Virus record (IMG/VR): IMGVR_UViG_3300042520_001145
Coordinates: 1 to 44,173 of that record
Source of the DNA: a virus
Direction: 5' to 3' (one strand)
Length of the DNA stretch: 44,173 nt
Shown here: in pieces, positions 1 through 44,173 of the stretch
Numbering within the stretch: position 1 is the stretch's first letter
Layout of the letters: each line of letters opens with the position of its first letter
Notes under the pieces: generated by a model
Told to the model about the DNA's origin: nothing
The model's input: the letters and a program-made list of their open reading frames with translations, nothing else
Databases searched by the model: none
Translations under genes and position numbers: made by a program

Positions 1-3000
1 GGAAAGTAGTCGCGCTGGAAGCCGATCTTAGTCTTCGATGGGCTGACGTATTCTGAGTAGAAGTCCTCAAGGAACTGGCGGATGGCCAGCGCCTTACCGG
101 TCAACTGTGCGGTCGGCGTGTCTGACGTTGCCTTATCGAACTCTGCGTCCAGAGCCGGATCATCAAATGACCCTAACTCCGTATCAAGTCGGTTCTTATA
201 CAAGTCAAACGTACGCGCCGACTGCGGTACAAAACCAAGACGGCCTTTGCCGGTCGGATCTTGGGCCCGTACGTAAAACATATCCGCTATTTCGTTACCG
301 GCGTACATACGCAGGATGCCATCGGCCGTCGATACAAGCCGAAGGATAGGTTTAACGTATGGGCTCTTCTTAAGCTGCGAGATCTTCGACTGCCAGTGCG
401 CCGCTCGGGCTGCGCCGCCGTTGGCAATATTAAGGTCGTTAAGCTCGTATACGAATGCTCGCTCAGTAAAGGATAAGCCGTTTTCCTTTACTTGTGACTT
501 TCTGGACTCAAGGACAGCGTCCATGAACGTCTCGAAGTCTTCGTTGACGGCTCCAAGTCGTCCGCCAAACCGTTTACGGAAAGACTCCGATGTCTGCTTC
601 CAGAGCGACTCAAGGCGAGCCGCAAAGTCCTTGAAGAACTTCTTAACGAGACTATCAGCCTTCTGACGGCTTCTGTACCGCTTGTTAGCCCACAAAGCCA
701 CCTGGTCAGAGAACCACTCTTCAAAGCCGAGATCAAACCCGTACTTGTCCTTTAGGTCTTTGAACGATGGGGATGACTGATAGGCTCTAAACAGCCGCTT
801 ACGAATAGCGGAGTTCTCAAGCGCTTTATTCCGCTCCTCTTTGTAGAGGCTGTGGCCAATTTCGTGCGCAATAACAAGAGCGTCTTGCAGTACGTTGCCG
901 GACTCTCGAAGGATAATTATCTTTCCAAACTGTCCAGAAATATGCATGCCCATCTTTGTGGAGCTATTCTGCATGCTAGCGATTGCTTCGCGTACTGGAT
1001 TCAACGCGCCGCCAAACAGCTGCAATAGCTGGTCATCCGACATAGCTATGAGTTCAGCGAACGTAAAAATATGCGGCGGGTCGGCAAACTTGAGCGAGTC
1101 AAACAGGTCGCGAACAATATCGCCGACCATGCTGTTGATGGCGTTAGAGATACGCTCTTGCGCCGAGCGTCTTTCGGCCAACGGGCTTACAGTAGTAGGA
1201 GCACGACCAGCGCGCAGATCAATAGCTGAGCGCGGCGTGTCGATGTTCATCGGCGTTAGGAGCTCACCGCCCGTAACGCTCGACTCGATCATACGTTCTG
1301 TTTCGGTACGGCCGTCTGAAACATCATCTCTTGGCGGGCCGAGCGGTTCAGCAGCAAGCGCAGCTTGGCGCTCTTCTGCCGTCATCACCGACTCTTGGAC
1401 GGGGTTCAGAAGATCGTTCAAAGATCGCTGACGGCCGCCAATAACTGCCGCAGTTACGTTGCCTAATCGAGCAGGGATACGGCCAGCAGCAGCCTGATTA
1501 CGGTCAGGCGTCAGCTGGAAGCCAGGGAAAAGCGACTGCCCATCGATCTGTACATCGTACCCTTCAACAGCCAAATCGCCCAAGACTTCAAGCAAACCAG
1601 CCCTGGCGGCTGCTTCTGGAGATACGTATGTAGCGCCGGTACGTGGGTCTTGGCGCAACTGAAACCCAGATCCTTCACGGCCTTCTAGTAAGCGCTGCCC
1701 AGCCGCAGTAAGGTCAACAAGGTTTACGGCTGACTTTTTTCCGTCTGGGCCAACAATAGTAACGCGAGAGTTCTGAGCGTACTTGCTTCGGCGTGCTCTC
1801 TGTATGGCAGAACGTAAAAACTCAGGGAGATTTAGACGTACTTCGTTGCCAGCCGTATCAATTGAGCGGAACAGATCGCCAAAATCATCGCGAACGATTT
1901 GATACCCACCATCTGGCGTGTCTTCAATAGATACCGCTGAGTCTGGGTTACTGCGCTGCTCATTTACAGCAGCGTTAAGCATCGCTTCGGTCATAGACGC
2001 GAAACGCGGGTCAGCCCAGTTAGTCTCACCGAACACCGTGTCGTAAGAGGCACGGGCGGACTGTGTGTTATCAAACACTCGGTTCGGGTCAGTCTTACGA
2101 CCATACGCTCGAACAACTGTGCGTTGCCCCTCTACGGCTTGCACGCCTTGGCCGAACATCTCTACCTGGTCAGCGTCTGTCTCGTCGGTCTGTTCGTCAG
2201 ACAAGTCAATGTCACGAACCTCGACTCGCTGCTCTGACTCAAAGCGGCGCTTACGATCTTCGAGCGCCTTTTCTACAGTAGTCTGTTGGATGCTGCCACC
2301 TTCGGGCATCAGATTACGAGCGGCTTCGAAAGCAGCACTTACCCCCTCTGGCGACGTGACTTCTTCAGAGATGACCCGACCGTTACGGTCGAGTGCCTGA
2401 ACAACAATGTCACCGGGAGCGGAATAATCTTTTACGGCGCTATAACCAAGGGCGATCTGCAAGGCCTTATCTGATGCACCGGCTGCAATAACTTCGCGCA
2501 CTACGTCTTCGTCAGTAGAGACGATTGTGCCTCGGCCTGGGACAAATGCTGAATATGCCAGTGTTCCATTAATGCTAGCCGTCTTAACCCGGTTTTGCGG
2601 AGCGTTAAATTTTGGAGCGGCACCAGCAATCCACACGGCTTTTTTGCCGCTAGACGGATCAACCATCGCACGGAGCTGAGCGTCGATGTCGCCTTCAGAC
2701 TCGGGAGTTGTTAAGCCAGCCGCCACATCGCCGAACTGCTCGTTGTTGATCTGCTGATCAACGCGCTGCCCGCGAGCTGTTTCTAGGAAGCCTTTAGCCT
2801 TTTCTACAATGTTGCCTACATTAGTAAGCACTCCTTGGCCAGGCTTCATAGACGACACAGCGTCTAGCGTTCCGCCTATAGCGCCACCAGCACCGCCAGG
2901 AGCAGCACCGCCAAAGAAACCAGCAAACGCAGCTTCTGCGAGACGCATCTTGGCGTCTTCTGCAGTAAATAGCGGGTCTAGGTCAGCGCGGTTTAGGACG

Positions 3001-3923
3001 CTAATGCCTTCTTGAGCTACTTCAGTGGTGGCTTCGATAGCACCGCCTTGGAGCGCACCGGTGCCTAACCGCTTCGCAAAGTTTGCAAATACGCCGCCTT
3101 CAACAGCGGCACGCTTAGTGGCTTGCTCGCCGATCAGCTTAAGTAATGCGTACTCACTACCGACGCCGATTGCTGCTTGCGGAATGCCGATAGCAGCGGC
3201 CCGTAGCGCGTTGGCCTGGTCAAGTGGCTGTCCGGCTTCGAGAGCCTCGGACAAATTGCTACCCGACATAGGCGCATATTCGGCAGCGAATGCACCACCT
3301 ATAGCGCCACGCTTAGCGGCCGTGCGGAGAGAACCATAAGCCAGCTCTGCAATTTGTTGTTCGACAGGATCAGCAACGCCGTTGGCAGTACGCTCAACGG
3401 AGTCTTTTATGATTCGCTTGGCAACCTGCTTGTTGACCTGATTAAGTACGCCACGGCCGACGGCGGCTGTAATAGCACCGGTACCGGCACCCGCTATAGA
3501 TAGCGCGGCTGATGGCAGAACCTGGCCAAAACTTTTGGTTGCCTGTTCAATAAACCCGCCGAATGTAGGCTGGTCTAAGAACTGTTCAAACGTATCGAGA
3601 CCTTGTACTGGCGCTGCAGCAAACTCCTCACGGAGTCGAGCCTCTTGGATATTTAAAGCAGCGGCTTGTTCGTCCCCCATAAGGGTGTTGCCAAGCGCTT
3701 TAAAGTATTCAAGATCTGCTGTTAGTCCTTGAACACCGGACTCAATACCGGCGCTAAATACTTCTTGCAAGTTGCCAGGCGCAGTTGGTAGCTGCGGAGC
3801 GTTCTCCCCAGCAGCAAATCTTTGGAACTGCGCATCTTCCTCTGGAGTAGATGAGTACACGTCCCGTAAAAAAGACGTGAACTGATCCTCTTGCTCCGGA
3901 AGGACTAGTGTTCTTTCGGCCAT
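1..3923 (-). CDS. Giant virion protein with zincin motif (partial, C-terminus off left edge)
   Basis: One uninterrupted minus-strand frame runs from an ATG at 3923 to the left edge, giving 1307 residues without a stop. The N-terminal third has Ala/Gly-rich amphipathic stretches (around residues 110-400), as in injected internal virion proteins. A zinc-protease motif HEIGH lies at residues 1020-1024, preceded by a hydrophobic strand, as in zincins. The gene follows two or three internal-virion-like genes in the same direction, the position of T7 gp16 or of large polyvalent proteins that phages inject. I infer a role in DNA delivery or in cleaving a host protein or peptidoglycan on entry. No RNA polymerase motif was seen in the visible part. 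The last two bases continue in frame with the right edge (see findings). The coding call is firm; the function is inferred. Confidence 0.85.
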   Translation of the reverse strand, partial: MAERTLVLPEQEDQFTSFLRDVYSSTPEEDAQFQRFAAGENAPQLPTAPGNLQEVFSAGIESGVQGLTADLEYFKALGNTLMGDEQAAALNIQEARLREEFAAAPVQGLDTFEQFLDQPTFGGFIEQATKSFGQVLPSAALSIAGAGTGAITAAVGRGVLNQVNKQVAKRIIKDSVERTANGVADPVEQQIAELAYGSLRTAAKRGAIGGAFAAEYAPMSGSNLSEALEAGQPLDQANALRAAAIGIPQAAIGVGSEYALLKLIGEQATKRAAVEGGVFANFAKRLGTGALQGGAIEATTEVAQEGISVLNRADLDPLFTAEDAKMRLAEAAFAGFFGGAAPGGAGGAIGGTLDAVSSMKPGQGVLTNVGNIVEKAKGFLETARGQRVDQQINNEQFGDVAAGLTTPESEGDIDAQLRAMVDPSSGKKAVWIAGAAPKFNAPQNRVKTASINGTLAYSAFVPGRGTIVSTDEDVVREVIAAGASDKALQIALGYSAVKDYSAPGDIVVQALDRNGRVISEEVTSPEGVSAAFEAARNLMPEGGSIQQTTVEKALEDRKRRFESEQRVEVRDIDLSDEQTDETDADQVEMFGQGVQAVEGQRTVVRAYGRKTDPNRVFDNTQSARASYDTVFGETNWADPRFASMTEAMLNAAVNEQRSNPDSAVSIEDTPDGGYQIVRDDFGDLFRSIDTAGNEVRLNLPEFLRSAIQRARRSKYAQNSRVTIVGPDGKKSAVNLVDLTAAGQRLLEGREGSGFQLRQDPRTGATYVSPEAAARAGLLEVLGDLAVEGYDVQIDGQSLFPGFQLTPDRNQAAAGRIPARLGNVTAAVIGGRQRSLNDLLNPVQESVMTAEERQAALAAEPLGPPRDDVSDGRTETERMIESSVTGGELLTPMNIDTPRSAIDLRAGRAPTTVSPLAERRSAQERISNAINSMVGDIVRDLFDSLKFADPPHIFTFAELIAMSDDQLLQLFGGALNPVREAIASMQNSSTKMGMHISGQFGKIIILRESGNVLQDALVIAHEIGHSLYKEERNKALENSAIRKRLFRAYQSSPSFKDLKDKYGFDLGFEEWFSDQVALWANKRYRSRQKADSLVKKFFKDFAARLESLWKQTSESFRKRFGGRLGAVNEDFETFMDAVLESRKSQVKENGLSFTERAFVYELNDLNIANGGAARAAHWQSKISQLKKSPYVKPILRLVSTADGILRMYAGNEIADMFYVRAQDPTGKGRLGFVPQSARTFDLYKNRLDTELGSFDDPALDAEFDKATSDTPTAQLTGKALAIRQFLEDFYSEYVSPSKTKIGFQRDYF

Positions 3924-3931
3924 GCGTTTAG

Positions 3932-6217
3932 TTACTGCTTAGCGTTAGCGGCGGCACGAGATGAAGCTATGTTATCGTTGATCACACCGGCTGTTGAAAG
4001 GATCGCAAACAACTCTGGACCGCCATCCATGTTCTGGATCTGAGAGGCTGTCAGCTCTTTACCCTGTTGTCGGCCAGTACTTCTATTAACGAGGTATAGC
4101 GACTTTACGCGTTCTACTCCGTCGCTTCCTTTTTCTTTAACAACTCGTACGTTTTCTAAACGCTGCGCCATAGTATCAACTGTAGGCTTATCGCCAAACC
4201 AAGAATAAAGGACGTCTTTAGCCGGGCCTAAAAAACCGCCGCTAGGCATCTCGTCAAATATGGTAGCAGCTGCCTGTGAAGCCTGCCCAATATGCACTTT
4301 ATAGGCTTGCTGGGCAGCAACAGGATCTAGTCGGGCCATTTGTCCTATAACAAATTGGTTTCTAGGCTGAGATGCAATAGCCCATCTACGAGCATCATCT
4401 AGAGTTGTTTTTACTGGCTTACCATCTTCTGTACGATTGAGATTGTTGCCGCTCTCAACAAGTGTTCTGTCTAAAGCCTGTATATTCGCAAGCTTAACTT
4501 CGTTAGCAGACGTACTCGCACGAAGGCGAGCTGTCTCAAGATCAACTGCCATACGCTGTTCTTGTAGGTCCATTTCGCGACGGGCTGCGTCACTCAAGAA
4601 CGGACTACCAGTTTCAGCGGTGTTGGCAATCATAGTAAGAAGACTTTGTTGCTGCGCTGGGTTAGTAGACTGCGCATAAGCAATAGCAAATGACCCAATG
4701 ATCTCTTCTTTTGGGTGCGCCTTTGCAACCGCGTTAACCGAGCCAGCTCCAGACTCAGAAAGTCTTGCGCGCATGGCACGTACGTCTGTCTCAGAGAACT
4801 TAAGCTGCCCATTCTGAACCGCCGTAGCAATTTCGCCGGGCGACAGCTGCTTAATTTTAGACAGCACATTTTGTTCTAACGCAGCATAGTCAGTGGTACG
4901 CATAACAGGCGTGTAGCCGCCTGCCTTAATGAATGCTTGTTTCTTTGCGTCCAGGTCTTGCTGCTTTTTAGACCAAAAGCTCTTTGTCTCTGCGGTAGCA
5001 TTTGGACGAGCAGAGGCTTCTTTAATGCGTTTGCTTTCTGTTTCAAAACCAGTCCAAACGCGTTCGTTTTCACCACGGATAAACTCGCCGCGTTGGGTGT
5101 TAAGATCCGTAATTTCCAATTCAAGACGTTCCCTTGCTGGGGAATCAACTGGCAGTTTGTCTGCTTCAGCGCGTTTTTTACTCAACTGAATATCTAGACC
5201 ACGAACCTTATCGCTTGCCTTTATAGTTACTGGTACAGTAATGGGTGTTCCGCCAGTGCCTGGCAGCAATCTTTCTCGGTCTTCTCCCAACCTTGACGAA
5301 GAAAGACCGCCTTGCGTTTTAACTTCTGCTTCTACGCCGAGTTCTCTGGACAAGTTCCAAAGAAACTCCTGCTTCTGCTTAGGGTCTTTAATAGCAGCAA
5401 GCTGCGCAATAACCGTGCGGCTTGCTTCTACTGGTAGCCCGCTGGCGTCTACGGCATTAAGCACTGTACGTGCGCCGCTTCGACGCGCGTACACCGGAGA
5501 CACGTTGCTAAACGCGTCGGCAATAGTTCCGCCAACGTTTCTTCCAACATTCAAACGAGACTCGGCGCTTGTGGCGCCCATATTTGAATTAGGAATAACG
5601 CGCATCTGAAGCGCTTCAATAGCAAGATCAACGCCTTCGTCGACAGACGTATTAATCACATTCTCGTTTGGCTCAGATCCGCCCTGTGCAGTAAACACTC
5701 CCTGGCGACCGTCGCTATATTGCCCGGTAGCAATTAGTCTGCCTTGCTTCAAGGCTTCTGGATCTACCCCAGTAAATCGGAAGTCTGTAGGGTCAAACTT
5801 CCCACGGTTTAAATTCTCTTCTGCTTTGTTAACGTTCAGGATGTCTGCGACAACGCCGATGTACTGACGGTCGCCGCTCTTAATACCTTTGGCCAAAGCC
5901 TCACGGTCGATGCTCCCATCGCGCTTGATGATGCCAAGGCTCTGCGCTCTGCCAAACACGCGGTCGGAATCTTCCGTTAGACGAGTCTTTGCGTTTGTAC
6001 GCAGCAACTCAGTCTGCTGCTGTTGCGCTCTAGCATTTACATCTTTGTTGATGCCAAGCTGCTCTTGCTGAATCTTTAGCTGTTCATCTTCTCGAGCTGA
6101 ACGCTGACGCGCCAGATCTAGCTCTTGTTCTTGCAAAAGCATAGCTTGCCGCTGGCGTGCGTTTTGTTGCACACCTTGGATACCAGCCAGGATTGCGCTA
6201 CCAATATTGTCAGCCAT
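3932..6217 (-). CDS. Internal virion protein, T7 gp15-like position
   Basis: The 761-residue product begins with MADNIGSAILAGIQG and a Gln-rich coiled coil (residues about 15-75), with further helical, charged segments throughout. There is no signal peptide. It lies between a small gp14-like protein and the giant virion protein, eight bases after the start of the latter and eight before the end of the former. This is the gp14-gp15-gp16 order of T7-like core proteins. I infer an ejected core or trans-envelope channel component. No enzymatic motif was recognised; the assignment rests on position, length and composition. Confidence 0.7.
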   Translation of the reverse strand: MADNIGSAILAGIQGVQQNARQRQAMLLQEQELDLARQRSAREDEQLKIQQEQLGINKDVNARAQQQQTELLRTNAKTRLTEDSDRVFGRAQSLGIIKRDGSIDREALAKGIKSGDRQYIGVVADILNVNKAEENLNRGKFDPTDFRFTGVDPEALKQGRLIATGQYSDGRQGVFTAQGGSEPNENVINTSVDEGVDLAIEALQMRVIPNSNMGATSAESRLNVGRNVGGTIADAFSNVSPVYARRSGARTVLNAVDASGLPVEASRTVIAQLAAIKDPKQKQEFLWNLSRELGVEAEVKTQGGLSSSRLGEDRERLLPGTGGTPITVPVTIKASDKVRGLDIQLSKKRAEADKLPVDSPARERLELEITDLNTQRGEFIRGENERVWTGFETESKRIKEASARPNATAETKSFWSKKQQDLDAKKQAFIKAGGYTPVMRTTDYAALEQNVLSKIKQLSPGEIATAVQNGQLKFSETDVRAMRARLSESGAGSVNAVAKAHPKEEIIGSFAIAYAQSTNPAQQQSLLTMIANTAETGSPFLSDAARREMDLQEQRMAVDLETARLRASTSANEVKLANIQALDRTLVESGNNLNRTEDGKPVKTTLDDARRWAIASQPRNQFVIGQMARLDPVAAQQAYKVHIGQASQAAATIFDEMPSGGFLGPAKDVLYSWFGDKPTVDTMAQRLENVRVVKEKGSDGVERVKSLYLVNRSTGRQQGKELTASQIQNMDGGPELFAILSTAGVINDNIASSRAAANAKQ

Positions 6218-6225
6218 GGCTTACC

Positions 6226-6831
6226 TCAGAATGCAAACGCAAGGATCGCTGCTGAAGCGAGCGAACCGATAGTTGAATAAGTATTGGCTTTAGACGCTGC
6301 TTTTGCCTGTGTGTAAGCATTTTTGCGAGCTGTAGCGTCCGCTGCTGCTGAACCAAGTTGCTGCTGCGAAGCGCGATTTACGCCCTGGCCAATGTTAATT
6401 AGGTCAGCAAGCAAGGCCGTGTTAGCTTCACGTTGAGCAATTTTAGCGTCATTAACTGACTGAATACCGCCGAGCGTATTAGCACGCTGCAAACGGAGTT
6501 CCTGCTGCTGGATTTGCGCTGGCGTTAGAGCAACTCCGTAACGCTGAGCATTGCGAGACGCTACGCCTTGCGTAAGCGCAGAAGCGGCTCCCACGTCTTT
6601 TCGGGCTTGCTCTATAAGAGTTTTATCGGTACGCGCTTTATTAATAAGCTCTTCTTCAAACCCACGGTAGTTCTTTACGTAGTCAAGGTACTCTTGACGC
6701 GTGAGGTTAGCGTACGCTTGTTCCGGGTCTGATACGTTTGGGAGCGAGACGTAAGTAGATCCGCCGCCGCCAGATACGGCTTGTTGCTGCCGCAAAGCTT
6801 CCATAACTTCAGGAGACAAAGTGGATATCAT
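6226..6831 (-). CDS. Internal virion protein, gp14-like (hydrophobic C-terminus)
   Basis: A 201-residue protein rich in Ala and Gln with a long helical middle and a hydrophobic C-terminal tail (SIGSLASAAILAFAF) able to enter a membrane. Small internal virion proteins of this kind (T7 gp14) form the outer-membrane part of the ejection channel. It is followed closely by the 761-residue internal protein and preceded by a similar Ala/Gln-rich protein. Function is inferred from composition and gene order; no conserved motif was identified. Confidence 0.65.
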   Translation of the reverse strand: MISTLSPEVMEALRQQQAVSGGGGSTYVSLPNVSDPEQAYANLTRQEYLDYVKNYRGFEEELINKARTDKTLIEQARKDVGAASALTQGVASRNAQRYGVALTPAQIQQQELRLQRANTLGGIQSVNDAKIAQREANTALLADLINIGQGVNRASQQQLGSAAADATARKNAYTQAKAASKANTYSTIGSLASAAILAFAF

Positions 6832-6834
6832 TTC

Positions 6835-7620
6835 TTAGCCTCGCGGAGCAAACATGCCGACTACTGGTGTAGAAACAAGATCAGACTTTTTAACAGTTGG
6901 GGTGGCTGCATTAAAAGCAGAAGCTCCTCCGGTAGGAGAATAAAACCCAAGCGGAGAAGTAGGTACGAATAATGGCGTACCACCTAACGACTGAGGTTGG
7001 TTTTGTTGCCCATACGTAGTGCTTCCGTACGTACTGTAGCGTAACCGATCGCCAACGCCGGTAACTAACTGGCCGGTTTTAGCGTCTTTTGGAGCGTACC
7101 ATTTACCGCCGCTAGCGATGTTTTCGCCAGCCTGAGCAATAGCGGTCGATGCTATCTGGGCAGCAGCAGTTTGCTTAGCTTGAGCTACCTGCTGATTGGC
7201 GCGAGCGCGTTCCAGTGCAGAGGACGTAGCTAGCCGACTAGCTTGAGCCATGCCGGATTGAGCGTCAGCAGCTTGCCCGCGAGCAGTGCCGAGTACGCCT
7301 GTCTGCATAGTATTCTGAACTTGCTTGGCCGAAACGTTAGCGGTGTTAAGTTGGCTAGTCAGTGCTTGCGCCATATCGCTAGCAGCAGTGCTGCTAGTGG
7401 CTTGTTGAAGGCTAGGCGTAGAGATTGCCTGCATAACGTCTGCGTTAGCACGGCCACGAAGACTGGACTGTACGTCTTCGGTTAGCGATTTATCGCGCAT
7501 CTCCTGCAGCAACGGATCGTACTTCTGTTTGAAGTACTCGTACTCCGCCATAGCAACTGAGGCGGAAGCTTTTTCAGCTTCACTTGGCTTATAGTCTGCT
7601 GCCTTCGGTTTGCTGCTCAT
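6835..7620 (-). CDS. Ala/Gln/Ser-rich internal virion-like protein
   Basis: The start is the ATG at 7620 (MSSKPKAADYKPSEAEKA). It overlaps the stop of the upstream gene in an ATGA arrangement, so translation is probably coupled; a longer reading from 7656 is unlikely. The 261 residues are helical and low in complexity (many AQA, QAA and SAL runs) up to about residue 175. A Gly/Thr/Tyr-rich C-terminal part follows. It sits between the GNAT-like gene and the gp14-like gene, so it is probably a second small ejection or adhesion core protein. No motif was recognised. Confidence 0.65.
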   Translation of the reverse strand: MSSKPKAADYKPSEAEKASASVAMAEYEYFKQKYDPLLQEMRDKSLTEDVQSSLRGRANADVMQAISTPSLQQATSSTAASDMAQALTSQLNTANVSAKQVQNTMQTGVLGTARGQAADAQSGMAQASRLATSSALERARANQQVAQAKQTAAAQIASTAIAQAGENIASGGKWYAPKDAKTGQLVTGVGDRLRYSTYGSTTYGQQNQPQSLGGTPLFVPTSPLGFYSPTGGASAFNAATPTVKKSDLVSTPVVGMFAPRG

Positions 7621-8072
7621 AGTGCCCTCGTATATACAACTGTATCTACAGTCCACCCGTTCGTTTCCAAGTGCGACATCAGACCTAAAAACGGGGATCT
7701 TGTCTCTAAGTAGCTATACCCCGCTTCTCTGGCAACGCGCTCGAAGAACGACTGGTACCTAGATACCAAACTATTCCCCTTCTCCTTGGCCCACGCGAGC
7801 CAAAGAAACATTGTCTTCTTTCCGGTGAAGTTATCGACCTCTGTTGTAGAGACTACGAACCCTTCACTTGTAACCCACAACACGGCTTGTCCATTTACAC
7901 ACGCCGCGTACACATCTTCGGCCCGGTATGTCAAAGTCTTCGCGTTACGAAGGATCTCTTCTACACCTGGTTTAACCCAATCCCACTCCCTACGTATGTC
8001 AGATACGATCGGCTCAACCGCCGCTACCGTACCGGTTCCTACGACGTGAGAAAGAGGAGTGAATGCCGCCAT
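7617..8072 (-). CDS. GNAT acetyltransferase-like protein, T7 gp13-like position
   Basis: 151 residues with a predicted alternating alpha/beta pattern resembling a GNAT fold: a beta strand with VLWVTSEGFVVSTTE, an amphipathic helix, then a region ending LGLMSHLETNGWTVDTVVYTRAL. That ending resembles the usual C-terminal strand of GNAT proteins, where the substrate loop meets the last strands. Similar proteins lie just before internal virion genes in many podoviruses (T7 gp13 region). It starts 59 bases inside the end of the upstream adaptor gene and shares ATGA with the downstream gene. Whether it acetylates anything is unknown, and a clear acetyl-CoA loop is not visible. Confidence 0.6.
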   Translation of the reverse strand: MAAFTPLSHVVGTGTVAAVEPIVSDIRREWDWVKPGVEEILRNAKTLTYRAEDVYAACVNGQAVLWVTSEGFVVSTTEVDNFTGKKTMFLWLAWAKEKGNSLVSRYQSFFERVAREAGYSYLETRSPFLGLMSHLETNGWTVDTVVYTRAL

Positions 8073-8697
8073 ACGCTACCTTCCTAGCAATTCCCGCATC
8101 AGCGTTTCGTGCGCGTCTGTCTGCTTGGGCTATGCCCTCAGCAAACAAAGACCCGTACACCTGTGCCCCAGCAAAGTCAGTCCAGTCTTTGCTAGGCAAA
8201 CGCAATAAACGAAACAGAGCACCGTTGACGATGGTGTCGCGGTACTCCGACATCAGCTCGTCATCAGCGGTGGTAGAAGTTTGAGTGGGTTTCAGCTGCA
8301 CCCGCAAAATGGTACTAGACGCTTTAGTTTCGTTTGGTACCGGTACCATCCAGAACAGTGACTGACTGGTCTTTACGAAGTACTCCGGAGTTCCACGATT
8401 GTCGGCGTCACGCCAGTTCTGCTTACGTTGCTCTAAGAGATTAGTGCTGATTGGCTCAATCTCTTTGCCGTCATGAACTACCCACATGATCTTGTGCACT
8501 ACCGTATCGGTAGGCGGCTCAAGATCATATTCGTAGATGCCAGCAATTGTGGTAACAGGGTCTAATTCGGCTTGCAGCACAGCTGCTTTTTCGCAAAGCT
8601 CAATAACCGCTGCGCGGATATTGTTCTCGATAAGCGTGTCGGGGCAACCCGGCACCATCGGGATGATCTCTGGCAGGAGCGACTCATAGAGCGCCAT
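8014..8697 (-). CDS. Head-tail connector or tail adaptor protein (probable)
   Basis: 227 residues beginning MALYESLLPEIIPMVPGCP. Such openings, with a helix followed by a beta-rich middle containing YEYDLEPP, are common in podoviral proteins encoded between the adaptor and the internal virion proteins. It directly follows the DUF6682-like adaptor and has an overlapping downstream partner. The likely role is a tail-tube or adaptor ring below the portal. No catalytic motif was found. Assignment is by order and general resemblance. Confidence 0.55.
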   Translation of the reverse strand: MALYESLLPEIIPMVPGCPDTLIENNIRAAVIELCEKAAVLQAELDPVTTIAGIYEYDLEPPTDTVVHKIMWVVHDGKEIEPISTNLLEQRKQNWRDADNRGTPEYFVKTSQSLFWMVPVPNETKASSTILRVQLKPTQTSTTADDELMSEYRDTIVNGALFRLLRLPSKDWTDFAGAQVYGSLFAEGIAQADRRARNADAGIARKVAYGGIHSSFSRRRNRYGSGG

Positions 8698-8703
8698 GAG
8701 TTA

Positions 8704-9414
8704 TTACCCCGCTACAGCTGGGACAGACGTTACTTGTCGGCTAGCGTCGAAGTTAGGCGAAGTAATAGCGTCTAGCTGCGCCTTACCGGTGATGGAAGAC
8801 ATAAACAGCTGGAAGTGCGAAGAAGCCCGCTGCTGGTTACCAGCATACTCAGCGTCCTTCATGTACGCCATATAGAGGACGTAGTTCATCACGGCGTTTG
8901 CAAAGATATCAGGGATATCTAAGTTCCCGTTCTGGGCAACCGTGGTCGGATTAGCCGAATAAATAATCTCTACGTACGACGCTGCTGGCGACGCAACGCC
9001 GGGGTACACGTAAAAGTTACGTGGGTTTGCCTCGTCGTAGATGTAATGTTTGATAACCGCAGCATGCGAAGCATCACCGGCTACGAGCGGATCGTGCCAG
9101 TCTGGAGTCTGAGCATCGAGCACTTCGCGCGAAACAATACGGACAGCTCGTTTGCCTACGCCGTTTGTAGCGGCGGACATATTTCGGACAACGCGAAGAA
9201 GTCGATTACCGTCGCTAGGGATCTCCTGCTTGGTACCGGCTACGAGGGTAATAGTAGTGTTCTTAGCCGAAGCGTCCGGCTTTAAAAGGGCGATTTCACG
9301 CTGGGCATCATTGACCCAGAGTACGAGTTCATCCACCACTGGCCAACGAACACCCGTGGTGTCCTGCAGGGTCTTTTGAACTCGGTCAATAACGCTTTGT
9401 ACGGTGACAGCCAT
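8704..9414 (-). CDS. Phage adaptor protein, DUF6682-like
   Basis: 236 residues starting MAVTVQSVIDRVQKTLQD. The early block TGVRWP...LWVNDAQREIALLKPDA is characteristic of the DUF6682 family of podoviral adaptor proteins, which form the ring between portal and tail. It lies two genes downstream of the major capsid protein in the same direction, as expected. Its ATG at 9414 closely follows the stop of the preceding 130-residue gene. Confidence 0.75.
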   Translation of the reverse strand: MAVTVQSVIDRVQKTLQDTTGVRWPVVDELVLWVNDAQREIALLKPDASAKNTTITLVAGTKQEIPSDGNRLLRVVRNMSAATNGVGKRAVRIVSREVLDAQTPDWHDPLVAGDASHAAVIKHYIYDEANPRNFYVYPGVASPAASYVEIIYSANPTTVAQNGNLDIPDIFANAVMNYVLYMAYMKDAEYAGNQQRASSHFQLFMSSITGKAQLDAITSPNFDASRQVTSVPAVAG

Positions 9415-9422
9415 GGTCTACC

Positions 9423-9815
9423 TCACGAATGAAGGAACGCCTCCCAAGCCGCTTCTCGATCTTCGGTGCTGACTGTTCGCCCGACAACGCGGTTCAATGC
9501 GGCTGCCTTTGGCGCTCCGTCAGACTTGAAATCATCTGGGTCGCCGCTCTCAACGAGCTTTTCGATCCCAGTAATAACATCATCCAGCGTATGGACTTCC
9601 TCGAACTCTTCTACGGAAGGGACATTATCTATCGTTATGCCTGAGGGTTCTGCTGCTGGTTCGGGTTTTTTATCAGTTGTTACCTGTTTCGCTCCCTGCT
9701 GAAGAGCTAGTAATCCGATTTCATCAGATACCTCTCGCTCAACACCCGGAAGAAACAAAACGCAAGCACCGCTGAGAGTAGCTACCCGAATTTCTCGGTC
9801 TGAAATGACCTTCAC
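9423..9815 (-). CDS. Hypothetical protein downstream of capsid gene
   Basis: 130 residues with a GTG start at 9815 backed by an AGGAGG ribosome-binding site four bases upstream. The N-terminal 45 residues are beta-like, the middle is acidic and probably unstructured (PEPAAEPSG onward), and the C-terminus is helical. Small proteins at this site between capsid and adaptor genes are often head-completion or decoration factors, but nothing in the sequence proves it. A hairpin at 9838-9867 separates it from the capsid gene. Confidence 0.6.
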   Translation of the reverse strand: MKVISDREIRVATLSGACVLFLPGVEREVSDEIGLLALQQGAKQVTTDKKPEPAAEPSGITIDNVPSVEEFEEVHTLDDVITGIEKLVESGDPDDFKSDGAPKAAALNRVVGRTVSTEDREAAWEAFLHS

Positions 9816-9837
9816 AGAACCTCCTGGTACAAAGAGC

Positions 9838-9867
9838 GGGGAGCCCCCTCCGAAGAGAGGGCCCCCC
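9838..9867 (-). terminator. Hairpin between capsid gene and next gene (attenuator-like)
   Basis: On the minus-strand transcript a GC-rich hairpin forms just after the capsid stop codon. An inner CCCTC/GAGGG stem and an outer GGGG/CCCC stem are separated by an internal loop. The following bases (GCTCTTTG) give only a weak U tract. Partial terminators after major capsid genes are common because capsid protein is needed in excess. This is inferred from sequence only. Confidence 0.45.
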
Positions 9868-9874
9868 TCACAGC

Positions 9875-11017
9875 TTAGACGGCCGTGTCGAGCGCGATCA
9901 CGCCAAAGTCTTGGACGTTGGCAGTGACATCGCTGTTGTACTTCGGCTTGCGGAGACCGAAGATCTTACCGATCGAGATACCAGACTGGTTCTGGTAATC
10001 GAAGGTGTCTTCGACGATTTCCGGCAGACCGATGTCGGCCATAGCAAGAGCCTGAGCGCCACAGAAGAGAGCACGACCGCCAACAACGTTGGCGTTAGCA
10101 CCCCACTTGTAGCCAGCGGCACCAGCATTCGCCGAGGTACCAGTCGTTGCGCCAGCAGTGTTAAACACATGGCGGAACTCGTGGACCATCACACCGTCGA
10201 CCATCAGCGAGCTCGAACCAGCGAACAACTGGTTGCTCGGGCCACGGATGCCAGCGTTACGCACGTTGGCAAGGAAGTCCGAATCGAGCTTAAGGGCCGC
10301 CATCTGCTGCGGCGTCACGAAGAGGTGGAACACCTCGTCGTTACCAGCACCGCGAACACCACGGACGTACTGGTCCTTAGCGTAGGCCTTCAACTCAACC
10401 ACATGACGATACTTCAGCACGTCGGCCGAAGTAATCGCGGTCGTGTCACCGGCAACGATGTCGTTGCCTGAAACGCGCAGGTGGCGAGCAGCGGTCGGGG
10501 CCGACACATCCGAAGCGAACTCGAGGTTCGACAGGTTCTGACCAGAGGCCAGCACCGGGCGGAGACCACCGTTCGTCTTGTGCGTGTAAGCAACACCGGC
10601 GAGCGTCAAGAACGCGAGCTGGTCCATACGATCGGCCATCGCGTAGGCGAGGGCGTCACGGGACGTCTCACGGAAGTTCACGACCGACTTCTGATCAGCG
10701 AGGCGACCAGCGATACGGTTCGCAAAGCGCAGCTGATCGAGCTCGATGGTGATGTCGTAAGCGCGGAGCGCCTCTTCATTGCCCTCAAGCGAGCTGTCGC
10801 CCGTCACGCCGTCACCGGTCATGTCGGCCAACAACGTGATCACGGCCTTCGTGCCCTTGTCGGACTTCGTCAGCTCGGTGACCCGCTGGATCATCGCGTT
10901 AGAACCCGAACCAGCGAACTGGTTCACAAACGACATATTGCGAGCGACGCGCCAGAAATCACGGCTCCACGCCGTGAGTTGTTCACTAGTCAGCGCCGCA
11001 AAGTTAGTAAGAGCCAT
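9875..11017 (-). CDS. Major capsid protein, N4 gp56 family
   Basis: 380 residues. The start MALTNFAALTSEQLTAWSRDFW and the blocks GSNAMIQRVTELTKS, DGVTGDSSLEGNEE, FANRIAGRLADQKSVVNFRE and ADRMDQLAFLTLAGVAYT are the conserved features of N4 gp56-like (DUF4043) major capsid proteins with an HK97-type fold. The ATG at 11017 has a good AAGGAG site eight bases upstream. Codons are more G+C-rich and regular than in the flanking internal virion genes, as expected for a highly expressed gene. The 265-base leader upstream carries a likely promoter and a hairpin. Confidence 0.95.
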   Translation of the reverse strand: MALTNFAALTSEQLTAWSRDFWRVARNMSFVNQFAGSGSNAMIQRVTELTKSDKGTKAVITLLADMTGDGVTGDSSLEGNEEALRAYDITIELDQLRFANRIAGRLADQKSVVNFRETSRDALAYAMADRMDQLAFLTLAGVAYTHKTNGGLRPVLASGQNLSNLEFASDVSAPTAARHLRVSGNDIVAGDTTAITSADVLKYRHVVELKAYAKDQYVRGVRGAGNDEVFHLFVTPQQMAALKLDSDFLANVRNAGIRGPSNQLFAGSSSLMVDGVMVHEFRHVFNTAGATTGTSANAGAAGYKWGANANVVGGRALFCGAQALAMADIGLPEIVEDTFDYQNQSGISIGKIFGLRKPKYNSDVTANVQDFGVIALDTAV

Positions 11018-11056
11018 TTGGCTTCTCCTTGATATTGCGTTTAAAAATCCAGTAAT

Positions 11057-11074
11057 GCACCTGCATTACCAGCC
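11057..11074 (-). promoter_or_regulatory. Palindromic hairpin in capsid leader
   Basis: GTAATGCAGGTGCATTAC is a perfect dyad (8-bp arms, or 7-bp arms with an AGGT loop) 40 bases before the capsid start codon on the minus strand. It is followed by TGGATTTTT. It could be a 5' leader stabiliser, a protein-binding operator, or a weak terminator for the upstream gene block. The sequence alone does not decide. Confidence 0.5.
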
Positions 11075-11250
11075 TCTACAGCCGACTTTATGGAGCGGCT
11101 AACCCGTTTCCCCGTATCGTGGGGTCACGACTTAGCGCGTATTTACGAGGCGCGACCTCGGCACGTTTAACGCCATTGCAGGCGAAATCTCAAACGTTTT
11201 TAGCGTGTGCGACACGGCCAGATATCGTTCCGGCGGACGAATTCAGTTGT

Positions 11251-11279
11251 AGATTAGCAACACGAATAAAAGTTCGCAA
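11251..11279 (-). promoter_or_regulatory. Sigma70-like promoter upstream of capsid gene
   Basis: Read on the minus strand, TTGCGA (11279-11274) and TAATCT (11256-11251) are separated by 17 bases. A TG one base before the -10 gives an extended -10. Transcription would start near 11244 and run through the 265-base untranslated leader into the capsid gene. Each hexamer matches four of six consensus bases, so this is a reasonable but unproven promoter. Confidence 0.45.
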
Positions 11280-11282
11280 CTA

Positions 11283-11534
11283 CTATCTGTATTTCGCTGT
11301 CTTTTTTGCAATCCGCTTAGGCTGCTTAGAGAACTGCTTCCCGCTAGCCGTAGCTTTACGCTTATTGCGCGTAGTAGCAGCGTACTCCTGCGGGCTTAAC
11401 GCATTACGCGCGGCTCGGGGGAGATAACGCTCCCCCGTAGCCTTGCTACCCTGGATGCTGTTCTTACCAGACCGGGTGCCCCAGTCTTCCTTGGTCCACT
11501 TCTTGAGCGACCGCTGGGACTTGGCTAACCCCAT
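11283..11534 (-). CDS. Small basic protein, DUF5872-like
   Basis: 83 residues, very Lys/Arg-rich. The motif KKWTKEDWGTRSGKNS, followed by GERYLPRAARNALSPQEYAATTRNKR and a C-terminal KQFSKQPKRIAKKTAKYR, matches the DUF5872-type pattern seen in phages and large DNA viruses of aquatic samples. It closes a run of five short basic genes between scaffold and capsid genes. The role is unknown; a charge-neutralising or DNA-condensing virion protein would fit its composition. Confidence 0.75.
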   Translation of the reverse strand: MGLAKSQRSLKKWTKEDWGTRSGKNSIQGSKATGERYLPRAARNALSPQEYAATTRNKRKATASGKQFSKQPKRIAKKTAKYR

Positions 11535-11537
11535 GAG

Positions 11538-11717
11538 TTAGTCCTTCCCCATCTTACGAAGCGTCATGGCAAGGCGGGCACGCTGTCCCATCTTGCCGGA
11601 CTTTTTGGCTGCTTTGCGAAGTTGCTTGGCGGGGATCTTTTCCCCCTTCTTAACACCGAGTGACTTTCGCAACGCACCGGGCTTTTTAATAGCCCCGCTA
11701 ATCCAGTTCTTAGCCAT
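11538..11717 (-). CDS. Small basic phage protein (MAKNWISGAIKKPGALRKSLG)
   Basis: The start is the ATG at 11717, which shares a base with the stop of the upstream gene (TAATG). The product is 59 residues: an N-terminal segment ending GAIKKPGALRKSLGVKKGEKIP, then alternating Lys/Ala helices and a final ARLAMTLRKMGKD. This pattern recurs as an uncharacterised small protein in many tailed phages. A longer reading from 11783 would overlap the upstream gene and has no better start. Function unknown. Confidence 0.75.
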   Translation of the reverse strand: MAKNWISGAIKKPGALRKSLGVKKGEKIPAKQLRKAAKKSGKMGQRARLAMTLRKMGKD

Positions 11718-11896
11718 TACTTGTAGCCTCCACCTGCTTTTTTGTACTGCACGGCCAGCATCTGCGCCTTCCTGGCGCTCCACTGTCCTGGTTTACCGCC
11801 TTTACCGCCAGCCTTGATGCTCTCAAACAGTCGTTTTCGCATCGTCGGCTTAGTGTAATTACCGGCGGAGTTAACGCTACTTTTCTTAGTAGCCAT
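11717..11896 (-). CDS. Small basic phage protein (GNYTKPTMRKRLFESIKAG)
   Basis: 59 residues (MATKKSSVNSAGNYTKP...QYKKAGGGYK). The core NYTKPTMRKRLFESIKAGG, the segment PGQWSARKAQMLA and the ending KKAGGGYK are a widespread uncharacterised phage signature. It overlaps the upstream 41-residue gene by 11 bases and touches the downstream gene at TAATG, so the block is translationally coupled. Basic throughout. Function unknown. Confidence 0.75.
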   Translation of the reverse strand: MATKKSSVNSAGNYTKPTMRKRLFESIKAGGKGGKPGQWSARKAQMLAVQYKKAGGGYK

Positions 11897-12011
11897 ATCC
11901 TTTGGCCTTCTTAGCAGGGGCCTTCTTCTTGGCGGCTCCCTTCTTCATCGGACCTTTGTGTTTAGCACCTTTCATCATGGTGCCATCCGGCATTCGATGC
12001 ATATTCTTCAT
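11886..12011 (-). CDS. Tiny Lys/Met-rich protein
   Basis: A 41-residue product beginning MKNMHRMPDGTMMKGAKHKG and ending in a Lys/Ala repeat tail and GYGY. A GGAG ribosome-binding site lies six bases before the ATG at 12011. It belongs to the basic small-protein block between scaffold and capsid genes and overlaps the next gene by 11 bases. Similar short Met/Lys peptides are frequent in phage structural regions. Function unknown. Confidence 0.7.
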   Translation of the reverse strand: MKNMHRMPDGTMMKGAKHKGPMKKGAAKKKAPAKKAKGYGY

Positions 12012-12022
12012 GCGAGACTCCT

Positions 12023-12307
12023 TTACCATTTGACCTTGTCAGCCCAGTAAGCAGCCGACATTTTGCCCTTAGAAATATTTGATGCATGACGAGCTTTGAA
12101 CGACTCGCGACGCTTACGGTAAGCAGCTGACTCCCCCTGCTTCTTGGGGGAGCCGCTAACGCCCTGCTGACCGAAGCGAATCGTCTTCACTTGGTCTCCG
12201 GACTTCGCCACAACTACGTGACTTTTGGTCGGATGGCTAGGGGTACGCTTAGGTTTGTTGTAGCCAGACACACCGGCTCTGGCGAGCCTTGGATCACGGT
12301 TAGCCAT
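12023..12307 (-). CDS. Small basic structural-region protein (RFGQQGVSGSPKK)
   Basis: 94 residues with the recurring phage signature KPKRTPSHPTKSHVVVAK, then IRFGQQGVSGSPKK, and a C-terminal KARHASNISKGKMSAAYWADKVKW. The pattern is often encoded near portal or capsid genes in aquatic podoviruses and myoviruses and has no assigned role. The ATG at 12307 touches the stop of the scaffold-like gene, indicating coupling. Confidence 0.75.
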   Translation of the reverse strand: MANRDPRLARAGVSGYNKPKRTPSHPTKSHVVVAKSGDQVKTIRFGQQGVSGSPKKQGESAAYRKRRESFKARHASNISKGKMSAAYWADKVKW

Positions 12308-13314
12308 TAGACAACGTCTCCACGTAAGCGCTTCAAAGTAGCTGCTGGAAGCGCGTTAAACTCATCTTCGCTCAGCGACATGATGTCAAACGCCTTCTCC
12401 CCGCGTGCAGCAGAGCTTTCGCCCGGCATATCAGGCGGCTGAGCCTCAGCGGCCTTCATCTTACGGGCCACTTCAGCGCGCTTTTTGGCTACTTCATCAA
12501 CGGCAGGCTTAGCAGCAGTCGGTGTTGAGCCAAGAGACGGCTCAGCCGGTGCGCCGGGGTCCAAACCGTACTCACGAATGACGAATTTAGCCGCCTTTGA
12601 CAGCGCAGCAACCGGGTTGTCACCCTTCACGATGAACGCGTCACGAAGATCGATGACTTCCTGGGTGTACTTTTCGTTGAAGTCGGAACTTGCGCGGTCA
12701 AAAACCGGGAAGTTCGTCTCCAACTCGGCTGCGGCCTGCTGCAAAGCCGACATCTGCTGGCTCTGAGTGACCTTCTGCTCCATTTTTTGGGTCAGTTCGT
12801 ACTCAAGCTGGGCACGTTCCGCCTGACGAATCTCCTGACGGAGGGCTGCGGCCTTCTCATGCTGCCCATCTAGCACCAAATTCTGGTACTCGACCTCTTT
12901 TGCAGCAAATTCGTAGGTACTCGGAGCGTTTTCGGCTACGTTTTTTGCAGCCATGAGGTCATCAAGCTGCTTTTGTAGAGCCTTCTGCTTCGCCAGCACC
13001 TCATCGAGGCGTGACTTCGGCACCATCGGCTTCTTTTGCTCCGGTTCGGGGGCAATTTTTGCCTCCGGTTCGGCGGCAATTCCTGCCTCAGGCTCAGGAA
13101 TGCTAGGCGCTTCGACCGGTTCTTCAGCTTTCAGCTCAACTTTAGGGGCCTCAGCAACCGTCTCCTCAGCAACTTCTGGCTCTTCTACCGGCGCAGCCGC
13201 CTTAGGCTCTTCGCCAAGGCCAAAGTTCAGATCAATCGAGGGACTTTGAGCGTCCTCAATCGGGTCTGAACCAGGCATACGATCAAGAGTAACTTCCTTC
13301 TTATCCTCGGACAT
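12307..13314 (-). CDS. Scaffolding-like capsid assembly protein
   Basis: 335 residues from the ATG at 13314, with a TAGGAG site seven bases upstream (an in-frame TTG at 13320 is less likely). The N-terminal 120 residues are strongly acidic and Pro/Glu/Ala-rich. The middle is a long coiled coil (LDEVLAKQKALQKQLDDLMAAK onward) and the C-terminus is helical. Such composition, and a position directly after the portal and before the capsid gene, is typical of internal scaffolds. No catalytic motif, so not an obvious protease fusion. Confidence 0.75.
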   Translation of the reverse strand: MSEDKKEVTLDRMPGSDPIEDAQSPSIDLNFGLGEEPKAAAPVEEPEVAEETVAEAPKVELKAEEPVEAPSIPEPEAGIAAEPEAKIAPEPEQKKPMVPKSRLDEVLAKQKALQKQLDDLMAAKNVAENAPSTYEFAAKEVEYQNLVLDGQHEKAAALRQEIRQAERAQLEYELTQKMEQKVTQSQQMSALQQAAAELETNFPVFDRASSDFNEKYTQEVIDLRDAFIVKGDNPVAALSKAAKFVIREYGLDPGAPAEPSLGSTPTAAKPAVDEVAKKRAEVARKMKAAEAQPPDMPGESSAARGEKAFDIMSLSEDEFNALPAATLKRLRGDVV

Positions 13315-13324
13315 GATCAATCTC

Positions 13325-15475
13325 CTATTGCGGGGTAATCGGCCGCATCAATGGGGCGGGTCGCGATGCGGCTTGTGTCTGCGTCTTTGCAGCGGTCTGC
13401 ATTACGGTGGCAGCGATGCGAGTCGCGGCAGCGGTCTCCTGCTGCGAGCGGCGAGTCTGGTTGGTCAAGTTGGCCAACTCACGCCGCAGCTGCAACTCCT
13501 GCTCCTTCATAGCGATCTGCGCCTGCAGATCGGCCATCTTGAGCTGCGGTTGGACGTCCGCCACATCCTGGACCTTGGCGATGTTGATCGCCGCCTCGGA
13601 CTGCAGCTTCTGAACTTCCGCCTGCATCTTCGCCAGCGTGAGCTGAACCTGCTGCATGGCAATCTCGTTCTGGGCTGCTGCGGCTTCCTGCTGTTCCGGT
13701 GTCTGCTCGACGCCCGTCATCATGCGAATGCGCTTGGCAAGCTCACCCTTACGGGCAAGGTGGCTGTACTCAATGATGGCGTCATCAGGAATGGCGACAC
13801 CAGCCAGACGCAAGTTGAGGGCTTCGGCGAACTGCATCTCGTCGAACGAGTCGCGGGCCGGGGCAGTACCAATAACGACATCGTACTCACCAAGAGTGAG
13901 GTCGTTGATCACGCGGCCTTCCGGAGTCATCTCGTTCAACACGAGCGGCTCGCGGGGCTTGAGCGGATCATCTTCGTTGGTAATCTGAATCACTCGCTGT
14001 TCAGTATAGAACTTCTGAACGAGGTTCAGCACCTTCTCTGCGAGATAATGCCGAGTCTTACGCAAGTTATCGAGCGGCACCTGAATCATGATGACGCCGC
14101 GATTCTGCTTGGCCTGGATCGCGATACCCGAAACCTCAGCGCCGTCAGACCCAAGCATGGAGTCGTTCACGCCGCTAATAGTCTTAATGTTGATCGCCGC
14201 CTTCTGGCTAATACGATCAAGTCCAGTCGGGATCTGGTTCGGCTGAATTTTGACCGGCGGCTGCGAGCCACGGTTGTACTCCAGAACCAAGCCGGTCTCT
14301 GCACCGTGCTCTTCAAGGTCGTCAGCAGTCATACCGACAAGCGATCCGCTCTCCACCATCCAGCCGCTGTTGGCAGTGGTGTTGACGATATGCAACTCCT
14401 GGCTGGCAATCTTGTTGAGCTGCTCCTGCGGCGAGAGCAGGTTACGCACCATCCCAAAGGGACGACCGCGTCGGAAGTACGCAAAGTACGGCACGATGGT
14501 GAAGTCATCGTACGGTGACCAGTCGTCATGCAACACGATCTTGTCGCAGGTGACGGTCCAACGCACACGTCGAACCACCTTAGAGATAATGCTCAAGCCG
14601 TACTGCTTGGCAAACTTCTTAGTCTTTTGATCGTTCCAGTTCTCAGGCACTTCACGCTGGTCGCCGGTATTCGGGTCAACGAAGAAATCCGCGCGGCCCA
14701 TCTTACGATACTGACGCGAGATCACGCGCAGTGCGCGGACATTGCGATAATCTTCGTTTCCTGGGATAGCGGCACCCAAGTAATCCTGCGACGTATCCGT
14801 CTTACCATAGCGGGTCTCTTCGTATTCGATGGAGTCCCGACCAAAACTGTTGCCATTCTCGGCTACGAAGCGAAGCGCCTCAGCCTTGTCCTTACCGTAG
14901 AGTTCCTCGATCTCATCGAGCGTCATCCACTTGGTCTCGAACACCTCGTTCCAGGTCTTCGGGTCGTACTCCTTCGCATCCGGGTCAATCAGGATGTCAA
15001 TAGGATCTTTGGCCGTGATGCGGATCTCACCTTCGACGTGATCACTGAAGTCCATACGAACGTCAAAGTAACCACGGCCATCCATGATGAGACCGTCGCT
15101 GAACACCGTCTGCTCAACCCAGTCGAGCTTGTTATTGTCAGCGATCTGCATGTACAACTTAGTCAGCACGCTCGCTACGTCCTGATCACCACCACGGCGC
15201 GGTTTGAACTGCACGTCGGCACGGCGCGTGGACTGTTCTCCGAGGACAGTGTTCACTGTCGGGAGTACGGTGTTAATGGTCAGTGCCGGGCGGCCTTCTG
15301 CCTCCAGCTTAGCCAGATCAGTCTCGTCCCACTGATCGCCGCGATAGAACGCGTCGCATTTCTTAGCCATTTCGACGTACTGCAGGTGCCCGTTGTCTCT
15401 GGCCCGGACGTACCGGTTCCACTGCTGCTGGGCAAGCTGCTGTTCTTCGATCGAAGGGGTTTTGATCTTAGCCAT
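13325..15475 (-). CDS. Portal protein, P22 gp1-like
   Basis: 716 residues, a normal length for P22-type portals. Characteristic features are the early CDAFYRGDQWDE, a region with RPALTINTVLPTVNTVLGEQ, then KDPIDILIDPDAKEYD, and the later LSPQEQLNKIASQELHIVNT, which corresponds to the wing/stem region. The C-terminal 130 residues form a long Gln/Ala/Glu-rich helix like the P22 barrel. It forms the dodecameric DNA channel at one capsid vertex and docks the terminase encoded immediately upstream, three bases away. Confidence 0.92.
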   Translation of the reverse strand: MAKIKTPSIEEQQLAQQQWNRYVRARDNGHLQYVEMAKKCDAFYRGDQWDETDLAKLEAEGRPALTINTVLPTVNTVLGEQSTRRADVQFKPRRGGDQDVASVLTKLYMQIADNNKLDWVEQTVFSDGLIMDGRGYFDVRMDFSDHVEGEIRITAKDPIDILIDPDAKEYDPKTWNEVFETKWMTLDEIEELYGKDKAEALRFVAENGNSFGRDSIEYEETRYGKTDTSQDYLGAAIPGNEDYRNVRALRVISRQYRKMGRADFFVDPNTGDQREVPENWNDQKTKKFAKQYGLSIISKVVRRVRWTVTCDKIVLHDDWSPYDDFTIVPYFAYFRRGRPFGMVRNLLSPQEQLNKIASQELHIVNTTANSGWMVESGSLVGMTADDLEEHGAETGLVLEYNRGSQPPVKIQPNQIPTGLDRISQKAAINIKTISGVNDSMLGSDGAEVSGIAIQAKQNRGVIMIQVPLDNLRKTRHYLAEKVLNLVQKFYTEQRVIQITNEDDPLKPREPLVLNEMTPEGRVINDLTLGEYDVVIGTAPARDSFDEMQFAEALNLRLAGVAIPDDAIIEYSHLARKGELAKRIRMMTGVEQTPEQQEAAAAQNEIAMQQVQLTLAKMQAEVQKLQSEAAINIAKVQDVADVQPQLKMADLQAQIAMKEQELQLRRELANLTNQTRRSQQETAAATRIAATVMQTAAKTQTQAASRPAPLMRPITPQ

Positions 15476-15478
15476 GGT

Positions 15479-17149
15479 TTACGCACTCATCGCGGATTTT
15501 TGGCGGGGTCCGCGAGTAAGAGATAGAAGTTTGTCCCGCCAAGACTGTGTATGGACTACTGGAGCTTGATATGTAGAGAACTCAGACATCATGAGACCAA
15601 TCCACGCCAAGGCGTCTACCTGGTCATCATGCATACCGTTCGGGAACCTAAGAAGTTCCGCAATCAACGGACCAGTGAACGATGCGTCGCGAGGGAAATA
15701 CACTTTCCCCTGCTGCATGCGTCCTTGGATGGCTCGAGCACGCGCTTCTTTATCGCGCCGCCCAGTCTTAAGATCTTTGAAGTACGCCTCAAACAAGCCG
15801 CGCTCACGCACGCGCTTTTCTAGGAACGGGCCTAGCGCCATTTCGATGTGGCTCTTTTCGATACCTACAATCGACGGCTTCCACTGGATGTACAGATCAA
15901 GTATTCGTTCGACAAGTTCGAAGCCGTCGAACCGACCGCGCACGCAGTCCATGACGAACATGTCGTCATACTCGTTGATGCCAACTACTATCCCGACGCT
16001 GTAGTCGTTACGATCGTTCTTACCGATCGCCAAGTCCCACGCGCAGTAATACCGCATGGAGTCCTGGTCAATCTCGTCGAAGTCGTAGTAGTTAATCATG
16101 CTGCGAGTGAAGTACTGGCCGTCGTCAGCAACAGGGTTTTGCTGAAAGAGCGCCGACCAGTCGCGCGGGCCTACGGCTTTTTCGATGCGCCTGAGCGCTT
16201 GGACGTCGTACCTTTCGGGGTGGAGAGCTTCTCCCGCCTTGCGGAATTCTTCGTCTTCTTCGGCGATGGCGGGATATCTGACAACTTCCCACTCGTCTCC
16301 ACCTTGAGAACCCGCTTTAAGAAGTCGACCAGCCAAGTCATCATCATGCCACCTCGTTAGAATGACCAACACGCCACCACCGGGAGCAAGACGGGTGTAC
16401 GCCGTTGACGTATACCAGTCCCAGTTAGCATCCCGATTGTTCTGGCTCTCGGCATCTTCCCGGTTCTTCACCGGGTCGTCGATAACGAGAACGTGAGCAC
16501 CTTTTCCCGTAATACCGCCACCGACACCAGCGGCTACGTAGCCACCGCCATCTGTCGTTAGCCATGCTTCAGCGCTTTGACTATCCGGGTCCAACCGCGT
16601 TTGAAAAATTGCTTTATAGGACGGTTCACGAAGCACCTGACGTACCTTACGGCTAAAACCCATCGCAAGCGAACCCGAATACGAGCAGCTAATAAACTCA
16701 TGCGAAGGGTTACGACCCAGATGCCAAGCCGGAAACGAAATAGAAGCAAGCGTTGACTTCCCGTGACGCGGCGGCATAAAGAGCATAAGCCGTGGAGACT
16801 TTTGGTCCACCACGTCGCGAGAAAACTGTTCAAGTCGTTTGCAGACATCTTTGTGCACCCAACCCGCGTTGTAGTCCGGATTGAACTTCTCGACGAACGG
16901 TAGCAGCCGCTTACGCGACAGTATTCGTTCGGCTAGTTCTTTCCGCGCCTGTTCCTTTACATCGAACTCTTTCTTAGCTGCCTCTGACAGTGGTTCGTTG
17001 TCGGGTTTCACCTGCACTGGGTTAAGCAGCGCGTCCTCCGCGTCAGCAAGACAATAGACGCACACCCCTTTATGCTTACCAGAGTACAAGGTCTCCGGAT
17101 GGAGCTTCTTGCACTTCAAGCACTCAATAGTTGGGATCTCGTCTGTCAA
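15479..17149 (-). CDS. terL: Terminase large subunit
   Basis: 556 residues. ATPase motifs: Walker A PPRHGKST at residues 126-133 and Walker B HVLVIDD ending near 225, with ILTRWHDDDLAG as the coupling region shortly after. The C-terminal nuclease has CAWDLAIGKNDRNDYS and a later GIEKS and DDQVDA, consistent with an RNase H-like fold. An unusual N-terminal extension holds two CxxC pairs (C10/C13 and C30/C33), a small zinc ribbon. It overlaps the small terminase gene by four bases and is followed at once by the portal gene. Confidence 0.95.
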   Translation of the reverse strand: MTDEIPTIECLKCKKLHPETLYSGKHKGVCVYCLADAEDALLNPVQVKPDNEPLSEAAKKEFDVKEQARKELAERILSRKRLLPFVEKFNPDYNAGWVHKDVCKRLEQFSRDVVDQKSPRLMLFMPPRHGKSTLASISFPAWHLGRNPSHEFISCSYSGSLAMGFSRKVRQVLREPSYKAIFQTRLDPDSQSAEAWLTTDGGGYVAAGVGGGITGKGAHVLVIDDPVKNREDAESQNNRDANWDWYTSTAYTRLAPGGGVLVILTRWHDDDLAGRLLKAGSQGGDEWEVVRYPAIAEEDEEFRKAGEALHPERYDVQALRRIEKAVGPRDWSALFQQNPVADDGQYFTRSMINYYDFDEIDQDSMRYYCAWDLAIGKNDRNDYSVGIVVGINEYDDMFVMDCVRGRFDGFELVERILDLYIQWKPSIVGIEKSHIEMALGPFLEKRVRERGLFEAYFKDLKTGRRDKEARARAIQGRMQQGKVYFPRDASFTGPLIAELLRFPNGMHDDQVDALAWIGLMMSEFSTYQAPVVHTQSWRDKLLSLTRGPRQKSAMSA

Positions 17150-17709
17150 GGCGCGTCAGGCTCCAAGTAACCGACATCCTTACCAGCCAGCTTCAACAAC
17201 TCTTCGTCAGTCATCCGCTCTATCTGAGCGGGGTTCAAATTTATGTTGACCTGCATGGCGGTGTCTGGGGCCGTTAGCCCGTGCAGCTTCACCAACGAGT
17301 CAACCGTGTTCTTCATCTCGGTCGCGTTCACTGCGGCGTTGTACGCTTCCAGGTACATCTGGTGCGCGTGCGTCCTGGTGAACTTGACCTCTTCCCGCAT
17401 CTGCTCCCGAAAGAAGTTCAGAGCCTGAACTACTGCCGGGCGCTTAGCCGCATCCAACGCCGTCTGATAACTTGCGTACCCAGCTGCACGGCCAGCAGCG
17501 GCAATCGTCATGCCGCGCGCCATGTATAGAACCAGCCGCTCCTGCTGCACGGTCAGAGCTCCAAGCGTCAGCCCCATGTATGGAGTGAGCGCCTGGAACT
17601 CAGTATGGGACATCAACTCATCAGTCTGAGCTATGTCAGTGGACAGGGGTGCCTGGTTCTCTGATTGAATCGGCAAGCTCTCCAACAACTTCTTCATCCA
17701 GATAAACAA
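17146..17709 (-). CDS. terS: Terminase small subunit-like DNA-binding protein
   Basis: Up to 187 residues, immediately upstream of the large terminase with an overlapping stop/start. A helix-turn-helix region is visible around VLYMARGMTIAAAGRAAGYAS, then helices and a short C-terminal tail. This is the usual build of pac-site recognition subunits. The start is uncertain: MFIWMKK at 17709 overlaps the upstream gene by 74 bases, MKKLL at 17697 is an alternative, and MSHTEF at 17610 would remove the overlap and leave 154 residues containing the whole conserved part. Confidence 0.75.
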   Translation of the reverse strand: MFIWMKKLLESLPIQSENQAPLSTDIAQTDELMSHTEFQALTPYMGLTLGALTVQQERLVLYMARGMTIAAAGRAAGYASYQTALDAAKRPAVVQALNFFREQMREEVKFTRTHAHQMYLEAYNAAVNATEMKNTVDSLVKLHGLTAPDTAMQVNINLNPAQIERMTDEELLKLAGKDVGYLEPDAP

Positions 17710-17914
17710 AAACCGGTGCCCGATCCCCTAGCTCATGCAAGCGGATCCTGGTCAGGTATTCGTGAAGAGATGTGGGATTAGGGTCGATAGAGGCGACGAT
17801 TGCCTCAAATATCCACCCGTCGTACACCAACACTTCGTGGCCACCTCGGTATGCCGTACCGATAATGGCATCTTCGAAGCCCTCTATTGCGAACACCTGG
17901 ACTTTCGGCAGCAT
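17636..17914 (-). CDS. Hypothetical 92-residue protein upstream of terminase
   Basis: A compact 92-residue protein, acidic, with alternating strands and helices (VQVFAIEGFEDAIIGTAYRGG at the start). The ATG at 17914 lies 12 bases after an AGGAGC-like ribosome-binding site. It sits between the HNH endonuclease and small terminase genes, so a packaging-related role is possible. I do not recognise a family. Confidence 0.6.
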   Translation of the reverse strand: MLPKVQVFAIEGFEDAIIGTAYRGGHEVLVYDGWIFEAIVASIDPNPTSLHEYLTRIRLHELGDRAPVFVYLDEEVVGELADSIREPGTPVH

Positions 17915-17935
17915 TTATATTAGCCCTGCTCCTGT

Positions 17936-18406
17936 CTAATCACAAGAGTACTGGTAAATTGTCTTCACCCACCAGTACAGCATGTCGTTGCTTAAGCTCT
18001 GTTTTAAGAGATTAACCCGTAGAGCAACGAGCTGCACGTTTCCCGGTATATACCCTTGCTGGCTGTCTATTCGGTCGATGCTTGCGTTAAAGTCCTTGGC
18101 TCCCGACCCGTCGTTATGGTGAGTGAGCACTACTCCTGATATCGCACAACGGCCTTCTTGCCGTTGCCAGAGATCAATGAGGTACTCGGCGGTTACCTCG
18201 TAGTCCGTGAACCCACGACTACGGCTCTTACTTTTGCTCGTAGATACGAGATTCGTTAAGTACGGTTCGTAGCCCGTGGACCGTTGTTGACGGCGCGTGG
18301 CTTGATTACAGGGGCGGCATATTGTCCTGAAGCCGCCTTTCATAGCCTCGAAACTCGCTATGGGCAGGTCCGTCTGGCAGCGAGCGCATGTCTTAGTGTC
18401 TGACAC
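17936..18406 (-). CDS. HNH endonuclease
   Basis: 156 residues from a GTG at 18406 with a GGGTAGG site upstream. Two CxxC pairs (CARC near residue 7, CRPC near 31) form an N-terminal zinc ribbon. The HNH core follows: CAISGVVLTHH, then NASIDRIDSQQGYIPGNVQLV with the central Asp-Arg-Ile-Asp and Asn. It is the first gene of the leftward packaging operon. Phage HNH proteins next to terminases can assist genome cleavage during packaging, but a free-standing homing-type nuclease is also possible. Confidence 0.85.
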   Translation of the reverse strand: MSDTKTCARCQTDLPIASFEAMKGGFRTICRPCNQATRRQQRSTGYEPYLTNLVSTSKSKSRSRGFTDYEVTAEYLIDLWQRQEGRCAISGVVLTHHNDGSGAKDFNASIDRIDSQQGYIPGNVQLVALRVNLLKQSLSNDMLYWWVKTIYQYSCD

Positions 18407-18481
18407 TAGTACAACCTACCCGGAAAATCGACCGTCGATCTCCTGCGCCGGGTGAAGTTGCCGGAGTATACCCTTGATTCC

Positions 18482-18526
18482 GCAAAAAATTTCTATAGAA
18501 AAATTTTGCAGAAAAAATTTCTATAG
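18482..18526. promoter_or_regulatory. CTATAG-centred near-palindrome plus direct repeat, candidate operator
   Basis: AAAAAATTTCTATAG occurs at 18484-18498 and again at 18512-18526, 28 bases apart. The first copy is the left half of a 28-base near-palindrome (18482-18509), GCAAAA..TTTCTATAGAAA..TTTTGC, with 24 of 28 positions symmetric. The second copy continues into GGAGGGGG. This is the layout of a dimer-binding operator set, or of two promoter cores, in a divergent control region. Confidence 0.6.
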
Positions 18527-18615
18527 GAGGGGGTATGCGTTTTTCTATCTATTTTGCTCACTCATAGTCTCCCCCCTCGCCTCCAGCACCAACCCCTTTC
18601 CCGGAATTTAGCCAT

Positions 18616-18652
18616 TGGAACCTTGTTTTTAACCAGAATCGTGGAACCTTGT
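18616..18652 (+). repeat. 11-base direct repeat TGGAACCTTGT
   Basis: Two identical copies at 18616-18626 and 18642-18652, 26 bases apart start to start, lie about 100 bases before the first early gene. They could be binding sites for an early regulator. No third copy was noticed. Confidence 0.5.
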
Positions 18653-18674
18653 CGCCCAGTAACCCCCCAGCGTC

Positions 18675-18702
18675 AACGCTCGACACTTCGTGTCTCGCGG
18701 TC
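18675..18702 (+). promoter_or_regulatory. Covarying 28-nt hairpin element, copy A
   Basis: AACGCTC, then the stem GACAC / loop TTC / stem GTGTC, then TCGCGGTC. It ends 43 bases before the ATG at 18746. The flanks and loop are identical in copies B and C while the stems differ completely but still pair perfectly. See findings for interpretations. Confidence 0.75.
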
Positions 18703-18745
18703 AGTGACTATTGTGTATCTGTCAATTAACTAGGAGTAATTACTC

Positions 18746-18919
18746 ATGGACAACCAAGCCAATACAACCAACAACATCAACGACAACGAACAACCGGACC
18801 AGATGTATCTCGCTGCTGAGAAAGCAAAAGAAGCATCCAAGTCTGTCATCACCTACGCTAAAGAGAAGCCTGACATGGCAGCTCTATTCGTCCTAGGCGT
18901 ACTCAACCTCTTCAGCTAA
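18746..18919 (+). CDS. Small early protein with C-terminal hydrophobic segment
   Basis: 57 residues (MDNQANTTNNIND...AALFVLGVLNLFS). A good TAGGAG site precedes the ATG. The N-terminus is polar and Asn-rich, followed by a helix (YLAAEKAKEASKSVITYAKEKP) and a short hydrophobic C-terminal stretch. The layout recalls ElaB/YgaM (DUF883-like) membrane-anchored proteins, but that is only a resemblance. It is the first gene of the rightward region and is preceded by hairpin copy A. Confidence 0.7.
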   Translation: MDNQANTTNNINDNEQPDQMYLAAEKAKEASKSVITYAKEKPDMAALFVLGVLNLFS

Positions 18920-18972
18920 TCCAATCGGGAGGGACCTCCAACCTCCCATCACTAACCACAAGGAACTATCCA

Positions 18973-19134
18973 ATGACCCTCACCAGCGGCAAGACATCAC
19001 TGGCCTTCAGCATCCTCGCAAACATCACCTTCCTCGGCTCGTTCTTCACTGAGCCCCCGGTTAGCCACTCACTCATCATCGCTACCGGATTAGCCGTTAT
19101 CGGCACCCTCGTATCACTGCTCTCCAACGACTAA
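18973..19134 (+). CDS. Small two-span membrane protein
   Basis: 53 residues with two hydrophobic segments (about residues 9-23 and 31-48) separated by a short polar turn with FTEPPVSHS. The ATG has an AAGGA site. Size and topology would fit a small holin-like or superinfection-exclusion protein, but its place among the first early genes argues against lysis. A hairpin terminator follows at once. Confidence 0.65.
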   Translation: MTLTSGKTSLAFSILANITFLGSFFTEPPVSHSLIIATGLAVIGTLVSLLSND

Positions 19135-19144
19135 CAACTATCCA

Positions 19145-19172
19145 CTGACCACGGTCAACATACCGTGGTCAG
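19145..19172 (+). terminator. Hairpin terminator after first early genes
   Basis: CTGACCACGGT and its perfect complement ACCGTGGTCAG form an 11-bp stem with a CAACAT loop, starting 10 bases after a stop codon. The T-rich tail (TTGTTGTTTG) is weak but present. The same GACCAC/GTGGTC words recur downstream, so it could double as an operator. Confidence 0.6.
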
Positions 19173-19260
19173 TTGTTGTTTGCACGCAACACATGTCATG
19201 TGCCAGTGGACAACGGTCGTGTGCTCATGGCCAGTTGCCCGTGATCCGCTCACACAGGCA

Positions 19261-19397
19261 TGTGTGCAGTGTGTGCAGCGATTACGGTTTGTGTGCAGGC
19301 ATGTGTGCAGGCAAGTTTGTTGCAGACAAACGCATGCAAGTGCCTGATTTACAAACACTTTAACCCTGCGATAACGAAATGTGTGCAGTGTGTGCAG
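19261..19397 (+). repeat. Iteron-like array, six direct copies of TGTGTGCAG
   Basis: Exact copies at 19261, 19270, 19290, 19302, 19380 and 19389 (start positions). Two pairs are directly abutted (9-base spacing). A 9-mer repeated exactly six times on one strand in 137 bases cannot be chance. Together with the inverted array downstream and the DnaA box it resembles an iteron-type replication origin. Confidence 0.85.
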
Positions 19398-19437
19398 GGT
19401 TTTTACCATTTTTAAAACGGGGTGCAATTTGAAAAAT

Positions 19438-19449
19438 ACAACATGTTGT
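19438..19449. repeat. 12-base palindrome at centre of iteron arrays
   Basis: ACAACATGTTGT is a perfect dyad. It lies in an A/T-rich stretch (about 19398-19473) near the midpoint between the direct and inverted 9-mer arrays. This is the natural place for initial unwinding or for binding of a symmetric initiator complex. Confidence 0.55.
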
Positions 19450-19473
19450 TTTTCTTGCGAACTGAAAAAATGC

Positions 19474-19587
19474 CTGCACACAGTGAACACACATTGATTT
19501 ATAAGGAAAAATGCCTGCACACACACCCTCGTTTGCTGCACACATTGCCCTGTTTGCTGCACACATTTAGACCCTTAGCTGCACACA
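19474..19587 (-). repeat. Iteron-like array, five inverted copies (CTGCACACA)
   Basis: Exact copies of CTGCACACA, the reverse complement of the upstream iteron, start at 19474, 19515, 19536, 19557 and 19579. The last four are 21-22 bases apart, two helical turns, so bound proteins would sit on one face of the DNA. Copies two to four lie within partly conserved 21-base units. Confidence 0.85.
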
Positions 19588-19590
19588 GTC

Positions 19591-19599
19591 TGTGGATAA
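19591..19599 (-). promoter_or_regulatory. DnaA box (TTATCCACA on minus strand)
   Basis: TGTGGATAA on the plus strand is an exact match to the high-affinity E. coli DnaA box TTATCCACA. It lies three bases after the last iteron copy. It suggests host DnaA helps open or mark the origin. Confidence 0.7.
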
Positions 19600-19607
19600 C
19601 TCAAACT

Positions 19608-19654
19608 AGTGGTTAAAACTGACCACTAACCACTGTTCACTTATACAGGACAAC
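19608..19654 (+). promoter_or_regulatory. Early promoter with overlapping inverted repeat
   Basis: CTGACC (19619-19624) and TATACA (19642-19647) are 17 bases apart, a plausible sigma70 promoter with a start near 19654. An 8-bp inverted repeat AGTGGTTA (19608-19615) / TAACCACT (19627-19634) straddles the -35, so a repressor dimer there would block it. The predicted start falls at the first bases of hairpin copy B. Confidence 0.5.
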
Positions 19655-19679
19655 GCTCATCGGTTCCCGATTCGCGGTC
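19652..19679 (+). promoter_or_regulatory. Covarying 28-nt hairpin element, copy B
   Basis: AACGCTC, stem ATCGG / loop TTC / stem CCGAT, then TCGCGGTC. It ends 45 bases before the ATG at 19725. The hairpin is further bracketed by AGGACA and TGTCCT. It would lie at the very 5' end of the transcript from the promoter just upstream. Confidence 0.75.
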
Positions 19680-19724
19680 AGATGTCCTATTGATTCACTT
19701 ATGTAACAACCAGAGGTATCAACC

Positions 19725-20054
19725 ATGTCCGAGCCACAGCAAATTGATCTATTCGACCCAATGGTCATTTACTGCGACGACGCTCCAGTCGTTAACCTCG
19801 ATCAGTTCTTCATGTTAGTAACTAAGGATTTTGCTAACACGTTCCCCCACGGCACGCTTGCCGTCAGCCCACCTATCCCACTGCGTTCAGGCGCAGGCTG
19901 GTATGTCGGACGTGCCGGGTTCAACTTCGACGAAGTAACTAACCGTTGGTGGTACGAGCCGTACGACCGTATTTCGGACTACTACCAAACAGAATCTGAG
20001 GCTGCTGACGTAGCCTCTTGGCACCGTTGGGGAGCAGGACACCCATCCATATGA
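19725..20054 (+). CDS. Hypothetical early protein, 109 residues
   Basis: An acidic, aromatic-rich protein (MSEPQQIDLFDPMVIYCDD at the start, GWYVGRAGFNFDEVTNRWWYEP in the middle). Not recognised. It is the first gene after the origin region, follows hairpin copy B, and shares ATGA with the next gene. Small early proteins in this position often modify host functions. Confidence 0.65.
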   Translation: MSEPQQIDLFDPMVIYCDDAPVVNLDQFFMLVTKDFANTFPHGTLAVSPPIPLRSGAGWYVGRAGFNFDEVTNRWWYEPYDRISDYYQTESEAADVASWHRWGAGHPSI

Positions 20055-20263
20055 ACGACACACAGTGCTACGTACTGGCGGTTGACTCACTGCAACGGGC
20101 CTTGAGCTCGTTGCAGTCCTCCCCAGACCAAGACTCCAAGGCCATGTATGAAACCCTTCGCCTCACCAACGAAGCAGCCCATGCCATCTACTCCATGGCG
20201 CACATGCGCATGATGGCGGAGGAAAAGCTGCGCGAACTTGAGACTCCAACCGAGGAGTTCTGA
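20051..20263 (+). CDS. Hypothetical helical early protein, 70 residues
   Basis: The start is the ATG at 20051, overlapping the stop of the preceding gene (ATGA). The product is helical (MNDTQCYVLAVDSLQRALSS, then AHAIYSMAHMRMMAEEKLREL). An upstream reading frame from 20018 would overlap the neighbour and is unlikely. Its stop codon shares a base with hairpin copy C. No family recognised. Confidence 0.65.
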   Translation: MNDTQCYVLAVDSLQRALSSLQSSPDQDSKAMYETLRLTNEAAHAIYSMAHMRMMAEEKLRELETPTEEF

Positions 20264-20290
20264 ACGCTCGCGCGTTCCGCGCTCGCGGTC
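20263..20290 (+). promoter_or_regulatory. Covarying 28-nt hairpin element, copy C
   Basis: AACGCTC, stem GCGCG / loop TTC / stem CGCGC, then TCGCGGTC. The first base is the last base of the preceding stop codon. It ends 34 bases before the ATG at 20325. The stem differs from copies A and B at most positions but pairs perfectly. Confidence 0.75.
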
Positions 20291-20324
20291 GGTGCAACCA
20301 GTGATCCAACTAACAGGTACCAGT

Positions 20325-20492
20325 ATGAAACAGTTGCAATTACCACTAACAACTAACCACGCACAACGGATCACTCACAAACTACAACAAGCAATCCAAT
20401 ATGCTAAGGAGCACCCAGATGAAGTAATGCTCGCACTAATGACTATCCTGTTATTAGACATTGAAGATGACTTAGACGATGTCTCCAAGTAA
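20325..20492 (+). CDS. Small early protein with hydrophobic helix
   Basis: 55 residues from the ATG at 20325 (MKQLQLPLTTNHAQRITHKL). A hydrophobic helix with VMLALMTILLL is followed by an acidic tail DIEDDLDDVSK. It is the gene served by hairpin copy C. Possibly membrane-associated; not recognised. A weak ACAGG ribosome-binding site lies about eight bases upstream. Confidence 0.6.
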   Translation: MKQLQLPLTTNHAQRITHKLQQAIQYAKEHPDEVMLALMTILLLDIEDDLDDVSK

Positions 20493-20509
20493 CCAAAGGA
20501 TACTTAACC

Positions 20510-20713
20510 ATGGCTTCAAATCCGTATACGGTTCTAAATCTAAACACTGTCCACTGGGATTGGCTCGTTGATCACGAGAACCAGTTGGCTAACCACGAAT
20601 CATCAGACGTTGATATCGATACAGCGTTTGACGATGCAGACAATGCCAGCCAGTTGGCAAAGCTGCTTTCCGACTACAACTTAACAACCATAGGTAACTA
20701 CAATGACCGTTAA
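20510..20713 (+). CDS. Hypothetical acidic protein, 67 residues
   Basis: An AAAGGA site precedes the ATG at 20510. The product is acidic (DHENQLANHESSDVDIDTAFDD). It overlaps the next gene by 11 bases. No recognisable domain. Confidence 0.6.
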   Translation: MASNPYTVLNLNTVHWDWLVDHENQLANHESSDVDIDTAFDDADNASQLAKLLSDYNLTTIGNYNDR

Positions 20714-21347
20714 AGATCAGACTTTCATCCCCAACGTCATCGGCTACATGTCCGAGAAAAACACCACTATTGGCTCCATAGCCAAGTACGTGGAGTCTCA
20801 ACAAGCGGACGATCCGCTCGAGCGTATTGCTCTTGCATTCTTCCGTTTGCAGCGCGCTCGTCAGGCTGCAGTGACCGCCGAGCTTGAGCAGGGAGTCCCG
20901 GTTGAGGGACCGCCGTTCAAGCCGGAGCGTTTGCTCAGCTTCATTCAGTCCATCATGAACGGTGTCTGCTGGGCCGCTCGCCGCTTGTATGTGGCGAACG
21001 ACAAGCAGGAATTCGGCAACGGCATCGACTTCTCACAAGACGTCGGTGACTATGTCGGAGTCTACGCTACGAACGAGCGTATCCCCGAGCTGGTGGATAG
21101 CGACTTCATGGCGCTCACCCGCCTGCACACTTTGCTCGCCGCCAAGATGGCGTACCTCACCGACATCGCTCCGCTCTACCACTTCGAGCAGCGCGCCAAG
21201 GACGAGGACGGCAACTGGTACGTCGAGACGGTGTGTAACTCGTTCTCGCAGGCCATGCCGGTTATGGACGACATTGTCGCCCGTCTCCAGCAGGAATCCG
21301 AGGCTAACGAAGTTGCTGATTTTATGAAGCAGCTGCGCGCCGCGTAA
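20703..21347 (+). CDS. Hypothetical early protein, 214 residues
   Basis: A mostly helical soluble protein. Codon use is more G+C-rich than its small neighbours, which suggests stronger expression. Visible features are FFRLQRARQAAVTAELEQG, a MNGVCWAARRLYV helix and a C-terminal DFMKQLRAA. It overlaps the preceding gene and is followed by a structured intergenic element. I do not recognise the family. Confidence 0.7.
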   Translation: MTVKDQTFIPNVIGYMSEKNTTIGSIAKYVESQQADDPLERIALAFFRLQRARQAAVTAELEQGVPVEGPPFKPERLLSFIQSIMNGVCWAARRLYVANDKQEFGNGIDFSQDVGDYVGVYATNERIPELVDSDFMALTRLHTLLAAKMAYLTDIAPLYHFEQRAKDEDGNWYVETVCNSFSQAMPVMDDIVARLQQESEANEVADFMKQLRAA

Positions 21348-21358
21348 CCAAACCCTAG

Positions 21359-21440
21359 AGAAGGTTGGTCGTCACCCTTGACCAAAACGACCACGGTCCC
21401 TCCCCGTCGCTGATACCTCGGCGGGGAGGGATCAACTTCT
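21359..21440 (+). ncRNA. Three-helix structured leader before small gene
   Basis: Three helices can form together. P1 pairs AGAAG(g)TT (21359-21366) with AACTTCT (21434-21440). P2 pairs GGTCGT (21367-21372) with ACGACC (21387-21392). P3 pairs CCCTCCCCG (21398-21406) with CGGGGAGGG (21422-21430). The element ends just before the ribosome-binding site of the gene at 21464, so it may control it. There is no U tract, so it is not a simple terminator. Confidence 0.5.
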
Positions 21441-21463
21441 GGCCGCCAGGGAGACAGTGTGCC

Positions 21464-21649
21464 ATGACTAATGGCCTAAAAAACCTACTGACACAGTTAT
21501 CGACTGAACAAAAGTTAGCTTTAGAGATACACGAAATCATGCACGCTGTGCTTACCCATTCTAACACCAAGTTAAAGAATCAGAAGTTTTACAACTACTC
21601 AGTACAAGAGCTTTACGACTTTTTGCAACGTGCCGATACCAACGGCTAG
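21464..21649 (+). CDS. Hypothetical helical protein, 61 residues
   Basis: Starts at the ATG at 21464 with a GGGAG site upstream; the longer in-frame reading would consume the structured leader. The product MTNGLKNLLTQLSTEQKLALE... is helical with a C-terminal VQELYDFLQRADTNG. Not recognised. It is flanked by structured RNA candidates on both sides. Confidence 0.6.
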   Translation: MTNGLKNLLTQLSTEQKLALEIHEIMHAVLTHSNTKLKNQKFYNYSVQELYDFLQRADTNG

Positions 21650-21963
21650 TGTGACGCGCACGATGAGAAACGGGATGGTTTCCCGTAGCGTTCTCCCCGG
21701 TGAATTCCGGCGTTAGCAGCACGACAGTCCCCTGTGGTCGGGATGCGGATACCACATTGCGTTAAGTGTTTGTGGTGCGATGACAAAGACCGCCGCATAG
21801 GGGAAGCACTTCATATATAATTACCGAACCGGAAGTTTAGGGCCTGGCCAGCAGTAATGTATGGCCTCCACCGGATGCTTGGAGAAGGCTAACCCTCTAT
21901 CCAGCCCTGACTTCCACCTACCACCACAGCCCGTTTGGCCACCAGGTCAAGCGGGCTTTTTTA
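21650..21963 (+). ncRNA. Candidate structured non-coding RNA with terminator
   Basis: Over 300 bases without a gene between two small genes, ending in a strong terminator. Nested helices are evident. CCCCT (21729-21733) and AGGGG (21799-21803) close ATGCGG (21743-21748) / CCGCAT (21793-21798), which encloses ACCACA (21751-21756) / TGTGGT (21771-21776). A second TGTGGT (21733-21738) competes for ACCACA. The inner loop AAGTG (21764-21768) matches CACTT (21807-21811), allowing a pseudoknot. Not a tRNA as far as I can see. It could be a stable phage RNA or a leader that controls the next operon. Confidence 0.5.
21928..21963 (+). terminator. Rho-independent terminator
   Basis: A 10-bp stem AGCCCGTTTG (21928-21937) / CAAGCGGGCT (21948-21957), with one G-U pair, is followed by a run of T to 21963. 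A classic intrinsic terminator 28 bases before the next start codon. Confidence 0.85.
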
Positions 21964-21990
21964 TTCCCAACACAAAAGGACAACCAGACA

Positions 21991-22248
21991 ATGGCATCTC
22001 TCAACACAAAACAAATCATGAAGACTGCACTCGATGACCTCGTTGCGCAAGGCATCGACAGCGACAACTTGTTTGACTTCATCAGCACCGTAGCCGGAAC
22101 ACTCGGCTTTGTATTCGGTGCACTCCACGTATCTACCGAAAAGAAGATCCCGCTAGAAGAAATCGACCTACAGATCGACAGCATGTCTGAGTTCATTAAG
22201 TCATGTGCCCGACGCACGACTGAACTCACCCCGCCCAAAGCTAACTAA
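21991..22248 (+). CDS. Hypothetical protein, 85 residues
   Basis: MASLNTKQIMKTALDDLVAQG at the start, then a Gly/Phe-rich hydrophobic patch (VAGTLGFVFGALHV) and an amphipathic C-terminal helix. It follows the terminator at 21928, so it needs its own promoter or read-through. An AAAGGA site lies about 12 bases upstream. Not recognised. Confidence 0.65.
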   Translation: MASLNTKQIMKTALDDLVAQGIDSDNLFDFISTVAGTLGFVFGALHVSTEKKIPLEEIDLQIDSMSEFIKSCARRTTELTPPKAN

Positions 22249-22250
22249 TC

Positions 22251-22511
22251 ATGGATACCTGCAGCACCTGCAAATACTGGCGTCGGTGGAAACATAAAGT
22301 CACCGACCAAGCCACGTTCACATCTCGCATGGGCAACTGCAACATGGTGATGATGTGGTGGGACGCTAGTGAATGGCTCGAAGAAGAGCCGTTCACTCGA
22401 GAAATCAACCCGAAGTTTGCGCACAAACGAGCGTTCGTCCAGGACGCAAGCGACTACAGCGCATGTCTTTACACCCGTGAAGACTTTGGATGTATAGATC
22501 ACAAAAGGTAA
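22251..22511 (+). CDS. Cys-rich small protein, likely zinc-binding
   Basis: 86 residues. Cysteines occur as CSTC near the N-terminus (residues 4 and 7), GNC near residue 30, and two more at ACLY and GCID. The start MDTCSTCKYWRRW followed by a Trp/Met-rich loop resembles small phage zinc-knuckle proteins. Two bases separate it from the upstream gene. Function unknown. Confidence 0.65.
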   Translation: MDTCSTCKYWRRWKHKVTDQATFTSRMGNCNMVMMWWDASEWLEEEPFTREINPKFAHKRAFVQDASDYSACLYTREDFGCIDHKR

Positions 22512-22517
22512 AACCAT

Positions 22518-22745
22518 ATGCATTGGAACCACAGAATAGTAGTACAACACAACGAATACCTCGGAGGAGTAGAAACAACCTACCACTTTAAAGAGGTGTT
22601 CTACGAAGACGACGGTACTCCCACAAGCTACAGCGACCCGTTTATGTGCGGTGACAACCTGGAAGAACTCCAGTCTTTAGTTAACCGACTACAAACAGCA
22701 CTAAGCCACCCAGTATTAGACGACTCTATTTTCAAAGAGGACTAA
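22518..22745 (+). CDS. Small phage protein (MHWNHRIV family)
   Basis: 75 residues: an N-terminal beta hairpin (HRIVVQHNEYLGGVETTYHF), then KEVFYEDDGTP, and a helix ending in HPVLDD. This layout is common among uncharacterised phage early proteins. The next gene has the same plan (RFIV..., YDEQGK, helix, P-x-L), so the two are probably distant paralogues. Confidence 0.65.
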   Translation: MHWNHRIVVQHNEYLGGVETTYHFKEVFYEDDGTPTSYSDPFMCGDNLEELQSLVNRLQTALSHPVLDDSIFKED

Positions 22746-22749
22746 CCAT

Positions 22750-23007
22750 ATGAAACAAGAATACCGATTCATCGTATTTGAGTCCCAGTCCCCACTATAT
22801 GAAGAAGACCCCTTCATAGCATTGTGCGTAGTCACTTACGACGAACAGGGCAAACTGTTCAAGTTCAACTACCCAATGCACACGTTCGACAACATCGAAC
22901 AAGTAAACACATTTGTACTAGATATCATGCGTGCCGCCCAGCTTCCCATGCTGCATGTTAGTGACTTTCCAGTGTCAGCGTTCGACGACGAAGACATTGA
23001 GTTCTAA
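22750..23007 (+). CDS. Small phage protein, likely paralogue of preceding gene
   Basis: 85 residues with the same order of elements as the 22518 gene: an N-terminal strand with YRFIVFE, VVTYDEQGKLF, then a helix (DNIEQVNTFVLDIMRAA) and a final LPMLHVSDF. Four bases separate the genes. The tail is acidic. Function unknown. Confidence 0.6.
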   Translation: MKQEYRFIVFESQSPLYEEDPFIALCVVTYDEQGKLFKFNYPMHTFDNIEQVNTFVLDIMRAAQLPMLHVSDFPVSAFDDEDIEF

Positions 23008-23009
23008 CT

Positions 23010-23126
23010 ATGCTGAAAGCACTCCGCGCTTTTATTAAAAGGATCAACTCTATTAAAGACTATGACTGGCGTCATGTGCCGCCGCCCAACTGGGCATGCA
23101 AACGCAGCGGCCGTGACTACTGGTAA
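23010..23126 (+). CDS. Tiny basic protein, 38 residues
   Basis: MLKALRAFIKRINSIKDYDW, then a PPP turn and a short CKRSGRDYW end. It starts two bases after the previous stop and ends five bases before the next start, so it fits the operon. There is no strong ribosome-binding site of its own; coupling is likely. The amphipathic basic N-terminus could bind membrane or nucleic acid. Confidence 0.5.
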   Translation: MLKALRAFIKRINSIKDYDWRHVPPPNWACKRSGRDYW

Positions 23127-23131
23127 CTATC

Positions 23132-23479
23132 ATGAAAAAACCAAACGTAATACCACCAGGAAAAATACTAATCGACTACGACATGTACAACAGTGTGCTA
23201 CTCCTAGCAGAGTTCAACGGAGTGGAATACGTAAACTACGAAGTCATACAAGACTTTCCACTTTTACCTGCAAACAAACCACGAGTTACTAACAAACTAC
23301 GTAACTTTTTCCACAGTGACACTATTCTTTTCTCTAGAAAAAACTCCAACGTAGTGCATCAAGCACATGAGTACGTAAAAGCTAATAAACACAGATTCCC
23401 CGAATACACATCCGAAGAACACAAACAACACTGGGTAGGACTATGGCAAGTAAATATGCATGCCAATCGTGTGGCATAA
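23132..23479 (+). CDS. Hypothetical protein, 115 residues
   Basis: MKKPNVIPPGKILIDYDMYN at the start, then a beta-rich half and a basic helical C-terminus. Codons are A/T-rich compared with the replication genes. It overlaps the next gene by 37 bases. Not recognised. Confidence 0.6.
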   Translation: MKKPNVIPPGKILIDYDMYNSVLLLAEFNGVEYVNYEVIQDFPLLPANKPRVTNKLRNFFHSDTILFSRKNSNVVHQAHEYVKANKHRFPEYTSEEHKQHWVGLWQVNMHANRVA

Positions 23480-23628
23480 CTTTCGAAGAAGACGAAATAG
23501 TCCCTGTTCACGAAGGCAACAACGTGCACTACGTAGGCGACGGCAGATATCTTGAAGACGTCGAATACGACGGTTGCCCATACTGCCTAAGCATTAGCAT
23601 TGATCCAATAGAAACTGACGACGAATAA
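23443..23628 (+). CDS. Small zinc-ribbon protein
   Basis: 61 residues with CQSC (residues 7-10) and CPYC (residues 45-48): two CxxC knuckles separated by an acidic beta segment. This is a classic small zinc ribbon. It overlaps the preceding gene by 37 bases. Such proteins may bind nucleic acid or host proteins; the target is unknown. Confidence 0.7.
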   Translation: MASKYACQSCGITFEEDEIVPVHEGNNVHYVGDGRYLEDVEYDGCPYCLSISIDPIETDDE

Positions 23629-23641
23629 CGGAGCACTAACA

Positions 23642-23947
23642 ATGTTCTTTCTATCCGGCTTACTTGCAGCTCTAGCAATGATCTTTTTGCTACTTAAACT
23701 TAACCTACGACGTATCGCAAAGTACGACATCTTCCTGGACGTAGTACTTACGTTCTTCTTTATCTGGATCTTTGCCGGTACTTTCGCCGGTATGATGGCT
23801 GGCCTTTGGGCCGGTGCACTCATATCCATATTCTTGTGGTGGGCTAAACGTAGCCTGCCGCAAGAAGAACTCAAGTGGATCAAGACCAAGCGTTTTCCGT
23901 ATCGGAAGCTAGCTTGGGTAACGATCATTAAAACCAAAAACCGTTAA
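23642..23947 (+). CDS. Phage membrane protein, 101 residues
   Basis: Hydrophobic segments around residues 2-20, 31-47 and 48-66 are followed by a basic soluble tail (KTKRFPYRKLAWVTIIKTKNR). The start MFFLSGLLAALAMIFLLLKLN followed by a YD motif resembles a membrane protein family met in aquatic phages. It could be a holin-like or envelope-modifying early protein. It precedes the structured leader of the MoxR/VWA cassette. Confidence 0.7.
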   Translation: MFFLSGLLAALAMIFLLLKLNLRRIAKYDIFLDVVLTFFFIWIFAGTFAGMMAGLWAGALISIFLWWAKRSLPQEELKWIKTKRFPYRKLAWVTIIKTKNR

Positions 23948-23953
23948 CTAACA

Positions 23954-32708: not shown

Positions 32709-33398
32709 ATGCTATTCTTTTTCAAAAAACCTAAAGTTACTGTTGATTGTTTTATCGACAGTAAAATTATGGCAGACGCTTATTCAATCCGAAGAGCAAT
32801 CAAACTTACCCCCAGCTGGTGGCAAGACTTAACTCCAACTTGTCCAGTATCTATTTCTGGCATAACTGAACAAGTTCCAACGTCAAAGCAGTGCTCCGGT
32901 TTTTTATCTTTGTATAAAGAGTCATGGGTAGTTCCTTTGTGGTCTGACCTAATTGTCCATACCGCAAGTAACGGACAGTACAAGTACAAGTTTGCAAGTA
33001 ACGAAACTTGGGCAACTATGCACACACATCCTTCTTACCAATACCAAGGTGGATTTACAGACAAGATACATTTTAAAATTAACTGCCCATGGCACTTAGC
33101 TGAAAACAGAAAAACAAAGTTTTTGTTTTTACCAGCTACTTGGTCGTTAGCAGACAGCCATGCCCAATTGCATTTTTTACCAGGCATATTGGACTTTACT
33201 AGCAACCACGCCATACACGCTAACGCACTAGCTCCAAAAGCTGAACAGCAATATAGGTTTTTTGCGGGGTCCCCGCTCATACACCTTGTTCCTTTAACGG
33301 AACATGAAGTTAGATTTAAAACACATGCGGTCACCGAACAAGAGTTCAAACAACTGCAAAAAGACACCCACCCGCGCAACTTAAACAAATTTTCATAG
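32709..33398 (+). CDS. Unknown protein, 229 residues
   Basis: Start at the ATG at 32709 with a CGGAG site (MLFFFKKPKVTVDCFIDSKI). The protein is A/T-rich at DNA level, aromatic and Trp-rich, with a beta-rich middle (MHTHPSYQYQGG, FKINCPWHLAE). Similar proteins occur in cyanophage and other aquatic phage genomes as uncharacterised genes; I do not name a domain. The codon bias differs from its neighbours, so it may be a later acquisition. A terminator follows. Confidence 0.6.
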   Translation: MLFFFKKPKVTVDCFIDSKIMADAYSIRRAIKLTPSWWQDLTPTCPVSISGITEQVPTSKQCSGFLSLYKESWVVPLWSDLIVHTASNGQYKYKFASNETWATMHTHPSYQYQGGFTDKIHFKINCPWHLAENRKTKFLFLPATWSLADSHAQLHFLPGILDFTSNHAIHANALAPKAEQQYRFFAGSPLIHLVPLTEHEVRFKTHAVTEQEFKQLQKDTHPRNLNKFS

Positions 33399-33422
33399 CC
33401 TACTACCTTAGGGCTACGACTT

Positions 33423-33449
33423 AAACCCCTCCTAGTGAGGGGTTTTTTT
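33423..33449 (+). terminator. Rho-independent terminator
   Basis: AAACCCCTC (33423-33431), loop CTAGT, GAGGGGTTT (33437-33445), then T to 33449: a strong hairpin with a U run, 24 bases after the stop of the 229-residue gene. Confidence 0.9.
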
Positions 33450-33487
33450 GTGAGCATTAAAAGCTCGTCGTAACCTAAGGAGGACTC

Positions 33488-33664
33488 ATGTCCCTTTTCT
33501 TGAAGCTGGTAACAGCTCTAGAAATAATCTTACTTCTTAAAAAGTTACGAGAACAAAATGAAACCTCTACTTCAAACTCAAATAGCTATACCGTTATCAA
33601 GAACCCGGTTCAGAAAAAGCGTCAAGGAACCGACGCTAACAATGCTGAAATCCGGCAAAGCTAA
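33488..33664 (+). CDS. Small protein with N-terminal hydrophobic helix
   Basis: 58 residues (MSLFLKLVTALEIILLLKKL, then a polar Asn/Ser/Lys-rich tail). The AAGGAGG site before the ATG is the best in the region, which makes the gene credible. The hydrophobic N-terminus is probably a membrane anchor. It overlaps the next gene in another frame. No family recognised. Confidence 0.6.
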   Translation: MSLFLKLVTALEIILLLKKLREQNETSTSNSNSYTVIKNPVQKKRQGTDANNAEIRQS

Positions 33665-34235
33665 CAAAAAGCTAGGGGGCTCCGTCCGCAAAGGAATGTG
33701 GAAGGGGCTCCCGATTTTTTCCCTGACGCTTGAAGAACGAGCTTCTTGCCCATCTACCTGTGAGCAATGGACCAACTGTTACGGCAACAACATGCCGTTT
33801 GCTCACAGATATGACCACACCCACCCTCATTTCGAAGAAGCACTGACCACGGACCTCTTGCAACTGTCAAAGCGCCACGAACAAGGATTCGTTGTCCGTT
33901 TGCACGTACTTGGCGATTTCTACTCTGTAGATTACGTCCGCTTCTGGATGACTATGCTGCTAGTCCTACCTGGACTACGAGTGTTTGGGTATACACATCA
34001 TCGGCACAACACCCCAGTTGGACAACTAATAGGTAACTTAAACGTTACCTTCCCAGACCGTTGGCGTGTACGGTTTTCAGATGACCCAAACATCGAGTTC
34101 CGGTCACAAGTTGTTGCTTCTTTGCAACAAGCTACCGGAGTCGTATGCCCTGAACAATTGGGCAAAGCCGCCTCATGTGGCGACTGTGCGTACTGTTGGC
34201 ACAGTGAAAAACCTGTATTCTTTGTTGAACATTGA
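33558..34235 (+). CDS. Cys-rich GP88-like (DUF7227-type) protein
   Basis: Up to 225 residues. LKSGKANKKLGG, then FSLTLEERASCPSTCEQWTNCYGNN, resembles the start of phage gp88-like proteins, which share a Cys cluster (here CPSTC...C). Further Cys lie at VCPEQ and CGDCAYCW near the C-terminus, so a metal or Fe-S cluster is likely. The start is uncertain: the ATG at 33642 (MLKSGKANKKL) would reduce overlap with the preceding 58-residue gene from 107 to 23 bases. Catalytic activity is unknown. Confidence 0.7.
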   Translation: MKPLLQTQIAIPLSRTRFRKSVKEPTLTMLKSGKANKKLGGSVRKGMWKGLPIFSLTLEERASCPSTCEQWTNCYGNNMPFAHRYDHTHPHFEEALTTDLLQLSKRHEQGFVVRLHVLGDFYSVDYVRFWMTMLLVLPGLRVFGYTHHRHNTPVGQLIGNLNVTFPDRWRVRFSDDPNIEFRSQVVASLQQATGVVCPEQLGKAASCGDCAYCWHSEKPVFFVEH

Positions 34236-34277
34236 CAAAACTCGAGTTAGTATCTGATCTTTACTGAGAACTAATCA

Positions 34278-35627
34278 ATGCTTAAACCTTTTGATCACCA
34301 AGTTAAAACTACTAATTTCCTTCTAAAAACTCCCCGAGCACTTATCACTTCCGACCCAGGAACTGGTAAAACCCGCAGCGTCATCGACGCTTATGCTCAG
34401 CGGAAAGAAGGACGCATGCTCGTACTTGCGCCTTTGTCGATTCTCTCTGCCTCATGGGGAGACGACATTAAGAAGTTCCAACCCAAGCTGACCTACATCG
34501 TTGCTTACGCTAAAAACCGCGAAGCCGCGTTCAAGTCCAAAGCTGACATCGTTATTACCAACCACGATGCAGTAAAGTGGATAGCTAAGAACGAAAAGCT
34601 ACTCCAAGGATTCGACACCATTTGCATCGACGAATTCACGGCATTCAAAAACAAAGACAGTCAGCGTAGCAAAGCAGTGCTTAAGCTAGCTGCCAAGTTT
34701 AAGTACCGCATCGCCATGTCTGGTACTCCAAACAGCAACACAATCCTGGACATCTGGCATCCAACACTAATCGTGGACGACGGTGAACGGCTCGGTAAAC
34801 GTTTCTACGGCTTCCGATCAGCTGTCTGTACTTCACGGTTCAACGGCTTTGCCAACGAGTGGGTAGACAAGCCCAACGCCCAGGAAATCGTTGCAGCGTC
34901 TATTAAAGACATCAACATCCGTTACCAGCTAGAAGATTGCATCGACATGCCAGAACAGTCTGTACACACAATGTGTGTACAACTGACACCTGACATCATG
35001 AAACAGTACGAGCTCTTGGCTGCCGACTCCGTTCTTTACACCGGTAAAGAAACCATCAACGCCATCAACGCAGGCGCACGCGTCAAGAAGCTTCTGCAGT
35101 TATGCACCGGCGCTGTCTATACCGAAGACGGTGTAGCCTGTGGGATACACTCCGAACGTTACGAACTTGTAATGCAGCTGGTATCCGAGCGCAAACACTC
35201 GTTAGTAGCGTTCAACTGGCGACACGAACGTGAACATCTTGTTCGTCTTGCTCAAGAAATGGGCCTTGAATACGGTGTTATCGACGGCGACACGCCTGCC
35301 AATAAGCGTAAGGACATCGTCGATCGGATGCAGGCTGGTCAGCTCAAAGTCGTATTTGCCCACCCGCAGTCAGCAGGCCACGGTTTGACGCTAACCACTG
35401 CAACAACAGTCATCTGGGCGTCGCCAACGTACAACGCTGAACACTATCAGCAGTTCAACCGCCGGATCTACCGTGCTGGCCAAACCCAAAAAACAGAAAT
35501 CATCCACATTGCAGCAGACAATACGTGGGAACCTGATGTATATACCAAACTACAAACCAAACTTGAACGTATGGACGACCTATTACAGATTCTTAATCAA
35601 CTCACTCCAGCAAGGAAAATAGCATGA
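34278..35627 (+). CDS. SNF2-like (superfamily 2) DNA helicase
   Basis: 449 residues. Motif I is DPGTGKT (residues 26-32); motif II is IDEFTAF (a DEAH-like DEFT variant); motif III MSGTPNSN follows. The C-terminal RecA fold has AFNWRHEREHLVRLA, VIDGDTPANKRKDI, HPQSAGHGLTL and QFNRRIYRAGQTQK (motif VI). Such phage helicases remodel DNA or displace proteins during replication and recombination. It overlaps the next gene by four bases. Confidence 0.92.
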   Translation: MLKPFDHQVKTTNFLLKTPRALITSDPGTGKTRSVIDAYAQRKEGRMLVLAPLSILSASWGDDIKKFQPKLTYIVAYAKNREAAFKSKADIVITNHDAVKWIAKNEKLLQGFDTICIDEFTAFKNKDSQRSKAVLKLAAKFKYRIAMSGTPNSNTILDIWHPTLIVDDGERLGKRFYGFRSAVCTSRFNGFANEWVDKPNAQEIVAASIKDINIRYQLEDCIDMPEQSVHTMCVQLTPDIMKQYELLAADSVLYTGKETINAINAGARVKKLLQLCTGAVYTEDGVACGIHSERYELVMQLVSERKHSLVAFNWRHEREHLVRLAQEMGLEYGVIDGDTPANKRKDIVDRMQAGQLKVVFAHPQSAGHGLTLTTATTVIWASPTYNAEHYQQFNRRIYRAGQTQKTEIIHIAADNTWEPDVYTKLQTKLERMDDLLQILNQLTPARKIA

Positions 35628-35995
35628 CCGTAAGCATCAACGACCTTATAGAACGTCGCGCCGAAATCAAGCGCGAAACCGAACAGCTGAACAACCGGCT
35701 GAAAGATTTGAAAACCGCTCAGGACGAAATCGACCTGGCGCTTTTAAAGAAAATGGACGCTGAGGGATTGTCTCGCACTGCGAATGGCGATTACTCGGTA
35801 TCCATCAATGAAGACACGGTACCGGAAGTAGAAGATTGGGACGCTTTGTACAATCACGTTATTTCTACCCGTGACTTTAGCTTGATCCAAAGACGGGTAA
35901 GCTCAACGGCTTATAAAGAGCTGTTGAAACTCGGGGAAGGAGTCCCCGGCCTTTCACCAAGGACAATCCGTAAGATCAATTTTCGTTCACTCTAA
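35624..35995 (+). CDS. Coiled-coil phage protein, 123 residues
   Basis: The N-terminal 50 residues are a strong coiled coil (LIERRAEIKRETEQLNNRL). Then comes a compact beta region with SVSINEDTVPEVEDWDALYNHVI, and a C-terminal RRVSSTAYKELL plus GVPGLSPRTIRKI. The same build recurs as an uncharacterised protein in many phages next to recombination genes. It shares ATGA with the helicase gene upstream, so the two are coupled. It may be a helicase or nuclease partner. Confidence 0.75.
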   Translation: MTVSINDLIERRAEIKRETEQLNNRLKDLKTAQDEIDLALLKKMDAEGLSRTANGDYSVSINEDTVPEVEDWDALYNHVISTRDFSLIQRRVSSTAYKELLKLGEGVPGLSPRTIRKINFRSL

Positions 35996-36015
35996 ACATA
36001 GGAATATACCTAAAC

Positions 36016-36690
36016 ATGTCTAATGCAATCGCTCTTGTATCGTCCAACGTTCCTGCCCACGTTATGCAAGGCACTGGCCTTGGTAACGAGAATGTCGGCC
36101 AAAACGTAACTATCCCTCGCGTCAAGCTTCTTCAAAAGATGTCTGACGAGGTGGACAAGTACAACTCCAAATACATTCAAGGTGCTGAGCCTGGTCACTT
36201 CTTAAACTCCTTGACTGGCCAGAACTATGGCGAAGAGCTGTACGTAATCAACTTGTTGTTCCGCAACGAGTTCGTTGTATGGCGTAACCGCGATTCAGGC
36301 GGCGGCATCCTTGGATCATTCAACTCGTTGGCCGAAGCTCAAGAAGCCATCAAGTCCCAAGACAAGCCGCAGGACTACACCATCACTGATACCCATTCAC
36401 ATGTGCTTTTGATCAAGAACCCGGAAACAGGTGAACTTGACCGTACGCCAGTGATCATGGACTTCTCGAGTTCGAAGATGCGCATCTCGCGTAACTGGAA
36501 TTCGGTCATTGGTTTGAAAGGCGGTAACCGTTTCTCGGGTCTTTGGAAACTTAAGTCCGTCTCCGTCACTAACAAAGCCGGTGCCCAGTTCATGAATCTG
36601 GAAGCTGACTTTGTAGGTTGGGCCACCGAAGAAGACTACGAGTATGCCAAGTCCGTTTATGGACAACATACCGGTCGGATCGTTGACTAA
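36016..36690 (+). CDS. Possible single-stranded DNA-binding protein
   Basis: 224 residues, all-beta in the middle, with VTIPRVKLLQKMSDEV early and SGLWKLKSVSVTNKAGAQFMNLEADFVGWA near the C-terminus. Proteins with this pattern are encoded between recombination helicases and nucleases in various podoviruses and are often suspected to be SSBs. Codon use is more regular than the neighbours, consistent with strong expression. The assignment is by context, since no OB-fold signature is decisive. Confidence 0.6.
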   Translation: MSNAIALVSSNVPAHVMQGTGLGNENVGQNVTIPRVKLLQKMSDEVDKYNSKYIQGAEPGHFLNSLTGQNYGEELYVINLLFRNEFVVWRNRDSGGGILGSFNSLAEAQEAIKSQDKPQDYTITDTHSHVLLIKNPETGELDRTPVIMDFSSSKMRISRNWNSVIGLKGGNRFSGLWKLKSVSVTNKAGAQFMNLEADFVGWATEEDYEYAKSVYGQHTGRIVD

Positions 36691-36693
36691 TCA

Positions 36694-37095
36694 GTGAACG
36701 AACACGGCTTCATACGAGCTGTACATGTGGATCTTCCATCGGAGGTTTTCCGGTGGAAGATCCATGATACGTTTGCGGGCGGAGTACCTGACGCTTTTTA
36801 CGCCGGACCTGTAAGTACTCTATTCGTAGAATACAAGTACGTAAAAGCATTTCCCAAACGAGACACCAGCCCAATACGTACCAGTCTCAGCCCACAACAG
36901 ATCCATTGGCTAAATAGACTACACGACCTCAACCAGCCCGTAGCTGTTGTCATTGGCTGTGAAAAGTTAGCCGTTGTTCTTACTGATAAAACCTGGTCAG
37001 AGTACATACCAAAACAAGACTTCTTAAACAAAGCCGTACAGTTTGCAGATGTATCCAAATGGATACACAACAAGACATGCATAGAGGCTATATGA
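36694..37095 (+). CDS. VRR-NUC-like nuclease
   Basis: 133 residues from a GTG at 36694. The core FAGGVPDAFY followed by FVEYKYVKAF gives the D...E-x-K of PD-(D/E)XK VRR-NUC domains. The later LSPQQIHWLNRL and AVVIGCEKLAV fit the family. Small VRR-NUC proteins resolve Holliday junctions or cut branched DNA. It overlaps the next gene at ATGA. Confidence 0.8.
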   Translation: MNEHGFIRAVHVDLPSEVFRWKIHDTFAGGVPDAFYAGPVSTLFVEYKYVKAFPKRDTSPIRTSLSPQQIHWLNRLHDLNQPVAVVIGCEKLAVVLTDKTWSEYIPKQDFLNKAVQFADVSKWIHNKTCIEAI

Positions 37096-37361
37096 CTATC
37101 GATAACGAAAGTCCGCCCGACTCCTGGAGAGAAGAGATTCTCAAAGGACCAGCATCTGTAAGCCAGCTAAGAGAAGTAATAGCTGACTTAAAGCATTCAT
37201 TAAAGGTATCCAAAGCAGAGTCTGAACGTCTTAAAGACCAGAACTCTAAGCTAATGAACCAGTTGACCGAAACAATAGCCAGGGAAATGGAAACACTGGC
37301 TACTAACGCTCGCCTTAAAAAAGAGATAAGCGAAGTATGGAAAGCAATAAAAACCGTCTAG
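37092..37361 (+). CDS. Coiled-coil protein, 89 residues
   Basis: Start at ATG 37092, sharing ATGA with the VRR-NUC gene; the upstream ATG at 37059 lies inside that gene. After DSWREEILKGPASVSQ a long heptad-like coil runs almost to the end (LREVIADLKHSLKVSKAESE onward). It overlaps the next small gene by 25 bases. No enzymatic features. Confidence 0.65.
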   Translation: MTIDNESPPDSWREEILKGPASVSQLREVIADLKHSLKVSKAESERLKDQNSKLMNQLTETIAREMETLATNARLKKEISEVWKAIKTV

Positions 37362-37504
37362 AACGGGAAATATCCAGATTAGAAAAAGAAATAGCTGCAT
37401 ACCGTAGTTACCACTCAGAAAAAACAGCTACAGAAATAGCCCTCATACTATTTGGGGTTTGCGTTGGGCTTTGGTTTGGTTACTTAATTGGAGCAAGCCA
37501 ATGA
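37337..37504 (+). CDS. 55-residue coiled-coil plus membrane protein
   Basis: MESNKNRLEREISRLEKEIA is a short coil, followed by a hydrophobic segment (ALILFGVCVGLWFGYLIGA) to the C-terminus. It overlaps the preceding gene by 25 bases and the next by four (ATGA). The layout (charged N-terminus, C-terminal membrane anchor) is like small phage membrane proteins or an inner-membrane spanin-like anchor, though it lies in the early region. Confidence 0.6.
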   Translation: MESNKNRLEREISRLEKEIAAYRSYHSEKTATEIALILFGVCVGLWFGYLIGASQ

Positions 37505-37749
37505 CTGACGAATCGCACTTTGGCGCCATCCACGAAAAAACAAAGCTTGCTGTGCTACGAGAAGCGGTAGACAGAGCTGATAATCTGGCCTCTGTCCAAG
37601 CACAACTAGCAACTAGCCAAGCTCAGACTATTGCTAGCCAAGAAACACTAATCCAAGACTTAAAGAATCAAACCCTAGAACTTAAATCTAGAATTAGATC
37701 TTTAGAAAGTGAAATCTCAGAACTAAGGATTGCTTTAAGTTATGACTAG
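37501..37749 (+). CDS. Coiled-coil protein, 82 residues
   Basis: MTDESHFGAIHEKTKLAVLR starts the gene by an ATGA overlap. The rest is an alpha-helical coiled coil with Gln/Ala-rich repeats (QAQLATSQAQTIASQETLIQ). Probably an oligomerising protein. Its function is unknown. It overlaps the next gene by eight bases. Confidence 0.65.
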   Translation: MTDESHFGAIHEKTKLAVLREAVDRADNLASVQAQLATSQAQTIASQETLIQDLKNQTLELKSRIRSLESEISELRIALSYD

Positions 37750-37981
37750 ACGCATAGAACAGCCTTACACCAGGCTCTCTCGATTCAACCCTAAACTTAC
37801 GTTCGAGCAATACAAAGTGCTTGTCGAACGAAAGAAACATGCCCGTGCCAACCTGGAACGTGTCAAATACAAAGACTTAGTAGAAAAATGGGGCGTTAGA
37901 CAGTACTACATGGCTACTGCTGTTAACCGTGGAATAAAACAATACGACTATTTGCTATGGAAAGCGGGTGAACTGCAATGA
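37742..37981 (+). CDS. Small basic protein with possible HTH
   Basis: 79 residues, strongly basic: an N-terminal RRIEQPYTRLSRFNPKL, a helix, and a C-terminal KDLVEKWGVRQYYMATAVNRG, in which the WGV turn followed by a helix could be a DNA-binding HTH. It overlaps the preceding gene by eight bases and the next by four. Confidence 0.6.
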   Translation: MTRRIEQPYTRLSRFNPKLTFEQYKVLVERKKHARANLERVKYKDLVEKWGVRQYYMATAVNRGIKQYDYLLWKAGELQ

Positions 37982-38223
37982 CCCGCGACGACATCATCCG
38001 AATGGCGCAAGAAGCGAGATTCGATGTAGAGGTGCAGGACACATTTAACTACAAACCTCAGCACTCTTTTATTGGTAGTGACGAAAACATCGAACGATTC
38101 GCCGCCCTCGTTGCCGCAGCCGAGCGGGAGGCGTGTGCTCAAGTATGTGACCGTATAACATGGAGCAACGAAGCCAAGTTCTTTGCTACTGCTATCCGAC
38201 AAAAGGAAAATACAAATGACTAA
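37978..38223 (+). CDS. Conserved small phage protein (MTRDDIIRMAQEA)
   Basis: 81 residues with the widely seen phage pattern MTRDDIIRMAQEARFD at the start, then NIERFAALVAAAEREACAQVCD. The motif occurs in many tailed phages of Gram-negative hosts and has no established role. It starts within ATGA and overlaps the next gene by eight bases. Confidence 0.75.
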   Translation: MTRDDIIRMAQEARFDVEVQDTFNYKPQHSFIGSDENIERFAALVAAAEREACAQVCDRITWSNEAKFFATAIRQKENTND

Positions 38224-38446
38224 AGATGCAGTCAACCCGTCCCACTATAAACGTGGCGACATCGAATGCATTGACGCAATGCGAGCTAGCTTAACGCCGG
38301 AAGAATTTCGTGGTTACTGCAAAGGCAACGTCATGAAATACTTATGGCGCCATGGGGAAAAAGACGACACTGTGCAAGAAGCAAACAAAGCTAGCTGGTA
38401 TCTGTCATGGTTGCAGGGTAAAGACCCTCGCAACTTTACTCCATAG
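38216..38446 (+). CDS. DUF3310 protein (nucleotide kinase-like)
   Basis: 76 residues from the ATG at 38216 with an AAGGA site. NPSHYKRGDIECIDAMRA, FRGYCKGNVMKYLWRHGEKDD and KASWYLSWL are the conserved features of DUF3310 (SaV-like), a small phage protein sometimes annotated as a nucleotide kinase without proof. It is the last rightward gene and converges on the HEAVH peptidase gene, overlapping it by 11 bases with no terminator between. Confidence 0.88.
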   Translation: MTKDAVNPSHYKRGDIECIDAMRASLTPEEFRGYCKGNVMKYLWRHGEKDDTVQEANKASWYLSWLQGKDPRNFTP

Positions 38447-38747
38447 TAGTCAGCATCTGCTGCAAAAGATGAGACACCCTATCCACCAGGGCCTCGTCTT
38501 CCGATAGTTCGTAGTATCCAGCCACGTCAAGAATAGCGTGCACAGCTTCGTGCAAAAATACCTGCTGCCTATTGGTACCTTTTAACGTACCTATAATTTC
38601 TATCCGGTACTGGTCGGGCATCCACATGCCCACACAGTCTTTGCCGTGCTTCCATTTTTTAGCAGGTATATTAGCTATACAGATAGTGTGCCCGGCAAGC
38701 TTAAACTGCTTCGGGATACCATCTTCAATACGCTTGGAAACTGGCAT
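38436..38747 (-). CDS. Small HExxH metallopeptidase-like protein
   Basis: 103 residues from the ATG at 38747, with GGAGG eight bases upstream (an in-frame TTG at 38762 is less likely). FLHEAVHAILDVAGYYELSE carries HEAVH, and the downstream DEALVDRV may supply the third zinc ligand. The rest is a short beta domain (QYRIEIIGTLKG). It is the most promoter-distal gene of the leftward tail block. A role in processing or in countering host factors is possible. It overlaps the convergent DUF3310 gene by 11 bases. Confidence 0.78.
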   Translation of the reverse strand: MPVSKRIEDGIPKQFKLAGHTICIANIPAKKWKHGKDCVGMWMPDQYRIEIIGTLKGTNRQQVFLHEAVHAILDVAGYYELSEDEALVDRVSHLLQQMLTTME

Positions 38748-38779
38748 GCTGAACCCCTCCAAGTAGCTGGGAAGGGATT

Positions 38780-38884
38780 TTAACTTTTCTTCTTAGGGGC
38801 AGAATACCCCTTAGACGGTTTTTTCTTTTCCATCTTAATAGGCTTAGTTGGGGCGTTTAAGCGGCACTGTTTACCCTGGTGCAT
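38780..38884 (-). CDS. Tiny Lys-rich protein, 34 residues
   Basis: MHQGKQCRLNAPTKPIKMEK and a KKK-rich end. The ATG at 38884 has a GGGAG site and overlaps the stop region of the upstream gene in another frame, a normal phage arrangement. Function unknown; composition resembles the small basic proteins of the capsid region. Confidence 0.55.
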   Translation of the reverse strand: MHQGKQCRLNAPTKPIKMEKKKPSKGYSAPKKKS

Positions 38885-39053
38885 TTCCGTCTCCCGTAAC
38901 CGGCTTCGGATACTTTTCTTTAACTTCCAACACCTTACGACGCATCTCTTCAAGGGCCTCTCCGCCCTTCCACAGTGCGTCAAGCTGATCCCTTACGTCA
39001 GGATAACTATCACGCCTTAAAGCAGCGTAGCTCTGTTTAACCTTGTACTTCAC
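38871..39053 (-). CDS. Small tail-region protein (YPDVRDQLDALWKGG)
   Basis: 60 residues from a GTG at 39053. The pattern RRDSYPDVRDQLDALWKGG followed by KVLEVKEKYPKP is common in small proteins encoded next to tail fibres in many phages. It overlaps the upstream gene by 17 bases. It may help fibre assembly, which is inferred from neighbours only. Confidence 0.75.
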   Translation of the reverse strand: MKYKVKQSYAALRRDSYPDVRDQLDALWKGGEALEEMRRKVLEVKEKYPKPVTGDGNAPG

Positions 39054-39405
39054 AAGGCACCTCTACAACCGTATCCAAATGCTTAAGATTAAAAACAACT
39101 ACCTTCAACAGTTGTGGGTAGTCCACTTCAAACTCAATAGACTCACCTTCTACGTCTAGTAGTTCACCATCAACAGCTACTTTGCTACCGGCTGGCAAAC
39201 CACTAACACGGTTAGTACTAACAGTTACTTGCAACGGTTTCTTGAATCCTACCCGCCCGTTTTCAACGTCGTACCAAACCGAATTAACATCAGTGTTAAC
39301 TGGCATCTGAACAACGTAAGCAGCATCTGAAAAGAAACTAGCTTCCACTGCTTTATTAACCGAGCAAATACACTTACCGGTTACGTCGAATGCAAAAGTA
39401 ATCAT
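39037..39405 (-). CDS. Hypothetical protein after tail fibre, 122 residues
   Basis: A beta-rich small protein (MITFAFDVTGKCICSVNKAV, later SGLPAGSKVAVDGELLDVEG). The ATG overlaps the fibre stop codon at ATGA, so it is probably coupled to fibre synthesis. Candidates are fibre chaperone or tip protein. No domain recognised. Confidence 0.6.
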   Translation of the reverse strand: MITFAFDVTGKCICSVNKAVEASFFSDAAYVVQMPVNTDVNSVWYDVENGRVGFKKPLQVTVSTNRVSGLPAGSKVAVDGELLDVEGESIEFEVDYPQLLKVVVFNLKHLDTVVEVPCEVQG

Positions 39406-42137
39406 CGTTTTGCACCAAGAATAGAAAGCGTAATGTTACGAAGGTAAGTTGGCTGGCTATTAGTACCAAGTGGCAAGTGAACCGCTTGAGATCCAACAAT
39501 CACACGCACTCTAACGTTTTGCAAATTCACAGCGGTGTGCGCCATAGCAATAGAAAACACGCTCTGTGTGTCACCGCCAGTAGTTCTTGCACCAACTCTA
39601 CTGGTAGCTACAGTCTGATACCCAGACCACGAGCCGTTAGCGTACTTATTCACCTGCATGTAAAGCAGCTGGCCACCGTCATTCACTGCGCTTCCATCGC
39701 AGAACGCGTAAAACACAATCTGCACACCAGCCGTTGAGTCAACGCCGACGTCAATCTGAGGCGTTTCAATGGCCAAATGACCACCAGTTAACGTACCGCC
39801 ACCACTAATTATGTAGTCTCCATTACCGGCCCCGACATAAAAATAGTCGTAGAACGGATCGTCTACATACACATAGTCGCCATTACCTGGGCCAACGTAC
39901 GTATAACTACCGCCAGACTCATACACACCAGTAGTCACATACACGTCTGCTGAAGCGTATGTCTCAGGAAGAGTAATTGCGTTTCCGGCAATTTTTAGCG
40001 TGCCGACTTCAGCGTTACCAATCTTGGCGCTAGTAATAGCTGCAGTACCGATCTTAGCGGTAGTAACTCCAAGATCTCTAATCTGCAACCGATTACGACC
40101 AATACTTCCATCGTAGTACGTATCAAGCGTAACGTTATCAATAGTCAGTCTAGCCGCATCAATCGAACCAGCCGTAATCTTATCGGCGCTAAGGCTCGCA
40201 ATCTTCGCGTCATCAATTGCCGCGTTACCAATCTTAGCGTTAGTAATCGTGCCGTTACGAATGTAAGCGTCGTTCATGTAGACGCCAGCAGGCACCGACA
40301 CACCGTTAATCGTTGTCGGAGTAGCCTGAACAATGAACGGAATAATTGTCGTCTGCCCAGGTGATGCAATAGCAAACCGGTCAACGTTAACGATGAACGA
40401 AGATACTACAGAGCCGTTGTTAGGCTCAGAGATAAGACCAAAGCCTGACACATGACCGTTGTTGTCAATCTTGACGGTATACTTAGCTTGAATTCCGTTG
40501 ATAGTCGAAGCGTTTGTTTGTATCGCCGATGTGTTATTACCGACAGTAGTCGATAGGGTGTTAATCGTGCTGGCTTGGGAACTAATGGTCCCTTCAGCCG
40601 TAGTCACACGAGTAGTCAGATTAGATATATTTGTCGCACTAGCATTAACACCCGTTGTAGGGTTGTTAACGGTGCTCTCCAACGCACTAATTGCAGATGC
40701 CTGAGCCGAGTTTGTGTTCTCAGTAGATGTAACCCGACTATCAAGCGCGTTAAGTGCTGAAGAAGACGCCTTAGTCGCGAGCCCAGTCGTGGGGCTATTG
40801 ACCGTGTTCTCAAGTAAAGTAATTGCCCCGCTCTGAGAATCGTTAGTGTTTTCCGTAGCCGTAACTCGATTCGCAAGCGCAGTAAGCGCTGACGCCGTAG
40901 CCTTGGTAGCAAGCCCGGTTGTCGGATCATTAATCGTATTCTGCAGCGTAGTTATGGAGGAGCTTTGGGTCGAGTTAACTCCTTCAGCGTTTGAAACACG
41001 CGTTTCAAGATTAGTTACTGCGTTTGCAGTAGCAACTACGCCAGTCGAAGGATTGTTAACCGTAGACTCTAAAGCATCAGTACGGCTAGACAGCGCCCCA
41101 TCAGCCGATACACGAGCCTGCCTTTCGCTAAAGACCAGCCCAGCTGAAAGCTGCGTTACATCTGTGCCGGTATAGTTACCGCGCAATTGAGCAGCAAGAG
41201 TCTCTCTAGCTGACGCCTGTGCACTATCCCCATCGGCTCTAGCAGTCTGCTCAGCTTGTAGCGCAGCAATCGTTGCATACGTTCCGGCGGCTGTAGCAGA
41301 CAATGTAGTTATCTGCTGAGCTAATGCATCGTCCGCCTGGGTGCGTAAAGTAGCCTCATTGGTAATCGCAGTTCCACGAGCCTCAGCTTCAGCAATCAAC
41401 GCCGCAGCTCGCGTAGACGCTTCGTTTGAAATAGCAGCCGCACGAGCTGCAGCCTCTTGCGCAACACGCCAAGCAACAGAATTAGTAACCGCAGCACTCG
41501 CGTCAATCAGATCAATTCGAGTCCTAAGATCTGCGTACAGCTGCGACTCAGTAATTGCACCAGTCAATACGTCTAGCAACTCTTCAACATCAAGCGCGGT
41601 CTCGGCCAACGTACCGTTGATAGAGTTATACGGACCGGCGACACCGAACTCGTTTACGTGTCGCGCCCAATAATAAAAGCTCGCGCCTTCACCAACCGGG
41701 TCAACAAACGAAATGCCTGAGCTGACGCCAACTAACTGAGCGTCGCCTATGATGTCCTGGTCGTGTCGCCAGATTTCGGTCAGGCCGTGATAAGCGTAAT
41801 TTGGGTAATCCCAAAAACACGTAATTAACGAGTAGCCGCCAGTCGCGGTAAAGTTCGTCGGTGCGGTAGGCGTAGCACTCGGCGGAGGTGGCGGAGGCGG
41901 TGGTGGAGGAGGGGGCCCAATCACATATGGATTCTTACCTAGCTCAACGGCCAGACCGGAATCCAACAGTTCTCGAAGTGTAATCGCTCGATCACGCTCG
42001 TCACCGCGACGGCCAAGACGAATCTCAACCGCTTCAGCTAAGCTTTCTAAATAACGACGGAGCTCCGGCGTAATGCTCGACGGTATGCTCGAAATACCAG
42101 GTACCGTCGTTGCTTTGACTGTACGAGCTTTCGTCAT
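39402..42137 (-). CDS. Tail fibre with lambda J-like C-terminal region
   Basis: 911 residues. Order: a short N-terminal attachment region; a 12-residue polyproline tract near residue 75; a fibronectin III-like domain (PTNFTATGGYSLITCFWDYP); a long Ala-rich helix; three to four repeats of 42-44 residues around PTTGLATKA...RVT.TENTN; a DUF1983-like block (YTVKIDNNGHVSGFG onward); a Thr/Ile/Ala-rich IGNAAI repeat shaft; a YVGPGNGDYVY / YVGAGNGDYII repeat; and a C-terminal beta domain. The DUF1983 block is typical of lambda gpJ-type host-specificity proteins, here in a podovirus context. It probably binds the host receptor. Confidence 0.88.
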   Translation of the reverse strand: MTKARTVKATTVPGISSIPSSITPELRRYLESLAEAVEIRLGRRGDERDRAITLRELLDSGLAVELGKNPYVIGPPPPPPPPPPPPSATPTAPTNFTATGGYSLITCFWDYPNYAYHGLTEIWRHDQDIIGDAQLVGVSSGISFVDPVGEGASFYYWARHVNEFGVAGPYNSINGTLAETALDVEELLDVLTGAITESQLYADLRTRIDLIDASAAVTNSVAWRVAQEAAARAAAISNEASTRAAALIAEAEARGTAITNEATLRTQADDALAQQITTLSATAAGTYATIAALQAEQTARADGDSAQASARETLAAQLRGNYTGTDVTQLSAGLVFSERQARVSADGALSSRTDALESTVNNPSTGVVATANAVTNLETRVSNAEGVNSTQSSSITTLQNTINDPTTGLATKATASALTALANRVTATENTNDSQSGAITLLENTVNSPTTGLATKASSSALNALDSRVTSTENTNSAQASAISALESTVNNPTTGVNASATNISNLTTRVTTAEGTISSQASTINTLSTTVGNNTSAIQTNASTINGIQAKYTVKIDNNGHVSGFGLISEPNNGSVVSSFIVNVDRFAIASPGQTTIIPFIVQATPTTINGVSVPAGVYMNDAYIRNGTITNAKIGNAAIDDAKIASLSADKITAGSIDAARLTIDNVTLDTYYDGSIGRNRLQIRDLGVTTAKIGTAAITSAKIGNAEVGTLKIAGNAITLPETYASADVYVTTGVYESGGSYTYVGPGNGDYVYVDDPFYDYFYVGAGNGDYIISGGGTLTGGHLAIETPQIDVGVDSTAGVQIVFYAFCDGSAVNDGGQLLYMQVNKYANGSWSGYQTVATSRVGARTTGGDTQSVFSIAMAHTAVNLQNVRVRVIVGSQAVHLPLGTNSQPTYLRNITLSILGAKR

Positions 42138-43852
42138 GTGCTGGCGATCTCATCCATGCTCTGAGCAAGGCAGACCTCGTCGATCTCAACCGCGCCAGAA
42201 ACCTGTACTTCCCACACCTGGGCCACCTTCGGTGGAAGACGCATCACAGGCTCACGTAATGATCCTGTCGTTGCGCCGTTTGGCACAGTAACGGTCTGGG
42301 TGTATACGCCACTGGCGTACGACAGACCGTACTCGGCAAACAATACCCCGTCGCCCCAAACCTTAACAGTCACCGGATACGCCTGTGCGTGGACCGAGAC
42401 CCAGCTCATGCTGAGCGGCTTCGGCATAACCACCTGTTTTGACTTCCAGGTTAGCGTGCGCTTGGTCGTACCGCCCCGGTACTTACGAATCTTGTTGGCG
42501 ACGATCAGATACAGCTCGCCATCCTTCGGATTCATGTAACCACCGCGCACCTCTGCCTCAGTGGTAAGCGTCGACAACGCGGCCTCTTCGGCCCGAGGGT
42601 CAAAGCAAAAACCCTTGTGCACGCCGCCCTCAGTCCAGAACGCCACGTAAGTGTTCTCGTGGCGGAAGGCTCGGTAGCCCGTAGGATTGAAGCTGGCGTT
42701 CCACTGGCTGGCGCTAACCAACCCCTGCGTCACTACCCGTCCCTCGCCGCCAGAGACCGCTACCAAGCCGTCCGGCCCGGCGTACAGAAGATAGCTGCCC
42801 ATATCGACCACGCTGTTTACGTTGACACAGGCCTGTGGCAGGTCAACACGGACAGCGGTCATGGCGCTCGGATCGGTGCCAGTGACAAAGTACGGGGTGC
42901 CATTGGTCAGGGCTACGATGCCGTTGGCCACGGCTCCAATGGCTACGATGTTTTCTTCGAGGGTAATTCTGTAGTCGATTGGCCAAGCGTGCGGTAAAAA
43001 CGGTTCACTGAGACATAACCGTTTACCGGTGAACCCTGCAAACACACCGTTGGCCACGGCTATCAGGCCCTTCATAGGGCCATCTGGATACAGGCTGGTG
43101 TTGTCGTCCGGTGGGCCAATCCAGGTCTCGCTCGGAATAACTTCACCCAAACCTGCCGACGGGGTCGTGTCTGCATAGGTAGTGGTCGTAAGTCCTACTT
43201 CTGCCAAGAACTGGAAAGCCGTGTTGGTAGAACCGGTGTTAGAACGGTAGATACGCTTAACCGACCCTGCACCAAAGTTGTAGTTGCCGCTAGGGATCTG
43301 ATTGACCGGCATCGTGATAGTCACGGTTTCGGTATCAGTACGCTCGATCGGAGCCGTAGCAGGGCTAGGCGGACCTTCCTCGCCAAAAGCGGTTACAAAG
43401 GTATAGACGTACGAGACATCGTCTGGCGTCTGGTCTTCGTCAGGGGTGCCCGTCTTTGTAATCGACGGAGCAGTTGCCGGGGCAGGAACGCCTAACCGAT
43501 AACTGTTGGCCGGGTATCCAGACGACCCAGCAATCATCGTATTAACGGTACCGATACGCGGGTAGTCGTCACCGGTAAAATACAGGCGAGCCAGCGTGTC
43601 ACCAGGGATTGGACCGGGTACGGCCTTAACGCCATCCTGGTTCCACTCAAGCCAGTTAGTATCGCGGTAGAAATAGATGGACCGTCGCAGACCGCTCTGA
43701 AGCGTGAATACGTCTACGTCGTTAGTTGTCGGGGTCAGTCGCCCGGACTCAAAATCAATGTTCTCGGCCGTCTGGCCAAACTGGTCTGCTAGAAGTCTAG
43801 GTGAGACTCCCGGTGCGATGCCGCTAAACCGGTCGAGCTTAAAATAGGCCAT
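42134..43852 (-). CDS. Tail hub or nozzle protein (probable)
   Basis: 572 residues, beta-rich, with FKLDRFSGIAPGVSPRLL at the start, Gly/Thr-rich turns, and repeated strand blocks (SYVYTFVTAFGEEGPPS, YLLYAGPDGLVAVSGG) suggesting a propeller-like core. Similar proteins occur just before tail fibres in several podovirus lineages; by analogy to T7 gp12 it may form the nozzle. It overlaps the fibre gene by four bases. The role is inferred. Confidence 0.7.
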   Translation of the reverse strand: MAYFKLDRFSGIAPGVSPRLLADQFGQTAENIDFESGRLTPTTNDVDVFTLQSGLRRSIYFYRDTNWLEWNQDGVKAVPGPIPGDTLARLYFTGDDYPRIGTVNTMIAGSSGYPANSYRLGVPAPATAPSITKTGTPDEDQTPDDVSYVYTFVTAFGEEGPPSPATAPIERTDTETVTITMPVNQIPSGNYNFGAGSVKRIYRSNTGSTNTAFQFLAEVGLTTTTYADTTPSAGLGEVIPSETWIGPPDDNTSLYPDGPMKGLIAVANGVFAGFTGKRLCLSEPFLPHAWPIDYRITLEENIVAIGAVANGIVALTNGTPYFVTGTDPSAMTAVRVDLPQACVNVNSVVDMGSYLLYAGPDGLVAVSGGEGRVVTQGLVSASQWNASFNPTGYRAFRHENTYVAFWTEGGVHKGFCFDPRAEEAALSTLTTEAEVRGGYMNPKDGELYLIVANKIRKYRGGTTKRTLTWKSKQVVMPKPLSMSWVSVHAQAYPVTVKVWGDGVLFAEYGLSYASGVYTQTVTVPNGATTGSLREPVMRLPPKVAQVWEVQVSGAVEIDEVCLAQSMDEIAST

Positions 43853-43859
43853 ACGTACC

Positions 43860-44114
43860 TCACTTGAGTAGCAAGGTAACGAGGATTCCCGCCATGCTAC
43901 AGATCAGTGTGAACCCAATCAGGATTCCCCATTGGTTAATCTTCTCAATACCGGACTCGATTTTAACGAGGCGATCGTCGATGTTCTTCGACCGCTCCTC
44001 GCACATAGCTTCGTGGACGGCTAACCGGGAGGCCACCTCCCAATAGCGGTCGTCGAAATCATGCCCGTTATTCGACGACATGGCCTGAAAGTGGCTCAGC
44101 TGGCTTACTGCCAT
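43860..44114 (-). CDS. Holin-like or XhlA-like coiled-coil membrane protein
   Basis: 84 residues: a polar start, a short coiled coil (DDRLVKIESGIEKINQ) and a C-terminal hydrophobic segment (WGILIGFTLICSMAGILVTLLLK). This is the arrangement of XhlA/hemolysin-type phage membrane proteins that cooperate with holins or anchor lysis enzymes. A GGTGGAGG site precedes the ATG. No endolysin gene is visible next to it in the window. Confidence 0.65.
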   Translation of the reverse strand: MAVSQLSHFQAMSSNNGHDFDDRYWEVASRLAVHEAMCEERSKNIDDRLVKIESGIEKINQWGILIGFTLICSMAGILVTLLLK

Positions 44115-44173
44115 CGGATTCAGCCTCCACCCGAACTTTAATTAGATTAGCCAAATTAACTACCGAAACTTCA
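44068..44173 (-). CDS. C-terminal end of a protein entering from the right edge
   Basis: Only one minus-strand frame is open at the right edge. It reads EVSVVNLANLIKVRVEAESD and runs to TAA at 44070-44068. It overlaps the start of the 84-residue gene by 47 bases. If the contig is circular this is the end of the giant virion protein at 3923-1, with a CCT Pro codon spanning the junction. If not, it is the tail of another gene. Confidence 0.5.
   Translation of the reverse strand, partial: EVSVVNLANLIKVRVEAESDGSKPAEPLSGHVVE

Follow-up and report, generated by a model that had tools for sequence, protein, structure and literature searches.

Transcription by the virion RNA polymerase (vRNAP) of phage N4 starts at hairpin promoters and requires gyrase supercoiling and SSB. 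In the genome of this member of the Schitoviridae (NC_008720), promoters P1, P2 and P3 read GTTGC-TTC-GCAAC-TTATGG, GAAGC-TCC-GCTTC-TTTTGG and GCTGC-TCC-GCAGC-TTTTGG, respectively. The polymerase contacts a purine at −11, G at −10, G at −8 and C at +1, and the GNA triloop contains a sheared G·A pair. The other described systems that come close are early-operon hairpins of lambda and HK022. The nut site of lambda is composed of boxA and a purine-rich pentaloop, the stem of boxB being 5 bp long. The put RNA of HK022, which consists of two stem-loops in ~70 nt, requires no dedicated protein for its action on RNA polymerase and counteracts pausing in a distance-dependent manner (PMC9378689).

Here we consider a hairpin element in a 44,173-nt stretch of viral DNA (hereafter, the window), a fragment of a podovirus-like phage that encodes a portal protein, which we take to be of the P22 type, TerL, a large internal virion protein, a PolA-type DNA polymerase, and a primase-helicase. 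The left end of the window cuts the gene of the ejection protein (1 to 3923, minus strand), a protein of ~1,850 to 1,920 or up to ~2,100 residues that carries a HEIGH metallopeptidase-like motif and has distant relatives of up to 3,117 residues (L475). The whole genome is jointly spanned by two ~56-kb relatives whose breakpoints differ in position. In the divergent region separating late and early genes, AAAAAATTTCTATAG occurs twice (18484 to 18526).

The hairpin module of the early genes

Three exact copies of AACGCTC-N5-TTC-N5′-TCGCGGTC lie on the plus strand at 18675 to 18702 (copy A), 19652 to 19679 (copy B), and 20263 to 20290 (copy C), against an expectation from shuffles of 0.01 hairpins of this type with up to 3 mismatches allowed; as originally predicted, the flanks are invariant and each upper stem has 5/5 Watson-Crick pairs. 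Hairpin A (CGC TC GACAC TTC GTGTC TC GCG, 18677 to 18699) has its loop at 18687 to 18689 and a TC/TC mismatch between 18680-18681 and 18695-18696; hairpins B (CGC TC ATCGG TTC CCGAT TC GCG) and C (CGC TC GCGCG TTC CGCGC TC GCG) occupy 19654 to 19676 and 20265 to 20287, all three being assigned by exact match and covariation. Column conservation among 18 nonredundant sites defines a constant part behind each hairpin, namely GTCAGT (18700 to 18705) and TG (18714-18715) behind A (18700 to 18715), GTCAGA and TG (19691-19692) behind B (19677 to 19692), and GTCGGT and TG (20302-20303) behind C (20288 to 20303). On the same strand, early ORFs of 57 aa (18746 to 18919, with the Shine-Dalgarno [SD] sequence TAGGAG), 109 aa (19725 to 20054), and 55 aa (20325 to 20492) follow copies A, B, and C, respectively. 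The prediction of early starts 34 to 46 bases downstream was right about the early ORFs and less so about the distances, which are 46 nt (A), 48 nt (B), and 37 nt (C) from the end of the hairpin to the ATG.

The N terminus of the 109-aa protein, MSEPQQIDLF, presumably resembles a sliding-clamp binding motif, and that of the 55-aa protein, MKQLQLPL, resembles what we take to be the QLxLPL clamp motif; orthologs of the latter retain QLxLP (MQQLDLPL, MKQLPLPI). It is plausible from these residues that both of these small early proteins target the host clamp. A 214-aa early protein encoded at 20703 to 21347 (plus strand) is conserved down to ~25% identity, and its confident, mostly helical fold model found no match in the PDB or in viral fold libraries.

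A query with the ATPase recovered 69 loci, with identities from 100% down to 32%, and about 40 further element sites were found in related freshwater and marine podovirus contigs of IMG/VR; a DNA similarity search of cultured phages gave no result. In the complete relatives of ~56 kb, the element is confined to the head of the early operon, with no copies elsewhere. In 25 of 26 sites, a start codon with an SD sequence lies 37 to 84 nt 3′ of the hairpin, the sole exception being L201, where the automatic search found neither behind the hairpin. The relatives contribute new upper stems (ATCGC, GACGC, GCCCC, GCCCG, GTACC, and GTACT) as well as forms with four-pair upper and four-pair lower stems, and their loops are TTC, TCC, TAC, or GCC. 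The refined plus-strand consensus is C-N9-TNC-N9′-G, usually with the TC/TC mismatch, followed by GTCRGT and by TG at +15/+16. The arm always has ten rungs (5+2+3 or 4+2+4), all of them Watson-Crick in two of the forms. GTCRGT abuts the hairpin without a gap, and G5, T15, and G16 keep a fixed spacing (18 sites); among 18 sites of <65% identity, T15 and G16 are conserved (P of ~3e-6 each) and position 11 is random. At C sites, identity is 27% upstream of the hairpin, which is the random level, versus 63% in the 22 nt behind it, which places the start of the module at the hairpin.

Each of the eight pairs varies on both sides while 99.3% of cells remain paired (17 sites), and the covariation score of these 17 sites was reached by 0 of 500 shuffles and lies far above slid controls too. 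The lower stem, predicted as CGC/GCG pairing across a UC/UC internal loop, is real and covaries across this loop in the relatives (CGC/GCG, CGT/ACG, CAC/GTG, and four-pair forms). Because some of the site searches demanded Watson-Crick stems, which partly weakens the argument from strict pairing, the scan was repeated on 2.9 million viral contigs with a stem-free pattern that fixed only the outer C/G, TC/TC, the loop, and GGTCRGT; since the pattern sets the outer pair, seven of the eight pairs were free. Real sites had 8/8 Watson-Crick pairs (42 site contexts) and no G·T pair, and chance matches had 1 to 6 pairs, none having 7. A wide-gap pattern returned mostly chance matches and served as background. 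As a negative control, the same flanks and loop occurring by chance in 12 bacterial genomes had 0 to 4 of 5 pairs, in contrast to the full pairing of all copies in related viral contigs. The initial proposal that the compensating stems reflect selection on a hairpin is thus strongly supported and extends to homologous sites in related phage contigs, which are 8/8 paired with differing stems: the element is a real, selected hairpin module of early genes.

Two homologous or similar sites, L203 172 to 197 and L251 6255 to 6279, keep the flanks and GGTC and have lost the hairpin. Palindromes of the ATTAG-N5-CTAAT type are found near the ribosome-binding site, behind the hairpin or in its place, in L217, L218, L248, L250, L399, and L415.

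Comparison with N4 promoters and search for a polymerase

The element shares several measured features with N4 promoters, so that the parallel originally drawn with them stands as far as geometry is concerned and fails on the polymerase, on −8G, and on the unpaired spacer. Both have a 5-bp stem and, on the coding strand, a TTC or TCC loop that reads GNA on the template, and both occur in three copies before early genes at a similar distance from the ATG. A template-strand hairpin of the N4 description (5- to 7-bp stem, 3-nt loop) is present, the upper stem here being of 4 to 5 bp or, in two variants, of 10 bp. In both systems GG lies 11 nt past the loop center, which is +1 in N4; this putative start is found in the 5-bp and 4-bp forms and is absent in L250, L217, and one L215 copy. 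In N4, GG precedes the ATG by 47 nt at P1 and by 38 nt at P3; the corresponding distances at A and C in the window are likewise 47 and 38 nt, an agreement that is perhaps due to chance. Among the bases contacted by the N4 polymerase, −10G is invariant here (alignment A1) and a purine occupies −11 in nearly all sites, whereas −8G is not conserved, the stem base at this position varying freely. Furthermore, the −4 to −1 spacer is unpaired in N4, whereas the covarying lower stem with its TC/TC mismatch would pair −4 to +1 here, and the element adds the conserved GTCRGT and TG downstream, the TG at +15/+16 having no role in an N4-type promoter. The early/middle region of N4 contains an ATPase gene and a neighbor annotated as an HNH endonuclease, to which the PHROG 1297/1314 genes correspond here, a likeness that comes from annotation and gene order.

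The claim that the window holds no N4-type polymerase was borne out, and complete relatives are likewise without an N4- or T7-type RNA polymerase. An HMM built from diverse vRNAPs, which recovered held-out positive controls with E values of 4e-81 and 3e-58, had no match in G001, G016, G003, the window, or KPP25, and the scanned ORFs had no match to a Pfam or PHROG RNA polymerase; the search with PF00940 was silent, as was its control, and so carries no information. The polymerase motif R-x3-K-x7-YG was found in the genomes only in the DNA polymerase, and the looser R-x3-K-x7-[YF]G also matches a glycine-rich N-terminal stretch of the ejection protein, which we take as chance. Profile comparison of the ejection protein with vRNAPs gave a probability of 0.2%, and the fold model of its middle 901 residues (pLDDT of 60) had no significant match, which is weak evidence. 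A hidden polymerase in the ~1,855-residue ejection protein is unsupported by motif, HMM, and profile comparison. The hairpin must have a reader other than the N4 enzyme; likelier candidates are host RNA polymerase assisted by a factor of host or phage origin, or an ejected protein that has escaped recognition.

DNA hairpin or RNA hairpin

The invariant bases of the coding strand are unremarkable pyrimidines; those of the template strand, 5′-GA...GNA...GA-3′, amount to a GNA triloop plus tandem G·A. Indeed, the T-N-C loop with its variable middle base (TTC, TCC, TAC) reads GNA on the template, and TC/TC reads GA/GA, the exceptions to the GNA loop being GCC in L217 and in one L250 copy. The template-strand fold is more stable than that of the coding strand with DNA and RNA parameter sets alike, and strict Watson-Crick pairing without G·T fits DNA better than RNA. 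From the GNA and tandem G·A logic, the stability of the template strand, and the absence of G·T, we infer that a DNA hairpin is favored.

A strong terminator-like hairpin with a 12-bp stem and a T-rich tail (19144 to 19173, plus strand) precedes copy B and separates it from the operon of copy A, and sigma-70-like sites are depleted in 18300 to 24100 (1 observed versus 5.8 expected). In view of these two features, B is likely to act as a promoter, and the same is likely of A and C given their similarity to it. The proposal that copy B forms the 5′ end of a transcript depends on a TATACA located a few bases 5′ of its AACGCTC, and this sequence is conserved in the closest relatives only; with no TATACA-like sequence 5′ of A and C sites, a TATACA start for all copies was rejected, being confined to the B subclade. 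A sigma-70 −10 hexamer (TANNNT) behind the hairpin was also discarded, A being present at position 11 in only 6 of 18 sites, as was an intrinsic terminator, a T run being absent behind A, B, and C.

The element is a cis-acting module for the expression of early genes, and we tentatively favor its reading as an early promoter in which a small DNA hairpin (cruciform) takes the place of a fixed base sequence in the upstream part. Negative supercoiling would extrude the hairpin. The template strand would be the stable form, owing to the GNA triloop and the tandem sheared G·A pairs formed by its invariant bases. A polymerase or factor would then recognize the extruded template-strand hairpin, and early transcription would begin just downstream of it, as with N4 vRNAP.

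The hairpin might instead act in nascent RNA, a reading that comes close behind the first: host RNA polymerase would transcribe it from an upstream promoter, and the hairpin or a bound protein would alter elongation in a put- or nut-like manner (antitermination or anti-pausing), the hairpin emerging about one polymerase RNA footprint behind an enzyme halted near the TG at +15/+16. GTCRGT and TG keep a constant distance from the hairpin, which resembles what we take to be the consensus of a pause signal, although a spacing of ~15 nt presumably exceeds that of hairpin-stabilized pauses. Such an element would need no phage polymerase, the same early operon contains, farther downstream, a strong terminator-like hairpin (21928 to 21957), and put RNA provides a precedent (PMC9378689). 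However, no conserved promoter is found upstream of A or C, copies A and B lie near the ATG despite long intergenic regions, G-U pairs are absent among many stems, and it is on the opposite strand that the loop and mismatch rules are structurally meaningful. Like put and nut, the element is an early-operon hairpin, but it is a single triloop hairpin, neither two stem-loops nor boxA plus a boxB with a GNRA-like pentaloop, and both put and nut lack the TNC triloop, the ten-rung arm, and GTCRGT. A boxA reading of CGCTC was rejected, CGC being variable and only N3-TC being kept.

We consider it unlikely that the hairpin serves, in the 5′ leader of each early mRNA, as the binding site of a host or phage protein that affects translation, processing, or stability. 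Nearly all copies do lie shortly 5′ of a ribosome-binding site and start codon, and copy C sits inside a run of genes, directly 3′ of the stop codon that ends the preceding ORF (ttcTGAACGCTC), but this leaves the rigid downstream spacing, far from the SD sequence, unexplained and fits poorly with the strict Watson-Crick pairing and the structural logic of the template strand. There is also no match to an Rfam 15 model, and the statement that no described family has this shape holds for Rfam and for the literature searched.

At 19260 to 19590, in a 500-nt noncoding gap, TGTGTGCAG repeats face CTGCACACA repeats in an iteron-like array that is possibly an origin or an operator, and similar GTGTGTAGCAG repeats are found near L251 6255. 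A replication signal, i.e., a single-stranded hairpin recognized by a primase or initiator near an origin, is very improbable, since all copies have one orientation and lie 37 to 84 nt before start codons in many genomes, even though copies A and B flank this array and the phage encodes a primase-helicase related to the primase of phage NrS-1.

KPP25, a cultured relative

Phages of the KPP25 group (Kochitakasuvirus) resemble the window phage in having a related terminase, DNA polymerase, and primase and no vRNAP. Triloop hairpins of ≥9 bp occur four times in the KPP25 genome, versus 0.1 expected from mononucleotide shuffles. Two of them look like terminators; the other two (NC_024123, 24021 and 24322) have a GGA loop and different 9-bp stems and lie ~42 and 39 nt 5′ of gp26 and gp27, the first two early genes. 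Perfect triloop hairpins with differing stems ~40 nt before the first early genes are thus common to KPP25 and the window, whereas the KPP25 hairpins differ in their 9-bp stem without a mismatch, in the GGA loop on the coding strand, and in the lack of GTCRGT. A search of KPP25 and phiA008 with the descriptor of the window element found no TC/TC form. Since the GNA loop of KPP25 sits on the coding strand, any homology with the window element is conjectural; the GGA hairpins are invariant among the four near-identical phages of the group.

With some reserve, we suggest that these elements could represent a second class of early promoters based on DNA hairpins, independent of that of N4, extruded by supercoiling and read by host RNA polymerase or an unrecognized ejected phage protein and not by an N4-type virion polymerase, which would extend across freshwater and marine podoviruses and have an analogous form in cultured KPP25-like phages. 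Hairpin promoters are a textbook rarity, associated with a single giant polymerase. An element with their loop, stem, and spacing that is widespread in phages devoid of this polymerase implies one of two things: hairpin DNA is read by some other enzyme, or an RNA element arrived at this shape by convergence. KPP25 is the cultured relative in which to begin.
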